64,000 bases of DNA from Actinomycetota bacterium (lineage in GTDB: Bacteria > Actinomycetota > Acidimicrobiia > Acidimicrobiales > JAJPHE01): contig JAJPHE010000129.1 in the NCBI GenBank assembly GCA_021325435.1, positions 1 through 64,000 on the forward strand. The letters run 5' to 3'. The translations under genes and the position numbers were made by a program. A model generated the notes under the pieces. That model searched no databases and was not told the origin of the DNA. It was given only the letters and a program-made list of their open reading frames with translations. Positions 1 to 64,000 of this stretch are shown one piece after another; the stretch's first letter is position 1; every line of letters starts with the position of its first letter.

Positions 1-2
1 AC

Positions 3-113
3 CTCGTCGAAGCCCTCCGAGACGCCCTCCTCCACCACGACGAACTCATCGGCGACCAAATCCTCGACACCCTCAAAACCGCCCAAACACCCGTCCTCGA
101 CGTCCGCGGCTGA
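3..113 (+). CDS. C-terminal fragment of an unidentified protein, possibly FtsH/M41-like
   Basis: An open frame enters from the left edge and ends at TGA 111-113, giving 36 residues. The tail contains VEALRDALL followed by DELIGDQI, a pattern like the helical end of FtsH/M41-type ATP-dependent proteases, where a short helix is followed by a 'EL.GDEI' segment. Only this short tail is visible, so the family assignment is weak. The codons AAA, CAA and ACA in the last 15 positions are less GC-biased than in neighbouring genes. It points toward the convergent gene at 144-2282. Confidence 0.4.
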   Translation, partial: LVEALRDALLHHDELIGDQILDTLKTAQTPVLDVRG

Positions 114-143
114 GGCGGGGTCGCCGTTGGCGTCCGGCGGGGA

Positions 144-2282
144 CTACTCGGTGATGCCGAGGGCGTCGAGCACGAAGGCGAGGACGAACGCCTCGTCCTT
201 CCAGGCGTCGTAGCGGCCGGAGGGGCCGCGATGGCCGGCGCCCATCTCGGTTTTGAGGAGGATGGGCCGCCCGGAGGTGGTGTGCCGGCGCAGCTTGGCC
301 ACCCACTTGGTCGGCTCCCAGAAGCCGACGCGCGGATCGTTCAGCCCGGACGTGGCGAGAATCGCCGGGTAGGGCAGGTCGGCCACGTTGTCGTAGGGGG
401 AGTAGGACTTCATGTAGGCGTAGACCTCGGGGTCCGCCACCGGGTTCCCCCACTCCTCCCACTCGGTGACGGTGAGGGGCAGGGTCTCGTCGAGGATGGT
501 CGTGAGGCAGTCGACGAAGGGCACCTCGGCGACGATCGCCCCGAACAGCTCGGGCGCGGTGTTGGCCACCGCACCCATCAGCAGCCCACCGGCGCTGCCG
601 CCACGGGCCACGATGCGACCGGCTGATGTCCACCGCTCCTGGACCAGCAGGCGGGCGGCGGCGATGAAGTCCGAGAACGTGTTCCGCTTGCGGAGCAGCT
701 TTCCGTCCTCGTACCAGCGCCGGCCCATCTCGCCACCGCCCCGGATGTGGGCGATGGCGTACACGAAGCCGCGATCCAACAGCGACAGCCGAACCGAGGA
801 GAAGGACGGGTCGATGCTGTGCTCGTAGGAGCCGTAGCCGTAGAGAAAGGCGGGAGCTGACCCGTCGCGGGGGGTGTCTGTCCTCGTCACCAGGGACACC
901 GGCACCCGGGTGCCGTCCTCGGCCGTGGCCCACAGCCGCTCGGTGCGGTAGAGCGAGGGGTCGTACCCGCCAAGGACCGGCTGCTGCTTGAGGAGGCGGC
1001 GCTCCCCGCCATCCATGTCGTAGTCGAAGACCGACTGCGGCGTGATCAGCGACGTGTACCCGAACCGGAGGACCTGGTCGGCATATTCGGGGTTGGCGCC
1101 CCCCCAGACGCTGGCCACCGGCTCGGGAAGCTCGATGGTCCTGATCGATCCGTCGCCCACGGTCAGGATCCGGATCCGCTCCTGGGCCTCGGCCCTTTCG
1201 TAGAGGACGAGGTGGCGCTCGAACGGATCGACGCCGTCGAGCTTCACCTCCGGGTCGTAGGGCACCAGCTCCCGCCACTGGGATCGTCCGGGATTGTCCT
1301 CGGGGGCCTCCACCAGGCGGAAGTTCTCCGCTCCGTCGTTGGTGACTATCAGGAAGCGGTCGCCTTGATGGTCGACGCTGTACTCGATGCCCTGGCGGCG
1401 CGGCTCGACCATCGTCCAATCGCCCTCGGGGTCCTCCGAGCGAAGGACCCGGGCCTCGGATGTCACCTGGCTGGAGCTCGAGCACACGAGGTAGGCGCCG
1501 TCCTTCGTACGCCCGACCCCGAGGAAGAACCGATCGTCGGGCTCCTCCACCACGCGGACATCGTCGTCGGGGTTGCTGCCCAACCGGTGGCGCCACACCT
1601 GATAGGGGCGCATCGCCTCGTCGGGTCGGGTGTAGAAGATCGTGCGGTTGTCCGACGCCCAGGCCAGCCCGTAGTAGACGTCCTCGATCACGTCGGGCAG
1701 ATCCGCCCCGGTGTCCAGATCGCGGAATCGAAGCGTGTACCTCTCGCCGCCGTCGACGTCCATGGAGTAGGCGAGCAACCGGTGGTCCGGGCTTATCTCG
1801 AACCCGCCGACGGCGAAGTAGGAGTGACCCTCGGCCAGCGCGTTCTCATCCAGGAGGACGTGCTCGGCGCCGTCGATCTCCTCCGGGGTGCGCGGCCGCT
1901 CTTCCAACGCCGGGGACCGGGTGCCGGTTCCGGGCGCCGCCCGCCGGCAGTGGATGGGGTACTGCAGCCCCTCGACGGTCCGGGTGTAGTACCACCAGGG
2001 ACCCTTCAGGATCGGCACCGTCAGGTCCGTCTCCTGGATCCGCGAGAGGATCTCCGAATACAGCCGGTCTCGAAGCGGCGCCAGGCGGACCGTCATCGCC
2101 TCCGTGTACCGGTTCTCCGCCTCGAGGTGGGCGAGCACGTCGGGGTCGCCCTTATCCCGCAGCCAGTACCACTCGTCGACCCGCCGGTCGCCGTGCGCCT
2201 CCAGGGTCTCCGGCCGCGACTCGGGCACCGGCGGGACCGGGCTTGCTCCCTCGTCGGGGTTCGAGGCCGGGGCCAGGGACAT
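144..2282 (-). CDS. ptrB: Oligopeptidase B (S9A serine peptidase)
   Basis: A 712-residue prolyl-oligopeptidase-family serine peptidase, cytosolic by lack of a signal peptide. The family cleaves short peptides, and oligopeptidase B members do so after basic residues. An N-terminal beta-propeller precedes the C-terminal alpha/beta-hydrolase domain. The catalytic triad is visible: Ser563 in GGSAGG, Asp649 in SGLNDPRV and His684 in GAGHRG. Length matches the family (about 680-720). The ATG start at 2280-2282 precedes the conserved opening RVDEWYWLRDK. Oligopeptidase B rather than prolyl oligopeptidase is inferred from overall sequence character and the YGYGSYE segment. Confidence 0.9.
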   Translation of the reverse strand: MSLAPASNPDEGASPVPPVPESRPETLEAHGDRRVDEWYWLRDKGDPDVLAHLEAENRYTEAMTVRLAPLRDRLYSEILSRIQETDLTVPILKGPWWYYTRTVEGLQYPIHCRRAAPGTGTRSPALEERPRTPEEIDGAEHVLLDENALAEGHSYFAVGGFEISPDHRLLAYSMDVDGGERYTLRFRDLDTGADLPDVIEDVYYGLAWASDNRTIFYTRPDEAMRPYQVWRHRLGSNPDDDVRVVEEPDDRFFLGVGRTKDGAYLVCSSSSQVTSEARVLRSEDPEGDWTMVEPRRQGIEYSVDHQGDRFLIVTNDGAENFRLVEAPEDNPGRSQWRELVPYDPEVKLDGVDPFERHLVLYERAEAQERIRILTVGDGSIRTIELPEPVASVWGGANPEYADQVLRFGYTSLITPQSVFDYDMDGGERRLLKQQPVLGGYDPSLYRTERLWATAEDGTRVPVSLVTRTDTPRDGSAPAFLYGYGSYEHSIDPSFSSVRLSLLDRGFVYAIAHIRGGGEMGRRWYEDGKLLRKRNTFSDFIAAARLLVQERWTSAGRIVARGGSAGGLLMGAVANTAPELFGAIVAEVPFVDCLTTILDETLPLTVTEWEEWGNPVADPEVYAYMKSYSPYDNVADLPYPAILATSGLNDPRVGFWEPTKWVAKLRRHTTSGRPILLKTEMGAGHRGPSGRYDAWKDEAFVLAFVLDALGITE

Positions 2283-2582
2283 GGCCTGACAGGATCGCGC
2301 GGCTGGCCCCAGGCTCCGCCCCAGAGCGGCCCGCCGGTAGGAGGTCGGGAAAAACGCTGCCAGCCCGGGTGAACAAACGTCCGCGCCGGCGCGACCGGTT
2401 TGTCCATATCTGTTGACGGAACTCGGCAGCCCCTCCGCCTGCCCTCCATAGCGAATGTGCTCTCGGGCGGCCGTCCCTCGAGGGGTTGGCGCTGGCCAGC
2501 ACCTCCAGACGTCAACCTAGGATGACGACAAGGTGGGTCGTGAAGCGCACGTCCGGGCATGTTCCCGGGAGGGGATTTGTTA

Positions 2583-2594
2583 CTATCGCCGTAG
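2583..2594 (+). promoter_or_regulatory. Candidate SUF operator, copy 1 (CTATCGCCGTAG)
   Basis: This partly palindromic 12-mer lies 51 bases before the sufB start and overlaps a possible -10 TACTAT. It matches at 11 of 12 bases the minus-strand copy at 15311-15322 in front of the second sufC. A shared site before two divergent parts of the SUF system suggests a common regulator; an Rrf2-type Fe-S-sensing repressor would be usual, but none is encoded here. Confidence 0.5.
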
Positions 2595-2599
2595 GAGAA

Positions 2600-2615
2600 A
2601 TTCCTGGTCAGGAAT
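2600..2615. promoter_or_regulatory. Perfect inverted repeat in the sufB leader
   Basis: ATTCCTG, two bases, CAGGAAT. The 7-base arms are exact complements and lie 30 bases before the sufB start, just after the CTATCGCCGTAG motif. It may be a second operator half or a small mRNA hairpin. No copy was noticed before the other SUF genes. Confidence 0.4.
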
Positions 2616-2645
2616 GTCCGCGAGCGCCGAGGAGCTGGTCACCTG

Positions 2646-5195
2646 ATGGCAACGACGGATCTCGACCTGGGGCGCTACAAGCTCGGCTGGAGTGACGTCG
2701 AGGAGTACGTCTTCAAGCCGAAGAAGGGCCTCAACGAGGAGATCGTCCGCGAGATGTCGTGGATGAAGGGCGAGCCGGACTGGATGCGCGAGTTCCGGCT
2801 CAAGTCGCTGCGCCACTTCATGCGGCGGCCGATGGCGCCCTGGTTCGCCGTCAACATGCCGGACATCGACTTCAACGACATCTACTACTACATCAAGCCC
2901 ACCGAGAAGCAGGTCAGCAGCTGGGACCAGCTCCCAGACTCCGTCAAGCAGACCTACGAGAAGCTCGGGATCCCCGAGGCCGAGCGCAAGTACCTGGCCG
3001 GCGTCACGGCTCAGTACGAGTGCCTGCGGGGGTCGACTCGGGTGTGGACGTCCCGGGGCATGCGGGCCATCAAGGAGATCGAGGTCGGAGACGAGGTCTT
3101 CTCGCTAGACGAGTCGAGTCGTCGGGTTGTTCGCGCTCCGGTGATTGGACAGAAGTGCTCCGGCGAGAAGGATGTTTTTGAGATTCGGGCCCGAGGCCGA
3201 GTCATTGGCGCTTCCGCCAACCATCCATTCCTGGTACTCCGAGACGAGCGACAAGAAGGTCGGCAGCGACGGCGGTATAAGGCCCGATGGCTGCCAGTGG
3301 AGGAACTTCGAAGCGGCGACCTTGTGGCGATTCCGACGGATCTTCCTGAATTCGGCGAGCCCGCCGCCCTGGTCGTGACCGAGCGCCCTGCCAGCACTAC
3401 CCTTCCCACTGAGACGAGCGATGACTTCTGCTGGTGGGCGGGTCTCTATCTTGGCGACGGATATCTGCACAATCGCAGTGGCTATCTGAGTGTCGAGATC
3501 GCTGTTGATCCCGCGGACCACGCGTTGATCGAAGAGATCAAGCGCGTGACCGCCGAGCTCTTTGGCATAGAGCTACGGCTAGCTGGCGACGGATTACGGC
3601 TCGTTGGACCTGGGACCGCCGCGCTGGCTGAGTTCATCGAGCTCAACGGAATGGGAGGGTCAGCCCACACAAAGCGACTGCCATCATGGGCCTTTGGATT
3701 GCCCCTGAGTCAGCGACTATCGCTGCTTGCTGGTTGCGTCGATGCTGATGGTTATATCCGCTCGACACCTACGAACCGAGACCTATGCATTACTAGCGTC
3801 AATCCCTCTCTACTAGAGGACGTTGTTGAACTGACCGCGCTCTGCGGTATCGGTTCGAGTTCCATCTTGAGTATTCGCAGTCGGCATCCCTTTGACTCGG
3901 ATCGTTGGATGCAGGCGTACAAACTCCAGCTAAGTGGTCGATTCGATCGGATTCCTTGCAGATCACCACGACGAATTGAGCGGCTGAACGCTCGGAAATA
4001 CCACCACACCTTCCGGACCGCCAAAGGGACCACCCTCCGGACCCACACCAGCGAGATGTTGGGATATATCCGGATCGACAGCATTACGCCCGTTGGGGTC
4101 GAGGCTGTCTACGACATCGAAGTGGCGGGACATCACAACTTCATCGCCGAGGGCTTCGTTGTTCACAACTCCGAGGTGGTGTACCACCGCAACCGTGAGG
4201 ACTTGGAGAGCCAGGGCGTCCTCTTCGCCGACATGGACACGGCGCTCCGCGAGTATCCCGAGCTGGTGAAGAGGTACTTCGGCACGGTGATCCCGCCGAA
4301 TGACAACAAGTTCGCCGCCCTGAACTCGGCTGTCTGGTCCGGTGGTTCGTTCATCTACGTGCCTCCCGGCGTGAACGTCAACATGCCCCTTCAGGCGTAC
4401 TTCCGGATCAACGCCGAGAACATGGGCCAGTTCGAGCGGACCCTGATCATCGCCGACGAGGGTTCGCAGGTGCACTACATCGAAGGTTGCTCGGCGCCGG
4501 TGTACACAACGGACTCGCTGCACTCGGCGGTGGTCGAACTGGTGGCGTTGCCCGGCTCGCGGATCACCTATACGACCATCCAGAACTGGTCGAACAACGT
4601 CTACAACCTGGTGACGAAGAGGGCACGCGCCGAGGCGGAGTCCCGCGTGGAATGGATCGACGGGAACATAGGGTCCCGGCTAACCATGAAATATCCTTCG
4701 GTATATCTCATGGGCCCGAAAGCCTCGGGTGAGGTGCTATCCGTGGCCTACGCCGGCCCCGGCCAGCATCAGGACGCGGGGGCGAAGATGGTCCACGCCG
4801 CCCCGGAGACAACTTCGACGATCATCTCCAAGTCCATCTCCAAGGACGGTGGCCGGACCAGCTATCGGGGCCTCGTCCGAGTGGAGGAGGGCGCGGTGCG
4901 TTCGAAGAGCTTCGTGCGTTGCGACGCCCTCATGCTCGACGACGAGAGTCGGTCCGACACCTATCCCTACATGGAGGTCGGTGAGCAGGACGCCCGCATC
5001 GGACACGAGGCGACGGTCTCCAAGGTTGGTGACGACCAGCTCTTCTACCTGATGAGCCGCGGTCTGTCGGAGCAGCAGGCGATGGGGATGATCGTCAACG
5101 GGTTCATCGAGCCGATCACCCGCACCCTGCCCATGGAGTACGCCGTCGAGTGGAGCCGTCTGATCGAGCTGCAGATGGAGGGCTCGGTCGGCTAA
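2646..5195 (+). CDS. sufB: SufB, Fe-S cluster assembly scaffold, with in-frame intein
   Basis: SufB is the scaffold subunit of the SufBCD complex, which assembles Fe-S clusters in the cytosol. The 849-residue precursor consists of an N-extein (residues 1-125), a 383-residue intein (126-508) and a C-extein (509-849). Removing the intein leaves 466 residues, the usual SufB length. The flanks join as AGVTAQYE then [11 protein letters not shown], a normal SufB sequence. The C-extein carries the conserved [13 protein letters not shown] and [14 protein letters not shown]. The stop overlaps that of the convergent methyltransferase gene (TAA/TAG sharing bases). sufD and sufC are separated from it by over 3 kb. 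Confidence 0.97.
3021..4169 (+). other. SufB intein with LAGLIDADG homing endonuclease
   Basis: The intein starts with Cys1 (codon 3021-3023), ends with His382-Asn383 and is followed by Ser+1, all residues needed for class 1 splicing. Block B is SANH with His68; block F is [13 protein letters not shown]. Two dodecapeptide endonuclease motifs are present, AGLYLGDG at about 140-147 and LAGCVDADG at 236-244, both retaining acidic residues, so the endonuclease may be active. Base composition is visibly less GC-rich than the exteins (33 of 60 G/C at 3481-3540 by my count). The frame is open throughout, so splicing is expected. Confidence 0.93.
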
Positions 5196-6004
5196 CGGAC
5201 GGTCGCGGCGACCGCGGCGTGGGGGTCGCCCTTCCACGCCGACACCAATGCGTCGCGCCCGGCCCGGTTACGGAGCAGGCGGAGGGCGCCGACCGACAGG
5301 TCGGGCTTTTCCTGAGCCTTTCCAGGCGGCATGAACAGCCGGACCGGCTTGCCGGTGGGGGAGAAGCCGGCCGCCTCGACCATGCGCACCAGGGCCTCCA
5401 CGTTGGGCTTCCACCACCACGGGCGGCCCATGCCGTCGAGGGTCGCCGCCGGCCTTGCGGCCAGCCCCAGCGACAAGCTGACGGCGTCGACCAGCAGCAG
5501 CGATCCGCTGCACACCTTCCGGACCTTCATGAGGGCCCCGACCGGGTCGCGCAGGTGCAGCAGGAGGCTGCCCACGTAGACGAAGTCGAAGGTCCCCACC
5601 TGAGCGGGGTCGAGGTCGTAGACGCTGAGCTCTCGCCGCTCGACCTTGGAATCGAAGACAGCGGCCGCGAGGGCGAAGCCACTGCCGGGGCGACGACTGC
5701 TGATCTGCTCGATCGCCTCCGGCGGGCTGTTGGCCGGCCAGTCCCACACCCGGGGATCAGGGACGTCGATGGCCATTACCTCGCCCGCCCCTCGGCGTTC
5801 CATGGTGAAGGCCCAGAACCCGTCGAAGGTGCCGATGTCCAGGCACCGACGCCCGGAGAGGTCAGCGGGGAAGGGGATGCGGTCGAGAACCGGACGGGTG
5901 TCGAACCACCCCGGCGTCTCCAAGCCGGGGGCGAGCTCGAGGGTGTGGTACCACCAGGTCTCGGCCACTTGTTTGCGCAGCTCGTCCAGGTCCGCCACGG
6001 GCAT
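5192..6004 (-). CDS. SAM-dependent methyltransferase, CmoB/DUF1698-like
   Basis: A 270-residue class I methyltransferase. The SAM-binding glycine-rich motif appears as [13 protein letters not shown], followed by [27 protein letters not shown] near the N-terminus resembles proteins annotated as tRNA (mo5U34)-methyltransferase-like, although these act on varied substrates. I chose the ATG at 6002-6004 because upstream codons add low-complexity residues and would overlap the divergent gene; TACGGT lies 7 bases before it, suggesting a leaderless transcript. The substrate is unknown, but neighbouring sugar-modifying genes fit surface glycan chemistry as well. Confidence 0.75.
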
Positions 6005-6064
6005 GGGTCCGACCGTACTGCCATAGGGCGTGGGGGGAGCGCCGGCGGACGGTAAGAATGACCC

Positions 6065-6844
6065 GTGGCCGACGGACTGCCTCCGGTGAGCTCGCTCGGC
6101 CCAGCGGCCCGCCATTACGCCGGCCGCGACGATGCCGACTCCCAGACCAGCCCGCCCGAGGTGAGTGCCGGCCTCGAACGTTGGCTCAGCCAGGTCGGAG
6201 ACGTTTCACCGCTCCTCGATGTCGGGTGTGGGGTCGGCTCCAACCTCGAGCTGATGCGGGCCCGGGGGCTGTCGGTGATCGGATCGGAGATCTCGCGCCC
6301 GGCGGCGGTGGCGGCCCGAAGGTCGGCGCCGGTGGCGGTGGCCGACGGGATGCGCCTGCCCTTCGCCGACGGCGCCTTCGGCGCCGCCGTGTGCACCGAG
6401 GTGCTCGAACATGTGGACGACCCTCGGGTCGTCTTCGCCGAGATGCAGCGGGTGCTGCGCCCGGGCGCCTTCGCCTACGTGACCGCCCCGAACTACGCCA
6501 ATCTCGCCGGCCTCCACAAGTGGTGGGCGGACCGGCGTACCGGCCGGCACGACTGGAACCCGTGGGGGGCCCACGAGGGGGGCTACGAGGCGTTCATGAC
6601 GGGCCGCCGGCTCGCCGCCGCCGCCGCCCGCCACTTCGAGGTCCTTTCGGTGCGGGGGCTCGACTACGGCCAGGCCCTGACCGGGCGGTTCCCCACCCTC
6701 GACCGACTGGCGACCCAGGCGACGGTCAACCGGGGAGTAACCCGGTTCCTGGAGCTGCTCTACCGCCGCGCGGGGGATCCGGTGATCCGCTGGCACGGGA
6801 TGCACGTCGAGCTGACCCTGCGCCGGCGGGCGGCCCGAGGCTGA
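6065..6844 (+). CDS. Class I SAM-dependent methyltransferase
   Basis: A 259-residue methyltransferase with motif I LLDVGCGVGSNLELM, the acidic end of strand 2 replaced by SVIGSEIS, and the later CTEVLEHVDDP motif typical of the Methyltransf_11 group. It begins with GTG at 6065. TAAGAAT just upstream leaves six bases before the start, consistent with a leaderless message. Its stop overlaps the ATG of the following glycosyltransferase by one base, so the two are coupled. Together with the next two genes it resembles a small surface-polysaccharide modification operon. The substrate cannot be predicted. Confidence 0.8.
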   Translation: MADGLPPVSSLGPAARHYAGRDDADSQTSPPEVSAGLERWLSQVGDVSPLLDVGCGVGSNLELMRARGLSVIGSEISRPAAVAARRSAPVAVADGMRLPFADGAFGAAVCTEVLEHVDDPRVVFAEMQRVLRPGAFAYVTAPNYANLAGLHKWWADRRTGRHDWNPWGAHEGGYEAFMTGRRLAAAAARHFEVLSVRGLDYGQALTGRFPTLDRLATQATVNRGVTRFLELLYRRAGDPVIRWHGMHVELTLRRRAARG

Positions 6845-7776
6845 TGGCCGGGCCCGAGATCAGCGTCGTCATCCCCACCTACCGCCGGCCCCAGCTGCTG
6901 GCCGGGGCTCTGGCGTCGCTGTCCGCCCAGGACATCGACTCGGCCCGTTTCGAGGTGGTGGTGGCCGACGACGGGTCGGGCGACGCCACGCCCCAGGTGG
7001 TGGAGGAGGTGGCGGCCGCCAGGGGCAACGTCAAGCTGGTCAGCCTCGATCGCAACTCGGGCCCGGCGGCAGCCCGCAACCGGGGTGTGGCCGCGGCCAC
7101 CGCCCCGCTGATCCTCTTCATCGACGACGACATCGAGGCCATCCCCGGGCTGGTGCGTACCCACCTGACCACCCACGGGCGAGCGGGCGACCCCAAGTTC
7201 GGGGTGCTCGGCCTGGTGCGGTGGTCAGGCCGGCTCCGGATCACCCGGTTCATGCGGTGGCTGGACCGGTCGGGCCACCAGTTCGCCTACGACACCTGGC
7301 TGTTCCCAGGTCCGGTGGACCCCCCCTACGGGGCCTTCTACACCGCCAACCTCAGCATGCACCGGGTGCTGTTCGAGGAGGTCGGGGGCTTCGACGAGCG
7401 CTTCCCGTACGCCAGCTTCGAGGACCTCGAGCTGGCCTGGCGGCTGTCGCAGCGCGGCTTCCGACTGGAATACCACCCGGAGGCGGTGGCCTTCCACGCC
7501 CGCCCGGTGGACCTGGCCACCTTCCGGCGCAGGACGGCGAACGACGCCGAGTCCGCCCAGATCCTCCGCCAGGTGCAGCCCGACTTCCCGCTGGACGAGG
7601 GCCCCCGCCAGCACGGCTACCTGCGGAGGCGGCGCCGGCTGCTCCTGCAGGCGGTGGCACCGCTGGCCGACCTGGTCGGAAGATCCGACGTCCGAGCCCG
7701 CTGGTACCAGGCGGAGGTGGCCGCCGCCTACCGCGAGGGGATGGCCCGGGCGGCCGGTACGCTCGGCCCGAAGTGA
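6844..7776 (+). CDS. Glycosyltransferase family 2
   Basis: A 310-residue GT-A fold glycosyltransferase. It opens ISVVIPTYRRPQLL, has the nucleotide-binding VVADDGSGD, the PAAARNRGV motif, and the metal-binding LFIDDDIEA. Later come GGFDERFPYASFEDLELAWRL and a basic C-terminus. These are hallmarks of family 2 enzymes that transfer sugars from nucleotide donors to lipid or glycan acceptors. The ATG at 6844 overlaps the upstream TGA (TGATG), which fixes the start and indicates translational coupling. The acceptor is unknown. Confidence 0.88.
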   Translation: MAGPEISVVIPTYRRPQLLAGALASLSAQDIDSARFEVVVADDGSGDATPQVVEEVAAARGNVKLVSLDRNSGPAAARNRGVAAATAPLILFIDDDIEAIPGLVRTHLTTHGRAGDPKFGVLGLVRWSGRLRITRFMRWLDRSGHQFAYDTWLFPGPVDPPYGAFYTANLSMHRVLFEEVGGFDERFPYASFEDLELAWRLSQRGFRLEYHPEAVAFHARPVDLATFRRRTANDAESAQILRQVQPDFPLDEGPRQHGYLRRRRRLLLQAVAPLADLVGRSDVRARWYQAEVAAAYREGMARAAGTLGPK

Positions 7777-7789
7777 GGACCGAACCACT

Positions 7790-8464
7790 GTGAGACCCGA
7801 GCTGCGTGCCCGCCTCCAGCGGCTCCTCTACCGGGCGGAGGAGGTCGCCCGCGACGCCCGCACGATCCGGTCGGGCGACCCCATGGCGGCCCGGTTCGCC
7901 GAGTTCGGAGCCGGCGCCATGGTCGACTGGCCCCAGGTGGCCCTCATCAACCCGGGCAGCATCGCCGTGGGCCGCAACGTCCACATCCGATCCGGTGTCT
8001 GTCTCGAGGCCCTGGCCCCGGCGGGGACGGTCATCATCCGGTTCGGCGACGACGTCCAGGTCGGCTACGGGGTGCGGATGGTCGCCGTCAACGGCATCGA
8101 GGTGGCCCCGGAGGTCGCCATTGGCCACGGCGCCACCCTGGCCGACACCATCCACGACTGGAAGAACGTCGGCGAGGAGGGCATCCGCTGGCAGGCGCCG
8201 CTCAAGACGGGGCGGCCGATGAGAATCGAGCGGGGAGCGTGGATCGGCAACAACACCGTGGCCACCGGGGGAATCACCATCGGGGCCCACGCCATCGTGG
8301 CGCCCAACTCGGTGCTGTCGCGATCGGTGCCGGCGGACTCCATCGTGGCCGGCAACCCGGCCCAGCTGCAGCGCGTCCGGCTCCCTGACGGGACCTGGAA
8401 GTGGCTGGTCGACCCCGACTCGCTGGACCTCGAGGCCCAGGCAGCAGCTGAGCGCCAGGGCTGA
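7790..8464 (+). CDS. Hexapeptide-repeat acyltransferase (LbH fold)
   Basis: A 224-residue protein with left-handed beta-helix repeats: INPGSIAVGRNVHIRSGV, then IGHGATLADTIHDW and, near the C-terminus, GAWIGNNTVATGGITIG and AHAIVAPNSVLSRSVPADSIVAGNPAQ. This is the pattern of O-acetyl- or similar acyltransferases acting on sugars. The GTG start at 7790 lies 13 bases after the glycosyltransferase stop. With the two genes before it, it probably helps build or decorate a glycan. Acyl donor and acceptor are not known. Confidence 0.85.
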   Translation: MRPELRARLQRLLYRAEEVARDARTIRSGDPMAARFAEFGAGAMVDWPQVALINPGSIAVGRNVHIRSGVCLEALAPAGTVIIRFGDDVQVGYGVRMVAVNGIEVAPEVAIGHGATLADTIHDWKNVGEEGIRWQAPLKTGRPMRIERGAWIGNNTVATGGITIGAHAIVAPNSVLSRSVPADSIVAGNPAQLQRVRLPDGTWKWLVDPDSLDLEAQAAAERQG

Positions 8465-8486
8465 CGCCAAGCGCGAGACTGGGGTC

Positions 8487-8831
8487 GTGCCGATGCGCGA
8501 GGACTGCAAGCACTTCCAGAGCCGAACCTACGCGTCCGGCGAGGCCGCCCGCTTCTGTGTCCTCGATCTCGCCCCGGAGGCCCCCTGGAAGTGCCCAGAG
8601 GGCTGCACCTCGTTCGAGCTGCGCACCGCCGATGCCGGCTGGACGCACGGCAGCCTTCAGGCCCCCCCGGTGGAAGAGGAGCCCGATCTGCCTTACGAGG
8701 ACTCGACCGCCCTGCTCGACGAGGCGGAGGACGTGGTGAACGCGGCCGTTCCTGCGGCCATGGCCGAGGCGCTCGCCGATGAGCGCCGCCGCCGCTCCTG
8801 GTGGCGCCGGTGGAGCCACCGTCGCGACTGA
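8487..8831 (+). CDS. Small four-cysteine protein upstream of sufD
   Basis: A 114-residue protein of unknown function. The first 40 residues hold four cysteines (CKHF, FCVLD, KCPEGC), a spacing that could bind zinc or an Fe-S cluster. The C-terminal half is acidic, then helical, and ends in a basic tryptophan-rich tail (WWRRWSHRR). It starts at GTG 8487 or ATG 8493. It lies 25 bases before the proposed sufD start, so it is probably cotranscribed and may have a role in Fe-S assembly; that role is inference from position only. Confidence 0.7.
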   Translation: MPMREDCKHFQSRTYASGEAARFCVLDLAPEAPWKCPEGCTSFELRTADAGWTHGSLQAPPVEEEPDLPYEDSTALLDEAEDVVNAAVPAAMAEALADERRRRSWWRRWSHRRD

Positions 8832-8856
8832 AGCTCTCGCACACAGGAGAAAGCCG

Positions 8857-10182
8857 CTGAGCAACTTCACCTCTGACGTGGCGGGCGCGCTGCCCGGTCC
8901 CGATTGGCTGCGCCGGCGCCGCCTCGGGGCCCTCGAGCGCTTCCAGGCGGCCGGGCTGCCCAGCGAGTCCGAGGAGATCTGGCGGTACAGCCGGATCGAC
9001 AACCTCGACCTCGACCGCTTCGCACCGGCCACGCCGAGGGGCGCGGACGGGCCCAGCGGGGTGCCCTCTGGCGCCGCCGACTCCCACCTGGGCGAGGTGA
9101 TGGAAGCCCTGGGTGACCGCTCCGCCCTCGTGCTGGTGGGCCCGGACGGATCAGTCGAGGCGGACGTGGCCCGCACGGTCGCGTCCCAGGGCGTCACCGT
9201 GGGTCTGCTGTCGGAGCATCCGGAGGGCGCTGAGCTCCTCGGGGCGATCGCCGGCGGGGCGGGCGCCAAGGGAGCCGACGTCTTCGTGGACCTGGCCACC
9301 GCCTTCGCGTCCGACGCCGTCGTCGTTGATGTCCCCGCCGGCGTCTCGCTGGAGGCGCCCGTCCTGGTCGGCCACTGGTATGCGGGCGCCGCCGTGGCCC
9401 ACTTCCCCCGGACCGTCGTCCGGCTCGGACCTGGGGCCCGGGCCTCAGTGGTCGAGCACCTCTCGTCCAGCCAGGACGATGTCCTTTGCTGTCCGGTGGT
9501 GGAATTGGACGTCGGGGACGGAGCCGCCCTCGACTACACGTCCATCCAACGGCTGGGTTCCCGGGCGTGGCAGCTCGGGTACCAGGGCAGCCGGGTGGGG
9601 CGCGACGCGTCGCTGCGATCTCTCGCCGCCGCCCTGGGCGGCTACTACGCCCGGTTGCGGACCGATTCCCATCTTGTCGCCGCCGGCGGCAGCGCCCAGC
9701 TCATGGCGCTCTACTTCGGCGATCACCAGCAGATGCACGACTTCCGTACGCTCCAGGAGCACGCCGCCCCCAAGACGACCAGCGACCTGCTGTTCAAGGG
9801 AGCCGCCCGCGACGAGGCGAGGGGCGTCTACAGCGGCCTCATCCGGGTGCGGAAGGGGGCGGCGGGCACGAACGCCTTCCAGACCAACCGCAACCTGGTG
9901 CTGTCGGAGGGAGCGCACGCCGAGTCGGTGCCCAACCTCGAGATCGAGGAGAACGACGTGCGGTGCAGTCACGCCTCGGCCGTGGGTCCGGTGGACGAGG
10001 ACCAGCGCTATTACCTGGAGAGCCGGGGCATCCCGCCTGAGGTGGCCGATCGCCTCATCGTGCTGGGCTTCTTCGACGACCTGCTGGCCCGCTCCCCGGT
10101 GCCCGCCCTGCGCCAGCCCCTTCGGCGGGTGGTGGCCGAAAAGGCGTCCGCTCCGGCCCCGAGCGGAGGTAACGACCGTTGA
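8857..10182 (+). CDS. sufD: SufD, Fe-S assembly complex subunit
   Basis: SufD is the SufB paralogue that completes the SufBC2D complex. The N-terminal part contains the conserved WLRRRRLGALERF and EEIWRYSRID, and the core beta-helix part contains GLIRVRKGAAGTNAFQTNRN and EIEENDVRCSHASAVGP. The best start is a CTG at 8857-8859: AGGAG at 8845-8849 sits seven bases upstream and the protein then begins (M)SNFTSDVAGALPGPDW, which looks like a normal SufD start. An ATG at 8779 would overlap the upstream gene by 53 bases and add a low-complexity leader. The stop overlaps the next gene's TTG. Confidence 0.92.
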   Translation: MSNFTSDVAGALPGPDWLRRRRLGALERFQAAGLPSESEEIWRYSRIDNLDLDRFAPATPRGADGPSGVPSGAADSHLGEVMEALGDRSALVLVGPDGSVEADVARTVASQGVTVGLLSEHPEGAELLGAIAGGAGAKGADVFVDLATAFASDAVVVDVPAGVSLEAPVLVGHWYAGAAVAHFPRTVVRLGPGARASVVEHLSSSQDDVLCCPVVELDVGDGAALDYTSIQRLGSRAWQLGYQGSRVGRDASLRSLAAALGGYYARLRTDSHLVAAGGSAQLMALYFGDHQQMHDFRTLQEHAAPKTTSDLLFKGAARDEARGVYSGLIRVRKGAAGTNAFQTNRNLVLSEGAHAESVPNLEIEENDVRCSHASAVGPVDEDQRYYLESRGIPPEVADRLIVLGFFDDLLARSPVPALRQPLRRVVAEKASAPAPSGGNDR

Positions 10183-10496
10183 GCCGGACGGTGCGGGTGT
10201 GCGCCGTCGCCGACGTAGAGCGCGACAGCGCCCGGCGCTTCGACGTAGATGGCCACCGCCTCGCCGTCGTCCGGGTGGGTGACGACTTCTACGTGATCGG
10301 TGACCGCTGCAGCCACGCCAACTACTCGTTGTCCGAGGGTGAGGTCTTCCCGGAGGAGCTCGAGGTCGAGTGCTGGAAGCACGGCAGCACCTTCTCGTTG
10401 GTAACCGGTGAGCCGCAGTCCCTGCCGGCGACCAAGCCGGTTCCGGTCTACGAGGTGAAGGTGGAGGGAGACGATGTGGTGGTGAGGCTTCCTTGA
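10179..10496 (+). CDS. Rieske [2Fe-2S] ferredoxin of the suf operon
   Basis: A 105-residue Rieske-type ferredoxin. The cluster ligands are Cys44-Ser-His46 and Cys65-Trp-Lys-His68. The fold matches the ferredoxin components of non-haem oxygenases, and actinobacterial suf operons commonly place such a gene between sufD and sufC. It starts at TTG 10179, overlapping the sufD stop by four bases, and its own stop overlaps the TTG start of sufC. It may supply electrons during cluster assembly; the exact role in SUF is not settled. Confidence 0.9.
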   Translation: MSRTVRVCAVADVERDSARRFDVDGHRLAVVRVGDDFYVIGDRCSHANYSLSEGEVFPEELEVECWKHGSTFSLVTGEPQSLPATKPVPVYEVKVEGDDVVVRLP

Positions 10497-11290
10497 GCAT
10501 GTTGGCGATCCGTGATCTCGCCGCCGGTATCACCGGCCGGCGCATCCTCAACGGGATCAACCTCGAGGTGGGCAGCGGCGAGGTCCACGCCGTCATGGGG
10601 CCGAACGGGTCGGGCAAGTCGACCCTGGCCCACGTGGTGATGGGCCGGCCCGGCTACGAGGTGCTCGGCGGCAGCGTCACCATCGACGGCGTGGAGCTGC
10701 TGGGGGAGCCGACCTGGCGCCGGGCCCAGGCCGGGCTGTTCCTCGCCTTGCAGTACCCGATCGAGGTGCCCGGGGTGTCACTCGAAGAGGCGATGGAGGA
10801 GGCGGTGGCGGCCGGCGGGGGGGAGCGGCGATCGGTGCCGGCGGCGGTGACGAGGGAGGCAACTCGCATCGGACTCGACGAGCGGATCCTCGCCCGCGCC
10901 CTGAACGTCGATCTCTCGGGGGGGGAGAAGAAGCGCAACGAGACCCTCCAGCTGGGAGTGCTTCGGCCCAAGTTCGCCCTGCTCGATGAGATCGACTCCG
11001 GGCTCGACGTCGACGCCCTGCGAGCGGTGGCCAGGCGAGTGGAGGAGGCCACCGAGGAGTTCGGCCTCGGTGTCCTCGCCATCACCCATTACAGCCGCCT
11101 GCTGCGCGAGCTCCGTCCCGACGTCATCCACGTTCTGTCTCAGGGGCGCATCGTCGACTCCGGTGGTCCGGAGATGGCCGAGGAGCTCGAGCGGACGGGT
11201 TACGCGGCCTACGGCACCACGGACGGACAGGAGCCCAGCCCCGGGCCCGCCCCGGCCGAGGCCGATCCTTTCGCCGACCCGCTGGCCTGA
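10493..11290 (+). CDS. sufC: SufC, Fe-S assembly ATPase (first copy)
   Basis: A 265-residue ABC-type ATPase that pairs with SufB and SufD in the cytosol. Walker A is GPNGSGKST (about 36-44), the signature is LSGGEKKR and Walker B is FALLDEIDSGLDVDAL, followed by the switch histidine in AITHYSR. Start is TTG 10493 overlapping the Rieske stop, or ATG 10499. The C-terminus is an extended proline- and alanine-rich tail. A second, more canonical sufC lies at 14546-15295. Confidence 0.93.
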   Translation: MSMLAIRDLAAGITGRRILNGINLEVGSGEVHAVMGPNGSGKSTLAHVVMGRPGYEVLGGSVTIDGVELLGEPTWRRAQAGLFLALQYPIEVPGVSLEEAMEEAVAAGGGERRSVPAAVTREATRIGLDERILARALNVDLSGGEKKRNETLQLGVLRPKFALLDEIDSGLDVDALRAVARRVEEATEEFGLGVLAITHYSRLLRELRPDVIHVLSQGRIVDSGGPEMAEELERTGYAAYGTTDGQEPSPGPAPAEADPFADPLA

Positions 11291-11305
11291 CCGCCGACCG
11301 CCCGG

Positions 11306-12499
11306 TCACGCGGCGGGGACGGGACCCCCCTCGGCGATGAGCTTCTGATAGGCCGGCATCCGGCTCATCCGGTTGACGAGAAGGGCGCCGACGACCCGGT
11401 CCTGGCGGCGGTAGGCGGCCACGAACTTCCAGTCGTCCACCGAGCCTTCGACCACCGTCACCTCGTCGTCGGGTTGGGCGGTGCCGACGAACTGGAGCTT
11501 CGAGCCGTACTGGTCGGACCAGAAGTAAGGGACATGGTCGAAGGGCTCGAGCTCCTCGGGGGCGGCCCGCAGGAGGTTGCCGGCCGCGGCCTGGCCCTGG
11601 GCCACGGCATTGTCCCAGTGCTCGAAGCGCATTTCCTCGCCGAACAGGGGATGCGCCCAGCGGGCGACGTCGCCCGCGGCCACGATGTCGTCCGCCACCC
11701 CGCCGTCCTCCCTCAGGGCCCGGCAGGTGGCGTCGCACACCACCCCGTCGTCGAGCCGCAGCCCGGATCCTTCGAGCCACTCGGTCGCCGGCTTGACGCC
11801 GACGCCGACCACCACCAGGTCGGCCGCCACCACCTCGCCGTCGCCCAGGCGGACGCCCCGCACCCGCCCCGATCCGTCCAGTCCCTCGACGGCCGCGCCG
11901 AGGCGGATGTCGGTCCCGTGCTGGCGGTGCAGCCGGGCCACCACCTCCCCCATGGTCGGCCCGAGGGCACGCTCCAGCGGAACGGGCATCGCCTCGACCA
12001 CGGTGACATCGAGGTCCTGCCCCCGACAGGTGGCCGCCACCTCGGAACCGATGAATCCGGCGCCGATCACCGCCACCCGGGGGCCCGACTCCATGGCCCG
12101 GCGGATGGCCAGGCAGTCGTCGATCGTCCTGAGGTAGTGGACCCCTTGAAGATCCGGAAGGCCGGGCAGGCGGCGGACGTCCGCCCCGGTGGCGATGACG
12201 AGACCGTCGAAGTCCAGGCTGGTGCCGTCGTCCAAGCCGATGGTGCGGTCGTCCACGGACAGCGAGGCGGCCCGAACGCCGGTGCGGAACTCGAGGTCGA
12301 GGCCGTCTTCGATCTTGAGCTGGGCCCGCTCGGGTTGCCACTTGCCCGAAAGGATCTCCTTGGAAAGCGGCGGCCGCTGGTAGGGGAGGTGAGGCTCGGC
12401 GCCGATGACGACCACGGGGCCCTGGTGACCTTGGCGACGGATGGTGCGGGCGGCGGTGAGGCCGGCCAGCGAGCCGCCGACGACGGCGACACGCCTCAT
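11306..12499 (-). CDS. FAD-dependent NAD(P)H:ferredoxin reductase
   Basis: A 397-residue flavoprotein of the pyridine-nucleotide disulfide oxidoreductase fold, like rhodocoxin/putidaredoxin reductases. The N-terminus VAVVGGSLAGLTAARTIRR binds FAD and the central VAVIGAGFIGSEVAA binds NAD(P)H. AAGDVARW is the second FAD motif. No CxxxxC redox pair is present, as expected for ferredoxin reductases. It lies 12 bases after the [3Fe-4S] ferredoxin gene and is the last gene of the minus-strand suf operon, so it probably passes electrons to that ferredoxin. Confidence 0.88.
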   Translation of the reverse strand: MRRVAVVGGSLAGLTAARTIRRQGHQGPVVVIGAEPHLPYQRPPLSKEILSGKWQPERAQLKIEDGLDLEFRTGVRAASLSVDDRTIGLDDGTSLDFDGLVIATGADVRRLPGLPDLQGVHYLRTIDDCLAIRRAMESGPRVAVIGAGFIGSEVAATCRGQDLDVTVVEAMPVPLERALGPTMGEVVARLHRQHGTDIRLGAAVEGLDGSGRVRGVRLGDGEVVAADLVVVGVGVKPATEWLEGSGLRLDDGVVCDATCRALREDGGVADDIVAAGDVARWAHPLFGEEMRFEHWDNAVAQGQAAAGNLLRAAPEELEPFDHVPYFWSDQYGSKLQFVGTAQPDDEVTVVEGSVDDWKFVAAYRRQDRVVGALLVNRMSRMPAYQKLIAEGGPVPAA

Positions 12500-12511
12500 G
12501 ACGCCGACGCC

Positions 12512-12706
12512 CTAGTCGTCTTCGATGGTGATCGACTGGGTGGGACAGAGCCGGGCGGCTTCCTCCACCTTCTGACGCAGGTCCTCGGAGGGGGACTCCT
12601 GCAGGATGTAGAGGTAACCGTCGTCGCGCACTTCGAAGACCTCAGGAGCCACGCTCATGCACACCGCGTTGCTCTGGCACGTGTCGAAGTCGACGACCAC
12701 CTTCAT
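12512..12706 (-). CDS. [3Fe-4S] ferredoxin
   Basis: A 64-residue ferredoxin. Cys10 and Cys16 (C-x5-C) plus Cys54 followed by Pro are the three ligands of a [3Fe-4S] cluster; the usual fourth cysteine is absent. Actinobacterial ferredoxins of this type normally feed cytochromes P450. Here the partners are a ferredoxin reductase downstream and sufU, sufS and sufC upstream, so it may donate electrons to cluster assembly. It starts at ATG 12706, 57 bases after the sufU stop. Confidence 0.9.
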   Translation of the reverse strand: MKVVVDFDTCQSNAVCMSVAPEVFEVRDDGYLYILQESPSEDLRQKVEEAARLCPTQSITIEDD

Positions 12707-12763
12707 GCTGTCCCTCCTCGCTGGCCCTGGGGCGAGGAACGTAGCAGGGCCGAAAGCCGGACC

Positions 12764-13267
12764 CTACGAAGGGCCGGCGGAGCCGTTGGCGCCGTCGAGT
12801 CCCTGAGCGAGGGTGTTCCACGCCAGGGTGGCGCACTTGATCCGGACCGGGAACTTGACGACCCCCTGCAGAGCCTCGAGGTCGCCCATGGGGGGAGCCT
12901 CCTCGCCGTCGGCCCCCTGGCCGTTGGCGCCTAGCTCGCGGTCCTCGGCGTCCAACCGGGCTTCGTGGATCGACATCATCGCCTTGAACGCTCGGAGGAG
13001 CGCCCGGGCCTCGTCGAGGGTCTTGCCCTTCACCGCCGAGGACATCATCGACGCCGATGACTGGCTGATCGAGCAGCCTTGTCCGGCGATCTTGAGGTCG
13101 ACCACCTTCTCGTCTCGCACGTCGAGGTACAGGACGATCTCGTCACCGCACAGGGGGTTGAAGCCCTCGTAGCGGTGGGCGGGCGGGCACTCCAGCTCCC
13201 CGCGGTTACGGGGGTTGCGGTAGTGGTCGAGGATGATCTCTCGGTAGAGGTCTTCGAGGCCTGGCAT
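12764..13267 (-). CDS. sufU: SufU, sulfur-transfer/zinc protein
   Basis: A 167-residue SufU. Cys40 and Asp42 (NPLCGD), Cys65 (GQGCSISQSSASMM) and Cys145 (RIKCATLAW) match the zinc-site residues through which SufU accepts persulfide from SufS. The 18-residue-class insertion that distinguishes SufU from IscU is present in an expanded, acidic and glycine-rich form at about 106-127. I chose the ATG at 13265-13267 because it gives the standard opening MPGLEDLYREIILDHY; the longer frame would overlap sufS. Confidence 0.93.
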   Translation of the reverse strand: MPGLEDLYREIILDHYRNPRNRGELECPPAHRYEGFNPLCGDEIVLYLDVRDEKVVDLKIAGQGCSISQSSASMMSSAVKGKTLDEARALLRAFKAMMSIHEARLDAEDRELGANGQGADGEEAPPMGDLEALQGVVKFPVRIKCATLAWNTLAQGLDGANGSAGPS

Positions 13268-13289
13268 CGCTCTCTCTATCAACCGTCGG

Positions 13290-14545
13290 TCAGCCGAAGA
13301 ACTTCCTGGCCTCGGCCAAGGCCTCGGACAGGGCGTCCACATCGGACTCGTCGTTGTAAACGTAGAAGGAGGCCCGGGCCGTCGCCGTCACGCCCAGGTG
13401 GCGCATCAGCGGCTTGGCGCAGTGGTGACCGGCCCTCACGCACACCCCGGCGGTGTCGAGCACCTGCGACAGGTCGTGGGCGTGGATGTCGCCCAGAGCG
13501 AGGGAGATCACCCCGCCGCGGGAGGCGGGGTCGGCCGGCCCGTAGATCACCAGGTCGGGGTGGTCAGCGGCCAGCTTGCACAGGGCGTAGGAGGTCAGCT
13601 CGACCTCGTGGCGACGAACGGCGTCCATGCCCAGCCCCGTCAGGTAGTCCACCGCGGCGCCCAGGCCGATGGCCTCGGCGATGGGCGGCGTGCCCGCCTC
13701 GAACTTCCAGGGGACGTCGGCCGGCAGGAAGCCGTCGAGCCGGACGTCGCTGATCATCTCGCCGCCGCCGAGGAACGGGGGCATCTCCTCCAACAGGTCC
13801 TCGCGGGCCCACAGACAGCCGATGCCGGTCGGGCCCAGCATCTTGTGGCCGGTGAAGCCGAGGAAGTCGCAGCCGAGCTGCTGTATGTCGGTCGCCAGGT
13901 GGGGGACGTACTGGGCGGCGTCGGCGAGGAACAGGGCGCCGGCGGAGTGGGCGGCCTCGGCCAGCTCGGCCACCGGGTTAATGGTGCCGAGAACGTTCGA
14001 CATGCACGTGACGCCGACGAGCTTGACGCCGTCCACCAGACGATCGAGGTCGGACAGGTCGAGCTGGCCGTCGGCGGTGAGCCGGATGTAGCGCAGCTCG
14101 ATGCCCCGCTCCTCGGCCAGCATGAGCCATGGGACCAGGTTGGCGTGGTGCTCCATCTCGGTGAGCAGCACGGCGTCGCCGGCCGTCAGGTTGCGGCGGC
14201 CCCAGCTGTGGGCCACCAGGTTGATGGCCTCGGTGACGTTCTTGGTGAAGACGATCTCGCGGGCCGACCGGGCGTTGACGAGGCGGGCGAGCTTGGCTCG
14301 GGCCTCTTCGAACTGCCGGGTCGCCTCCTCGGCGATGGCGTACACGCCCCGGTGCACGTTGGCATGGGTCGTCTCGTAATAGCGGGTCATGGCGTCGAGG
14401 ACCTGGCGGGGCTTCTGGGACGAGGACGCCGAGTCGAGGTACACGAGGCGACGCCCGTTGACCTCGACGTCAAGGATGGGAAAGTCGGACCGGATCGCCT
14501 TGACGTCCAGCGGTTGGGCCCCCACCTGCGCGGCGCGGTCGTGGT

Positions 14546-14558
<13 letters not shown>
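13290..14558 (-). CDS. sufS: SufS, group II cysteine desulfurase
   Basis: A 422-residue PLP enzyme that removes sulfur from cysteine and passes it to SufU. The PLP lysine is Lys239 (FTGHKMLGPTG) and the catalytic cysteine is Cys380 in RAGHHCAKP, the short-loop form of group II enzymes. The N-terminus has FPILDVEVNGRRLVYLD followed by NVHRGVY. It starts at GTG 14558 and overlaps the end of the second sufC by 13 bases; sufU follows after 22 bases. Confidence 0.95.
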
Positions 14559-15295
<737 letters not shown>

Positions 15296-15298
15296 CCG

Positions 15299-15322
15299 AG
15301 TATATTTTCACTACGCCGATAG
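15299..15322 (-). promoter_or_regulatory. Promoter of second sufC with candidate SUF operator, copy 2
   Basis: Reading on the minus strand, CTATCGGCGTAG (15311-15322) is followed after six bases by TATACT (15299-15304), a good -10 element. The 12-mer matches the copy before sufB at 11 of 12 bases. Its place between -35 and -10 is where a repressor would act. No clear -35 hexamer is visible. Confidence 0.5.
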
Positions 15323-15372
15323 GGGAAACCCCCGGGAGGGTTTGGGGCCCCGCTGGCGGTACTCTCGGCTCG

Positions 15373-17517
15373 GTGGGGGAGCGTAGGACGGCGTCGATCG
15401 GTGGGGTCCACCCCGTCCCGTCCCCCTGGGTGCCCGGATCGGTGCTGCTGGCCGAGGGGTCATCCTTCGCCATCTCCGACCCCGCCGGGGATATGACCGG
15501 GGCCGGGCTCCACGGCCTCTTCCTCGGCGACCTGCGGGTGCTGTCGCGCTGGGAGCTCCGGGTGAACGGGGCCTCGCCCGAGCCGATCACCGTCGCCCCC
15601 GACGGGCCCTTCGCTGCCACCTTCGTCTCGCGGGCCCGGGCGGCGGCCGACACCGCCGAGCCCAGCCTGGTCGTGCTGCGCCGGCGCCAGGTGGCCTCCG
15701 GCCTGGTGGAGGAGATCGAGGTGCGCAACTTCGGCGACGAGGCCGCCTACTGCTCGGTGGAGCTGTGGGCCGAGGCCGACTTCGCCAGCCTCTCTGAGGT
15801 CCGCGACGGCGCTGCCCACACCGGGGGAGGGGTCCTCGCCGACGCCGAGGGGCCGGAGCTGAGCTTCCGCTACCGGCGGGCGGACGCCCGCTTCGGCATC
15901 CGGGTGCTGTTCCCCGAGGCGGCCCGGGTCGGCCCCGACGGAGCGGCCTTCGAGGCGATCGTCCCGGCCGGCGGGCGCTGGACGGCGACGGTCGACGTCT
16001 ACAGCGCCGCCGACGGCGAGGCGGGCAACGGTGGGGCGGCGGCCGGGGCCCATCCGAGGTCCGCGGCCCGAGCTCAGCCGGCCGAGCGGCTGGCCCGGTG
16101 GCGCCGGCAGGTGCCGTTGGTGTTCACCGACTACCCACCCCTCGAGCAGGCGCTACGACGCAGCGCCGAGGACCTGGGATCGCTGCGGCTGTTCGATCCC
16201 GATCATCCCGAGCGGGTGTTGGTGGCGGCCGGCGTGCCGTGGTCGATGGCCGTCTACGGGCGTGACTCGTTGCTCACCTCGTGGATGGCCCTTCCCTTGG
16301 ACCCCGACCTGGCCATGGGGGTCCTGCAGACCCTGGCCCGCTTCCAGGGCTCCGAGGTCGACCCCCGCACCGAGGAGGAGCCCGGGCGAATCCTGTACCG
16401 CATGCGCTTCGGCGCCCCCGAGGCCCCGGGCGGCCTGTCCTACGGGTCGGTGGACGCCACCCCGCTGTTCGTCATGCTCCTCGGGGAGCTCCGACGGTGG
16501 GGGCTGGCCTCCGAGGTGGTCGACGAGCTGCTGCCCCACGCCGACCGGGCCCTCGAATGGGTGCGCGAGCACGGCGACCGCGACGGGGACGGCTACGTCG
16601 AGTACCGCCGCCAGAGCGACCGGTCCCCCGTCAACCAGGGCTGGAAGGACTCCCCCCGCGGCATCCGCTTCAGCGACGGGAGGGTGGCCGAGCCGCCCAT
16701 CGCCGTGGCCGAGGTGCAGGGCTACGTGTACGCCGCCTACGTGGCCCGGGCCCACTTCGCCCGAGAGGCCGGTGACGAGGCCGCCGCCCGCTCCTGGCAC
16801 ACCCGGGCGGCCGAGCTGAAGGCGGCGTTCAACCGCGACTTCTGGTTGCCCCACCGGGGCTGGTACGCCTTGGCCCTCGACGCCGACAAGCGCCCGGTCG
16901 ACGCCCTCTGCTCGAACATGGGCCATTGTCTGTGGACCGGAATCGTCGACGAGGAGCGGGCTCCGGTGGTCGCCGAGCGGCTCATGTCCCCCGAGATGTT
17001 CAGCGGCTGGGGGCTGCGCACGCTCGGCTCGACGATGGGCGGGTACAACCCGGTCAGCTATCACTGCGGGGCGGTGTGGCCCCACGACACGGCCATCGCC
17101 GCCGCCGGTCTCATGCGCTACGGCTTCGTGGAGGAGGCCCAGCGCCTGGCCATGGGGATGCTGGCCGCCGCGGCCAGCTCAGGGGGCCGCCTGCCCGAGC
17201 TCATGAGCGGACTGTCCCGCGACGAGCTCCCCTCCGTCGCCCCCCACCCGGGCGCCTGCTCGCCCCAGGCGTGCTCGGCTGCCGCCCCGCTGTTGCTGCT
17301 GCGCAGCCTCCTGCGCTTCGACCCGTGGGTTCCCAACGGCCGGGTGTGGTTGGCGCCGGCGCTGCCCGAGGAGATCGGACACCTGGTGGTCGACCGGGTT
17401 CCCCTGGGCGGGGCCCGCATCCGCATCGAGGTCGACGGTCCTTCGCTCAAGGTGGAGGGGCTACCGGCCGGCGTCGAGCTGGTCCAGGCCGGCCGTCGCC
17501 CGCTGACCGCCGGCTGA
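15373..17517 (+). CDS. Glycogen debranching enzyme / amylo-alpha-1,6-glucosidase
   Basis: A 714-residue protein with an N-terminal bacterial glycogen-debranching domain (GSVLLAEGSSFAISDPAGDM, GLFLGDLRVLSRWELRVNG) and a C-terminal (alpha/alpha)6 barrel containing PWSMAVYGRDSLLTSWM, NQGWKDSP and SYHCGAVWPHDTAIAA. Members remove alpha-1,6 branches from glycogen or related glucans. I chose GTG 15373: TACTCT lies seven bases upstream, and longer versions would run through the sufC promoter. The substrate could be another oligosaccharide, as many members are uncharacterised. Confidence 0.82.
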   Translation: MGERRTASIGGVHPVPSPWVPGSVLLAEGSSFAISDPAGDMTGAGLHGLFLGDLRVLSRWELRVNGASPEPITVAPDGPFAATFVSRARAAADTAEPSLVVLRRRQVASGLVEEIEVRNFGDEAAYCSVELWAEADFASLSEVRDGAAHTGGGVLADAEGPELSFRYRRADARFGIRVLFPEAARVGPDGAAFEAIVPAGGRWTATVDVYSAADGEAGNGGAAAGAHPRSAARAQPAERLARWRRQVPLVFTDYPPLEQALRRSAEDLGSLRLFDPDHPERVLVAAGVPWSMAVYGRDSLLTSWMALPLDPDLAMGVLQTLARFQGSEVDPRTEEEPGRILYRMRFGAPEAPGGLSYGSVDATPLFVMLLGELRRWGLASEVVDELLPHADRALEWVREHGDRDGDGYVEYRRQSDRSPVNQGWKDSPRGIRFSDGRVAEPPIAVAEVQGYVYAAYVARAHFAREAGDEAAARSWHTRAAELKAAFNRDFWLPHRGWYALALDADKRPVDALCSNMGHCLWTGIVDEERAPVVAERLMSPEMFSGWGLRTLGSTMGGYNPVSYHCGAVWPHDTAIAAAGLMRYGFVEEAQRLAMGMLAAAASSGGRLPELMSGLSRDELPSVAPHPGACSPQACSAAAPLLLLRSLLRFDPWVPNGRVWLAPALPEEIGHLVVDRVPLGGARIRIEVDGPSLKVEGLPAGVELVQAGRRPLTAG

Positions 17518-17532
17518 CCGGCCGGGGTCGGA

Positions 17533-18144
17533 TCAGCTGGTGGCCGGGCCGGGCGGGGCCCAGCGCCACACCACGTCGCCCAGCTGGCGCGGCTGGGCCT
17601 CGGGCGCCCGGCCCGGCTCGGCGGTGCCGAGGTAGAGGAAGCCGACGATCTGGTCGGCTTCGGACAGCCCGAGGGCGGTCTTGACCGCCGGGTCGTAGGC
17701 GGCGTCCCCGGTCCTCCACATGGACCCGTAGCCCAGGGCGGTGGCGGCCAGGAGGGCGTTCTCCGCCGCGGCGGCCACCGCCGCCACCTGCTCCACTTCG
17801 GGAACCTTCGGATGGGCCCGGGGGCTGGCCCCGACCACCACCACGACCGGGGCCCGGCCGAGCTTCGTGCGCTCCTTCTCGAGCTGGCCGGTGGTGGGCT
17901 CCGCCCGGTCGCGCCGGCAACGGGCCAGGTACGCCTCGGCCAGGACGTCCCCGAAGGCGTCCTTGGCCGGGCCCTCGAGCACCACGAACCGCCAGGGCCG
18001 CAGCTCCTCGTGGTCCGGGGCGGACACCGCCGCGGTCAGGATGGTCTGGAGCTCGGCGGGGGAGGGGGCCGGGGGGCCCAGTCGGCCGATCGAGCGGCGG
18101 GAGAGGATGGTGTCGAGGGCAGCCCGGCCGGGCTCGGCGCTCAC
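17533..18144 (-). CDS. Nitroreductase family protein
   Basis: A 203-residue FMN-dependent nitroreductase-fold protein. It has the family opening ILSRRSIGRLGPPAPS, then AAVSAPDHEELRPWRFVV (FMN contact region), and ENALLAATALGYGSMWRTG followed by IVGFLYLG. Start is GTG 18144, overlapping the stop of the metallo-hydrolase gene as GTGA, so the pair is translationally coupled. Similar proteins reduce nitro groups, quinones or flavins; the natural substrate is not known. A second, distinct nitroreductase is at 53009-53623. Confidence 0.82.
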   Translation of the reverse strand: MSAEPGRAALDTILSRRSIGRLGPPAPSPAELQTILTAAVSAPDHEELRPWRFVVLEGPAKDAFGDVLAEAYLARCRRDRAEPTTGQLEKERTKLGRAPVVVVVGASPRAHPKVPEVEQVAAVAAAAENALLAATALGYGSMWRTGDAAYDPAVKTALGLSEADQIVGFLYLGTAEPGRAPEAQPRQLGDVVWRWAPPGPATS

Positions 18145-18752
18145 CAGCCCCGGTCGATCCATTCCTGCAGGTGGGGGCGCTCCCGCCCGATCGTGGTGTC
18201 GTCCCCGTGGCCCGGCATGACGACGGTGTCCGCCGGCAGGGGGGAGAACAGCCGCGTCTCGATCGACTCGATGATCGCCCCGAAGTCGCCACCCGGAAAC
18301 TTGGTGGCGCCGGGCCCGCCGGGGAAGAGGGTGTCCCCGCTGAACACGACGGGCGACCCCTCCAGCCGGAAGCACATCGACCCCGGGGTGTGGCCCGGAG
18401 TGTGGATGGTGGTCAGCCGCAGGTCGCCCACCTCGATCACCGATTCGTCCTCCAGGACGAAGTCGTAGGAGGGGAGCATCCCGGCGTCAGCGGCCGTCAC
18501 CCCCACGTCGTAACCGGCGTCGCGCACGGCCGGCACGGCCTGGATGTGGTCCCAGTGGCCGTGGGTCTCGAGGACCTTGCGCACCCCCAGCCGGCGGCAG
18601 AGGTCCAAGAGACGCTCGTGCTCGTTGGCGGCGTCGATGAGAACGGCCTCGCCGGTCGACTTGCACCGCAGGACGAAGACGTTGTTGTCCATGGGGCCGA
18701 CGACGACCTTGTGGATCTCGGCCCGTCCATCCTCGAAGTGGACCGTCGACAT
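18141..18752 (-). CDS. MBL-fold metallo-hydrolase (glyoxalase II-like)
   Basis: A 203-residue metallo-beta-lactamase-fold hydrolase. The metal-binding motif is THGHWDH, with later ligands in HTPGHTPGS, SGDTLFPGG and MPGHGDDT. This is the pattern of glyoxalase II and persulfide dioxygenase-like enzymes that hydrolyse thioesters with two metals. A GGAGG Shine-Dalgarno sequence precedes the ATG at 18752. It is coupled to the nitroreductase by a four-base overlap and divergent from the acyl-CoA dehydrogenase. Confidence 0.85.
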   Translation of the reverse strand: MSTVHFEDGRAEIHKVVVGPMDNNVFVLRCKSTGEAVLIDAANEHERLLDLCRRLGVRKVLETHGHWDHIQAVPAVRDAGYDVGVTAADAGMLPSYDFVLEDESVIEVGDLRLTTIHTPGHTPGSMCFRLEGSPVVFSGDTLFPGGPGATKFPGGDFGAIIESIETRLFSPLPADTVVMPGHGDDTTIGRERPHLQEWIDRGW

Positions 18753-18792
18753 GGTTGACCTCCGTCCCCGCCGTACCGCCGATGTGCCCCTT

Positions 18793-18832
18793 GACCGCCC
18801 GGTCTAGTAGAACGGTGGGGCCACCGTACTAG
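18793..18832. promoter_or_regulatory. Two adjacent palindromes in a divergent promoter
   Basis: GACCG-CC-CGGTC at 18793-18804 is a perfect 12-base palindrome overlapping a TTGACC that could be a -35. Next to it ACGGTGG-GG-CCACCGT at 18812-18827 is perfect and is framed by CTAGT (18804-18808) and ACTAG (18828-18832). Both lie between the divergent metallo-hydrolase and acyl-CoA dehydrogenase genes. The form fits TetR-type operators, which often control acyl-CoA dehydrogenase genes, but no such regulator is adjacent. Confidence 0.5.
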
Positions 18833-18853
18833 CCGTCCGAGGGGGATGAGCCC

Positions 18854-19969
18854 GTGAACTTCGCCTTCAGTGAGGAGCAGGAAGAGCTCCGCCGCTCCGT
18901 TCGCCGGTTCCTGGATGACAAGTCTCCGATCACCGAGGTCCGCCGCCTGATGGAGACGACCGAGGGCTACGACCCCGCCGTCTGGTCCCAGATGGCCAAC
19001 CAGCTCGGGCTGCAGGGCCTCACCATCCCGGAGGAGTACGGAGGGTCGGGCTTCAGCTACGTCGAGCTCATCGTGGTGCTGGAGGAGATGGGCCGGTCGC
19101 TGCTGTGCGCCCCCTACTTCTCGACGGTGGCTCTGGCGGCCAACGCCATCCTCGCCTCGGGCGACGACGCCGCCAAGAAGGAGCTGCTCCCGGGCATCGC
19201 CAGCGGTGAGACCATCGCCACCCTGGCCCTCACCGAGGACAACGGGCGCTGGGACCTCGAGGGCATCCAGCTGCAGGCCAAGAAGTCGGGCGACGGCTAC
19301 ACCCTCGACGGCCACAAGATGTTCGTCATCGACGGGCACACCGCCAACCTGATCGTGGTGGTCGCCCGCACCAGCGCCGGCATCAGCTTCTTCGCCGTGG
19401 ACGGCGACGCCCAGGGCCTGACCCGCACGGCCCTGTCCACCATGGACATGACCCGCAAGCAGGCCCGCCTCGAGTTCTCCGGCACCCCGGCCCGCCTGAT
19501 CGGGGCCGACGGCGGCGCCGAGGCCGCCCTGTCCAAGACGCTCGACCTGGCCGCGGTGGCCCTGGCCGCCGAGCAGGTCGGCGGTGCCCAGCGCTGCCTG
19601 GACATGAGCGTGGAGTACGCCAAGGTCCGGATTCAGTTCGGCCGGCCCATCGGCTCCTTCCAGGCCATCAAGCACAAGTGCGCCGACATGCTCCTCGAGG
19701 TGGAGTCGGCCAAGTCGGCCGCCTACTACGCCGGCTGGGCCGCGGCCGAGGACTCCGACGAGCTGCCGGTGGTGGCCAGCCTGGCCAAGGCCTACTGCTC
19801 CGAGGCCTACTTCCACGCCGCGGCCGAGAACATCCAGATCCACGGCGGGATCGGGTTCACCTGGGAGCACGACGCCCACCTCTACTTCAAGCGGGCCAAG
19901 TCCTCCGAGCTGCTCCTCGGGGACCCGACCTACCACCGCGAGCTGCTCGCCCAGCGCATCGGCATCTAG
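18854..19969 (+). CDS. Acyl-CoA dehydrogenase family protein
   Basis: A 371-residue FAD-dependent acyl-CoA dehydrogenase. It has the N-terminal helical domain (MNFAFSEEQEELRRSVRRFL), the middle strand domain with TLALTEDNGRWD, and the C-terminal helical domain with RIQFGRPIGSFQAIKH and IQIHGGIGFTWEHDAHLYFKR. The last motif is typical of the group. It oxidises an acyl-CoA or a steroid-side-chain thioester; chain specificity is not evident. It starts at GTG 18854 after a GAGGGGG Shine-Dalgarno sequence. Confidence 0.88.
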   Translation: MNFAFSEEQEELRRSVRRFLDDKSPITEVRRLMETTEGYDPAVWSQMANQLGLQGLTIPEEYGGSGFSYVELIVVLEEMGRSLLCAPYFSTVALAANAILASGDDAAKKELLPGIASGETIATLALTEDNGRWDLEGIQLQAKKSGDGYTLDGHKMFVIDGHTANLIVVVARTSAGISFFAVDGDAQGLTRTALSTMDMTRKQARLEFSGTPARLIGADGGAEAALSKTLDLAAVALAAEQVGGAQRCLDMSVEYAKVRIQFGRPIGSFQAIKHKCADMLLEVESAKSAAYYAGWAAAEDSDELPVVASLAKAYCSEAYFHAAAENIQIHGGIGFTWEHDAHLYFKRAKSSELLLGDPTYHRELLAQRIGI

Positions 19970-20054
19970 GTCCGGACCGGCGCCGGTCGACCCCCGCGGC
20001 GGCCGGAAACATGCACCGGCCACCTCCCCTCGTCGGGTAGCCTGACGGCACCAG

Positions 20055-20135
20055 AGAAAGGAGGTGGTCCAACTGAGTCATCAACGTCTTGGGACCCTGG
20101 AGGTGGCTGGCCGCTAGGCGGCCGCTGGACCACCT
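20055..20135 (+). ncRNA. Candidate cis-acting RNA: extended SD with alternative stems
   Basis: AGAAAGGAGGTGGTCC (20055-20070) is complementary to the conserved 3' end of bacterial 16S rRNA (GGATCACCTCCTTTCT) at all positions, counting one G-U pair. AGGTGGTCCA (20062-20071) is the exact reverse complement of TGGACCACCT (20126-20135), a 10-base-pair stem that would hide it. A second AGGTGG at 20101-20106 can pair with the same CCACCT, and GGCCGC/GCGGCC (20109-20114, 20118-20123) forms a hairpin between. Competing pairings around a short ORF are typical of translation-sensing leaders. Function is inferred. Confidence 0.5.
20073..20117 (+). CDS. Possible 14-residue leader peptide
   Basis: CTG at 20073 lies eight bases after AGGAGG and opens 14 codons ending in TAG, encoding L/M-SHQRLGTLEVAGR. 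An in-frame GTG at 20064 is too close to the Shine-Dalgarno sequence. The peptide is too short for homology judgement. The ORF lies between the two strands of the 10-base-pair stem, so ribosomes on it would change which stem forms. It has no run of a single amino acid that would mark an amino-acid attenuator. Confidence 0.35.
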   Translation: MSHQRLGTLEVAGR

Positions 20136-20232
20136 GGTGAATCCCAGCCAGACACCGCCCGCCTGATCCGGTCGGGGGCTGGTCCCACCCGAAGCGGTAC
20201 GGACTGCGGGTCCTTTCCGGCAGTTTCTCAGA

Positions 20233-20261
20233 GCGAGGGGGCGCCATCGGCGCCCCCTCGC
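20233..20261 (+). terminator. Strong 13-bp hairpin without U-tract
   Basis: GCGAGGGGGCGCC, the loop ATC, then its exact complement GGCGCCCCCTCGC. No T-run follows, as is common for terminators of high-GC actinobacteria. It would end transcripts coming from the acyl-CoA dehydrogenase or from the structured element before the next gene. Confidence 0.6.
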
Positions 20262-20300
20262 CGCGTCTCGCCGCTGCCGCGGCCCATTAGGTTCGGCTCG

Positions 20301-21056
20301 ATGATGGACGAGGTCCTCGAGAGTGCGGGCCTGAAGCTCGGCGCCCACCTCGCCCGGCCCAAGACCCGTGGCGCCGGCCGCCGCCCCGGCCTGGTCCTCG
20401 CCCACGGTTTCCCCGCCGCCCCGGCCGGCGCCGGCCAGGCGGGTTCCACCTATCCCGAGCTCGCCGACTGGTTGGCCGCCGAGGCCGGCTGGGTCGTCCT
20501 GGCCTTCAACTTCCGGGGGGCGGGCACCTCCGAGGGGGACTTCTCGCTGGGCGGCTGGCTGGCCGACCTACGGTCAGCCGTCGACCACCTCTCGTCCCAA
20601 CCCGATGTGTCGGGCGTCTGGCTGGCCGGATTCCGCGACGGGGGCTCCCTGGCGTTGTGCGTGGCGGGCGAGGACCCCCGGGTCCGTGGTGTCGCCGCCC
20701 TGGCCGCCCCCGTCGACTTCGACCGCTGGGCCTCGGAGCCCCGCCGCTTCCTCGAGGAGGCCCGCCGGGCCGGGGTGATCCGCCGGCGGGAGTTCCCACC
20801 CGACTTCGACGCCTGGGCCCGCGAGCTGCGCGAGATCAAGCCCCTCACCGGGGCCGCCGGCGTTCCCCCCCGTCCACTCCTCGTGGTGCACGGGACCGAC
20901 GACGTCACCGTGCCGCTGATGGACGCCAGGGCGTTGGCCGACGCCGTGTCCAACAAGGTCGAGTTCCGGGTCCTGAACGGCGCCGGCCACCACCTGCGCC
21001 ACGATCCGCGGGCGGTCGCCATCCTCCTCGGGTGGCTGGAGCGTCAGGAGGTCTAA
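20301..21056 (+). CDS. Alpha/beta hydrolase-fold protein lacking the usual nucleophile
   Basis: A 251-residue alpha/beta hydrolase-like protein. It has LVLAHGFPAA (oxyanion region), FNFRGAGTSEG, and a C-terminal LLVVHGTDDVTVP followed by GAGHHLRHDP, giving the Asp and His of a triad. The nucleophile elbow, normally G-x-S-x-G, reads GFRDGG, with Arg112 where Ser would be. The protein may be non-hydrolytic or use another residue. TAGGTT seven bases before the ATG suggests a leaderless message. Its TAA overlaps the thiE stop on the other strand. Confidence 0.78.
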   Translation: MMDEVLESAGLKLGAHLARPKTRGAGRRPGLVLAHGFPAAPAGAGQAGSTYPELADWLAAEAGWVVLAFNFRGAGTSEGDFSLGGWLADLRSAVDHLSSQPDVSGVWLAGFRDGGSLALCVAGEDPRVRGVAALAAPVDFDRWASEPRRFLEEARRAGVIRRREFPPDFDAWARELREIKPLTGAAGVPPRPLLVVHGTDDVTVPLMDARALADAVSNKVEFRVLNGAGHHLRHDPRAVAILLGWLERQEV

Positions 21057-21691
21057 ACGCTGGTGGCCACGGCCCGGTCGATCGCCGAGGCCAGCTGGCG
21101 GGCGGCCTCCTCGGGGTCGGCCGCCTCGGTGAACCACCGGACGGCCACGAACCTGGTGGCCCCGGCTGCCACCATCGGCCCAACGGTGTCGGGGGTGACG
21201 CTGCCGGTGACGTAGAACGGGAGCCTGCTCCGGTCGGCCGCGTAACGCAGGTAGGCGAGGCCGGTCGGCGGTCGATCCGGATGGGTGGCGGTCGGAGCCA
21301 CCGGGCCGGTCGAGATGTAGTCGACGGGCTCCCCCTGGGCGGCGTCGAGCTCGGGCGGTCCGTGGGTGGAAAATCCGATCACCGCCTCGTCGCCGAGGAT
21401 GCGGCGGGCCACGGCGGGAGGGCAGTCGTCCTGTCCCACGTGCACCCCGTCAGCTCCGGCGGCCAGGGCGAGGTCGGGCCGGTCGTTGAGGATGAACGGG
21501 ACGCCGCCGGCCCGGCAGGCGGATCCCACCAGCTCAGCCCGGCGGAGAAGGCTCCGGTCGTCCAGGAGCTTCTCCCGCAGCTGGACCACATCGACGCCTC
21601 CACGGATGCAGGCGGCCACGAAATCGGCGAGATCGGGCCGGTCGGGCGTGCAGAGGTAGAGGCGGCGCCCGTCGAGCTTGTCGGGGATCAG
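21053..21691 (-). CDS. thiE: Thiamine phosphate synthase
   Basis: A 212-residue TIM-barrel enzyme that joins the pyrimidine and thiazole phosphates in thiamine synthesis. Conserved parts are [33 protein letters not shown] and [14 protein letters not shown]. Starting at GTG 21619 would lose the first beta-strand ([11 protein letters not shown]). The only start-like codon upstream before a stop is CTG 21689-21691, with GAAGG seven bases earlier, and it overlaps the TGA of the upstream repair gene as CTGA. I take that CTG as the start. It is the only thiamine gene here. Confidence 0.85.
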
Positions 21692-22386
21692 CTCCTCGCC
21701 TTCTTAGCGGCCGTCTTCTTGGCTGTCGTCTTCTTGGCTGCCGTCTTCTTGGCTGTCGTCTTCTTGGCTGCCGTCTTCTTGGCTGTCGTCTTCTTGGCTG
21801 CCGGCTTCTTCGGTACCGCCTTCTTGGCCGCCGCCTTCATGTCCGCCTTGTACTGGCGGACTCTCGCCAGCGAATCCGGGCTCTCGATGTCGGCCACTGA
21901 ACGGAAGCTGCCCGCCTCGCCGTAATGGCCAGCGGCCTCGCGCCATCCAGAAGGGCGAACGCCGAGCTGCTTGCCCAGGAGGGCCAGGAAGATCTTCGCC
22001 TTCTGCTCGCCGAACCCGGGCAGCGCCTTCAGGCGCTTGAGTAGCTCGATGCCCGAGTCCGCCCCGTCCCACACCGCGGCGGGGTCGCCTCCGTACTCGT
22101 CGACGAGCACCCGACACAGCTCCTGCACCCGGGCGGCCATCGACCCCGGGAAGCGGTGGAGGGCGGGGGGGCCGGAGAAAGCGGCGGCCAACCGGTCGGG
22201 GTCGGCGGCCGCGATCTCGCCGGCGTCGAGTCTTCCGCCCAGGCGCTCCTGCAGGAGCAGTGGGGACTTGAAGGCCCACTCCAGCGGGATCTGCTGGTCG
22301 AGGACCATCCCTACCAACAGAGCGAGCGGACTCTCGCTGAGGAGTTGATCTGCTTCGGGGTCCTGCGCCAGGTGCAGTTCAGCCAC
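21688..22386 (-). CDS. HhH-GPD-type base-excision repair protein with lysine-rich tail
   Basis: A 232-residue DNA glycosylase-like protein. The helix-hairpin-helix is in [22 protein letters not shown]; earlier [20 protein letters not shown] resembles the family start. I see no clear catalytic aspartate, so activity is uncertain. The last 45 residues are alternating KKT/KKTA units, histone H1-like, likely to bind DNA non-specifically. Start is GTG 22386; TAACCT lies six bases upstream, suggesting a leaderless transcript. The stop overlaps the proposed CTG start of thiE. Confidence 0.78.
21707..21803 (-). repeat. 30-base tandem repeats encoding the [10 protein letters not shown] tail
   Basis: Units of about 30 bases, each made of two near-identical 15-mers (CTTCTTGGCTGTCGT and CTTCTTGGCTGCCGT on the plus strand), repeat about three times with almost no divergence. 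They encode the lysine- and alanine-rich end of the HhH protein. Such repeats can change number by slippage while keeping the frame. Confidence 0.85.
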
Positions 22387-22495
22387 AGGGCGAGGTTACC
22401 GGGCCGGCTTCGCCTAGGGCCCTACCATTCGAGCGTGACCCGGTCGTCGGCGCCGCCGAACCCACGAGCCAGCGAGGGGTGCGACGGCTGACCTC

Positions 22496-23110
22496 GTGTA
22501 CACCGCCAACGTCTCGGTGGACGGCTACACCGAGGACCGCGACGGTCGGCTCGACTGGTCCGCCCCCGACGAAGAGGTCTTCGCCTTCGTCACCGAGCTC
22601 GAGAGGCCGGCCGGCACCTACCTGTACGGACGCCGGATGTACGAGGCCATGCGCGTATGGGGTACCGAAATACCTTCCGTCGACGGAATCGAGGATCGCT
22701 ACGTTCGGGGATTCGCCGAGATGTGGCGGAGCGCCGACAAGATCGTGTACTCGCGCAGCCTTGGTGCGGTATCCGATGCCCGCACGACGCTCGAGCGGGA
22801 GTTCGACCCCGACGCCGTCCGGCGCCTGAAGGGGACCGTGGCTCGGCGCATCACCATCGGGGGGGCCACTCTCGCCGGAGTCGCTCTCGCCGCCGGTCTG
22901 GTGGATGAGCTCCGCCTGTTGACCGTCCCCGTGGTGCTCGGCGGAGGGAAACCCGGCCTGCCCACAGAGGCGACCTTGCCTCTGCGCCTAATGGAGTCTC
23001 GAAGGTTCGCCAACGGCGTGGTGTACCTCCGCTACCGGGTGAACTCGGACTCGGGGCCCTCGTCGCCGTCACACGTCCTCGAAGGCGGCGTTGTACAGGA
23101 TCTCCCATAG
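22496..23110 (+). CDS. Dihydrofolate reductase / RibD C-terminal-like protein
   Basis: A 204-residue protein of the DHFR-like fold used by RibD C-terminal domains. It has TANVSVDGYTEDRDGRLDW, TYLYGRRMYEAM, and the NADPH-binding RRITIGGATLAGVALAAGLVDEL with VPVVLGGGKP. Most such stand-alone proteins have no assigned substrate. GTG 22496 is the likely start. TACCAT at 22423-22428 followed by GTG 22435 could begin a short upstream ORF in another frame. Its last 42 bases overlap the end of the convergent VOC gene. Confidence 0.8.
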   Translation: MYTANVSVDGYTEDRDGRLDWSAPDEEVFAFVTELERPAGTYLYGRRMYEAMRVWGTEIPSVDGIEDRYVRGFAEMWRSADKIVYSRSLGAVSDARTTLEREFDPDAVRRLKGTVARRITIGGATLAGVALAAGLVDELRLLTVPVVLGGGKPGLPTEATLPLRLMESRRFANGVVYLRYRVNSDSGPSSPSHVLEGGVVQDLP

Positions 23111-23503
23111 GTGCCCGTCGGGGTCCTGGAAGTAGCCGCTGTAGACACCAAAGGGGCGGTCGTAGGCCCTGACCGTGATGGTGGCGCCGGCTCGCTCAGC
23201 CGCGTCCAGCAGGGAGTCGACCTCCTCACGGCTGTGGACGGCGTGCCCGATGCTGAACTGACAGGTGCCCGGGGAGGGCACCGGCACCTTGGCGTCCTTG
23301 GCCAGCTCGTTTCGCGGGAACACCGACAGGATCAGCCCGCGCTCCAGTTCGAACAGGGCGATGGCGCCCGCAGCCATCTCATCGTCGCCCTCGAATTCGG
23401 AGGCAACCACCCCGGCGGACCGCAGCCCGAGGCGTCGGTAGAACGAGAGTGACCTCTCGAGGTCATCGACCCCGAGGGTGATGACGTGGATCCGAGGCCT
23501 CAC
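23069..23503 (-). CDS. VOC family protein (glyoxalase/bleomycin-resistance fold)
   Basis: A 144-residue protein with two beta-alpha-beta-beta-beta modules: IHVITLGVDDLERSLSFYRRLGL and, near the end, YSGYFQDPDGHLWEILYN. The final Asp-Pro-Asp-Gly and Glu are common in this superfamily, whose members are metal-dependent lyases, dioxygenases or drug-binding proteins. The specific role is unknown. It starts at GTG 23503 and overlaps the preceding convergent gene tail to tail by 42 bases. Confidence 0.83.
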   Translation of the reverse strand: MRPRIHVITLGVDDLERSLSFYRRLGLRSAGVVASEFEGDDEMAAGAIALFELERGLILSVFPRNELAKDAKVPVPSPGTCQFSIGHAVHSREEVDSLLDAAERAGATITVRAYDRPFGVYSGYFQDPDGHLWEILYNAAFEDV

Positions 23504-23539
23504 GCTCTCTCCCTGGGCAGGTCCGACTCGGCCAGCCGG

Positions 23540-24364
23540 TCAGGCGTCGCGGCGCTTCAGGAGGACGGCGCCAGCCACCAGGGCGGCGGCCGCGTAGGCG
23601 CAGAACACCCCGAAGCCCGCCCACGGGGACAGGACCCGCCCGTCGCCGAACGCCGAGCCCATGATGGCCGAGCCGGCGACCGACGGAAGGTAGGGGTTGA
23701 TCACGTTCTGCCACGAAGAGGGCAGAGCGGCGACGATGCCCGGCAGGATCAGCAACAGCCCCACCACGGTGGCGATGGCGCCCGCCGTTCGCCGGATCAT
23801 GGTGCCGAGTCCGACGCTGAGCAGCCCGACGACGGTGAGGTAGAGGCCGGCCCCGATTACCGAGCGGAGGGCTCCTGGGTCACTTAGGTGTGCCTCGAGC
23901 CCCTTCTGGGAGAGGATGGCCTGGCCCACGAAGAACGCCCCGAACGACGAGGCTATGCCGAGCACGGCCATCACCGCGGTGAACACCAGGCTCTTGGCGA
24001 TGAGCACGGTCCGCCGCTGGGGGACAGCGGCCAGGGTGGCCCGTATGGATCCCGTCGAGTACTCGCTGGTGACGATCAGGACGCCGAGGACACCGACAGC
24101 CAGCTGGGCCATGAAGAAGCCCCGCAGGCTGTGGGTGGTGGCGTTGAAGGTGAGTCGCTCGATTGGGTTCAGCCGGTCGTAACGCGAGACGAAGGCGAAG
24201 GCGAACAGGGCGCCGAGCCCGATCATGCCCACCACGGTCACGAAGAGGGTCCAATAGGTCGACCGCACCGTTCGGAACTTGATCCACTCCGACCGCACCA
24301 CATCGGGGAGCAGGGGGCGAGATGTCTCGGGGCGGGCGATGCCCGGTAGGGCTGTCGTGGTCAT
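23540..24364 (-). CDS. ABC transporter permease (ABC-2 type)
   Basis: A 274-residue membrane protein with about six hydrophobic segments (for example YWTLFVTVVGMIGLGALFAF). The N-terminus VVRSEWIKFRTVRSTYW is typical of ABC-2 permeases found with drug- or peptide-export ATPases. SEYSTGSIRATLAAVP is a family motif. It begins at ATG 24364, three bases after the stop of its partner ATPase. The exported substrate is unknown. The divergent sensor kinase-regulator pair probably controls it. Confidence 0.85.
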   Translation of the reverse strand: MTTTALPGIARPETSRPLLPDVVRSEWIKFRTVRSTYWTLFVTVVGMIGLGALFAFAFVSRYDRLNPIERLTFNATTHSLRGFFMAQLAVGVLGVLIVTSEYSTGSIRATLAAVPQRRTVLIAKSLVFTAVMAVLGIASSFGAFFVGQAILSQKGLEAHLSDPGALRSVIGAGLYLTVVGLLSVGLGTMIRRTAGAIATVVGLLLILPGIVAALPSSWQNVINPYLPSVAGSAIMGSAFGDGRVLSPWAGFGVFCAYAAAALVAGAVLLKRRDA

Positions 24365-24367
24365 GGC

Positions 24368-25288
24368 TCAGGCGACCTTTCCTTCGTCGGCGTGGGCGAA
24401 CTCGCCGGCCTCGCGGGTCAGTTCCATGTAGGCGTCCTCCAGAGTGGCGCGTTGCGTCACCAGCTCGTGGAGCACGATTCCGTGGTGGGCGGCCACCTCT
24501 CCCACCGCAGCGGCGTCGCAGCCGGTCACGGCCAAGGCGCCGTCCGGTTCGACCTCTACCCTCGCCCCGCGGTCGCCCAGCAGCTGGGTGAGCCGGGGTG
24601 CCTCCGGGGAGCGGACCCGTACGAACCCGCCCGAGCCCTGTCGGATGAAGGCTTCGACGCTGGTGTCGGCGATCAGGCGCCCCCGGCCGATGACGATGAG
24701 GTGCTCGGCGGTCATCGACATCTCGCTCATGAGGTGGCTGGACACGAACACCGTGCGCCCGTCGCGGGCGAGGGAACGGAGGAGGTTGCGGATCCAGACG
24801 ATTCCCTCGGGGTCGAGCCCGTTCACCGGCTCGTCCAACAGCAGGACCCCGGGGTCGCCCAGGAGGGCGGCGGCGATGCCCAGGCGTTGCTTCATCCCCA
24901 GTGAGAAGCCTCCGGCCCGCTTTCCGGCCACCGAGGACAGGCCCACGACCTCGAGCACCTGGTCCACCCGCGCCCGGGGTATGCCGTTGGACGCGGCCAA
25001 GGCCAGAAGGTGATTCCGGGCGCTGCGGCCGGGGTGGATGGAGTGGGACTCGAGGGTGGCGCCCACCTCGAACAGGGGCCGACGCAAGGACCCGTAGGGG
25101 GCCCCGCCCACCTTGACGGTGCCGGCGGTCGGCGAGTCCAGACCCATGATGAGACGCATGGTCGTTGACTTGCCGGCTCCGTTGGGACCGAGAAACCCGG
25201 TCACCCGGCCCGGCGTGACGTCGAAAGTCAGGTCGTCGACGGCGAGCGTTGGGCCGTAGCGCTTGCTGAGGCCGCGGGCCTCGATCAT
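24368..25288 (-). CDS. ABC transporter ATP-binding protein
   Basis: A 306-residue ATPase with Walker A GPNGAGKST, signature FSLGMKQRL, Walker B VLLLDEPVNGLDPEG and the H-loop in VSSHLMSEM. The C-terminal 80 residues form the extra domain seen in DrrA-like export ATPases. It pairs with the permease downstream. The divergent arrangement with a NarL-type two-component system is common for antibiotic- or peptide-sensing exporters, although the signal here is unknown. Confidence 0.88.
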   Translation of the reverse strand: MIEARGLSKRYGPTLAVDDLTFDVTPGRVTGFLGPNGAGKSTTMRLIMGLDSPTAGTVKVGGAPYGSLRRPLFEVGATLESHSIHPGRSARNHLLALAASNGIPRARVDQVLEVVGLSSVAGKRAGGFSLGMKQRLGIAAALLGDPGVLLLDEPVNGLDPEGIVWIRNLLRSLARDGRTVFVSSHLMSEMSMTAEHLIVIGRGRLIADTSVEAFIRQGSGGFVRVRSPEAPRLTQLLGDRGARVEVEPDGALAVTGCDAAAVGEVAAHHGIVLHELVTQRATLEDAYMELTREAGEFAHADEGKVA

Positions 25289-25370
25289 CTGGCACCTCCT
25301 GGTCCGCCCCCAGAATGCCCGCCCCGGCTCGGCCTGTCGTCCGCCTCCGGGACCTTTCCGGATCGCTGTC

Positions 25371-25388
25371 GTACATCCCAGGGTGTAC
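25371..25388. promoter_or_regulatory. Inverted repeat between ABC genes and sensor kinase
   Basis: GTACA, eight bases, TGTAC. It lies in the 158-base divergent region between the ABC operon and the two-component genes, 59 bases before the kinase ATG. A dimeric response regulator could bind here. The arms are only five bases, so chance is possible. Confidence 0.3.
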
Positions 25389-25446
25389 TGCGGGCCGCAA
25401 CCTCAGGCCGATGCGGCGGACAACGGGTCGAGTTACCGTCCAGGAG

Positions 25447-26646
25447 ATGGACCAACCGCTCCCAGTGCCGCTCACCCGGCGGATCACCGGCCGGGAATGG
25501 TTGGCCATAGACGTGGTGGTGGCGGTGCTGCTGCTCGGATCGTCGGTGGCGGCGGTGGCGACCGGGCACCGGGGCTCGGACGGCTCGCCGGGCGCCGGCC
25601 TGGACCCCCTGCGCTATCTGGCCATGGGCCTCGCCTGTGTGCCGCTGCCCGCCCGGCGGCGTCGGCCATGGGTCGTGCTGGCCTGCGCCGTGCTCGGAGA
25701 CGCCGTGCTCATCGGCCTGGGCGGACGCGACCCGGCCCACCTGGCCGCCGGGCTAGCCATGTACTCGGCGGCGGCCGGGGCGCAAGCCCGGTTGCCGGCG
25801 TCGGCGATCGGTGCGGCGGTGTCCCCCCTCCTTCTGGCCGCCGTGGTCCAGGGGGCGGGGCGCACCGTGCAGACCCTGGTGTTCGCACCGGCAGTGCTCG
25901 TGGTGGGGTGGCTGGCAGGAGAGAACACCCGGGCCCGGCGCAGCTACGCCGAAGGTCTGGCCGAGCGGGCCGCCGAGCGCGAGCGCGAACAGGCCCGTCG
26001 TGCCGCCGCCGATGAGCGGGCCCGCATCGCCCGCGAGCTGCACGACGTGGTGGCCCACACCATGAGCGTGGTGGCCGTCCGCTCGGGCGTGGCCCGCGCC
26101 GTCATGGACTCCCGTCCCGACGAGGCGGCCGAGGCCCTCAGCATCATTGAGACCGTCAGCCGCCGGGGCCTCGGCGAGTTGCGCCGCATTGTCTCCGTGC
26201 TCCGTCGCGCCGACGAGAGGGGTCCGGCTCCACCGGAGGATCTGGCCCCCGCCCCCGGACTTCGCGATCTGCCTTCCCTGGTGGCTGAGGTCGGTCAGGC
26301 CGGTGTGCGGGTCGACCTCCGGGTGGAAGGGGCGGAGCGCTCCCTTCCCCCGGGACAGGACCTGTCCGCCTTCCGTATCGCCCAGGAGGCCCTGACCAAC
26401 GTGGTGCGTCACGCCGCCCCCGCCGCGGCCACCCTGTCCGTCCGGTATGGCCTCGCCTCCGTGGAGATCGAGTGTGTCGACGACGGCGGCGGTCGAAGCC
26501 GACCGCCTTCCTCGTTCGACGGCGGGCACGGCCTGCCCGGGATGCGTGAGCGGGTCGCCTTGTACGGCGGTGACCTGAGCGCTGGTCCGTGGGGCGCCGG
26601 ATTTCGGGTGCTGGCCCGGCTTCCGGTGACGGAGGAGACCGAGTGA
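25447..26646 (+). CDS. Sensor histidine kinase, NarL/DesK-like
   Basis: A 399-residue membrane kinase. Four or five hydrophobic segments occupy residues 18-155, followed by a coiled stretch and the HisKA_3 dimerisation domain with the phosphoacceptor His199 in ARELHDVVAHTMSVV. The ATPase domain has FRIAQEALTNVVRHA (N box), CVDDGGG and GGHGLPGMRERV. I chose ATG 25447 because upstream codons lack homology to the family start. The stop overlaps the regulator's GTG as GTGA. Confidence 0.88.
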   Translation: MDQPLPVPLTRRITGREWLAIDVVVAVLLLGSSVAAVATGHRGSDGSPGAGLDPLRYLAMGLACVPLPARRRRPWVVLACAVLGDAVLIGLGGRDPAHLAAGLAMYSAAAGAQARLPASAIGAAVSPLLLAAVVQGAGRTVQTLVFAPAVLVVGWLAGENTRARRSYAEGLAERAAEREREQARRAAADERARIARELHDVVAHTMSVVAVRSGVARAVMDSRPDEAAEALSIIETVSRRGLGELRRIVSVLRRADERGPAPPEDLAPAPGLRDLPSLVAEVGQAGVRVDLRVEGAERSLPPGQDLSAFRIAQEALTNVVRHAAPAAATLSVRYGLASVEIECVDDGGGRSRPPSSFDGGHGLPGMRERVALYGGDLSAGPWGAGFRVLARLPVTEETE

Positions 26647-27311
26647 CGATCGGTGTCCTCATCGCCGACGACCAGGCCCTGCTGCGCGGAGGCTTCCGCG
26701 TCCTCATCGAGTCGGCGCCTGACATGACGGTCGTCGGCGAGGCCGCCGACGGTGCCGAGGCCGCTCTCATGGCCCGCCAGCACCGGCCCGACGTCGTCCT
26801 CATGGACATCCGCATGCCCGCCGTGGACGGCATCGAGGCGACCCGTCGCATCACCTCCGACCCCGCCACCGCAGCCGGCCGGGTGCTGATCCTTACCACC
26901 TTCGACCACGACGAGTACGTCTACGGCGCGCTGCGGGCCGGAGCCAGCGGCTTCGTTCTCAAGGACAGCTCCCCCGAAGAGCTTCTGGCTGCCATCCGGG
27001 TGGTGGCCGCGGGGGAGGGGTTGCTGGCCCCGAGCGTCACCCGCCGTCTCATCGACGAGTTCAGCCGGCGCCCGCCACCGGCGCCGGTGTCTGAGCTGAC
27101 TGGGTCTCTCTTGTCGCTAACCGACCGAGAGCGTGAGGTGCTGGTCGAAGTGGGCCGCGGCCTGTCGAACTCCGAGATCGCTGAGCGTCTCCACATGAGC
27201 CCGGCCACCGCCAAGACCCACGTCAGTCGGCTTCTCACCAAGCTGGCCGCCCGCGACCGGGCGCAGCTGGTGGTGGTGGCTTACGAGTCCGGCCTGGTCA
27301 AGGGACTTTGA
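26643..27311 (+). CDS. Response regulator, NarL/LuxR family
   Basis: A 222-residue regulator. The receiver domain carries acidic residues Asp9 and Asp10, phosphorylation site Asp55 (LMDIRMPAVDG) and Lys in LKDSSPEEL. The C-terminal LuxR helix-turn-helix reads LTDREREVLVEVGRGLSNSE then SPATAKTHVSRLL. The GTG start at 26643 overlaps the kinase stop, so the two are made together. It likely regulates the divergent ABC genes. Confidence 0.92.
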   Translation: MTIGVLIADDQALLRGGFRVLIESAPDMTVVGEAADGAEAALMARQHRPDVVLMDIRMPAVDGIEATRRITSDPATAAGRVLILTTFDHDEYVYGALRAGASGFVLKDSSPEELLAAIRVVAAGEGLLAPSVTRRLIDEFSRRPPPAPVSELTGSLLSLTDREREVLVEVGRGLSNSEIAERLHMSPATAKTHVSRLLTKLAARDRAQLVVVAYESGLVKGL

Positions 27312-27916
27312 GTCCCCTGGGATCGGAGACCGACGACTTCGGGCCCTGGGCCCCGCCCGCGACCGGTGAGCTGGCCCAGATCTTCTCGGGCTCGCCCTTC
27401 CGCTGGTGGGTGACGGGGGGTGTCGCCCTCGAGCTGCACGTCGGCCGCTCGTGGCGGGGCCATTCCGACCTCGACGTGGGCATCTGCCGCTCGCAGGCGC
27501 CGGCCCTGCACCGCTGGCTGAGCGGCCGCCGCCTGTTCGTGGCGGCCGGCGGCCGGGTGACGCCCTGGGACGGCCGGCCGCTGTCCGCCGAGGCGAACGA
27601 GAACAACGTCTGGGTCAGGCAGACCCCTGATGGCCCGTGGATCTTCGACGTGGCGGTGGGGGATCGGGACGACGTCGAATGGATCTTCCGGCGCGATCCC
27701 GCCGTCAGGCGGCCCTGGGCCGAGGCGGTGCTCCGAAGTCCCGAGGGCGTGCCCTACCTCGCGCCCGAGATCCAGATCCTGTTCAAGTCCAAGGCGCCCC
27801 GCCCGAAGGACCACGTCGACGCCCGGACCGTCGTTCCGACCCTCGAGGGGCACCAGAAGGACTGGCTCAGGGCACGACTTCCTCCCGACCATCCATGGGT
27901 CGCGCTGTGCCGGTGA
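27308..27916 (+). CDS. Nucleotidyltransferase-like protein (aminoglycoside 2''-adenylyltransferase-like)
   Basis: A 202-residue protein with WWVTGGVALELHVGRSWRGHSDLDVGI, the GG..(x)n..D-x-D pattern of the nucleotidyltransferase fold, and the SDLDVGI acids that bind metal. LinA/AadB-type aminoglycoside or lincosamide adenylyltransferases share this layout, as do many uncharacterised proteins, so resistance should not be assumed. TTG 27308 overlaps the regulator's stop as TTGA, suggesting cotranscription. Confidence 0.7.
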   Translation: MSPLGSETDDFGPWAPPATGELAQIFSGSPFRWWVTGGVALELHVGRSWRGHSDLDVGICRSQAPALHRWLSGRRLFVAAGGRVTPWDGRPLSAEANENNVWVRQTPDGPWIFDVAVGDRDDVEWIFRRDPAVRRPWAEAVLRSPEGVPYLAPEIQILFKSKAPRPKDHVDARTVVPTLEGHQKDWLRARLPPDHPWVALCR

Positions 27917-27923
27917 GCTGGCG

Positions 27924-28692
27924 TCAGGCATTGGTCCAGGCCGATCCGGACGTGTAGCGACGCAGCCCGGCCGAGAAGGCCGCCCACCCGGCGAGGGCGA
28001 AGGCTGCCGCCGCCGCCAGCAGCCCGGCCGCCTCGGCTGGATGGAAAGCGACCAGCAGGTTGGACGGCACGGTGGCGACGAAGGCGGCGGGCACGGCCGT
28101 GTAGAGAAGCGCTTTGGCTGCGCCGCCGAAGACGTTGGCCGGGTAGGAGGACAGCAACAGGATGGCGTGGAGACCGAGGTCGCCCGCTTCGCTCTTGCCG
28201 GCGTAGAAGGCGGCCGAGCCCGTCAGCACCAGGAACCCGGTGAGGAGGAGGACGCTGGCGGCTACCGCCGACAGGTAGATGGCGACCTCCGCCGGGCTGC
28301 GGGCGCCGACGATGGAGAACAGGACGATCCCGAAGGCGAAGTACCCCCAGGTTGACGGTGTCGATCCTGCGCACCAGCAGGTGGCTGAGGGTCGGCACGG
28401 GGAGGGCCAGGATGGCGTCGAGGTCCCCCTCTGCCGCCAGTTGCCCGATGCGCCGGCTGTTGGACAGGAACCCGAGCACGAAGCCGGCGGACGTGGTGAG
28501 GATGGAGAACAGCAGCAGGATCCGGTGGGTGTTCCAGCCTCTCAGGTTGCCTATCCGGTGGAAGAAGATGAGCCAGAAGCCCACCCAGACCAGGTCGTTG
28601 AGGACCATGGCGCCGACCTGAGACCAGAAGGCCGCCCGCTGGGCGACTGCGTCCCTCAACGCGGTCCGCAGGGTGGCGGACGTGGCCCTCAT
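27924..28692 (-). pseudogene. ABC-2 type permease, interrupted by a one-base frameshift
   Basis: The 5' part (from ATG 28692) reads an ABC-2 permease up to RRIDTVNLG. There the minus strand has GGGGG (plus strand CCCCC 28344-28348), and the frame shifts. With one G fewer it continues NLGYFAFGIVLFSIVG through further membrane segments to TGA 27924, about 255 residues in all. Either the gene is broken, expressed by slippage, or the base is a sequencing error. The start overlaps the upstream permease stop as ATGA, so the partner genes look intact and coupled. Confidence 0.8.
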
Positions 28693-29468
28693 CCGCCCAC
28701 CACCTGGAGCCTTCTCTGGCCGGCCGCGAACATCCCGGCGGCGGCGGCGACGGTCACGATCAGCCAGACGACCTGGAGACCGATCAGGCCGAGGGCGAGG
28801 TGTCCCGAGGCGAGCCGGGCGGGGACGTAGGACATGGCCATGAAGGGCAGGGCCAGAGCGATGTGGTGCAGCCACGCCGGGAGCACCTCGAGGGGCAGGA
28901 GCATGCCCCCGAGAATGAAGACGAACTTCTGGTACAGGAACCACGTGGACCGGGCGTCGCGGGTCCAGAAGGCGGCGGCCGCCACCGCGTGCTGCATGGC
29001 CAGGTTGCAGCAGACCGCCAGGGCCAGTGAGGGAAGGGCCACTAGAACCCCGGTCCACGACGGCGGCCGGCCGACCACGACGAGGGCGAGGACGGCGCCG
29101 ATTCCGGCCAGCGGAAGCACCCGGGCCACGGCCTGGCCGCTCTCGGTGGCCAGCCGTACGAGGACCAAGGGGGTGGGGCGCAACAACTCGACGGCGACCG
29201 ACCCGTCGGCGATGTCCTGGCCGATGTACTCGATCATCCGGACGTTGAGCGCCACCGTGGCCGCTTCTGAGAAGGCGATGTACCAGGTGAGGGCGGCGGC
29301 GCTGTAGCCGGCGACCTGACCGTGGTGGACGCCCGCCGCCGCCCGCCAGAGGGCGGACACGACACTGACCACGATGAAGTAGAAGCCCGACGAGACGGCC
29401 AGGGCGGAGGGGCTGGCCACGACCCGCCTCGCCGCCATCGTGGCCGCCACGGCCCACGGCTGCCTCAT
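28689..29468 (-). CDS. ABC transporter permease (ABC-2 family)
   Basis: A 259-residue protein with about six membrane segments. It belongs with the three-gene ABC-2 systems made of one ATPase and two unequal permeases. It has VRMIEYIGQDIADGSVAVELLRP, a cytoplasmic loop recognisable in that family. The ATG at 29468 overlaps the ATPase stop by four bases and the stop overlaps the next permease start. The substrate is unknown. Confidence 0.83.
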   Translation of the reverse strand: MRQPWAVAATMAARRVVASPSALAVSSGFYFIVVSVVSALWRAAAGVHHGQVAGYSAAALTWYIAFSEAATVALNVRMIEYIGQDIADGSVAVELLRPTPLVLVRLATESGQAVARVLPLAGIGAVLALVVVGRPPSWTGVLVALPSLALAVCCNLAMQHAVAAAAFWTRDARSTWFLYQKFVFILGGMLLPLEVLPAWLHHIALALPFMAMSYVPARLASGHLALGLIGLQVVWLIVTVAAAAGMFAAGQRRLQVVGG

Positions 29469-30418
29469 GGGCGGGCGGCCTGCTCGTAGATGTTGGCGAT
29501 CACCTGCTCCAGAGGTGGGTCGACGATCGACAGGTCTCCGATGTCGGCCCGCTCGAGGAGCACGTCGACCACCTTGCGGACCGGGGTGATGGTGGTGTCC
29601 ACCGCCAGGCGCAGGCTGGTGGCGTCGGCTGTCACGACTGTCACCCCGGCCATCTCGAGATTGTCGGGGGGGCGGTCGAAGGTGACTTCGACCAGCTTGG
29701 TGGCCAGGAGGCTCCGGCGCATGGAGGCCACGGTGTTGTCGTAGATCACCTGCCCGTGATTGATCACGATGACCCGCTGGGCGACGTGCTCGATGTCGGC
29801 CACGTCATGGGACGTGAGGAAGACGGTCGTCCCCTTCTCCTCGTTCAGGCGGACGAGGAGCTGGCGGAACCGTTGCTTGGCGAGCAGGTCCAGCCCGATG
29901 GTGGGCTCGTCCAGGAAGACGATCTGCGGGTCGTGCAGGAGGCAGGCAGCCAGCTCGCAACGCATTCTCTGGCCCAACGACAGGCTGCGCACGGGCATGT
30001 CGAACAGGTCGCTGGCGTCGAGGAGACCGCCCAGCTCGGCGAGGCGCCTCTCTTCTGCGCCCTCGTCCAGCCGGTAGATGGCCGCCAGCATCCGGTACGA
30101 CTGGCGGGGGGTGAGCTCGAACCACAGCTGTGACCGCTGCCCGAACAGCGTGCCGATCCGTCTGGTCAGCGCCCGGCGCTGCGTCCAGGGCACGTGTCCC
30201 AGCACCTCGGCCCGGCCGGTCGTGGGGTGAAGGATGCCGGTGAGCATCTTGATCGAGGTCGACTTCCCTGCTCCGTTGGGGCCGATGTAGGCGACGCGCT
30301 CCCCGGCCCCGACGGACAGACTCAGCCCGGAGACCGCCTCCACCCCTGTCGAGCGGCGGCCGCGGAAAGTCTTGGTCAGTCCGTCAGCCCAGATGACCGC
30401 CTCGGCATGGGTGACCAC
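29465..30418 (-). CDS. ABC transporter ATP-binding protein
   Basis: A 317-residue ATPase with Walker A GPNGAGKST, signature LSLGQRMRCEL, Walker B IVFLDEPTIGLDLLAK and VFLTSHDVADIEHVAQR. RRIGTLFGQRSQLWFEL marks the ATPase group partnered with paired ABC-2 permeases. The C-terminal 80 residues are a separate small domain. It starts at GTG 30418 and leads the three-gene operon 30418-27924, whose last permease is frameshifted. Confidence 0.88.
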   Translation of the reverse strand: MVTHAEAVIWADGLTKTFRGRRSTGVEAVSGLSLSVGAGERVAYIGPNGAGKSTSIKMLTGILHPTTGRAEVLGHVPWTQRRALTRRIGTLFGQRSQLWFELTPRQSYRMLAAIYRLDEGAEERRLAELGGLLDASDLFDMPVRSLSLGQRMRCELAACLLHDPQIVFLDEPTIGLDLLAKQRFRQLLVRLNEEKGTTVFLTSHDVADIEHVAQRVIVINHGQVIYDNTVASMRRSLLATKLVEVTFDRPPDNLEMAGVTVVTADATSLRLAVDTTITPVRKVVDVLLERADIGDLSIVDPPLEQVIANIYEQAARP

Positions 30419-30575
30419 CCGGAAATCGTGACCGCGCCGAGCCGAGCCCGCCGGGAATTGCGGGCCGGCCGGGTTGGTCGATCAGAGAGGAGGCCCCAGG
30501 TCACCCAGGCCTGAACGGCGGGCCAAAAGACTTCGCCGGTCGAACGGCAACGTGACGTTGGTCACCGTGTGGCCC

Positions 30576-31118
30576 TCACCGGTCAGCGGTTCGGTGGGCG
30601 CCCACCATGAACACCGCGATCACGGCCGGGTCACCGCCGGGGTTCTTCCAGCGGTGGCGGGTGCCGTTCTGGACGACCGTATCGCCGGGGTTCATCGTCT
30701 TCTCCGCCCCGTCGTCGAGCTCCAAGGTCACTCGGCCGGACAGGACCACCTCGAAGTCGATGGTGTCGGTCGTGTGCATGCCGGGATTATCGGGCTCCAT
30801 GTGGGCCACCAGCCCGGGGAGGGTCCGGTCGAGCTGTGCGAGAGCAGCCGGCACGTCGACATCAGCGGGCATCTCCACCCGGTCACCAGGAGGCAGGGAA
30901 AAGAACCCGAACCGGTAGCCGCCGACGGCAGGAAAGTAGGTGGGTTGATCCGGCGGGGTGCCGGGGCCGGGAAAGGTCGGGGCTTGATCTCCGCCCCACA
31001 GACGGTGGAACTCGGCGCCGGGGATGAGCGGGTTGGTAATCGGTTCAACGTCCTCGTCGGCTACGAACACCGACTTGCCTTCCGGAGTGTGCCCCGTCAC
31101 GACCCTGCGGATCTTCAT
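30576..31118 (-). CDS. Cupin-domain protein
   Basis: A 180-residue protein with a C-terminal cupin. The motif 1 region (GMHTTDTIDFEVVLSGRV) and motif 2 region (PGDTVVQNGTRHRWKNPGG) are recognisable; histidines His in MHTT and RHRW could bind metal. Many homologues are described only as cupin proteins. AAAGGAG lies ahead of the ATG at 31118. It is monocistronic; about 157 bases without a gene separate it from the ABC operon, and I see nothing firm in them. Confidence 0.8.
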   Translation of the reverse strand: MKIRRVVTGHTPEGKSVFVADEDVEPITNPLIPGAEFHRLWGGDQAPTFPGPGTPPDQPTYFPAVGGYRFGFFSLPPGDRVEMPADVDVPAALAQLDRTLPGLVAHMEPDNPGMHTTDTIDFEVVLSGRVTLELDDGAEKTMNPGDTVVQNGTRHRWKNPGGDPAVIAVFMVGAHRTADR

Positions 31119-31167
31119 CGTCGCTCCTTTCGCCTGAACGTCTGCCTACCTGGCTTCCGGGGCGGAA

Positions 31168-32871
31168 TCATCGATCACCACCCGGTTGCCGGGGAGGCGG
31201 TGACCGCCCTTCGAGGCTCCGGACCGCCTCCTCGACGCTGCGGTACAGGTTCTCCGGGCCGATGTCGGCCAGCAGCCCGCTGTGTTTGAGGTCGTGGTGC
31301 ACCAGGTGTGAGGCCCGGGCGATGGCGGTGGATACACCCCGGCTCTTCAGGTCGGCCGCCAGCTGTCCAAGGGCTCGGGCGCCCGTGTAGTCGATGTCGG
31401 AGATCCCGTCGGCGTCGAGGACTAAGGAATGCACGCCGGCCCGGCTGTCGGCCACCAGCTCGGAGATCCGCAACCGGACGTAGTCGGCGTTGGCGTACCA
31501 GAGCGGGGCGTAGATCATGTAGACGAGCACGCCGGGCACCTGCTCGGTCGCCAGCCCGACGTCGGGGGGGATCCAGTGGTCCGTTCCCGGCTCCCGGCCG
31601 AGGACGGCGTCGCGGGGCCGGGCCGCCCGCCTGGTCCGGTCGGCCAGTGAGAGCAGGATGGCGATGGCCACTCCCTGCTCGATACCGATGAGCACGACCG
31701 CCAGCAGGGTGAGCACGGCCAGGCCGAACTCGATGCGGTCGAAGCGCAGGATGGCCGCCAGCTCACGCAGGCGGAACAGGCGGGTGGCGACGTAGACGAG
31801 GATTCCGGCCAGGGCGCTCTGGGGCAGGTTGCGGAGGAGGCCGGGGCCAAGGGTCGCCAGGACGAGGACGACACCTGCCGCCCACAGGCCGGCCAGCTGG
31901 CTGCGGCCGCCGGCGTTGGTGAGGACCTGGGTGCGCGGAGGACTCGAGTTGACGGCGAAGGAGCCGCCCAGGCCCGATACCACGCTTCCGATGCCGACGC
32001 CCACGAGATCCTGGTTGAACTCGCCGCTGGCGGGGGCGCCTCCGGCGGAGCCGCGGACAGTCGCCGCCGTCTGGGCCAGGCACAAGAAGCCGGCGGTGAG
32101 CGCGGGGCCCATGAGGCGCAGGGCGTCGTGCCAGGTGCCACCGGGCCAGCGCAGCGGGGGCATGCCCCCGCTGATGCTGCCCACCACCCGTACCCCGTGG
32201 GTGGCCAAGCCGGCCCCGCCGACCAGGGCAATAGCGGCGATCACCGCCGCCAGGGCGGCTGGGGCCCGACGGTCCAACCGCTCTCCCCCGAGGGTGACGG
32301 CGAGCACGCCCAGGCCGATGCCGAGCGACCAGGTGTTGGTCCGGTCCAGGTGAGCAGCGACCGAATGTAGGCGGCCGATCGTCGAGCCGCCCCCGCTGGC
32401 GACGCCTAGGAGCCCCGGCAGCTGCTTGACCACGATCTCCACCGCGATACCGGCCAGGACACCGGTGATGACCGGTGCGGAGAGAAACTCAGCGATCCAG
32501 CCGAACCGGACGAGGCCGGCCAGCGCCACTATGGCCCCCACCATCAAGGCCAGGAGTGAGATGAGGTGGCTGTAACGAACGGAGCCCACTGCGGCGACAG
32601 CGGCCACGCCGGTTCCCAGGACCGGGGCGATGGTCGAATCGGCTCCGACCGACAGTCGGGGATTGCGTCCGATCAGGGCGTAGACGACAGACGCGGCGAC
32701 GAACGCGTACAGCCCGGTGATGGCGGGCATGTTGGCCAGATGGGCGGTCGCCATCTGCTCCGGCACGGCAATGGCCACGAGCGTGAGCCCGGCGGCGATG
32801 TCCGGACCGATCCAGGCGCGCTCATAGCCGGCCATGGACGGAGCAAGGAAGCGCCGAGCCACCACTGTCAC
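31168..32871 (-). CDS. SulP family anion transporter with STAS domain
   Basis: A 567-residue secondary transporter of the SLC26/SulP family, which carries sulfate, bicarbonate or other anions. The membrane part has about ten to twelve hydrophobic segments, with AIAVPEQMATAHLANMPAIT at the first transmembrane helix and FAVNSSPPRTQVLTNAGGRSQ as the conserved mid-protein motif. The C-terminal STAS domain has VLDADGISDIDYTGARAL. I chose GTG 32871; ATG 32835 is also possible. The longer frame would overlap the UBP gene. Confidence 0.88.
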   Translation of the reverse strand: MTVVARRFLAPSMAGYERAWIGPDIAAGLTLVAIAVPEQMATAHLANMPAITGLYAFVAASVVYALIGRNPRLSVGADSTIAPVLGTGVAAVAAVGSVRYSHLISLLALMVGAIVALAGLVRFGWIAEFLSAPVITGVLAGIAVEIVVKQLPGLLGVASGGGSTIGRLHSVAAHLDRTNTWSLGIGLGVLAVTLGGERLDRRAPAALAAVIAAIALVGGAGLATHGVRVVGSISGGMPPLRWPGGTWHDALRLMGPALTAGFLCLAQTAATVRGSAGGAPASGEFNQDLVGVGIGSVVSGLGGSFAVNSSPPRTQVLTNAGGRSQLAGLWAAGVVLVLATLGPGLLRNLPQSALAGILVYVATRLFRLRELAAILRFDRIEFGLAVLTLLAVVLIGIEQGVAIAILLSLADRTRRAARPRDAVLGREPGTDHWIPPDVGLATEQVPGVLVYMIYAPLWYANADYVRLRISELVADSRAGVHSLVLDADGISDIDYTGARALGQLAADLKSRGVSTAIARASHLVHHDLKHSGLLADIGPENLYRSVEEAVRSLEGRSPPPRQPGGDR

Positions 32872-32936
32872 CGCCCGGTCATGCGTCCGAGGCGAACAGG
32901 GACGGCTGCCAGGCGTGAAGGACTCCCACGGGGTGC

Positions 32937-33230
32937 CTAGGAGCGGGAGGGTGCTGGTGGGGCGCCCTCGACTTCGAAGAACAGCTCGTCCGGGTAGCAC
33001 CACCACCAGTCCTCCCCGGGCTCGAAGGAGCGGATCAGCGGATGGTCGGTCTGGTGGTAGTGGCCGGTGGCGTGCCGACCCGGCGAATTGTCGCAGCACC
33101 CGACGTGGCCGCAGCTCTGGCACACGCGCAGGTGAACCCAACGGCCCCCGGTCTTCAGGCACTCGTGGCAGCCGTCGTCGCTCGGAGGGGCCTCGACGAC
33201 CGTGCCCAGGTGGCTACAGGCCGTTGCCAC
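32937..33230 (-). CDS. UBP-type zinc finger protein
   Basis: A 97-residue protein consisting mainly of a ZnF-UBP domain: GCHECLKTGGRWVHLRVCQSCGHVGCCDNSPGRHATGHYHQTDHPL. Cysteines and histidines match the zinc ligands. In eukaryotes the domain binds ubiquitin C-termini. Small stand-alone bacterial versions are common in actinobacteria and their role is unknown. The end is a short proline-rich tail. It is 15 bases from the next minus-strand gene. Confidence 0.9.
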   Translation of the reverse strand: MATACSHLGTVVEAPPSDDGCHECLKTGGRWVHLRVCQSCGHVGCCDNSPGRHATGHYHQTDHPLIRSFEPGEDWWWCYPDELFFEVEGAPPAPSRS

Positions 33231-33245
33231 TGGTGCTCGGCCTCC

Positions 33246-34166
33246 TCACGTGACGGCGGGGGGCACGCCCTGGGCGCTGGCGGCAAGGGACGGGTCCCAG
33301 TCACAGGCGGTGCAGGCGTGGGCCACCACCGACCGGCCGAACTCGACGGCGGCGTCAAAGGGGTCGTCGTTCGAGACGACGTCGTCCCAGTCCAGGACGA
33401 ACTCCCCGAGGTCGGCGTTCCAGCCCCCCGCCTCCGGCGAGACCCTGCCCTCGGAAAACGACGGGGGTGCGGGCACGGCGAAGGCGTAGAACGCCGCCCG
33501 CGGGTAGCGGGGGTCCCCCGGCCACCAGCCCACCTCGATCTGCTGGGCGCTCGCCGAGTTGCGGGCGATGAAGTCCGACGAGGGAGGGTCGGCCGGAAGC
33601 CCCGAGTACAGGCTGACCGACAGGTCGAAGCTTCCCCACCAGGCGTTCACCGGGCTGGACCGGCCCCGGTACGGTGCCCGCAACTTGGCCAGCACCAGGG
33701 CCGCCCGGGTGGCGGCGGCCAGGTAGGTGGACACGGCGGCGGGGTCGTAGTTCCGGTGCTCATCGTCCTCGTCCAGCGGCACCGTCCAGCCCACCTCCTG
33801 AGGTTGGGGGTTGATCTCCACCGCCCCAGCGAGGCTCTGGACGGCTTCCATGACCTGGCGGGTCACCTCTCCGACCGGGCGGTCGGGCCCGAAGGGAACC
33901 CGGTGACTCCGCCCGTCGCCGTGCTCCACCACCGCTTCGTGCCGCTGCAGGTCCATGATCGCCACAAAGGCCCCGGATCCGTCCGGGGCGGGAAGGGGCA
34001 GGGTCTCCCAGCCGCGTGCCGTCAGGCGGAGGGCGGCGTGCTGCAGCTGAGGCTCGGGCGGCGCCAGCGCCACCGCCAGCTTGCCCAGTACCTGGGTGTG
34101 GGCGTGGATGGTGTCACAGGTGTCGCTCCACTCCTCGTACGGCAGCGGCGGCCAGCGATGTCCCAT
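33246..34166 (-). CDS. DUF5996-like protein
   Basis: A 306-residue protein of unknown function. It opens MGHRWPPLPYEEWSDTCDTIHAHTQVLGKLAVAL, a pattern I associate with DUF5996. Other features are QPQEVGWTVPLDEDDEHRNYD and FWWSFDLSV-like and FYAFAVPAPP segments. There are no transmembrane segments or signal peptide. ATG 34166 follows GGAAGGGAA, so the shorter start is chosen. It probably shares a transcript with the UBP gene. The family has no established activity that I know of. Confidence 0.78.
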   Translation of the reverse strand: MGHRWPPLPYEEWSDTCDTIHAHTQVLGKLAVALAPPEPQLQHAALRLTARGWETLPLPAPDGSGAFVAIMDLQRHEAVVEHGDGRSHRVPFGPDRPVGEVTRQVMEAVQSLAGAVEINPQPQEVGWTVPLDEDDEHRNYDPAAVSTYLAAATRAALVLAKLRAPYRGRSSPVNAWWGSFDLSVSLYSGLPADPPSSDFIARNSASAQQIEVGWWPGDPRYPRAAFYAFAVPAPPSFSEGRVSPEAGGWNADLGEFVLDWDDVVSNDDPFDAAVEFGRSVVAHACTACDWDPSLAASAQGVPPAVT

Positions 34167-34241
34167 GTTCCCTTCCGAGGGCGCTGCCCTAGGGTGCCAT
34201 GTCGAGAAGTCCTCGGCCACGCAGGCGTTCGGGAGGCACCG

Positions 34242-35039
34242 ATGGGTTTCGTCGAGCTCAACGGCATCGATGTCCACTACATCGAGCGGGGCCAGGGTCA
34301 GCCCATCGTCTTCCTCCACGGCTTCGGGTCCTGCGCCGAGGCCTGGTATCAGCAGTTGGACGCGTTCGCAGACCGGTATCGGTGTATCGCCTACGACAGC
34401 GTGAACCACGGGCATTCCGGCAACTCACCAGCGGACCAGCGCGAGCCCGACCGGGTCGACGAGCTCGACGCCTTCCTCGGCGCCCTGGGTATCGACGCGC
34501 CGATCGTGGCCGGCAACTCCATGGGGGCCCTGACCCTGCTGCGCTGGGCGGTCCGCCATCCCGCTCGGGCCCGGGCGCTCGTGCCGTCGGGCATGGGGGT
34601 GCTGGTGGGGGACGGGGGAATGCCCGAAGCGACCCGGCGGTCGCTGTTCGATCCGGTCGACCACGAGGTGCTGTTCCTTCCCAGCGGAGGGGGCTTCACC
34701 GAGGCCTTCCCCCAGGAGGACCCGCTCCGCTACGGCCGTTACATGCGGCTGCGCTCCACCGCCACCCGCATCGAGGCCTCCCGTCACCCCCGGCGGGCCA
34801 CCGCGGTCAATCCCCGCCGCGAGGAGCTGGCCGAGCGGGTCGGAGCCGTTCGCTCTCCCATGCAGATCATCGTGGGGGAGAGGGACTGGTTGGCCGACGC
34901 CGCCCGCCAGCTCCACCAGCTGGTGGCCCACTCGCGCCTTGAGGTGATCGCCGGCGCCCCGCACAACGTGTACTTCGAGACGGCGGAGTCCTACAACAAG
35001 GTGGTGGACGGGTTCCTCGCCGAGGTCGTCTCCGCCTGA
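34242..35039 (+). CDS. Alpha/beta hydrolase
   Basis: A 265-residue hydrolase. It has the oxyanion-hole HGFGS, the DSVNHGHSG loop, nucleophile elbow GNSMG, the acid in GERDW and the histidine in GAPHNVY, so a full triad is present. It resembles the family that includes haloalkane dehalogenases, lactonases and esterases; substrate unknown. GGGAGG seven bases before ATG 34242 fixes the start. Divergent from the DUF5996 gene. Confidence 0.88.
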   Translation: MGFVELNGIDVHYIERGQGQPIVFLHGFGSCAEAWYQQLDAFADRYRCIAYDSVNHGHSGNSPADQREPDRVDELDAFLGALGIDAPIVAGNSMGALTLLRWAVRHPARARALVPSGMGVLVGDGGMPEATRRSLFDPVDHEVLFLPSGGGFTEAFPQEDPLRYGRYMRLRSTATRIEASRHPRRATAVNPRREELAERVGAVRSPMQIIVGERDWLADAARQLHQLVAHSRLEVIAGAPHNVYFETAESYNKVVDGFLAEVVSA

Positions 35040-35052
35040 GGGCGGTGGTTGC

Positions 35053-37776
35053 TCAGATCGCCATGGGGTCGAGGGCGTCAGGATCGACGCCGTAGCGTGA
35101 GATCGCCTCGCTGACCTCCTCCGCCTTTCCTTCGCCCGTGGCGGCCAGGGCGGCCAGGACCGCCACCACCAGGTGGGCGGCGTCGACCTCGAAATAGCGG
35201 CGCAGGTTGGCCCGGGCGTCGGAGCGCCCCCACCCGTCGGTACCCAGCGACGAGTAGTAGGATGGCACCCACCGGGCGATCTGGTCGGGCACGGCCTTGA
35301 TGAAGTCGGACACGGCCACCACCGGCCCCTCGCTGGACGAGAGGGCTGCCGTCACGTAAGGCGTCCGGCTGGGAGCCCCCGGGTGCAGCCGGTTCCAGCG
35401 ATCGGCGGCCAGGGCCTCGTCGCGCAGCTGCTTGTAGGAGGTGGCCGACCAGCACTCGGCTCCCACGCCCCACTCCTCGGCCAGCAGGCGGCGGGCCTCC
35501 ATGGCCGCGCCCCAAGCTGGCCCGGAGAACAGGATGGTCGCCCGCCGGGTGCGCCCGTTGCCGGACACCTCCTCCGGGGGCCCGGTGAAGCGGTAGAGCC
35601 CCTGGACGATGCCCTTTCGGACCTCGTCGGGGTCCTGGCCCTCCGGCAGCGCCGGCATGGCGTAGTTCTCGTTGTACAGCGTGAGGTACCAGAAACGGTC
35701 CTCGGGTTCGGGGCCGTACATCCGGCGGATGCCGTCGTCGATGATGGTGGCCAGCTCGTAGGCGAAGGCCGGGTCGTAGGCCGACACGCTCGGGTTCGTC
35801 GACGCCAGCAGAAGCGAGTGGCCGTCGTCGTGCTGCAGGCCCTCCCCCTCGAGGGTCGTCCGCCCCGCCGTCGCCCCGAGCAGGAAGCCCCGGCCCCGCG
35901 AGTCGCCGAAGGCCCAGATGAGGTCACCCACCCGCTGGAAGCCGAACATCGAATAGAAGATGTAGAAGGGGATCGTCGGTTGGCCGTGGACCGCGTAGGA
36001 GGTGCCAGCGGCGGTGAAGCTGGCCATCGCCCCCGCCTCGGTGATGCCTTCCTCGAGGATCTGCCCGTCCTTGGCCTCGGCGTAGGTGAGGAGCAGGTCG
36101 GCGTCGACCGGCGTGTAGAGCTGCCCCGACGAGGCGTAGATCTTCACCTCCTTGAACAGGGCATCCAGGCCGAAGGTGCGGGCCTCGTCCGGGATGATGG
36201 GCACGACGCGCTGGCCGACCTGCTTGTCGCGCAGCAGGTTGCGCAGCAGTACGGCGAAGACCATGGTCGTCGAGACAGCCCGGTCGCCCGAGCCCTTGTC
36301 GAACTCGGCGAAGACCTGAGGAGCGGGCATCTCGAGCTCAACCCGTGGTCGCACCAGCCGCCGCGGCATGGGCCCGGCCAGCTCGCGCCGGCGGGCCATG
36401 AGGTACTCCCACGCGGGAGAGCCCTCGGGCGGCCGGTAGTAGGGCGGCAGCTTGGCGTCGAGCGCGGTATCCGGAATCTCCTCCTGGAGGTAGAGCCGGT
36501 CGCGCAACGTCATCAGCTGGCTCTTCGTCATCTTCTTGATCTGATGGGTGGCGTTGCGGGCCTCGATCTCCGGCCCGAGCGTCCATCCCTTGATGGTCTT
36601 GGCCAGGATGGCGGTGGGAGCCCCGGTGTGCTCCACCGCCGCCTTGTAGGCGGCGTAGAGCTTGCGGTAGTCGTGGCCGCCGCGGGGCAGGGCCTGCAGA
36701 TCCTCGTCCGACAGGTGGTCGACGAGGCGGCGGAGTCGGGGGTCGGGCCCGAAGAAGTGCTCGCGGATGTAGGCGCCCGACTCGGTGGCGTACTTCTGGA
36801 ACTCCCCGTCGACGGTCGTGTTCATCTTGTTGACCAGGACCCCGTCGACGTCGCGGGCCAGCAGCTCGTCCCACTTGGAGCCCCAGATCACCTTGATGAC
36901 GTTCCACCCGGCGCCGCGGAAGATCGCCTCGAGCTCCTGGATGATCTTCCCGTTGCCCCGCACCGGCCCATCGAGGCGTTGCAGGTTGCAGTTGACGACG
37001 AAGATGAGGTTGTCGAGTCCCTCCCGCGAGGCGAGGGAGAGGGCCCCCAGCGTCTCGGGCTCGTCACACTCCCCGTCACCGAGGTAGCACCAGACCCGGC
37101 TGGCGCTGGTGTCGGCGATGCGCCGGTGCATGAGATAGCGGTTGAAGCGGGCCTGGTAGATGGCGTTGATCGGGCCCAGACCCATCGACACGGTGGGGAA
37201 CTCCCAGAAGTCCGGCATCGAGCGGGGATGCGGGTAGGAGGCCAGCCCGTCGCCGGTTACCTCCTGCCGGTAGCGGTCGAGCTGGTCGTCGGAGAGGCGC
37301 CCCTCGAGGTAGGCCCGGGCGTAGATGCCGGGCGAGGCGTGGCCCTGGAAGTACACCTGGTCGCCGGCAGCCCCGGTGTCCTTGCCGCGGAAGAAGTGGT
37401 TGAAGCCGACCTCGTACAGCGACGCCGAGCTGGCGAAGGTGGCCAGGTGGCCGCCGATCCCCGGCGACTTGATGTTGGCCCGGGTGACCATGACGGCCGC
37501 GTTCCAACGGATGTACGCCCGGATCCGGCGCTCCATGTACTCGTCCCCGGGGAACCAGGGCTCGCGGTCCGGCGGGATGGTGTTGACATAGGGCGTCGAC
37601 ACGGTGGCGGGGAACCCCACCTGAAGGGCGCGGGCCCGCTCGAGCAGCTTCATCAGGATGAAGCGGGCCCGGCTCCGTCCGTGGGTGTCGACCACGGCGT
37701 CGAAGGAGTCCACCCACTCCGCCGTCTCCTGGGGATCGATGTCCGGGAGCTGGTGGGAGAAACCGTCGAAGATCAT
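35053..37776 (-). CDS. aceE: Pyruvate dehydrogenase E1 component, homodimeric
   Basis: A 907-residue thiamine-diphosphate enzyme that decarboxylates pyruvate and acetylates the lipoyl group of E2. Visible are HLATFASSASLYEVGFNHFF, the ThDP motif GDGECDEPETLGALSLA...NCN, and the C-terminal TDGWGRSDARANLRRYFEVDA. Length matches AceE (about 890-920). The start is ATG 37776, giving MIFDGFSHQLPDIDPQETAEW. Longer starts would read through the divergent rnhA promoter. The E3 and E2 genes that serve it are at 39296-42300. Confidence 0.96.
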   Translation of the reverse strand: MIFDGFSHQLPDIDPQETAEWVDSFDAVVDTHGRSRARFILMKLLERARALQVGFPATVSTPYVNTIPPDREPWFPGDEYMERRIRAYIRWNAAVMVTRANIKSPGIGGHLATFASSASLYEVGFNHFFRGKDTGAAGDQVYFQGHASPGIYARAYLEGRLSDDQLDRYRQEVTGDGLASYPHPRSMPDFWEFPTVSMGLGPINAIYQARFNRYLMHRRIADTSASRVWCYLGDGECDEPETLGALSLASREGLDNLIFVVNCNLQRLDGPVRGNGKIIQELEAIFRGAGWNVIKVIWGSKWDELLARDVDGVLVNKMNTTVDGEFQKYATESGAYIREHFFGPDPRLRRLVDHLSDEDLQALPRGGHDYRKLYAAYKAAVEHTGAPTAILAKTIKGWTLGPEIEARNATHQIKKMTKSQLMTLRDRLYLQEEIPDTALDAKLPPYYRPPEGSPAWEYLMARRRELAGPMPRRLVRPRVELEMPAPQVFAEFDKGSGDRAVSTTMVFAVLLRNLLRDKQVGQRVVPIIPDEARTFGLDALFKEVKIYASSGQLYTPVDADLLLTYAEAKDGQILEEGITEAGAMASFTAAGTSYAVHGQPTIPFYIFYSMFGFQRVGDLIWAFGDSRGRGFLLGATAGRTTLEGEGLQHDDGHSLLLASTNPSVSAYDPAFAYELATIIDDGIRRMYGPEPEDRFWYLTLYNENYAMPALPEGQDPDEVRKGIVQGLYRFTGPPEEVSGNGRTRRATILFSGPAWGAAMEARRLLAEEWGVGAECWSATSYKQLRDEALAADRWNRLHPGAPSRTPYVTAALSSSEGPVVAVSDFIKAVPDQIARWVPSYYSSLGTDGWGRSDARANLRRYFEVDAAHLVVAVLAALAATGEGKAEEVSEAISRYGVDPDALDPMAI

Positions 37777-37855
37777 CGCCTTCCATGCTCGCGCTTTTGC
37801 CGGGGTAGGCGGTTCGGTGCCCGGGTCGGGCCACCCCATGGGGCATGCTGGGGCG

Positions 37856-38350
37856 GTGGGGACCATCGTCTACACGGATGGCGCCTGCCTGGGGAACCCC
37901 GGGCCGGGCGGCTGGGCCTGGGCGGTCCCCGAGGGGGCCTACGGCAGCGGTGCCGAGCCTCGCAGCACCAACCAGCGCATGGAGATCACCGCCGCCCTCG
38001 AGGCCCTCTCCAACCTCGAGGGCGAAGTGCTGGTCATGAGCGACTCCACCTACGTGGTCAACTGCTTCCGCGACCGCTGGTACGAGGGCTGGATCCGCCG
38101 GGGATGGCGGAACTCCCAGCGCCAACCGGTCGCCAACCAGGACCTCTGGATGCCGCTGTTGCAGCTCTACCTGGCCCGGGCCGGCGAGATCACGTTCCGT
38201 TGGGTGAAGGGGCACGGCTCGGATCCGATGAACGATCTGGTGGACCGGCTGGCCGTGGAGGCCGCCACGACCCAGTCCGGACGCAGTGGTCAGGGCACCC
38301 CCGAGAACCTCGGGCCGGCGGACAGCCCCCGCCGCTGGGCTCGCCGCTGA
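37856..38350 (+). CDS. rnhA: Ribonuclease HI
   Basis: A 164-residue RNase H that cuts the RNA strand of RNA-DNA hybrids. The catalytic acids are in YTDGACLGNPGPGGW, RMEITAALEAL, SDSTYVVN and DPMNDLVDRLA. The GTG at 37856 gives a start close to the family norm (GTIVYTDGAC); CATGCT six bases upstream may be a -10 of a leaderless transcript. ATG 37838 is an alternative. Divergent from aceE. The C-terminal 30 residues are a disordered-looking tail. Confidence 0.93.
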   Translation: MGTIVYTDGACLGNPGPGGWAWAVPEGAYGSGAEPRSTNQRMEITAALEALSNLEGEVLVMSDSTYVVNCFRDRWYEGWIRRGWRNSQRQPVANQDLWMPLLQLYLARAGEITFRWVKGHGSDPMNDLVDRLAVEAATTQSGRSGQGTPENLGPADSPRRWARR

Positions 38351-38411
38351 CCACCCGACGTCCCGGAGCCGGGTGGGCCGGGGGTGACCCGCCCCGGTAG
38401 CTTTCCGGGCC

Positions 38412-39188
38412 ATGGAGCTCAACGGAACCTCAGCAGTTGTCACCGGCGGCGCCTCCGGCCTGGGCGAGGCCACCGCCCGCCTCCTCACCGAGCGCGGCGC
38501 CCGGGTCGTGATCGCCGACCTCCAGGCCGACAAGGGGGAACCCCTGGCCAAGGAGCTCGAGGGCGTCTTCGCCCGCACTGACGTCACCAACACCGACGAG
38601 GTCATCGCCGCGGTGGAAGCGGCCAAGGAGATGGGCCCGCTCAAGAGCTTGGTCAACTGCGCCGGCATCGGTTGGGCCACCCGCACCATCGGCAAGGACG
38701 GCCAGTACTCGAGCGCCCACGACCTCGAGCTGTACCGCAAGGTGATCGAGGTGAACCTGGTGGGCACCTTCAACTGCATCCGCATCGCCGCCACGGCCAT
38801 GAGCCTCAACGAGCCGGACGAGGACGGTCAGCGGGGCGCGGTGGTCAACACCGCCTCGGTGGCGGCCGAGGACGGCCAGATCGGCCAGGCCGCCTACTCC
38901 TCGTCCAAGGGCGGCCTCGTCGGGATGACCCTGCCCGTGGCTCGCGACCTGGCCGCCGTCGGGGTCCGGGTCAACACCATCCTTCCTGGACTGATCGACA
39001 CCCCGATCTACGGATCCGGCCCCGCCTCCGAGCAGTTCAAGGAGAAGCTCGGGGCCCAGGTCCTGTTCCCCAAGCGACTGGGCAGGTCCAGCGAGTTCGC
39101 CACCCTCGCCGTCGAGCTCCTCTCGAACAGCTACATGAACGCGGAGTGCATCCGCCTCGACGCCGGCATCCGCATGCAGCCGAAGTAG
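38412..39188 (+). CDS. SDR-family dehydrogenase (3-hydroxyacyl-CoA dehydrogenase type II-like)
   Basis: A 258-residue short-chain dehydrogenase with NAD-binding TGGASGLG, the NCAG strand, catalytic Tyr and Lys in YSSSKGG, and NTILPGLIDTP after it. Its nearest description is type II 3-hydroxyacyl-CoA dehydrogenase (HSD17B10-like), from VVNTASVAAEDGQIGQAAYSS. TAGCTT eight bases before the ATG suggests a leaderless transcript. It lies alone between rnhA and lpd. Confidence 0.85.
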   Translation: MELNGTSAVVTGGASGLGEATARLLTERGARVVIADLQADKGEPLAKELEGVFARTDVTNTDEVIAAVEAAKEMGPLKSLVNCAGIGWATRTIGKDGQYSSAHDLELYRKVIEVNLVGTFNCIRIAATAMSLNEPDEDGQRGAVVNTASVAAEDGQIGQAAYSSSKGGLVGMTLPVARDLAAVGVRVNTILPGLIDTPIYGSGPASEQFKEKLGAQVLFPKRLGRSSEFATLAVELLSNSYMNAECIRLDAGIRMQPK

Positions 39189-39233
39189 GGCCGGGCCCGG
39201 TAGGCCGGCGGGGGCGGCCCGGGCATGGCCGGT

Positions 39234-39259
39234 GGGCGTTCGCGCCCCGCCGCGGCGGG
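39234..39259 (+). terminator. Possible terminator between SDR and lpd
   Basis: GGGCG-TTCG-CGCCC at 39234-39247 is a tetraloop hairpin, overlapped by the self-complementary CCCGCCGCGGCGGG at 39246-39259, followed by CTTTAG. The two stems share bases and are mutually exclusive. Their position 45 bases after the SDR stop fits a terminator. Confidence 0.35.
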
Positions 39260-39295
39260 CTTTAGGCTGGCCCCAGTCGCGGGAAGGTGGTGGGA

Positions 39296-40711
39296 GTGCC
39301 CGAGGAATTCGACGTCGTCGTCATCGGCGGCGGCCCCGGTGGCTACGCGACCGCTCTGTACGGAGCGAGCGCCGGGCTGTCGGTCGCCGTGGTCGAGAAG
39401 GACAAGGTCGGAGGCACCTGCCTGCACCGCGGGTGCATACCGGCCAAGGAGTTCCTGGAGACCGCCAGCGTCCTGCGCACGGTGGCCGGAGCCAAGGAGT
39501 TCGGTATCCAGGCGGAGCAACCCGCCGTCGACTTCGCCACCAGCCAGGCCCGCAAGCAGAAGGTGGTCGAAGGCCTGTGGAAGGGCCTGGCCGGCCTCAT
39601 GAAGTCGCGCAAGATCAAGACCTACGAGGGGACCGGCCGGCTGGAGGCGGACCACGTCGTCAAGGTGGCCGGCCCATCAGGCGAAGAGGAGCTCAGGGGC
39701 ACCCACGTCGTTCTGGCCTCGGGCTCGGTCCCCCGGACCATCCCCGGCTTCGACGTTGACGGTCGGACCGTCCTGACCTCGGACGAGGTCCTGGCCCTGG
39801 ACCGGCTGCCGAGCTCGGCCGTGGTCATCGGGGGCGGCGCCATCGGCTGCGAGTTCGCCTCGATGATGAGCGACCTGGGCGTGCAGGTGACCCTGCTCGA
39901 GGTACTGCCGAAGATCCTCCCCGGCTGCGACGGTGACGTCGTCGAGGTGGTCGGCCGCTCGTTCAAGAAACGCGGCATCAACATTCACACGGGAGTTCAG
40001 GTGCACGGGCACAGCCCCTCCGACGGTGGGGGCACGACGGTCTCCTACGGCGACGGACAGGAGGTGACGGCGGACGTCGTGGTCGTGTCCGTGGGGCGTC
40101 GTCCGCTCTCCGACGGGCTGTTGGGCGACGGGACGGGAGTGACCGTGGACGACCGGGGCTTCGTCGCCGTCGACGAGATGTGCCGGACCGGAGCTGACGG
40201 TGTCTACGCCGTGGGCGACTTGATCTCGCTCGGCTCGGGCCCCCATCCGCAACTAGCCCATGTCGGCTTTGCCGAAGGGATCCTGGTCATCAAGGACATC
40301 CTCGGAGAGCCGGCGGTACCGGTCGACTACTCGCGGGTCCCCTGGTGCATCTACTGCCATCCGGAGGTGGCCTTCGCCGGCATGTCCGAGCAGGCGGCCC
40401 GCGACGCTGGCTACGAGGTGGTCACCAAGAAGATGCCGGTCGGACACAACGGGCGGGCCATGATCATCGGCGAGGGTGAGGGACTGGTGAAGGTGGTGGC
40501 GGAAAAGCTCCCGGATGGGACCGGCGGGCGCATCCTGGGGGTCCACATGGTGGGACCCTGGGTCACCGAGCAGCTGGGGCAGGCCTACCTGGCCGTCAAC
40601 TGGGAGGCGACGGTGGATGAGGTGGCCCACTTCATCCAGCCCCATCCCACCCTGTCGGAGGTGTTCGGCGAGACGGTGCTGGCTCTGACCGGAAGGGGGT
40701 TGCACGGCTGA
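39296..40711 (+). CDS. lpd: Dihydrolipoyl dehydrogenase (E3)
   Basis: A 471-residue FAD/NAD enzyme that reoxidises dihydrolipoyl groups of 2-oxoacid dehydrogenases. FAD motif FDVVVIGGGPGGYATALYGA, redox pair Cys42/Cys47 (GGTCLHRGCIPAKE), NAD motif VVIGGGAIGCEFAS and the C-terminal His-Glu pair in QPHPTLSEVFGE are present. The GTG at 39296 is eight bases after GGAAGG. Two further GTGs lie at 39287 and 39290. The stop overlaps the E2 ATG (TGATG). Confidence 0.94.
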   Translation: MPEEFDVVVIGGGPGGYATALYGASAGLSVAVVEKDKVGGTCLHRGCIPAKEFLETASVLRTVAGAKEFGIQAEQPAVDFATSQARKQKVVEGLWKGLAGLMKSRKIKTYEGTGRLEADHVVKVAGPSGEEELRGTHVVLASGSVPRTIPGFDVDGRTVLTSDEVLALDRLPSSAVVIGGGAIGCEFASMMSDLGVQVTLLEVLPKILPGCDGDVVEVVGRSFKKRGINIHTGVQVHGHSPSDGGGTTVSYGDGQEVTADVVVVSVGRRPLSDGLLGDGTGVTVDDRGFVAVDEMCRTGADGVYAVGDLISLGSGPHPQLAHVGFAEGILVIKDILGEPAVPVDYSRVPWCIYCHPEVAFAGMSEQAARDAGYEVVTKKMPVGHNGRAMIIGEGEGLVKVVAEKLPDGTGGRILGVHMVGPWVTEQLGQAYLAVNWEATVDEVAHFIQPHPTLSEVFGETVLALTGRGLHG

Positions 40712-42300
40712 TGGCGGACATAACCATGCCCCAGCTCGGCGAGACGGTCACCGAGGGGACCATCACCCGCTGGGCCAAGCAGGTAGGCGACCGCGTCGAG
40801 GAGGACGAGGTCCTCTTCGAGGTGTCGACCGACAAGGTCGACTCCGAGGTGCCCTCACCGGTGTCGGGCTTTCTGTCGGAGATCCTGGTCGAGGAGGGCC
40901 AGACCGTCGACGTCGGCACCCGGCTCGCCGTGGTCAGCGACCAACCGGCCAGCGGCGACGGACGGGCTCCCGACGCTGGGGGCCAGGCTGCCCCCGCGGA
41001 CGCTCCGGCGAAGAAGGCCCCGGCCGAGCAGCCGGACCAGGCCGACGAGCAGCCGGCCGCCCGAGGGGGACGGCAGGCCTCCGACGAGCGGGCGGAGGCG
41101 CCGTCAGCCGCCAGCCGCCCGCAGGCCAAGGCCGAAGAGGTGCAGGGTGAGGCCGAGACGGTCGAGGCCGCCGGCGGCACCGCCGCCCCCGGGGGCCAGG
41201 ACCGGCCCCCGTCCGGGCCCACCGCCCCCCTGGCGGCCGAGCCCACCCGGGTAGCGGGCGGTCCCGCCGCCGAGGGGGCGTCGGGGGAAGGCCCCGCCGG
41301 CGACGCCGGGGGGACGGGTGACGCCAGCAAGGTGCTGTCCCCGGTCGTCCGTCGCCTCCTGTCCGAGAACGGGCTCGATCCGGCCGACATCAACGGCACC
41401 GGCGCCGGCGGGCGAATCACCCGGGCCGACGTCCTCGCCGCGGTGGACGCCCGGCGGGGGGCCGGCGCTCCGGCCGGGGCCCGGCCGCCGGCGAGCGCCC
41501 GGCCCCAGGAGCCGGCATCGCCTGCGCCGAGGCCCGCGGGTGAGATGGGCGAGCGGGTCCTGCCCTTCCCTCCCGCCCAGCCCGGACCGGGCGACGAGGT
41601 GATCCCGTTCTCCAACATCCGTCGGCGGACGGCCGAGCACATGATCCGGTCGCGGGCGACCTCCGCCCACACCCTCGTGGCGACCGAGGTCGATTATCAC
41701 GCCGTCGAGGCGGCCAGGGCCCAGGTGAAGGACCTCTTCCGTCAGAACGAGGGCTTCACCCTCACCTATCTGCCGTTCATAAGCCGGGCGGTCATCGACG
41801 CCTTGGAGGAGTTCCCCAACCTGAACGCCTCGGTCGGCGAGGACACCCTCATCGTCCATCCTCGAGTGCACCTGGGAATCGCCGTCGATCTCAACCTCGA
41901 GGGACTCATCGTGCCGGTCATCCGCGAGGCGGACTCGAAGCGGCTCCGAGCCCTTTCCCGCGAGATCCGCGACCTCGCCGAGCGGGCCCGCGCCAAGCGA
42001 CTGTCCGCCGACGAGATCCAGGGCGGCACCTTCACCATCACCAACCCCGGCCCCTTCGGCACCTTCCTCACCGGTCCGGTGATCAACCAGCCCCAGGTGG
42101 CCATCCTGTCCACCGACGGGATCAAGAAGAGGCCGGTCGTGGTGGAGACGCCTGGTGGTGACGACGCCATCGTCGTCCATCCCGTCGGGCTCCTGTCGCT
42201 GACCTGGGATCACCGGGCGGTGGACGGGGCCTACGCCTCCGCCTTCCTGGCCCGCTGCCGCGAGATCATCGAGACCCGCGACTGGATCCAGGAGCTTTGA
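40711..42300 (+). CDS. sucB: 2-oxoacid dehydrogenase E2 (dihydrolipoamide acyltransferase)
   Basis: A 529-residue acyltransferase with three domains. A lipoyl domain (1-78) holds Lys42 in VSTDKVDSEV. An alanine-, proline- and acid-rich linker follows (about 85-205), then a peripheral subunit-binding domain (SPVVRRLLSENGLDPADI..TGAGGRITRADV), and a catalytic domain with His501 in TWDHRAVDGAY. Only one lipoyl domain is present. It resembles the actinobacterial E2 called SucB or DlaT that can serve both pyruvate and 2-oxoglutarate complexes. Coupled to lpd and followed two bases later by lipB-lipA. Confidence 0.92.
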   Translation: MADITMPQLGETVTEGTITRWAKQVGDRVEEDEVLFEVSTDKVDSEVPSPVSGFLSEILVEEGQTVDVGTRLAVVSDQPASGDGRAPDAGGQAAPADAPAKKAPAEQPDQADEQPAARGGRQASDERAEAPSAASRPQAKAEEVQGEAETVEAAGGTAAPGGQDRPPSGPTAPLAAEPTRVAGGPAAEGASGEGPAGDAGGTGDASKVLSPVVRRLLSENGLDPADINGTGAGGRITRADVLAAVDARRGAGAPAGARPPASARPQEPASPAPRPAGEMGERVLPFPPAQPGPGDEVIPFSNIRRRTAEHMIRSRATSAHTLVATEVDYHAVEAARAQVKDLFRQNEGFTLTYLPFISRAVIDALEEFPNLNASVGEDTLIVHPRVHLGIAVDLNLEGLIVPVIREADSKRLRALSREIRDLAERARAKRLSADEIQGGTFTITNPGPFGTFLTGPVINQPQVAILSTDGIKKRPVVVETPGGDDAIVVHPVGLLSLTWDHRAVDGAYASAFLARCREIIETRDWIQEL

Positions 42301-42301
42301 G

Positions 42302-43945
42302 GTGCTGAGGGTCCGCTGGCTGGGGCGGGTGCGCTACCGCGACGCCCACGCCCTGCAGCGGGCTCTCTTCTCCGCCAGCCCGGAGAACTACCTGCTCCTC
42401 ATGGAGCATCCGCACGTCTACACCCTCGGGGTGGGCGCCGACGACCGTCACGTTCTCGTGGATCCCGGACAGGTCGGGGCCGAGCTGATCCGCACCGACC
42501 GAGGTGGGGACGTGACCTACCACGGGCCCGGCCAGCTGGTCGGATACCCGATCATCTCGGTCCCTACCGGCCCCCGCTCGGTCCCCGAATATGTCCACGG
42601 GGTCGAGCAGCTGGTCATCGACTCGGTGGGCGACCTCGGTCTGGCGGCCCGGCGTCTGCCGGGCTACCCGGGGGTGTGGGTCGGCCCCGACGACGCCCCC
42701 CGCAAGGTCTGCGCCATCGGCGTAAGGGTGACCAGAGGGCGGTCCATGCACGGCTTCGCCCTCAATGTCGATCCGGACCTGTCCATGTTCGGCCACATCG
42801 TTCCCTGCGGCATCGCCGACAAGGGCGTCACCTCGCTGGCGGCCGAAGGCGTCGAGGCCACCATGCGAGAGGTGGTGGACGCCGTCGTGGCTCGGGCCAC
42901 CGTCCGGTGGGGCCCGGCGGTAGAACGGCGCGACGTGGCCTGGCGGACCGTCCCCGAAGACCTGTCGGCGTTAACCCGCCGCCAGGCGCTAGGGACGAGT
43001 GGCCGACCCGGGGAGCGGCTGCGCCTGCGCCTGGCCGAGGCCGGCGTGAACCCTGGCGCCGGGCTGGCCGTGTCCGAACGCAAACCGGCCTGGCTGCGGG
43101 TCAAGGCCGAGATGGGCCCCGAATACCGACAGCTGCGCTCCACCATGCGTTCGCTCGACCTGGTCACCGTGTGCGAGGAGGCCGGCTGCCCCAACATCTT
43201 CGAATGCTGGGCTGACGGAACCGCCACCTTCATGATCAACGGGGAGCGCTGCACCCGCGCCTGCGGCTTCTGCCTGGTCGACACCCGCCGTCCGTCTCCG
43301 CCCGATCCGGGGGAGGCCGACCGGGTCGCTGAGGCGGTTGGGCGGATGTCCCTGGCCCACGCCGTGGTCACCGCCGTCGCCCGCGACGACCTGCCCGAGG
43401 GCGGCGCGCTCGGCTTCGTCGCCACCATCGCCGCCATCAGGCGCCGGTGCCCGCACACCTCGGTCGAGGTCCTGATCCCCGATTTCAAGGGTGACCCTGA
43501 CGCCCTGAACGCGGTGTTCGAGGCCGGACCGGACGTGCTCAACCACAACCTCGAGACCGTGGCCCGGCTCCAGCGGGCCGTGCGGCCTTCGGCTTCCTAT
43601 GCCCGCAGCCTGGCCGTGCTGGCCCGGGCGGCCGACGCCGGCCTGGTCACCAAGTCCGGCATCATCCTCGGCATGGGCGAAACGGCCGAGGAGGTGGTCT
43701 CGGCTCTGTCGGACCTGCGGGCCGTCGGCGTGCAGATCGTCACGCTCGGCCAGTACCTCCGGCCCACCGCCGCCCACCTGCCGGTTGCCCGCTGGTGGAC
43801 GCCGGCCGAGTTCGACCGCCTCGCCGCCGCCGCCCGGGCCATGGGCTTCTCGCATGTCCAGGCCTCGCCCCTCACCCGTTCGAGCTACCACGCCCGGCAG
43901 GCGGCGAGCGCCGCCCAGGTCCCCGTGGCGCTGTCCGGATCGTGA
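42302..43945 (+). CDS. lipB-lipA: LipB-LipA fusion: octanoyltransferase and lipoyl synthase in one chain
   Basis: One 547-residue frame. Residues 1-215 are octanoyltransferase LipB: RGGDVTYHGPGQLVGYPI, Lys135 (RKVCAIGVRV) and Cys169 (HIVPCGIADKGVTSL), the catalytic pair. Residues about 255-547 are lipoyl synthase LipA: auxiliary-cluster cysteines C291, C296, C302 (CEEAGCPNIFEC), radical-SAM cysteines C317, C321, C324 (CTRACGFC) and the C-terminal RSSY 526-529. No stop lies between them, and the LipA part lacks its own obvious start. It would carry out both steps of de novo lipoylation of the E2 next door. GTG 42302. Confidence 0.93.
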   Translation: MLRVRWLGRVRYRDAHALQRALFSASPENYLLLMEHPHVYTLGVGADDRHVLVDPGQVGAELIRTDRGGDVTYHGPGQLVGYPIISVPTGPRSVPEYVHGVEQLVIDSVGDLGLAARRLPGYPGVWVGPDDAPRKVCAIGVRVTRGRSMHGFALNVDPDLSMFGHIVPCGIADKGVTSLAAEGVEATMREVVDAVVARATVRWGPAVERRDVAWRTVPEDLSALTRRQALGTSGRPGERLRLRLAEAGVNPGAGLAVSERKPAWLRVKAEMGPEYRQLRSTMRSLDLVTVCEEAGCPNIFECWADGTATFMINGERCTRACGFCLVDTRRPSPPDPGEADRVAEAVGRMSLAHAVVTAVARDDLPEGGALGFVATIAAIRRRCPHTSVEVLIPDFKGDPDALNAVFEAGPDVLNHNLETVARLQRAVRPSASYARSLAVLARAADAGLVTKSGIILGMGETAEEVVSALSDLRAVGVQIVTLGQYLRPTAAHLPVARWWTPAEFDRLAAAARAMGFSHVQASPLTRSSYHARQAASAAQVPVALSGS

Positions 43946-45066
43946 CCTTCGACGCCCGCGCCGCCCGTGTCGCCCGGTCCGAGAGGGTGCGGGCGCGCAT
44001 GCGCGAGACGGGAGTCGAAGCCCTCCTGCTCTCGCTCGGGGCCGACCTGCCGTGGCTGTCGGGCTACGAGGCCATGCCCCTGGAACGGTTGACGATGCTG
44101 GTGCTGCCGGCCGACGGCGAGGCCACCATGGTCGTTCCCCGGCTCGAGGCGCCCCGAGTCCCCGAAGACGCCGACCTGTTCCGCCTGCGTCCCTGGGAGG
44201 AGACCGAGGACCCCGTCGCCGTGGTGGCCGGCCTGGTCGGATCGCGGACCCGCCTGGCCGTTTCGGACCGGGCGTGGTCGGCTCACCTGCTCGCCCTGCA
44301 GGCGGAGCTGCCCCGGGCCCGGTGGTCGGCGGCGTCGTCGGTGACCTCCGAGCTGCGGGCCGTGAAGGACCCGGCCGAGGTGGCTGCCCTGCGGGCGGCG
44401 GCCCGGGCGGCCGACCGGGTGGCGGCCCAGCTCCAGGCGGGGGACCTGCCCCTCGTGGGGCGGACCGAGGCCGAGGTGTCGCGGGAGCTCGGGGACCGTC
44501 TGAAGGCCGAGGGGCACAGCCGGGTCAACTTCGCCATCGTCGGCAGCGGGCCGAACTCGGCCAGCCCCCATCACGAGCCGGGCCCCCGGGTCATCGGGGA
44601 AGGCGAGGTGGTGGTGTGTGACTTCGGGGGCGTGCTGGCCATCGACGACGGCCCCGGATACTGCTCGGACATCACCCGCACGGTCGTGACCGGGGACCCG
44701 TCGGCGGAGGTGTCGGAGCTTTACGCCGTGCTGCACGAGGCCCAGTCCCGCGGGGTGGGGGCCGCCGTGGTCGGCCGCCCCTGCTCATCGGTCGATGCCG
44801 CCGCCCGCTCGGTGATCGACGCCGCCGGCCTGGGCGAGTGGTTCATCCACCGCACCGGGCACGGCATCGGCCTGGAGGAGCACGAGGATCCCTATCTGGT
44901 GGAGGGCAACGACGCCCCCCTCGCCGCCGGCCACGCCTTCTCGGTCGAGCCCGGCATATACCTAGCCGGCCGGTTCGGGGCCCGACTGGAGGACATCGTG
45001 GTGGCCACGGCGTCCGGCCCCGAGGCTCTCAACGTGGCCGACCACCACCTGGCCGTCGTCGGCTAA
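43942..45066 (+). CDS. M24 family metallopeptidase (Xaa-Pro peptidase-like)
   Basis: A 374-residue creatinase/prolidase-fold peptidase. The N-terminal domain has LLLSLGADLPWLSGYEA; the catalytic pita-bread domain has the metal ligands in VVCDFGGVL, CSDITRTVV, HRTGHGIGLEEHEDPY, FSVEPGIYL and ARLEDIVV. Members remove residues next to proline. GTG 43942 overlaps the LipA stop as GTGA, which sets the start and puts it in the lipoate operon by position. Confidence 0.88.
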   Translation: MTFDARAARVARSERVRARMRETGVEALLLSLGADLPWLSGYEAMPLERLTMLVLPADGEATMVVPRLEAPRVPEDADLFRLRPWEETEDPVAVVAGLVGSRTRLAVSDRAWSAHLLALQAELPRARWSAASSVTSELRAVKDPAEVAALRAAARAADRVAAQLQAGDLPLVGRTEAEVSRELGDRLKAEGHSRVNFAIVGSGPNSASPHHEPGPRVIGEGEVVVCDFGGVLAIDDGPGYCSDITRTVVTGDPSAEVSELYAVLHEAQSRGVGAAVVGRPCSSVDAAARSVIDAAGLGEWFIHRTGHGIGLEEHEDPYLVEGNDAPLAAGHAFSVEPGIYLAGRFGARLEDIVVATASGPEALNVADHHLAVVG

Positions 45067-45126
45067 CAGACGGACTGGCGAACGGAAAGGTGGGATCGGG
45101 GCTGCCTCGGCTATCTTTCCGGCCGT

Positions 45127-45144
45127 CAACGCCTAATGACGTTG
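45127..45144. promoter_or_regulatory. Inverted repeat upstream of small HTH gene
   Basis: CAACG, eight bases, CGTTG, 20 bases before the start of the 84-residue HTH protein. It could be an operator, perhaps an autoregulatory one. The arms are short, so this is weak. Confidence 0.25.
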
Positions 45145-45164
45145 CGGGTGGCGGGGTGGTGGGG

Positions 45165-45419
45165 ATGGACACGCAGGACCCGGCAGGTCTGGTTCGAGCG
45201 GCGGCCGGCGACGGGCCCGATCGCGGCCTCGAAGCGGTGAAGCACCTGCGCAAGCTGGTGGACGACTGGGAGGAAGAGCAGGTCCGTCGGGCCCGGCTGG
45301 CCGGGTGGAGCTGGGCGGACATCGCCGCCCGGCTGGGTCGGCACCGCCAGGCGGTGCACCGCGAGTACGCCTCGAGGAACATGCCGACCGGTCCGGCGGG
45401 GGGCGCAAGCCAGGGCTGA
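45165..45419 (+). CDS. Small helix-turn-helix protein
   Basis: An 84-residue protein. Residues 25-45 form an acidic-basic helix (HLRKLVDDWEEEQVRRAR), then WSWADIAARLGRHRQAVHREY, a clear helix-turn-helix of the homeodomain-like or sigma-region-4-like type. Such short proteins are frequent in actinobacteria, sometimes next to Clp chaperone genes. A GGTGGGG stretch precedes ATG 45165. Targets are unknown. It converges on metH. Confidence 0.72.
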   Translation: MDTQDPAGLVRAAAGDGPDRGLEAVKHLRKLVDDWEEEQVRRARLAGWSWADIAARLGRHRQAVHREYASRNMPTGPAGGASQG

Positions 45420-45425
45420 TGCCCC

Positions 45426-48400
45426 TCAGCGGGCGACGAAGTACTTGGCCTGCGGGTGGTGGCAGATGATGGCCAGAGTGGTCTGCTCGGGGTGGAGCTG
45501 AAAGCCCTCGCTCACCTCCACGCCGATCCGCTCGCCTTCGAGCAGCTCGACGACCTTGGCGTTGTCCTCCAGGTCGGGGCAGGCGGGGTAGCCCCACGAG
45601 TAACGGCCGCCCCGGTACTGCTGCCGGAACAGGCCGCCCAGGCTCGGACCGTCCTCTTCGGCGAAGCCCCACTCCTCACGGATGCGGCGGTGCCAGTACT
45701 CGGCCAGCGCCTCGGCCATCTCCACCCCGAGGCCGTGCAGGCGTAGGTAGTCGGTGTACTTGTTATCGGCGAACAGGCGGGCGGTCGCCTCCGACACGGC
45801 CGAGCCCATGGTGACGAGATGGAAGGCGGCCCAGTCGCCGTCGCCCGACGAGGTGGAGCGGAAGAAATCGGCGATGCAGAGGAACGGCTCCTTGTTCTGG
45901 CGGGGGAAGGTGAACCGGAGGCGCTCGGCTGTGCGCGACTCGTCCTTCCAGATGATGAGGTCGTTGCCTTCCGAGTTGGCCGCGAAGTACCCGTAGGCCA
46001 CCTGGGGGACGAGCACCCCCGACGCCTTGGCCCGGGCCAGCTCTCCCCGCAGCGTTGCCCGCAGGCGCTCCTTGAACTCGGCGTCGGACTCGCCGCCCTC
46101 GGGGCGGAACTGCCACTGGTTGCGGAACAGGGCGGTCTCGTTGAGGTAGGCGGCGATGTCGTCGATCGGTATGCCCTTGACCACCCTGGTGCCGACGAAG
46201 GGCGGTTCGAAGAGCGGGTTGTCGGCGGCGACGCTGGGTGAGCGGTCGGGGACCTCGGCGGTGGCCGCGGCGGCGGCGTCGAGCTCGCTCTTGCGCGGGG
46301 GCATGACCCGCTCGGACAGCTTGCGCCCGAACTCGGGGTCGTCCTCTCCGCTGCGCTTCAGCTCCATCAGCCGGTCCATGGTGCGCAGACCCTCGAACGC
46401 GTCCTTTCCGTAGAAGACGCGGCCGTCGTACACCTGACGCAGGTCGCGCTCGACATAGGTCCGGGTCAGGGCGGCTCCGCCGAGGAGCACCGGAAGGTGG
46501 GACAGACCCCGCTGGTTCAGCTCGTCGAGGTTCTCGCGCATGATCAGCGTGCTCTTCACCAGCAGGCCGCTCATGCCGAGGGCGTCCGCTCCGACCTCCT
46601 CCACCTTGGCCAGCATGTCGGAGAGGGGGACCTTGATCCCGAGGTTGTGCACCTCGTAGCCGTTGTTGGTGAGGATGATGTCGACCAGGTTCTTGCCGAT
46701 GTCGTGGACGTCACCCTTGACGGTGGCCAGAACGACCCGGCCCTTGCCGCCCTGGTCGGTCTTCTCCATGTGAGGTTCGAGGTGGGCCACGGCCGTTTTC
46801 ATGGTCTCGGCCGACTGCAGCACGAAGGGCAGCTGCATCTCCCCGCTGGCGAACAGGTCGCCCACCACCTTCATGCCGGCGAGGAGGATGTCGTTGACCA
46901 CCGCCAGGGCGGGCATGCCTTGGGCCAGAGCCTCGTCGAGGTCGGCCTCCAGCCCGTTGCGGTCACCGTCCACGATGCGGGCCTTGAGCCGCTCCTCGAC
47001 CGGCCAGCCGCTGCGATCCTCCACCGGTCCCTGGCTGCTGGCCACGTCGGCGAAGACCTCGAGCAGCTCGGTCAGCGGGTCGTAGCCGGGCCGGCGGCGG
47101 TCGTAGATGAGATCGAGGCAGACCTCGCGCTGGTGCTCGTCGATCCGGTTCAGGGGCAGGATCCGCCCGGCGTGGACGATGGCCGAATCCAGCCCGGCCT
47201 GCAGGCACTCGTGAAGGAAGACCGAGTTGAGGACGTGGCGGATCGCCGGCTTGAACCCGAACGAGGCGTTGGAGAGCCCGAGGGTGGTGAACACCCCGGG
47301 CAGCTCCGACTTGATCAGGCGGATGCCCTCGATCGTCTCGGCGCCGTCCTTGCGCGACTCCTCCATGCCGGTGGAGAGGGTCAGGGCCAACGGATCGAAA
47401 AGGAGATCCTCAGGGCGCAGCCCGTAGCGCTCGACGGCGATGTCGCGGATCCGCCGGGCGACGTCGAGCTTCCAAGCGGCGGTCCGGGCCTGGCCGGTCT
47501 CGTCGATGCAGGTGCAGACCACGGCGGCCCCGTATTCGCGGGCCAGGCGCAGGAACCGGTCGAGGCGGGTGCCCTCGCCGTCGCCGTCCTCGAGGTTCAC
47601 CGAGTTAAGAACCGGCCGGCCGCCGATCCAGGCCAACCCGGCCTCGATCACCTCCGCCTCGGTTGAGTCGAGCACGAGGGGGGCGCTCGCCGAGGTGGCC
47701 AGCCGGCGGGCGGCCTCGGTCATGTCGGCCACGCCGTCGGCTCCCGTGTAGTCGACGCAGAGGTCGAGCATGTGGGCGCCCTCGCGGATCTGCTCGCGGG
47801 CGATGCGCTCGCAGCCCTCCCAGTCCCCCGACAGCATCGCCTCGCGGAACGCCTTGGAGCCGTTGGCGTTGGTCCGCTCCCCGATCATCAGGAACGACGT
47901 CTCCTGGCGGAAGGGGACCGGGGAGTAGAGCGAGGAAGCCCCCGGCTCGGGATGGGGCTGCCGAGCGGCCGGCTCCAGCTCGGCGCAGGCGTCCACCACC
48001 GCCCGCAGGTGCTCGGGCGTGGTGCCACAGCATCCGCCGACGACCGACACGCCCAGGGTGCGGACGAACTCGGCGTGGTGGCGGGCCAGCTGCTCGGGGG
48101 TCAGGTCGTAGTGCGTCCTGCCCTCGACGACCGAGGGGAGACCGGCGTTGGGCAAGGCCGAGATCGGCACGGGGGAGTGCTGCGACAGGTAGCGGAGGTG
48201 TTCGGCCATCTCGACCGGACCGGTGGCGCAGTTGAGGCCGAGGACGTCGGGCTGGAGCGCCCCGAGGGAGGTCAGGGCGGCCCCGATCTCCGAGCCCAGG
48301 AGCATGCGCCCCGTCGTCTCCATGGTGACCTGCACCTGCAGGGGCACCGTCCGCCCGGCGGCGGCCATGGCCCGGCGGCAGGCGGTCACCGCCGCCTTTC

Positions 48401-48908
48401 CCTGCAGCAGGTCGTACACGGTCTCGACGATGAGCAGGTCGACCCCGCCCTCCAGCAGGGCCCGGGCCTGCACCTCGTAGGCATCGCGCAGGTCGGCGAA
48501 GGAGATGTGGCCGAGGGACGGCAGCTTGGTGCCCGGCCCCATCGAACCGGCCACCCAACGGGGTCGCTCGGGTGTCGAGTAGCCCGACGCCACCTCCTTG
48601 GCCAACCGGGCCGCGGCCAGGTTGATCTCCTCGGCCCGCTCGGCGATGCCGTACTCGGAGAGCACCGGGGCGAAGGCCCCGAAGGTGTCGGTCTCGATGA
48701 CGTCGACGCCCACCTCCAGGAAGGAGGTGTGCAGGTCGGCCACCACGTCGGGCCGGGTCACCACGAGCATCTCGTTGCAGCCCTCCAGCGACGGGCCGCC
48801 GAAGTCGTCGGCGCTCAGGGCGCGCAGCTGCAGGTTGGTGCCGGTGGCGCCGTCGAAGACGACGACGCGGTTCTGCACAGCCTCTAGGTAGTCGCCCATG
48901 CCGGCCAC
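45426..48908 (-). CDS. metH: Cobalamin-dependent methionine synthase
   Basis: A 1160-residue enzyme that methylates homocysteine from methyl-tetrahydrofolate via cobalamin. Four modules in order: homocysteine domain with zinc ligands Cys227, Cys293, Cys294 (GLNCATGP, GGCCGTTPEH); pterin domain from about 335 (SFLMIGERTNANGSKAF); cobalamin domain with His735 in GDVHDIGKNLV; and the AdoMet reactivation domain at about 905-1160. Start is GTG 48908 or ATG 48899. The 85-base divergent gap is too short for a cobalamin riboswitch, and I see no such motif. Confidence 0.96.
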   Translation of the reverse strand: MAGMGDYLEAVQNRVVVFDGATGTNLQLRALSADDFGGPSLEGCNEMLVVTRPDVVADLHTSFLEVGVDVIETDTFGAFAPVLSEYGIAERAEEINLAAARLAKEVASGYSTPERPRWVAGSMGPGTKLPSLGHISFADLRDAYEVQARALLEGGVDLLIVETVYDLLQGKAAVTACRRAMAAAGRTVPLQVQVTMETTGRMLLGSEIGAALTSLGALQPDVLGLNCATGPVEMAEHLRYLSQHSPVPISALPNAGLPSVVEGRTHYDLTPEQLARHHAEFVRTLGVSVVGGCCGTTPEHLRAVVDACAELEPAARQPHPEPGASSLYSPVPFRQETSFLMIGERTNANGSKAFREAMLSGDWEGCERIAREQIREGAHMLDLCVDYTGADGVADMTEAARRLATSASAPLVLDSTEAEVIEAGLAWIGGRPVLNSVNLEDGDGEGTRLDRFLRLAREYGAAVVCTCIDETGQARTAAWKLDVARRIRDIAVERYGLRPEDLLFDPLALTLSTGMEESRKDGAETIEGIRLIKSELPGVFTTLGLSNASFGFKPAIRHVLNSVFLHECLQAGLDSAIVHAGRILPLNRIDEHQREVCLDLIYDRRRPGYDPLTELLEVFADVASSQGPVEDRSGWPVEERLKARIVDGDRNGLEADLDEALAQGMPALAVVNDILLAGMKVVGDLFASGEMQLPFVLQSAETMKTAVAHLEPHMEKTDQGGKGRVVLATVKGDVHDIGKNLVDIILTNNGYEVHNLGIKVPLSDMLAKVEEVGADALGMSGLLVKSTLIMRENLDELNQRGLSHLPVLLGGAALTRTYVERDLRQVYDGRVFYGKDAFEGLRTMDRLMELKRSGEDDPEFGRKLSERVMPPRKSELDAAAAATAEVPDRSPSVAADNPLFEPPFVGTRVVKGIPIDDIAAYLNETALFRNQWQFRPEGGESDAEFKERLRATLRGELARAKASGVLVPQVAYGYFAANSEGNDLIIWKDESRTAERLRFTFPRQNKEPFLCIADFFRSTSSGDGDWAAFHLVTMGSAVSEATARLFADNKYTDYLRLHGLGVEMAEALAEYWHRRIREEWGFAEEDGPSLGGLFRQQYRGGRYSWGYPACPDLEDNAKVVELLEGERIGVEVSEGFQLHPEQTTLAIICHHPQAKYFVAR

Positions 48909-48993
48909 CAGGCTACTGAGCGACGGTCGGGCCTCAGACCGGATAAGCGGTCGGCGGCCCGGCCCATGGGGCCGGATTAGGTTGGCCGGTGCC

Positions 48994-49536
48994 GTGAAGA
49001 TCTACACCAAGAAGGGTGACGACGGGACCACTGGGCGCCTCTACGGCGGCCGGGTCCGTAAGGACGCTCCGTCGATCGAGGCCAACGGAGCCGTCGACGA
49101 GGCGCAGGCCGCCCTCGGTATGGCCCGGGCCGAGGTGGAGCGGGGGTCGGAGATCGACGAGATGCTCGTGGGCATCGAGCGCGACCTCTACGTGCTCATG
49201 GCCGAGGTGGCCACGGACGAGGCCAACCGCCGAAAGCTGGAGCCCGGGCGCACGCTGGTGACCTCCGACATGGTGGCCGCCCTCGAGGTGCTGATCGACG
49301 AGCTGGGGACCCGTTTCGAGATGCCGACCGAGTTCGTCGTCCCCGGCGGCAACCGAGTCGCCGCCTGCCTCGACCTGGCCCGCACCGTCACCAGGCGGGC
49401 GGAGCGCAGCGCCCTCGCCGCCAGTGTCGACGGCTCGTTCGTGGTGCCGTACCTGAACCGCCTCTCCGACCTGTTGTGGACCATGGCCCGCTGGCAGGAG
49501 GGCGACTCCCTGCCCGCCCGGACCGGAAAGCGATGA
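48994..49536 (+). CDS. Cob(I)yrinic acid a,c-diamide adenosyltransferase, PduO type
   Basis: A 180-residue ATR that makes adenosylcobalamin. VKIYTKKGDDGTTGRLYGGRV at the start is the ATP-binding N-terminal motif; VPGGNRVAACLDLARTVTRRAER and LNRLSDLLWTMAR are the others. GTG 48994 gives this exact opening, so the longer frame is rejected. The product is needed by the acyl-CoA mutase at 54989; metH uses methylcobalamin. It is coupled to the leucyl aminopeptidase by an ATGA overlap. Confidence 0.93.
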   Translation: MKIYTKKGDDGTTGRLYGGRVRKDAPSIEANGAVDEAQAALGMARAEVERGSEIDEMLVGIERDLYVLMAEVATDEANRRKLEPGRTLVTSDMVAALEVLIDELGTRFEMPTEFVVPGGNRVAACLDLARTVTRRAERSALAASVDGSFVVPYLNRLSDLLWTMARWQEGDSLPARTGKR

Positions 49537-51041
49537 CCTTGACCACCTCGACGACCGCCACCTCGACGTCCTCCACCTCGACGTCCTCGACCCTGCGCAC
49601 CTTGATCCAGCTCGACGCCGCCGCCCGGCCCCCGGCCGACGCCGAGCTCCTCGGGCTCGGAGTCCATCCCGGTGGCAAGGTCGCCCGGTCGGTCGCCGGC
49701 GTCGACGTCGACCCCCGATGGCTGGGCCTGCGCGGCTTCGACGGCAAGGTCGGAGAGGTGATCGCCCTGCCGACCGCCGACGCCCCGGCCGTGGTCGCCG
49801 TGGGCCTGGGGCCAGCGGATCGCCTCGACGCCGACGGGCTCCGCCGGGCGGCCGCCGCCTTCGTGCGGGCGTCCGGACGGGCCAGGACCGTCGCCCTGGC
49901 GCTGGGCGGCCTCCCCCGCCAGGACCCGGCCGCCGGCGCCCAAGCGGTCGCCGAGGGCGCCTCGCTCGCCGCCTACCGCTTCTCGACCTACAAGGACGAA
50001 GACGGGGCCCGGCGGCGACCGGACCGGCTGGTGTTGGTGGGCCCCAAGCCCCGCGAGCTGGCGGCCGGATTGAACCGCGGGCGGGTCATCGCCTCGGCCG
50101 TCGCGCTCGCCCGCGACCTGGTGAACACGCCCGCCGCCGACATGACGCCCGGGCGGCTGGCCGCGGTGGCGGCCGAGGTGGCCGAGAGCGCCGGGCTCTC
50201 CGTCACCGTCCTCGACGAGCACGCCATCGAGTCGGAGCGGCTGGGTGGTCTGGCCGGCGTCGCCCGGGGCTCGGCCGAGCCGGCCCGTCTCATCCGGTTG
50301 GCCTACGAGCCCGACGGCCACCAGCGGACCATCGCCCTCGTCGGCAAGGGGATCACCTTCGACAGCGGGGGGCTGTCGCTCAAGTCGGCCGACGGCATGA
50401 TGACGATGAAGACCGACATGAGCGGCGCCGCCGCCGTGCTGGCGGCCATGGCCGCCCTGCGTGACCTCGGGGTGAGAACCAGGGTCCTCGGGTTCGTGCC
50501 GGCGACGGAGAACATGCCGGGTGGGCGAGCCATCAAACCGGGTGACGTGTTGCGAGCCCGCAACGGCAAGACGATCGAGGTCCTCAACACCGACGCCGAA
50601 GGCCGCCTGGTGCTGGCCGACGGTCTGTCGCTGGCCGTCGAAGAAGGCCCTGACGCCATCGTCGACCTCGCCACCCTGACCGGGGCGGTGGTGACCGCCC
50701 TCGGGCGGCGCATCGCCGGTCTGATGGGCAACGACGACGAGTTCACCGGCGAGGTGCAGGCGGCGGCGGCCCGGGCCGGCGAGAAGGTATGGGTCCTTCC
50801 GCTACCGGAGGAGTACCGCAAGGACATCGACTCCGAGGTCGCCGACATCAAGAACATCGGCGCGCCAGGGCAGGCGGGCACCCTGATCGCCGGGCTGTTC
50901 CTGAAGGAGTTCGTCGGCGACGTGCCCTGGGCCCATCTGGACATCGCCGGCACCGCCCGGTCCGATGCCGACGACGGCTACATCACCAAGGGTGGCACCG
51001 GTTTCGGTGTCCGCACCCTCATCGAGCTGCTGGGGGACTGA
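49533..51041 (+). CDS. pepA: Leucyl aminopeptidase (M17)
   Basis: A 502-residue cytosolic aminopeptidase. The catalytic domain has the metal ligands in GKGITFDSGGLSLK, MKTDMSG and the signature NTDAEGRLVLADGL. ATG 49533 overlaps the ATR stop. The first 18 residues are almost all Thr and Ser and are encoded by repeats (see 49544-49583). The N-terminal domain is diverged, as usual for this family. Confidence 0.93.
   Translation: MTLTTSTTATSTSSTSTSSTLRTLIQLDAAARPPADAELLGLGVHPGGKVARSVAGVDVDPRWLGLRGFDGKVGEVIALPTADAPAVVAVGLGPADRLDADGLRRAAAAFVRASGRARTVALALGGLPRQDPAAGAQAVAEGASLAAYRFSTYKDEDGARRRPDRLVLVGPKPRELAAGLNRGRVIASAVALARDLVNTPAADMTPGRLAAVAAEVAESAGLSVTVLDEHAIESERLGGLAGVARGSAEPARLIRLAYEPDGHQRTIALVGKGITFDSGGLSLKSADGMMTMKTDMSGAAAVLAAMAALRDLGVRTRVLGFVPATENMPGGRAIKPGDVLRARNGKTIEVLNTDAEGRLVLADGLSLAVEEGPDAIVDLATLTGAVVTALGRRIAGLMGNDDEFTGEVQAAAARAGEKVWVLPLPEEYRKDIDSEVADIKNIGAPGQAGTLIAGLFLKEFVGDVPWAHLDIAGTARSDADDGYITKGGTGFGVRTLIELLGD
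49544..49583 (+). repeat. 15-base tandem repeats at the start of pepA
   Basis: CACCTCGACG occurs at 49544, 49559 and 49574, an exact 15-base period. It encodes the Thr/Ser-rich N-terminus (TSTTA, TSTSS). Being in frame, copy-number changes would keep the gene open. Confidence 0.8.
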
Positions 51042-51044
51042 GGA

Positions 51045-51389
51045 TCAGGTCGTCTGTATGTAGACCGAGAGGTGGCCGATCCGCCCCGAGCTGTCGAGGT
51101 CGAACACGAGGGTCTCGGGGGTGTGCACGGTTCGGCCCTCCATCTCCACCGTCTCGCTGAGCTCCGCCATCACCACCTTGCCGTCGCCGCTGGCAACGAT
51201 CCGGTCGATCTCCATGCGGTAGCCGTGCAGCTCCGGCATCAGCCGGCGTAGGAACTCCACGTAGTCGCGGCGGCCCTGGTAGACGTCGCCGAACGGGCCG
51301 ATCCGCACCACGTCGTCGGCGAGGCAACCCTCGGCCGCGGGCCAATCCTGATCGGCCACGGCGGTGAGATAGCGCCGCACGACGTCCAC
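51045..51389 (-). CDS. SnoaL-like / NTF2-like protein
   Basis: A 114-residue protein with the cone-shaped NTF2 fold pattern: VVRRYLTAVADQDWPAAEGCLADDVVRIGP, then YQGRRDYVEFLRRLMPE. Members are small isomerases, hydrolases or ligand binders; no catalytic residues can be assigned. GTG 51389 starts it ten bases after the neighbouring minus-strand gene. It is tail to tail with pepA. Confidence 0.8.
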   Translation of the reverse strand: MDVVRRYLTAVADQDWPAAEGCLADDVVRIGPFGDVYQGRRDYVEFLRRLMPELHGYRMEIDRIVASGDGKVVMAELSETVEMEGRTVHTPETLVFDLDSSGRIGHLSVYIQTT

Positions 51390-51398
51390 ACCCCGACG

Positions 51399-52115
51399 CT
51401 ACTGCTGCCGGCCAGATCCTTGACGGGCCTCGGTCACCTCGTCGATCTCGGGGCTGATGGCACTCCTGGCGCCACCGGGGTGGGCGGCGGCCGCCGCTGA
51501 AGTGTGGCGGGCCCACGCCCATAGGGCGGCCTCGTGCGCCACGGCCGGGTGGTAGCGCCATCGCATGAGCTGTCGCTCCGTCGACTCCAGGTCTTCGCCC
51601 AGCTCGAGGAGGCTCAGGGCCAGCCGCCGCGACCGGCGCCGGCTGGCGTCGACGACGCCGGCGCCCGTGCAGGTCTGTTGCCATTCGGCGTGACGGGCCC
51701 GCAGGTCGGCGGGCAGACGCTCCACTTGCCGGCGGGGGAGCGGTGCCAGCTTCCGGCGGACCGACATCGTGCGCTCGTCGTCGAAGCGGGCGAGGTCGAA
51801 CCACACCAGCCGTTGCAGCGTCCGGGCGAAGGTCGCGCTGGTCCCCCGCCTCCGGCCGAGACCCAGGCGCCGGGCGGTCTGCTCGAGGGACAGGGTGAAT
51901 CCGCTCGGCGACTCCTCCAGGCCGGCGGCGAGCATGCGCATCAACCACGTGGCCGACGGCCCCAGCTCGCAGAGCCAGAAGGTCTCGACGTACCACGACC
52001 GGGGGTCGTGGCCCAGCTGGTCGATAACCGGGTCGGGCCAGGGCCGGACGCTCAGCTGGCCCCGAGACGGCAGCTTGTCGAGGGGCGGCGGAGGCCGTAG
52101 AGCTACGTTGGCCAT
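51399..52115 (-). CDS. Actinobacterial protein of unknown function, probable DNA-binding
   Basis: A 238-residue protein that I do not recognise. It has no membrane segments. The middle (TLSLEQTARRLGLG then TSATFARTLQRLVWF) looks like a winged-helix recognition region, and the rest is Arg-rich. I chose ATG 52115: a minus-strand TTGACG (52147-52152) and GATACT (52123-52128) are 18 bases apart and leave seven bases to that ATG, so a leaderless transcript would start there. The ATG at 52142 would lie inside the promoter. Confidence 0.68.
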   Translation of the reverse strand: MANVALRPPPPLDKLPSRGQLSVRPWPDPVIDQLGHDPRSWYVETFWLCELGPSATWLMRMLAAGLEESPSGFTLSLEQTARRLGLGRRRGTSATFARTLQRLVWFDLARFDDERTMSVRRKLAPLPRRQVERLPADLRARHAEWQQTCTGAGVVDASRRRSRRLALSLLELGEDLESTERQLMRWRYHPAVAHEAALWAWARHTSAAAAAHPGGARSAISPEIDEVTEARQGSGRQQ

Positions 52116-52122
52116 ACTTGAG

Positions 52123-52152
52123 AGTATCTCATGCAGTTTCATTAACCGTCAA
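52123..52152 (-). promoter_or_regulatory. Sigma-70-like promoter of the 51399-52115 gene
   Basis: On the minus strand TTGACG and GATACT are separated by 18 bases, the clearest -35/-10 pair I noticed in the window. The ATG follows seven bases after the -10. A palindrome ATACT-TGAG-AGTAT (52114-52127) overlaps the -10 and the start, suggesting a repressor site, possibly for self-control. Confidence 0.6.
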
Positions 52153-52189
52153 TGCCAAATGGCGTCAGATAGCGCGCGAAGCTGACTCG

Positions 52190-52996
52190 ATGGCTGAATC
52201 CTCCCCCGATGTGACTGAGGAGCTGCTGGAACAGGTCCAGGGCTGGCTGGCGGCTGCCGAGCGGATCGTCGCCCTGACCGGGGCGGGTATCTCGACCGAC
52301 TCGGGCATCCCCGACTACCGGGGGCCGCAGGGGGTCTGGACCAAGAACCCCGAGGCCGAGAAGATGGCGAGCCTCTCGCACTACCTCGAGGACCCCGAGG
52401 TCCGGAAGCTCTCGTGGCGCAACCGGCTCCGGTCCCCGGCCTGGGAGGCCCGCCCCAACGCCGGCCACCTGGCCCTCGTCGACCTCGAACGCTCTGGCCG
52501 CCTGCTGGCCCTGATCACCCAGAATGTCGACGGTCTCCACCTGCTGGCCGGGTCGTCGCCGGAGCGGGTGATCGAGATCCACGGGAACATGCGCTACGCC
52601 GTCTGCTGGTCCTGCGGTGACCGCCGCCCGATGGGCGAGGTCCTCGAGCGGGTCCGGGGCGGCGAGGAGGACCCGGCGTGCCGCCAGCCCGCCCCCGGGG
52701 GTGGTGAGTGTGGCGGCGTCATCAAGTCGGACACCATCTCTTTCGGACAGTCACTGGTGGCCGAGGACCTGGCCCGGGCCGAGCGGGCCGCCCTGGGCTG
52801 CGACCTTCTGCTGGCCGTCGGCTCCAGCCTCACCGTGCACCCGGCGGCCGGGGTCGTGCCCGTGGCCGCCAGCTCCGGCGCCCGGGTGGTGATCGTGAAC
52901 GCCGAGCCGACGCCCTATGACCGGCTGGCCGACGCCGTCATCCGGGGCTCGATCTCCGAGGTCTTGCCGACTCTGGTTGGCGCGTCCGCCGGCTGA
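52190..52996 (+). CDS. NAD-dependent protein deacylase (sirtuin)
   Basis: A 268-residue Sir2 protein that removes acyl groups from lysines using NAD. It has GAGISTDSGIPDYRG, TQNVDGLH, the catalytic His in EIHGN, and a zinc module with CWSC and two later cysteines (ACRQPAPGGGECGG). ISFGQSL and AVGSSLTVHPA are further NAD-site motifs. ATG 52190 fits the family start. The region may regulate acyl-CoA synthetases or metabolic enzymes, as sirtuins do elsewhere. Confidence 0.93.
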   Translation: MAESSPDVTEELLEQVQGWLAAAERIVALTGAGISTDSGIPDYRGPQGVWTKNPEAEKMASLSHYLEDPEVRKLSWRNRLRSPAWEARPNAGHLALVDLERSGRLLALITQNVDGLHLLAGSSPERVIEIHGNMRYAVCWSCGDRRPMGEVLERVRGGEEDPACRQPAPGGGECGGVIKSDTISFGQSLVAEDLARAERAALGCDLLLAVGSSLTVHPAAGVVPVAASSGARVVIVNAEPTPYDRLADAVIRGSISEVLPTLVGASAG

Positions 52997-53008
52997 GAGA
53001 CGGGAGTC

Positions 53009-53623
53009 TCAGCTCCGGTAGCGCCCCCGGTGGATCACCTCGCCCTCGGGCCGGCGCCCCCGGGCCAGCGAGGGGGAGGGCTTGTCGGGTGCGGGCCACC
53101 CGATGAGCAGGGCGCCGATGGGGCGCAACCCTTCGGGCACGCCGAGCTGGGCCAGCAGCTCCTGTTCGCCCCGGAATATCCCCATGAACAACGCACCGAG
53201 GCCGGCGTCGACCACGGCCAGCAGCATGGCCATGACCGAGAAAGCGGCGTCCACGTACCAGTAGGGGACCGGCCACGCCCCGACCTCGTGCAGGCCGGAC
53301 CCGGCCTTGTCCGGCTCGGAGTAGCGCCGCACGTAGGCGCCGGGGCCGGCCAGGGGGAGCACGACGACAGGCGCCCGCTTGAGCCCGGCGTGATCCGGAT
53401 TGCGCTCCCACCACTCGGGCGTGGTGGTCGCGCCCCAGTAGACGCCGGTCTCCTGGGCCCCCTCGAGCACCAGTAACTCGGCGCCCTGCGAGTAGCCGGC
53501 TGAGGGTGCCCGGCGGCCGGCGTCGAGGACCCGCTGGACGAGGTCGGCCGGCACCGGGCGAGCCTCGAAGTTGCGGACCATTCGTCGCTGGCGCAGGACC
53601 TCGGACAGCTCCACCAAGGCCAA
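53009..53623 (-). CDS. Nitroreductase family protein
   Basis: A 204-residue FMN-dependent nitroreductase-fold protein with RQRRMVRNFEARPVPADLVQRVLDAGRRAPSAG at the N-terminus, and VDAAFSVMAMLLAVVDAGLGALFMGIF and PIGALLIGWP later. It differs from the copy at 17533. Start is TTG 53623 or GTG 53614. Substrate unknown. Tail to tail with the sirtuin gene. Confidence 0.83.
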   Translation of the reverse strand: MALVELSEVLRQRRMVRNFEARPVPADLVQRVLDAGRRAPSAGYSQGAELLVLEGAQETGVYWGATTTPEWWERNPDHAGLKRAPVVVLPLAGPGAYVRRYSEPDKAGSGLHEVGAWPVPYWYVDAAFSVMAMLLAVVDAGLGALFMGIFRGEQELLAQLGVPEGLRPIGALLIGWPAPDKPSPSLARGRRPEGEVIHRGRYRS

Positions 53624-53741
53624 GGTAGGCGCCGGACCCGCCGGTCGAGCGGGGAGGGGCTACCGAGGGGCGGGAATGTTGACCTGTCGGGTAGGGTTTA
53701 GGGAGTAGTACGCCCTCGTCCGACATGGAAGGCGATGCACC

Positions 53742-54926
53742 TTGCCCAGTTTCAGAGAGCTGCTGGCCGCCGCCAAGAGCGAGATCCGTGAGGTCGACAC
53801 CGCCGAGGCCGAGCGCCTCATCGACGATGGTGCCCTGATCCTCGATGTCCGCGAACCCGACGAGTACGAGCAGGGCGCCATCCCCGAGGCCGTCCACATC
53901 CCCCGGGGCAACCTCGAGACCCAGGTCGAGGGCAAGATCGTCCAGCGCGACAAGCCGTTGGTCGTGTACTGCGCCGGGGGCGTCCGCTCGGCTTTCGCCG
54001 CCAAGACCCTCGGCGATCTCGGCTACGGCGACGTCGTGTCGATGGTCGGGGGGTTCAACAAGTGGAAGGACGAGGGGCGGAGGTGGTCAGCCCCTCGGGC
54101 TCTGTCCGCCGACCAGCGCAACCGTTACCACCGCCATCTGCTCCTTCCCGAGGTGGGGGAGGCAGGACAGCAGAAGCTGCTCGACTCGAAGGTGCTCCTA
54201 CTCGGGGCGGGCGGCCTCGGCTCGCCGTCGGCGCTGTACCTGGCGGCCGCCGGGGTGGGGACCATCGGCATCATCGACATGGACGTGGTGGACGCCTCCA
54301 ACCTGCAACGCCAGATCCTCCACAATCTCGACCGGGTGGGGGAGCGCAAGGTCGATTCGGCCAAGAAGACCCTGACGGCGATGAACCCGGACGTGAACGT
54401 GGTCACCTACGACGTCCGCCTCGGGGCCGACAACATCCTCGACATCTTCGACGGCTACGACGTCATCGTGGACGGCACCGACAACTTCCCCACCCGCTAC
54501 CTGGTGAACGACGCCTCGTTGGTGAAGCGGATACCCGTGGTCCACGGATCGATCTTCCGCTTCGAGGGCCAGGCCACCGTGTTCGCCCCGTACGAGGGTC
54601 CCTGCTACCGCTGCATGATCCCCGAGCCGCCCCCGGCCGAGCTCGCCCCCTCCTGCTCGGAGGCCGGAGTGCTCGGCGTGCTGTGCGGCATCGTCGGCAG
54701 CATCCAGGCCATGGAGGCCGTCAAGCTCCTCCTCGGCCTGGGCGATCCCCTCATCGGCCGCCTCCTCGCCTACGACTCCCTCGAGGAGTCGTTCCGGACC
54801 TTCAAGGTGCGCCGCGATCCCAACTGCCCCGCCTGCGGCGAGAACGCCGGTGACATCGTCATCGCCGAGTACGACGCCCTGTGCATGCCTCACCCCAAGG
54901 AGGCGCCGGCCCCGGCCCACGCCTGA
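53742..54926 (+). CDS. moeB: MoeB/ThiF-like adenylyltransferase with N-terminal rhodanese domain
   Basis: A 394-residue protein that activates the C-terminus of a ubiquitin-like sulfur carrier (MoaD, ThiS or CysO) by adenylation. Residues 12-115 are a rhodanese domain with Cys77 in VVYCAGGVRSA. Residues about 122-394 are the E1-like domain: RYHRHLLLPEVGEAGQQKLL, GAGGLGS, DNFPTRYLVND, and zinc cysteines CYRC and CPAC. Most bacterial MoeZ-like proteins carry rhodanese at the C-terminus; here it is N-terminal. TTG 53742 start. No sulfur-carrier gene is adjacent. Confidence 0.9.
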   Translation: MPSFRELLAAAKSEIREVDTAEAERLIDDGALILDVREPDEYEQGAIPEAVHIPRGNLETQVEGKIVQRDKPLVVYCAGGVRSAFAAKTLGDLGYGDVVSMVGGFNKWKDEGRRWSAPRALSADQRNRYHRHLLLPEVGEAGQQKLLDSKVLLLGAGGLGSPSALYLAAAGVGTIGIIDMDVVDASNLQRQILHNLDRVGERKVDSAKKTLTAMNPDVNVVTYDVRLGADNILDIFDGYDVIVDGTDNFPTRYLVNDASLVKRIPVVHGSIFRFEGQATVFAPYEGPCYRCMIPEPPPAELAPSCSEAGVLGVLCGIVGSIQAMEAVKLLLGLGDPLIGRLLAYDSLEESFRTFKVRRDPNCPACGENAGDIVIAEYDALCMPHPKEAPAPAHA

Positions 54927-54988
54927 GCCTGGCTTCCACCTGGGCCGCCGGTAGGCGCCGGCCCCGCCCACCTCAATAACCTTCGGGC

Positions 54989-56572
<1,584 letters not shown>

Positions 56573-56575
56573 CGG

Positions 56576-57937
56576 GTGCCCGTCCGCTTCACGATCATCG
56601 GAGGGGGGCCGGCGGGCACCCAGGCCGCCACCTACGCCGCCCGCCTCGGCGCCGAGGTCACCCTGGTGGAGTCGGACCTGGTGGGGGGAGCGGCGAACCT
56701 GCTCGACTGCATCCCGTCGAAGGCGATGATCGCCACCGGCGGGTTCGTGTCGCACCTCAGCCGGGCGGAGCGCATGGGCCTGTCGGCCCTCGAGCCCCAT
56801 CTCGACTTCGACGCCGTGCGCCGGCGCATCGAGTCGATCACCGGTCACCTCGAAGCCTCCCTGCACCAGCTGTTGGTGAGCCAAGGGGTGACCGTCGTCG
56901 AAGGTCGGGGCCGTCTCGCCGGGCCGCACCGGGTGGTCGCCCAGACCGGCCAGGGCCAGGTGGAGATCGAGGCCGACGCCGTGCTCGTTTCGACCGGCAG
57001 CAGCCCCCGGGTGCCGGACTGGTGCGATCCCGACGGCCAGCGGGTGCTGCTGACCCGCCACGCCTACCCACCGGGCGAACTCCCCGAGCATCTGGTGGTG
57101 GTGGGGTCCGGCGTCACGGGCGTGGAGTTCGTCCACATGTTCCGCTCCCTCGGGTCACGGGTGAGCCTCCTCGTCAGCCGTCAGCAGGTTCTGCCGGGCA
57201 AGGACCCCGAGGTCGCCGCCGCCCTCGAGGAGGACTTCCTGCGCAGAGGCGTCCTGCTCTACAAAGGGGCCCGTGCCGTGGGCGTCGACCGGTCGTCCTC
57301 CGGCGTGTTAGTGCGTTGCGCCGACGGGCGCGAGGTGACGGGCTCCCACGCCCTGCTGGCCATCGGCTCGGTGCCCAACTCGGCCGGCTTGGGCTTGGAG
57401 TCGGCTGGCGTGCAGATCGACTCCTCCGGCTACATCCCGGTCAACCAGCACTGCCAGTCGAACGTGGACCACGTCTACGCGGCCGGGGACGTGTCGGGCC
57501 GGCTGCCCCTCGCCTCGGTGGCCCACATGCAGGGCCGTAAGGTCGCCGAGCACGTGATGGGGCTCCACACCCGGGCCCACCGCCACCTCGACTACGACAA
57601 GGCGGCCAGCGCCATCTTCACCGAGCCGGAGATCGCCGACGTCGGGCTGGCCGAGGCGGAAGCCTTCGCCCTCGGCCGCAAGATCCGGGTCACCAAGGTG
57701 CCCTTCGCCGCCAGCGCCCGGGCCCTGATCGACGGCGACCCCCGCGGCTTCGTCAAGATCGTGTCCGACCCAGCCACCGGCGTCGTCCTCGGCGGGTCGA
57801 TCGTCGGCGCCAGCGCCTCCGAGCTGATCTCCGTGATCGCCCTGGCGGTGACGGCGCACCTCAAGGTGACCGACATCGTCGAGAGCCTGCTGGTCCACCC
57901 CGCCCTGGCCGAGGCGCTGGCCGAGGCGGCCGAGTAG
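56576..57937 (+). CDS. LpdA-like NAD(P)H-quinone flavoprotein reductase
   Basis: A 453-residue flavoprotein of the disulfide-reductase fold. FTIIGGGPAGTQAATYAA binds FAD and VVVGSGVTGVEFVHMFRSLG binds the pyridine nucleotide. At the redox site the first cysteine is Ala40 (GGAANLLDCIPSK), only Cys45 remains, and no C-terminal His-Glu pair is seen. Thus it is not a lipoamide dehydrogenase; it fits the mycobacterial LpdA group that reduces quinones. GTG 56576 begins four bases after the mutase stop. Confidence 0.83.
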   Translation: MPVRFTIIGGGPAGTQAATYAARLGAEVTLVESDLVGGAANLLDCIPSKAMIATGGFVSHLSRAERMGLSALEPHLDFDAVRRRIESITGHLEASLHQLLVSQGVTVVEGRGRLAGPHRVVAQTGQGQVEIEADAVLVSTGSSPRVPDWCDPDGQRVLLTRHAYPPGELPEHLVVVGSGVTGVEFVHMFRSLGSRVSLLVSRQQVLPGKDPEVAAALEEDFLRRGVLLYKGARAVGVDRSSSGVLVRCADGREVTGSHALLAIGSVPNSAGLGLESAGVQIDSSGYIPVNQHCQSNVDHVYAAGDVSGRLPLASVAHMQGRKVAEHVMGLHTRAHRHLDYDKAASAIFTEPEIADVGLAEAEAFALGRKIRVTKVPFAASARALIDGDPRGFVKIVSDPATGVVLGGSIVGASASELISVIALAVTAHLKVTDIVESLLVHPALAEALAEAAE

Positions 57938-57941
57938 GCGC

Positions 57942-59123
57942 TCAGCGGCTGCCGACGCCCTCCATCAGGCGGCGGCGCTCGTCGTCGTCGCTGGCGATGT
58001 CCGCCACCGTCCAGGCCATGCCGACCGCCCCGTCGACGATGGCCCGGTCGGCGGCCGCCGTGACGCACGCCGCGGTGAACTCGGGCTGGTGGTTGACGGC
58101 CGGCAGGGAGTCGATGCCCAGCATGGGGTGGATGGCCGGGATGGCGAGGGACACGTTGGCCATGTCGGTGGAGCCGCCCCCCATGGCGTCGGTCCGCTCC
58201 GACAGACGCCGACCGAGGGCCGCCGAGTTGCGGGCGTAGGTCTCGAGGAGGCGGCGGTCGGGGTCGAACTCGGAGTAGACGGGGCTCATGTGCTCGACGT
58301 CGACGGTGCAGCCGGTCGCTACCGCCCCGGCTTCGAAGCACCGCATCACCTTGGGTTCGAACTCGCGCAGCTCCTCGAGGGTGGAGGAGCGCAGGTAGTA
58401 CTTGGCCGTCGTGTGGGCCGGAACGATGTTGGGCGCCTCGCCTCCCTTGGTGACGATGCCGTGGACCTGGTTGCGGTCGCGGAAGTGCTGGCGCAGCAGT
58501 CCGATCGCCACCTGGGCGACGGTCAGGGCGTCGGCCGCGTTCACGCCCCGCTCGGGGAAGGCCGAGGCGTGGGCCTCCTTGCCTCGGTAGTGAACATCGA
58601 CGTGGTCCACGGCCAGACAGTCCATCTGCACCAGGTCGGCGGGGGCCGGGTGCACCATCATCGCCGCGTGGACGCCGTCGAACACGCCCCGCTCGAGCAT
58701 GATGATCTTGCCCCCGCCGCCCTCCTCGGCCGGGGTGCCGAAGACCTTGACGGTGATACCGAGGTCGTCGGCCAGCGGCGCCAGGGCCATCCCCGCCCCG
58801 ACGGCGGCGGCGGCGATGACGTTGTGCCCGCAGGCGTGGCCGATGCCGGGCAGGGCGTCGTACTCGGCGCAGATGCCGACGGTGAGGGGCCCGGCTCCGG
58901 CGGTGGCGACGAAGGCGGTCGCCAGGTCGGCCACGCCCGACTCGACCTCGAAGCCGGCGCCGGCCAGCGCCTCAGCCACCCAAGCCGACGACCGCACCTC
59001 CTCGAAGGCCAGCTCCGGGTGGGCGTGGACGGTGTGGCTGAGCTCCACCAGGGAGGCGGTGGCCCGGTCCACCGTCCGGCGGGCGGCCGACTTGAGGGGC
59101 GAGTCGTCGGGGAGGGGGGGCAT
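57942..59123 (-). CDS. M20 family metallopeptidase / amidohydrolase
   Basis: A 393-residue M20 enzyme like aminoacylases and AbgB-type amidohydrolases. Metal-site residues are in GICAEYDALPGIGHACGHNV, FGTPAEEGGGGKI and HPAPAD. The dimerisation-domain sequence KEAHASAFPERGVNAADALT follows. Substrate (N-acyl amino acid or similar) unknown. The ATG at 59123 lies four bases after the carboxylase stop, so they share a transcript. Converges on the LpdA-like gene. Confidence 0.86.
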   Translation of the reverse strand: MPPLPDDSPLKSAARRTVDRATASLVELSHTVHAHPELAFEEVRSSAWVAEALAGAGFEVESGVADLATAFVATAGAGPLTVGICAEYDALPGIGHACGHNVIAAAAVGAGMALAPLADDLGITVKVFGTPAEEGGGGKIIMLERGVFDGVHAAMMVHPAPADLVQMDCLAVDHVDVHYRGKEAHASAFPERGVNAADALTVAQVAIGLLRQHFRDRNQVHGIVTKGGEAPNIVPAHTTAKYYLRSSTLEELREFEPKVMRCFEAGAVATGCTVDVEHMSPVYSEFDPDRRLLETYARNSAALGRRLSERTDAMGGGSTDMANVSLAIPAIHPMLGIDSLPAVNHQPEFTAACVTAAADRAIVDGAVGMAWTVADIASDDDERRRLMEGVGSR

Positions 59124-59127
59124 GGCC

Positions 59128-60912
59128 CTATTCGATCATGGCCACGACGTCGCCGGCGCCGACAGTGTCGCCCGGCTTCACCCGGATCTCCTTGACCGTG
59201 CCGGCGGCCTCGGCGTTGATGTTGTTCTCCATCTTCATCGCCTCCAGCACGCAGACGGCCTGGCCGATCTCCACCGACTCGCCTTCGGCCACCAGGACCT
59301 TGACGATGGTGCCCTGCATGGGGACCGTCACCTGCCCGCTGCCGGCGCCGCCGCCGTGGCCCCCGGCTCCTCCCCGGGGCCGGCGGGGCGCGGTCGCCTG
59401 GCGCCCGGCTCCGGGGGCGGCGGCGACCACCGGGCCGAGGTCGGGCACCCACAGCTTCACCTTGTAACGACGGCCGTCGACCTCGGCGTCGACCTCGCGC
59501 AGCACCCGGTTCTCCCCCTCGGGAGGCTCGGGCGCCCCTTCGGTCGCCTTGGCCTTCGACTCCACCTGAGAGAGGTCGAGGCGCTCCTCGACCCAGCGGG
59601 TGGAGTGCTCGCCGGAGACGAAGTCGGGGTGGGACAGGATCGCCTGGTGGGCCGGGATGGTGGTGGCCACCCCCTCCACCTCCATCTCCGCCAGGGCCCT
59701 CAGCATCCGCCGGCGGGCGTGCTCACGGTCCGAGCCCCACACGACCAGCTTGGCGATGAGGTTGTCGTAGTACTGGCTGACGGTGTCGCCGTCGTCGTAG
59801 CCAGCGTCGGTGCGCACGCCGAAGCCGTCGGGCCGGCGGAAACGGGTGATCGTTCCGGGGGCGGGTAGGAAGCGGCCCTTGGCCGGGTTCTCGGCGTTGA
59901 TCCGGCACTCGATGGCGTGCCCCCGCCGCTCGATGTCCTCCTGGTTGAAACCGAGGGGCTCTCCGGCGGCGATGCGCAGCTGCAGCTCGACCAGGTCCAT
60001 ACCGACGACCATCTCGGTGACCGGGTGCTCGACCTGCAGCCGGGTGTTCATCTCGAGGAAGTAGAAGTCGCCGTCCTGGTAGAGGAACTCGACCGTTCCG
60101 GCGTTGACGTAGCCGCAGGCCTTGGCCACCTTGACCGCCGCCTCGCCCATGGCCCGGCGGATGTCGTCGGGGAAGTTGGGCGCCGGGCTCTCCTCGACCA
60201 ACTTCTGGTGCCGGCGCTGGGCCGAGCAGTCGCGCTCGCCGAGCCAGACGGTGTTTCCCTGGGTGTCGGCGAAGACCTGCATCTCGATGTGGCGGGGCCA
60301 GGACAGGTAGCGCTCGAGGTAGACCTCGGGCCGGCCGAAGTAGGCCTGGGCCTCGCGCTGGGCCGACTCGAGGGCGGCGGGGGCGTCGGCGGCGGCGTTG
60401 ACCACCTTCATCCCCCGGCCGCCGCCGCCGAAGGCGGCCTTGATGGCCACCGGCCAGCCGTGCTCCTCGCCGAAGGCAACGACCTCGGAGGCGTCCTGCA
60501 GGGGATCGGAGCGGCCCGGCACGCCCGACACGCCGGCGCGCTCGGCGGCGTGGCGCGAACTGATCTTGTCGCCCATCACCTCCATGGCCTCGGGCGGGGG
60601 GCCGACGAAGGTGATCCCCTCTCCCGTGATGGCCCGGGCGAAGTCGGCGTTCTCCGAGAAGAACCCGTAGCCGGGGTGCACGGCATCGGCACCGCTCTTG
60701 GCGATGGCATCCAGGATGGCCTGGGTGTTCAGGTAGCTCTCCGCCGCCGTCTGGCCGCCGAGGGCGAACGCTTCGTCAGCCAGCCGGACGTGCAGGGCCT
60801 CGCGGTCGAGCTCGGAGTAGACGGCAACCGTGGCGATCCCGAGCTCGCGACAGGTGCGGATGACCCGGACCGCGATCTCCCCCCGGTTGGCGATGAGCAC
60901 CTTCTGCAGCAC
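59128..60912 (-). CDS. Acyl-CoA carboxylase alpha chain (biotin carboxylase plus BCCP)
   Basis: A 594-residue biotin-dependent subunit. The biotin carboxylase part (about 1-450) has [32 protein letters not shown] and [17 protein letters not shown] glycine-, alanine-rich hinge leads to a biotinyl domain with Lys560 in EAMKMEN. Partner beta chains for acetyl-CoA or propionyl-CoA are outside the window, so the acyl substrate cannot be told. birA lies divergently 38 bases away. Confidence 0.94.
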
Positions 60913-60950
60913 GAGCTTCCTCCCGGACGAGTTCCCATATCGTTACAGCC

Positions 60951-61742
60951 GTGCTCGATGCCGGCGCCAGAACGGCGCTCGCGGCCACCCGCTTCTCGGA
61001 CGTCCGCTGGTTCCCCGAGCTGGATTCCACCAACCGGTACCTGCTGCAGGAGGCCCGGTCGGGTGCGTCCGAGGGGCTGGTGGCGGTGGCCGACCACCAG
61101 AGCGCCGGGCGGGGCCGCCTGGGCCGGGTCTGGGTGGCCCCTCCGGGGGCGTCCCTGCTCCTGTCGGTCCTGTTCCGGCCCCGGCTGGATCCCGAGCGGC
61201 TGCACCTGGTGACGGCGGCGGTGGCCCTGGCGGCCGCCGACGCCTGTCGTGACGAGGCGGGGGTGGCGGCTGACCTCAAGTGGCCCAACGACCTGATGGC
61301 CGACGGCCGCAAGCTGGCCGGCGTTCTGGCCGAGGCGGACCTCGCCGGCGGCTCCGACCGGGCCACGGCCGTGGTGGTCGGCATCGGCATCAACGTCAAC
61401 TGGCCGGAGCCGCTGCCCGAGGAGCTGGCCAGCATCGCCGTCTCCCTGAACCGACTCGCCGGTAGGACCGTGGACCGGGCCGCCCTCCTCGTCGGCCTGC
61501 TGCGGTCCCTCGACCGTCGTTACACCAGCCTCGGAGAGGACGGGGGGCGGCAGGTGGCCGCCGAGTACCGGGCACGGTGCGCCACCGTCGGCCAGCTGGT
61601 CAGGGTGGAGCTGGCCGACGAGACGTTCACCGGTCGGGCGATGGACGTGAGCGACGAAGGCCATCTCCTCGTCGACGTGGGCGCCTGCACCCGGACCGTC
61701 AGCGCCGGGGACGTCGTCCACCTCCGCCCCCAGGGAGGCTGA
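60951..61742 (+). CDS. birA: Biotin-protein ligase, monofunctional
   Basis: A 263-residue ligase that activates biotin and attaches it to carrier domains such as that of the neighbouring carboxylase. It has LDSTNRYLL, AGRGRLGRVWVAP and KWPNDLMADGRKLAGVL. There is no N-terminal helix-turn-helix, so it should not act as a repressor. GTG 60951; TATCGT lies seven bases upstream, suggesting a leaderless transcript. Confidence 0.93.
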   Translation: MLDAGARTALAATRFSDVRWFPELDSTNRYLLQEARSGASEGLVAVADHQSAGRGRLGRVWVAPPGASLLLSVLFRPRLDPERLHLVTAAVALAAADACRDEAGVAADLKWPNDLMADGRKLAGVLAEADLAGGSDRATAVVVGIGINVNWPEPLPEELASIAVSLNRLAGRTVDRAALLVGLLRSLDRRYTSLGEDGGRQVAAEYRARCATVGQLVRVELADETFTGRAMDVSDEGHLLVDVGACTRTVSAGDVVHLRPQGG

Positions 61743-61786
61743 GGGCCGTCAGGGGCCTCCACATCGGCTTCCCGTAGCCTGGTCCC

Positions 61787-62791
61787 GTGCGACTACTCGT
61801 GACGGGCGGGGCCGGGTTCATCGGCTCGAACTTCGTTCGCTACTGGCTCGACCAGCACCCCGACGACCTGGTCGTCGCCTACGACGCCCTCACCTACGCC
61901 GGGGACCGCCGCAACCTGGCCGACCTCGAGGATCGGGTCACCCTCGTCGAGGCCAACGTCTGCGACGGGGCCGCCGCCGTCGCCACCCTCGAGGACCACT
62001 CGATCGACGTGATCGTCCACTTCGCCGCCGAGTCGCACAACAGCCTGGCCGTCATCGACCCCGGCCGGTTCTTCCGCACCAACGTCATCGGCACCCAGAC
62101 CATGCTCGACGCCGCCCGCCGGGTGGGCGTGGAGCGCTTCCACCACATCTCCACCTGCGAGGTCTACGGAGATCTGCCCCTGGACTCCGACGAGGCCTTC
62201 GTCGAGGACTCCCCGTACCGACCCCGCACCCCCTACAACGCGTCGAAGGCGGGCGCCGACCACGCCGTGCGGGCCTATCACGAGACCTACGGGCTGCCGG
62301 TGACGATCACCAACTGCTCGAACAACTACGGGCCGTTCCAGTTCCCCGAGAAGCTGGTCCCTCTCTTCACCACCCTGGCCCTCGACGACGACCCGCTGCC
62401 GCTCTACGAGTCGAGCGACAACCGCCGCGAGTGGCTGCACGTGCTCGATCACTGCCGGGCCATCGACGCCGTGCTCTCCCGCGGTCGGGTGGGGGAGACC
62501 TACCTGGTGGGCAGCGGGTTCGAGGCCAGCATCGAGGAGGTGGCGGACTCGATCCTCTCCCTGCTGGGCAAGCCATCGTCGCTCAAGAGCTACGTGCCCG
62601 ACCGGCCCGGACACGACCGCCGCTACCTCCTCGACTCCACCAAATTGCGCAAAGAGCTCGGATGGGAGCCGACGATCGGCTTCGAGGAAGGACTGGCCGA
62701 CACCGTCACCTGGTACGTCGGCAACCGGTCCTGGTGGGAGCCCCTCCGCGGCCGGGCCCCGGTGACGGAGGAGACGGCGTGGGCCGGCTGA
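61787..62791 (+). CDS. rfbB: dTDP-glucose 4,6-dehydratase-like protein
   Basis: A 334-residue SDR-extended enzyme. GGAGFIGSNFVRYWL binds NAD; the catalytic YNASK has Tyr150 and Lys154; NCSNNYGPFQFPEKLVPLF and the end WEP..GFEEGLADTV are RmlB-like. However the usual catalytic Thr-Asp-Glu reads Thr123-Cys124-Glu125 (ISTCEVYGDL), and HFAAESHNSLAV differs from the usual HVDRS. The reaction may be altered. GTG 61787 follows TAGCCT by six bases. It overlaps rfbD by 13 bases. Confidence 0.83.
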   Translation: MRLLVTGGAGFIGSNFVRYWLDQHPDDLVVAYDALTYAGDRRNLADLEDRVTLVEANVCDGAAAVATLEDHSIDVIVHFAAESHNSLAVIDPGRFFRTNVIGTQTMLDAARRVGVERFHHISTCEVYGDLPLDSDEAFVEDSPYRPRTPYNASKAGADHAVRAYHETYGLPVTITNCSNNYGPFQFPEKLVPLFTTLALDDDPLPLYESSDNRREWLHVLDHCRAIDAVLSRGRVGETYLVGSGFEASIEEVADSILSLLGKPSSLKSYVPDRPGHDRRYLLDSTKLRKELGWEPTIGFEEGLADTVTWYVGNRSWWEPLRGRAPVTEETAWAG

Positions 62792-63645
62792 GCCGGCGAC
62801 CCAGCGTCCTGGTGACCGGTGGCTTCGGCCAGCTCGGCCGCGAGCTGGTGGACCAGCTCCGAGGGCGGGGATATCCGGTGATCGCCGGCGACTCCTCCCA
62901 CCTCGACGTGACCTCGCGGGACCTGGTGGCCGAAGCCGTCGAGGTGGCCCGCCCGGACGTCATCATCCACTCGGCCGCCTGGACCGCCGTCGACGCCTGC
63001 GAGCTGGATCCGGACCGGGCCTACTCCGTCAATGCCATGGGGACCCGCCATGTGGCCGAAGCGGCCCGGCGGGTGGGAGCCCACGTCTGTTACGTCTCGA
63101 CCGACTACGTGTTCGACGGGACGGGGCGGCGTCCGTATACCGAGTGGGACGCCACCAACCCCCTGTCCGTCTACGGGCGCTCCAAGCTCGGCGGAGAGGC
63201 TGAGCTCGAACCCCGGTGGACGGTGGTCCGCACGTCGTGGCTCTTTGGCCGCCACGGGACGAACTTCGTCCGCTCGATCCTCTCCGCCGCCCAGCGGGGA
63301 GCGCCCCTCCGCGTCGTCGACGACCAGCACGGCTGCCCGACCTCGGCCGCCCACCTGGCTGCGACCACCGTCGAGCTCGCCCTCGGGCGACACCCGGGCA
63401 TCCATCACGTCACCAACCGGGGCGCCACCACCTGGTACGGGCTGGCCCGGGCGGTGCTGGCCGCCGCCGGAATGGACGCCGAGCGGGTGGAGCCCATCTC
63501 CACCGCCGAGATGGATCCGCCCCGTCCAGCCCCACGCCCGGCCTACTCGGTGCTCGACAACGCCGCCCTGCGCCTGGCGGGCATTCCGCTGCTGCCCGAC
63601 TGGCACGAACCCGTGGAGGAACTGGTGAAGGATCTGTCGGCATGA
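62779..63645 (+). CDS. rfbD: dTDP-4-dehydrorhamnose reductase
   Basis: A 288-residue RmlD that makes dTDP-rhamnose. It has VLVTGGFGQLGREL, DVIIHSAAWTAVDACELDPDRA, CYVSTDYVFDG and the YGRSKLGGE motif with catalytic Tyr and Lys. The GTG at 62779 follows a GGAGGAGA Shine-Dalgarno sequence and overlaps rfbB. Its stop overlaps the next ATG as ATGA. Together these genes support rhamnose-containing envelope glycans. Confidence 0.9.
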   Translation: MGRLSRRPSVLVTGGFGQLGRELVDQLRGRGYPVIAGDSSHLDVTSRDLVAEAVEVARPDVIIHSAAWTAVDACELDPDRAYSVNAMGTRHVAEAARRVGAHVCYVSTDYVFDGTGRRPYTEWDATNPLSVYGRSKLGGEAELEPRWTVVRTSWLFGRHGTNFVRSILSAAQRGAPLRVVDDQHGCPTSAAHLAATTVELALGRHPGIHHVTNRGATTWYGLARAVLAAAGMDAERVEPISTAEMDPPRPAPRPAYSVLDNAALRLAGIPLLPDWHEPVEELVKDLSA

Positions 63646-64000
63646 GAGTCGCCGTCATCGGCTCGGGCTACGTCGGGCTCACCACCGGCGCCTGCCTGGC
63701 CCACCTGGGCCACGAGGTGACGTGCGCCGACGTCCTGCCCGACCGGGTGGAGATGCTGTCGCGCGGGGAGATCCCCATCGTCGAGGACGGCCTCGAAGAG
63801 ATCGTTCGCGAGGGGCTCGACTCCGGACGGCTGTCGTTCGTCCTCGGCGAGCAGTCGGCTGCCAAGGGAGCCGAGTTCGTCTTCCTCTGCGTCCCGACCC
63901 CGCAGGCGGCCGACGGCTCGGCGGACATGAGCTACATCCAGAAGGCCGCCCAGGAGATCGGGCCCATCCTCGAGTCCGAGTCGGTGGTGATCAACAAGTC
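63642..64000 (+). CDS. UDP-glucose/GDP-mannose dehydrogenase family, N-terminal part
   Basis: The first 119 residues of a nucleotide-sugar dehydrogenase run off the right edge. [31 protein letters not shown] is the NAD-binding start, then [13 protein letters not shown] and [21 protein letters not shown], as in UDP-glucose 6-dehydrogenases. ATG 63642 overlaps the rfbD stop. It would oxidise a UDP-hexose to the uronic acid for surface polysaccharides. The substrate-determining part is not in view. Confidence 0.9.
   Translation, partial: [119 protein letters not shown]

Follow-up and report, generated by a model that had tools for sequence, protein, structure and literature searches.

An acyl-CoA dehydrogenase gene (18854-19969) and an alpha/beta hydrolase gene (20301-21056; Pfam) flank a gap that appears to hold a self-contained small RNA gene, a homologue of Ms_IGR-5, whose role would be to take up a ribosome and lead it to a stop codon at a fixed place. 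We put at about 0.5 the probability that this RNA is a ribosome trap or sensor acting at termination or recycling and not a leader of the gene downstream. Comparison of related elements shows a candidate -10 box of its own, a Shine-Dalgarno (SD) sequence that matches the tail of 16S rRNA (SD1), an ORF under selection, a second SD sequence (SD2) at a kept spacing, and covarying P1, P3, P5 and pseudoknot pairings. More tentatively, we propose a wider RNA class, spread over several phyla, that would work by being translated and not through its peptide: an SD complementary to the full 16S tail would load 30S subunits and a second SD would pin the terminating ribosome, making the RNA a trap or a sensor of recycling or initiation factors.

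The window, as the term is used here, is the whole 64,000-nucleotide stretch of DNA that was analysed. A sequence-only reading had described a structured, ribosome-linked element in this gap, and on rechecking its account of the gap and all of its coordinates proved correct. AGAAAGGAGGTGGTCC lies at 20055-20070, the two strands of an exact 10-bp complement, AGGTGGTCCA and TGGACCACCT, lie at 20062-20071 and 20126-20135, and AGGTGG, within the second SD, lies at 20101-20106. The 16-mer of SD1 occurs once in the window; with up to three mismatches allowed, 39 of 100 shuffled sequences still give at least one SD1-type match, so the motif alone is weak evidence. The 225-nt region folds better than its shuffles (z = -2.59; 3/200), and a 106-nt piece with the P2 stem does not (z = -0.82; 36/200). 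Conservation is the real test of such an element, and at the level of sequence it is passed strongly: conserved stems, a conserved ORF and wide homologues establish that the structured element is real.

Homology to RF02471 and distribution

At an E-value threshold, the region matches Rfam family RF02471 (Ms_IGR-5, "Actinobacteria sRNA") on the forward strand with 42.1 bits (E = 1.9e-8 to 2.6e-8), and the alignment runs end to end, over model positions 1-184 of 184. Since the score lies under the gathering cut-off of 45 bits, the window element is a homologue of RF02471 and not a formal member. The whole window gave no match to Rfam at gathering cut-offs, and a search confined to them would have hidden the homology, because only the E-value search showed it. 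A tRNA/tmRNA search returned none.

Within the order, 37 of 59 genomes have an RF02471 match, the own genome among them, and 10 of these exceed the cut-off; for the phylum the count is 57 of 296, and for control genomes 0 of 14. A model, R1, built from an alignment of 37 sequences that includes the window copy (A1), was run on 198 genomes of the order and finds a single copy in each of 119; in the other 79, some of them single-contig, it finds no copy, which indicates that the RNA is not needed everywhere. Three single-contig genomes of the same order (G004, G034 and G052) have no match to the element models, which suggests loss or change of the RNA in some lineages.

Among the listed pattern matches are Mycobacterium, Nocardioides, Amycolatopsis, Geodermatophilus, Cellulomonas, Actinomadura and others, together with MAGs named Bryobacterales, Terriglobia, Acidobacteria, Sumerlaeota, Zixibacteria, Nitrospirae and Planctomycetaceae. 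When RF02471 was compared with five non-Actinomycetota or unlabelled elements (L107, L111, L132, L171 and L199), two matched weakly (28 and 27 bits) and three did not match. Outside Actinomycetota, the putative kinship rests on motif and architecture, and the cases are MAG contigs, for which misbinning is possible; an "Acidobacteriota" contig that carries an Acidimicrobiia-type copy (L179) is probably a misbinned MAG contig. A simple pattern matches 31 of 199 genomes in the phylum of one Bryobacterales MAG; judged by eye, about 10 of the 31 are real and the others coding chance, and the seven of these 10 or so that were fetched all carry the ORF. The same simple pattern matches 138 of 396 genomes of the window's own phylum, a count that is not a prevalence figure because the reversed control matches many of them too. 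A stop-extended pattern, covering only the commonest variant, matched none of 249 genomes in the phylum of an alphaproteobacterial MAG.

A phage, plasmid or viral origin was considered and rejected: the window copy has no phage match, and none of the viral contig matches (5 and 3) shows the ORF architecture. Searched against a plasmid collection, the copy of a relative (L049) gave one record, from Nocardia farcinica (2.66 Mb), with no listed feature at that place.

SD1, SD2 and the short ORF

The motif expression used for counting fixes most of the central part of SD1 and requires SD2; it covers 88 of 90 RF02471-derived loci, with L053 and L089 outside it. The full set of 186 elements, including 98 from the pattern scan (97 kept for having the stop, L166 kept by eye), was reduced to 165 at 85% identity and to 162 after L093, L096 and L166 were left out, these three having no stop at the standard place and an ORF in another frame. 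Because the 97 scan elements were chosen by their stop, fair counts of stop position come only from the 88 RF02471-derived elements, which were not so chosen, and from 118 unfiltered genome matches (one of the 119 listed was skipped as too near the locus end). Forty further elements were picked by eye from matched strings that end before the stop.

SD1 (20055-20070, forward strand) is complementary to the 16-nt 3' tail of 16S rRNA (duplex -29.9 kcal/mol), a tail that is single-stranded in the ribosome. Watson-Crick or G-U pairs cover all 16 positions in 145 of 162 elements, and in 75 of the 77 that derive from RF02471. Most of the central GGAGGTGG in SD1 was already set by the search expressions, which leaves mainly the outer positions as a free test. 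Positions -5 to -1 vary between A and G only, apart from two C, so pairing to the 16S tail is kept. Of 10 genomes asked, six, each from the same order, contain the tail GGATCACCTCCTTTCT, which was not found in the own draft genome; the figure of 16 pairs with one G-U thus holds for close relatives.

The mini-ORF (20073-20117, forward strand) has a CTG start and 14 codons, read as LSHQRLGTLEVAGR, and ends in TAG at 20115-20117. Every one of the 37 A1 sequences keeps the frame that ends at 20117 open, stops at the same place and has a start-type codon shortly after SD1; across the family the ORF length is 10-19 codons. Among the 162 non-redundant elements, the three frames differ in how often a stop interrupts them ahead of the conserved one: 1, 145 and 118 elements have a stop between SD1 and that point (open: 161, 17 and 44). 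Start-type codons 5-13 nt after GGAGG occur in the stop's frame in 160 elements and in the other frames in 27 and 13; for ATG alone, the corresponding counts are 40, 0 and 1. The best starts are TTG (60), ATG (42), CTG (32), GTG (16), ATC (6), ATT (4) and ATA (1), with none in L066, and the stops are TAG (122), TGA (25) and TAA (15). The 77 RF02471-derived elements behave alike, with start-type codons in 76, 9 and 7 by frame and inner stops in 1, 63 and 57; the single inner stop in the right frame, in L055, precedes its start codon.

The position of the stop relative to SD2 is similarly constrained. In 86 of the 88 RF02471-derived elements, the distance from the start of the SD2 GTG to the stop is exactly four codons, which places the stop 11 nt after GAGG. 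Of the 118 usable genome matches to the pattern that ends before the stop, 97 have a stop at that place, against an expectation of about 5.5 (3 in 64), and none of the five viral matches does; of the 21 without it, L166 has its ORF in another frame, and the remainder have the appearance of chance hits within genes. The ORF is present in all 40 further elements, which were chosen before the stop was seen (37 by tool and 3 by eye, L251, L278 and L279 being read by eye as the expression had taken another GAGGTG), and here the stop follows GAGG at 11 nt in 29, at 10 nt in 7 and at 13 nt in 4. The 10- and 13-nt variants use another frame, ending in ...GGGSS-stop or ...GGGVSR-stop where the common form ends in ...EVAGR-stop; some lineages read GGA-GGT-GGC to the stop.

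SD2 itself (GGAGGTGG, 20099-20106, forward strand; duplex -15.0 kcal/mol) lies within the ORF. Its GGAGG ends 8 nt before the last sense codon, and its GGAGGTG is invariant in A1. When the stop occupies the A site, the codon in the P site starts 8 nt past SD2 (7 or 10 in variants): 8 nt in 86 of the 88 RF02471-derived elements, and 7, 8 or 10 nt in the 40 further ones. This spacing falls within the 7-14 nt found between SD1 and the start (looked for within 4-14), and so is an initiation distance. The last sense codon is mostly NGC, giving R, S, C or G. Taken together, the comparison shows the ORF frame, the start-type codon and the stop, as read from sequence, to be under selection, and the peptide not. 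The frame and length variants at the ORF end indicate that ribosome entry and the SD2-to-stop distance are what is kept, and not a product; that fixed distance could also come from P3/P3a structure alone.

This pattern of constraint bears on the alternative that survives best, one that we regard as unlikely while giving it real weight: a base-pairing regulatory sRNA that acts on target mRNAs through its anti-SD-like or loop segments, with mini-ORF translation only protecting the RNA, clearing its structure or timing its decay. The S. avermitilis homologue appears in PMC8780764 as an sRNA transcription unit, PMC8079986 gives the S. lividans homologue as transcribed, and 14 of 35 A1 elements and 30 of 153 others contain a segment exactly complementary to the SD1 region over at least 8 nt. 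The strongest conservation, however, falls on SD1, the ORF ends and SD2 and not on a free antisense segment, and the anti-SD segment is absent from most elements outside A1.

That the RNA is instead a small mRNA whose micropeptide is the product seems improbable, even though frame, start and stop are strictly kept and EV[AT] near the ORF end is common in the large group. The residues vary where the RNA parts permit; no synonymous codon replaces the GAG and GTG of SD2 in any of the 162 elements, a constancy that the search expressions partly impose; and the ORF end varies in frame or length from lineage to lineage. It was on the frame variants that the peptide as product was rejected. As judged from codon tables and frame variants, there is no amino-acid conservation beyond that imposed by the RNA. 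A check on relatives finds the stems and the ORF frame kept and the peptide sequence not.

Covarying structure and the predicted transcription unit

In A1, a structure made of P1, P3, P3a, P5 and the pseudoknot has 90.0% of cells paired and 75 two-sided cells; shuffles give 84.0% and 29 (0/500 reach either value), and slid versions at most 47.2% and 27. By this alignment evidence, the predicted P1, P3, P5 and pseudoknot covary. P1 pairs CCAG (20051-20054) with CTGG (20097-20100), with 99.3% of cells paired and 26 two-sided cells over the 37 sequences; an extra adjacent pair (alignment columns 8/62) is paired in only 27.0%. Held to a fixed 6-pair register, P1 is paired in 405 of 462 cells among the 77 RF02471-derived elements, and 1000 shuffles reach at most 340. 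P3 pairs GGTGGCTGG (20102-20110), which covers part of SD2, with CCAGACACC (20148-20156), the covarying partner of the second AGGTGG; it is 95.9% paired in A1 with four of eight pairs two-sided, and it is fully paired with the element's own 3' region in 93 of 162 elements, against an average of 44 when the regions are swapped. P3a (20111-20121), a CCGC-TAG-GCGG hairpin with the stop codon in its loop, was modelled with three pairs, of which 89.9% of cells are paired and one is two-sided. P5 (20172-20192; 20172-20176 with 20188-20192) has all six modelled pairs two-sided and 78.4% paired, and its loop holds GTCCC (20182-20186), which pairs with GGGAC (20091-20095) to form the pseudoknot (99.5% paired, three of five pairs two-sided in A1). 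An exact 5-mer complement for the pseudoknot is found in the element's own downstream region in 99 of 162 elements; swapped regions give a mean of 56 and a maximum of 71.

Two further observations concern the 3' part. GCTGG at 20124-20128 could pair over a long range with CCGGC at 20217-20221, as judged by eye. Many close relatives share, ahead of the terminator, a CCTTTCCAGCA-like segment (here CCTTTCCGGCA, at 20212-20222) that might pair with the same GCTGG or with SD1.

P2, the stem proposed to sequester SD1, pairs 20062-20071 with the anti-SD-like TGGACCACCT at 20126-20135. The exact 10-bp match stands, and the stem persists in most of the A1 sequences, 93.2% of cells being paired across the 37, with no two-sided change; covariation would hardly be visible, because SD1, which forms the 5' strand, is itself near-invariant. 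In 35 A1 elements the mean length of the longest complement to SD1 is 7.46 nt, against 5.44 after shuffling; in 153 others it is 6.11 nt, against 5.47. By sequence, the second AGGTGG may compete for the CCACCT at 20130-20135, as had been suggested. A purely conformational ribosome sensor with P2 as its main switch, in which free 16S tails open SD1 and the P2 strand re-pairs elsewhere, is favoured by the keeping of P2 in A1 and by the minimum-energy fold of the window copy, which is the P2 form (-109.2, against -99.3 for P1 plus P3 with the pseudoknot not counted). We nevertheless give such a sensor a low probability, as P2 lacks two-sided change and an exact partner of at least 8 nt is absent from 123 of the 153 elements outside A1. 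P2 was accordingly demoted from the core of the element; it may be an optional, lineage-specific lock.

Generic sigma-70 promoter and consensus terminator scans of 19950-20400 found nothing; the -10 box and the terminal hairpin emerge from comparison only. The -10 box TAGCCT (TANNNT; 20038-20043, forward strand) lies 22 nt before GGAGG. TANNNT stands at -22 or -23 in 112 of 161 elements and within -27 to -21 in 123, against 2 in a control window of the same width. The 13-bp hairpin noted at the end of the region is present at 20233-20261 with the loop ATC, and comparison across elements makes it a probable terminator without a U-run. A perfect stem of at least 9 bp occurs downstream in 51 of 158 elements (shuffled 1/158; upstream windows 2/158), and a T-rich tail follows in 20 of these 51. 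The missing U-run, and the strict hairpin test that only those 51 pass, count against our main reading. We predict a stand-alone transcript of about 213 nt (20050-20262, forward strand), basing this on where the -10 box lies, on the conserved core and on the hairpin at the end.

The neighbouring genes point the same way as this predicted transcript, and they resemble one another only within the order. A related, hydrolase-type ORF lies downstream on the same strand, not always adjacent, at 28 of 37 A1 loci and in 30 of 88 elements overall. Outside the order the neighbours, picked by a codon-composition score of which some picks look wrong and named here where they have a Pfam match, include a FUR regulator with a THAP4-type haem-binding protein, a GNAT acetyltransferase, an Na+/H+ antiporter, ribosomal protein L31 and an M24-like peptidase (under the Pfam cut-off); at seven loci an other-strand gene downstream was read as DNA ligase, by eye and without a family search. 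No constant same-strand downstream gene was found among these loci, and because neighbours differ between lineages, many being on the other strand, we take the element to be a stand-alone gene. Thus, of the earlier alternatives of a ribosome-responsive leader or a small RNA, the ribosome-linked small RNA with conserved stems and an ORF stands; a ribosome-responsive 5' leader or attenuator of the alpha/beta hydrolase gene, favoured by the downstream ORFs of the order and by the 40 nt or so between the hairpin and the hydrolase ATG, is very unlikely and was rejected on synteny, the differing neighbours, the intervening terminator-type hairpin and the sRNA listing of the S. avermitilis homologue in PMC8780764 all speaking against it.

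Three kinds of neighbour deserve separate mention. At L111, L151, L170 and L201 an rpmE-like gene (ribosomal protein L31) follows closely downstream of the element, separated from it by a hairpin-like stretch; the call rests on Pfam for L111 and was made by eye for the others, and L111, L151 and L170 are in Bryobacterales/Terriglobia MAGs. The order's elements are often flanked by small uncharacterised ORF families, of about 150 codons upstream (27 loci; for example L031) and about 100 codons downstream (11 loci; for example L085), the loci being among L009-L045, L070 and L085. In the window, 21688-22386 on the reverse strand holds a 232-aa ORF with the look, by eye, of a DNA-repair (HhH) type and with a lysine/alanine-rich, histone-like C-terminal tail of AAKKTTAKK repeats.

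Proposed mechanism and known systems

A strong SD1, a tiny ORF and an SD2 near the stop together look made to catch and hold ribosomes. In the mechanism that we propose for the trap or sensor, SD1 would capture 30S subunits and the mostly non-ATG start codons would make entry slow. At the stop codon the 16S tail would pair with SD2, and RRF/EF-G recycling would release the RNA poorly. The parked terminating ribosome, or its 30S subunit, would keep P3 open and the pseudoknot broken. The RNA may then act in trans or on itself, as a ribosome trap or as a sensor at termination or recycling; the cell might thereby store ribosomes, sense recycling or initiation factors, or make the 3' part available to a target. 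The P2 form as the computed energy minimum and the genomes of the order without a copy count against this holding model. In the passages of PMC4974804 on Ms_IGR-5, homologues in M. abscessus and M. smegmatis carry ribosome-protected reads, and its authors caution that such reads also cover many ncRNAs.

New here is that a family filed as non-coding carries, as its sequences indicate, a conserved ORF of 10-19 codons. The passages on Ms_IGR-5 in the literature, including those of PMC4974804, make no mention of an ORF, and in the literature searched, which leaves most subscription papers outside, we did not find the ORF, the tandem SDs, the covarying P1, P3 and pseudoknot or the spread beyond Actinomycetota described. 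If our reading is true, a family listed as sRNA is translated and is kept for the positions at which ribosomes start and stop, not for a product, and there would be a reason for the extreme SD complementarity and the non-ATG starts.

The window element shares with RF02471 homology over the whole model, whose consensus contains SD1, the ORF frame, SD2 and segments able to form P1, P3 and the pseudoknot. It differs in scoring under the cut-off of a family filed as an Actinobacteria sRNA gene, whose structure line (30 positions hidden) shows neither P1 nor the pseudoknot. Attenuator leader peptides and uORFs of the tnaC and ermCL kind also place a short ORF in a structured RNA where a ribosome can alter folding. 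Unlike those leaders, the present RNA is apparently a stand-alone transcript, with no constant downstream gene, a peptide that is not conserved and a second SD near the stop. Dual-function sRNAs such as SgrS/SgrT and RNAIII likewise hold an ORF within a small RNA, and there the peptide is a product, whereas here it is not conserved. The extended SDs of S. aureus, as set out in the passages of PMC13009471 on them, share SD pairing beyond the canonical helix; two extra pairs are shown there in an mRNA complex, whereas here all 16 tail bases would pair, in an RNA without a protein gene.

A further likeness is to the recycling templates treated in PMC5443523. Its passages on them argue that RRF/EF-G do not release the mRNA when a short ORF has a strong SD near the termination site, that such SD-held complexes are split by IF1/IF3, and that E. 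coli ORFs end, with limited exceptions, without an SD-like sequence. Set beside the SD2 spacing, this argument makes the RNA look like a natural version of that trap, and if so it would offer a natural system in which to ask if ribosomes stay held after termination by an SD close to the stop codon, and if cells count or store ribosomes in this way. Both place a strong SD near a terminating ribosome, where it is expected to resist mRNA release; the templates of that work belong to the laboratory and to in vitro reactions, whereas the element described here would be a natural RNA with two SDs.

Follow-up and report, generated by a model that had tools for sequence, protein, structure and literature searches.

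An octanoyltransferase-lipoyl synthase (LipB-LipA) fusion gene essentially fixed in the class Acidimicrobiia

The fusion gene and its two domains

Analysis of a 64,000-nucleotide stretch of Actinomycetota bacterium DNA (contig JAJPHE010000129.1; hereafter the window) revealed a gene that encodes octanoyltransferase (LipB) and lipoyl synthase (LipA) as one protein (Table 1). As judged from sequence comparisons, this fusion most likely represents a bifunctional lipoyl-assembly enzyme that arose by one ancestral stop loss and was then kept (probability about 0.85), and it appears to be essentially fixed in the Acidimicrobiia. The frame contains no internal stops, whereas each of the remaining five frames across this region contains 2 to 18 stops, and the GC content at codon position 3 is 0.89 for LipB, 0.87 for the linker, and 0.91 for LipA. 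The linker thus is coding too. The original prediction that LipB and LipA occur in a single reading frame was borne out, as both domains of the 547-aa protein score above the family cut-offs, and all key residues that it named (Lys135, Cys169, two cysteine triads, and RSSY) are present.

Table 1. Features of the LipB-LipA fusion gene and its upstream neighbours (window positions).
Feature	Position	Strand	Remarks
Dihydrolipoyl dehydrogenase (E3)	39287..40711	+	TIGR01350 above cut-off
2-Oxoacid dehydrogenase E2, one N-terminal lipoyl domain	40711..42300	+	presumed substrate
E2 lipoyl-domain lysine codon (K42, DKV motif)	40834..40836	+	read from translation
Shine-Dalgarno-like AGGAG	42290..42294	+	within E2 3' end, 7 bases before GTG
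LipB-LipA fusion gene	42302..43945	+	547 aa; GTG start 42302, TGA stop 43943-43945
LipB (octanoyltransferase) domain, residues 1-199	42302..42898	+	Pfam, NCBIfam, fold match
Lys135 codon, LipB catalytic dyad	42704..42706	+	invariant column, 54-row alignment
Cys169 codon, LipB acyl-thioester Cys	42806..42808	+	invariant in 185/185 distinct fused proteins
Linker, residues about 200-258	42899..43075	+
LipA (lipoyl synthase, radical SAM) domain, residues 259-547	43076..43942	+	Pfam, TIGR00510, fold match
Auxiliary [4Fe-4S] cluster Cys triad C291/C296/C302	43172..43207	+	kept in all ungapped fused proteins
Radical-SAM Cys triad C317/C321/C324 (CxxxCxxC)	43250..43273	+	kept in all ungapped fused proteins
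RSSY motif, residues 526-529	43877..43888	+

The LipB half is recognized by Pfam (LplA-B_cat, PF21948; residues 12-197) and exceeds the cut-offs of the LipB models TIGR00214 (146.7 versus 83.55 bits) and PRK14345 (186.9 versus 155 bits; residues 2-199). It matches the fold of 1w66/2qhs with a Z score of about 30. Indeed, it resembles the LipB proteins of M. tuberculosis (1W66) and T. thermophilus (2QHS) in fold, Cys-Lys dyad, and RGG and HGPGQ motifs, but differs in that its C-terminus runs on into LipA. The catalytic roles assigned to the lysine and cysteine residues, namely the dyad and the acyl-thioester cysteine, were taken from PMC9307952.

For the LipA half, the profile-matched extent comprises residues 259-540, with LIAS_N at residues 259-296 and Radical_SAM at residues 315-471. 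The TIGR00510 cut-off (310.25 bits) was passed with 342 bits, as were the NCBIfam cut-offs of the LipA models PRK05481 and PRK12928, and the fold matches 5exk (Z 43). This half is about 53% identical to LipA of M. tuberculosis (5EXI/5EXK), with which it shares the cluster cysteine triads, RSSY, and the radical SAM barrel; the difference is that its N-terminus leads via the linker into LipB. The RSSY motif, whose serine is a ligand of the auxiliary cluster in known LipA, is nearly always kept among the 185 distinct fused proteins. Judged from pairwise dN/dS values against seven close relatives (about 0.2-0.4, LipB and LipA alike), both halves are under purifying selection, and the linker values against the same relatives are below 1 as well (about 0.3-0.7).

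Distribution and origin

All loci taken together, 188 were fused (185 distinct proteins) and 36 separate, the fusion being specific to the class within the sampled Actinomycetota. A match to the fusion protein was present in 364 of the 395 sampled Acidimicrobiia genomes; the top matches in this sample span the whole query and, among the matches listed, nearly all lack internal stops. In addition, when 84,980 species genomes were scanned, the best 80 loci that were kept were mostly fused and were labelled Acidimicrobiia, Acidimicrobiales, or unspecified Actinobacteria. A few class genomes gave no match at all (for instance G378, G099, and G394), reflecting gene loss or missing contigs. The source genome of the window (draft, 96% complete) carries the fusion once, and nothing else in it matches the fusion protein. 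Among the 83 class genomes scored in full, a second LipB-LipA pair occurred only in G052, on a short contig, and G378 had none. The fusion is normally the genome's only LipB and LipA. Because the catalytic residues are kept, dN/dS values are low, and the gene is normally the sole copy, both halves are very probably working enzymes, and it is very likely that both activities reside in one chain.

Several apparent exceptions within the class were rejected. In-frame TGA or TAG codons in some members fall at the C-terminus of LipA rather than at the junction. At locus L090, a low-coverage MAG shows Ns and loses the frame, probably through an assembly error. Locus L211, where G052 has a separate second pair on a contig of 5 kb, is probably contamination; G052 carries a fused copy besides.

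Two further loci deserve mention. The contig of L070 is labelled Acidobacteria MAG REEB88, while its fusion closely resembles those of bog MAGs assigned to Acidimicrobiaceae; it probably represents a mislabelled or mixed bin. A stand-alone protein of LplA/LipB fold (226 aa; G000:C21:20174-20656, L232 1408-2088, minus strand) scores 57 bits with PF21948, weakly resembles LplAB, and passes no NCBIfam cut-off. It possibly functions in lipoate salvage or other acyl transfer beside the fusion.

The expectation that lipB and lipA are separate genes in other organisms held for the other Actinomycetota sampled. In about 266 genomes, the top matches either have inter-domain stops or cover LipA alone, and every locus examined there consists of separate lipB and lipA genes. 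Among the plasmid-record matches listed, the genes were separate or occurred singly, and an E. coli query (approximate sequence) gave no match. The adjacent lipB-lipA genes of Cellulomonas, Nocardia, and Streptomyces have the same order as in the fusion, and often the same frame, but are separated by one or more stops, of which the fusion has none. Similarly, the outgroups G576, G427, G653, and G550 show E2-lipB-stop-lipA with lipB and lipA in the same frame, as would be expected of the state preceding a simple stop loss.

In a quick LipA tree, all fused rows fall on one side of a branch with an SH-aLRT of 86. In the LipB tree, a single long branch, the fused row L203, is placed among separate rows, so that two changes are required; one fused clade was not rejected for LipB (AU p 0.388). 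A single origin of the fusion is therefore likely. Since the fusion is essentially fixed in the class, the genes are separate at all loci checked in other Actinomycetota, and some outgroups share the same frame, stop loss is the most likely route. The ancestor of the class would have lost, once, the stop that separated lipB from lipA in an E2-lipB-lipA operon, after which the fusion would have been retained.

Genomic context

An E2 gene had been predicted to end two bases upstream of the fusion. It does lie directly upstream, although the spacer is one base (42301), a trivial difference. This E2 passes no NCBIfam cut-off, the best model being SucB_Actino (364 of 423 bits), so that it may be specific for either pyruvate or 2-oxoglutarate, and its K42 is expected, by inference from the DKV motif, to be the octanoylation site. 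An E2 gene ends at most 400 bp upstream in 176 of the 188 fused loci. At L138, L149, L197 (f34), and L203 (f36), the E2 match directly upstream is absent or weak, pointing to operon context that is lost or replaced in their families. No terminator-like sites were found between the E3, E2, and fusion genes, and the E3 gene probably shares the operon with the fusion.

Downstream, the GTG of a Xaa-Pro aminopeptidase-like gene (M24; 43942-45066) overlaps the fusion stop (GTGA), so that both are probably co-translated. An aceE-type E1 is encoded nearby on the opposite strand (35053-37866). A long ORF (33042-35039) encodes an alpha/beta hydrolase in its C-terminal part; its first 400 codons look spurious and lie opposite a minus-strand ORF (33246-34415).

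Predicted structure and function

An AlphaFold2 model from 54 fused sequences reached a pLDDT of 91.9 and a pTM of 0.92, with low pLDDT at residues 211-240 only. For two domains of such size, this pTM implies a confident relative placement, and the model suggests that the LipB and LipA halves pack together. Consistent with such packing, alignments of LplA-type structures extend beyond LipB to reach model residues 440-447 in LipA. In a control fold, where 21 pairs of separate actinobacterial lipB and lipA genes were joined by read-through into a single chain, the pTM was 0.54. The contrast is only suggestive, because the control alignment is not matched in depth (21 versus 54 rows), being shallower and less diverse and missing the first strand.

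LipA enzymes insert two sulfurs, at C6 and C8 of octanoyl-lysine, by radical-SAM chemistry, and the LipA half of the fusion would do the same, with its auxiliary cluster as sulfur donor. The preceding step would be performed by the LipB half, which would take octanoyl from octanoyl-ACP onto Cys169 as a thioester and pass it to the lysine of the E2 lipoyl domain, following the LipB chemistry described for transfer of octanoate from ACP to the lipoyl domain via a cysteine thioester (PMC9307952). The likely benefit would be 1:1 production of both enzymes and an abundance of LipA close to fresh octanoyl-E2, which would favour handover. Whether the fusion gains from such handover of octanoyl-E2 between the active sites, the channelling raised in the original prediction, is about an even bet. 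Any handover would be at most one of protein-bound substrate, because the intermediate is octanoyl on the E2 lipoyl domain. A stricter version, with a fixed LipB/LipA interface that faces one docked lipoyl domain and passes octanoyl-E2 on without its leaving, seems rather unlikely, even if the model allows it. Indeed, the spacing between residues 197 and 259 in fused homologues varies from 26 to 176 aa (median 59); a linker of this kind resembles a loose tether, which argues against tightly conserved geometry.

Alternative explanations

The most serious alternative is a fusion that functions but is mechanistically neutral, the stop loss having been fixed by drift and the two domains acting independently on a flexible string without handover. 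The variation of the linker in length and sequence, the lowest pLDDT values at residues 211-240, and an ancestral in-frame adjacency that makes stop loss easy all agree with it, whereas no convincing fission occurred in the class genomes examined and the pTM of the fused model suggests packing. On balance, it is a real contender, somewhat short of even odds. Alternatively, two distinct proteins may result from the frame, if translation also starts internally ahead of LipA or a protease cuts the linker. In-frame GTG codons occur in the window at 43046 and 43070, and an in-frame start codon of some kind occurs in 183 of the 188 fused loci. However, a start with a Shine-Dalgarno core is present in only 20 of the 188, the GTG codons of the window lack one, and two products would not require the linker to stay open over its full length in all lineages. 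Separate LipA production is therefore improbable, as internal starts with a ribosome site are rare.

The protein could also belong to NF053790 (LplA_LipA_fuse, bifunctional lipoate-protein ligase/lipoyl synthase), which likewise places a lipoyl/octanoyl-attaching enzyme ahead of LipA and whose profile matches residues 259-533, the C-terminal partner being LipA in both. This membership is very doubtful, as the score is 346.9 bits, well below the cut-off of 800, and the profile is matched over its LipA part alone (331-605); the LplA part is unmatched, and the N-terminal half has the Cys-Lys dyad of LipB and passes the LipB models. NF053790 thus has an N-terminal LplA ligase, the present fusion an N-terminal LipB transferase. 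Finally, a stop deleted by sequencing or assembly error, against which a check had been advised and which the draft state of the source assembly (160 contigs) might suggest, is practically negligible and was ruled out, since 188 homologous loci are fused as well, including those of the single-contig genomes G002, G014, G027, G110, G322, and G346, and coding constraint runs through the linker.

Significance

A second caveat of the original prediction, namely that the fusion might already be well described, found no support: no description was found in the open-access literature searched, subscription journals lying outside this coverage. Likewise, NCBIfam 20.0 has no LipB-LipA fusion family among the matches, whereas the LplA-LipA family is present. 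Some proteins are annotated as multifunctional fusions by the automatic rules of UniProt, and the LipB-LipA architecture may already be on record in automatic databases. Other fusions, of LplA with LplB, have been reported (PMC10332631). The LipB-LipA fusion is real, ancient, and apparently undescribed, and constitutes an apparently new domain architecture of ordinary, well-known enzymes.

While the parts are ordinary, fixation throughout a class would surprise the specialist. In practice, annotation pipelines that assign one name per protein may call LipB or LipA missing in Acidimicrobiia genomes, and the fusion is usable as a class marker. Furthermore, it offers a single construct for probing direct handover of octanoyl-E2. 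Its retention across the class represents natural evidence for LipB and LipA acting together on the same carrier.
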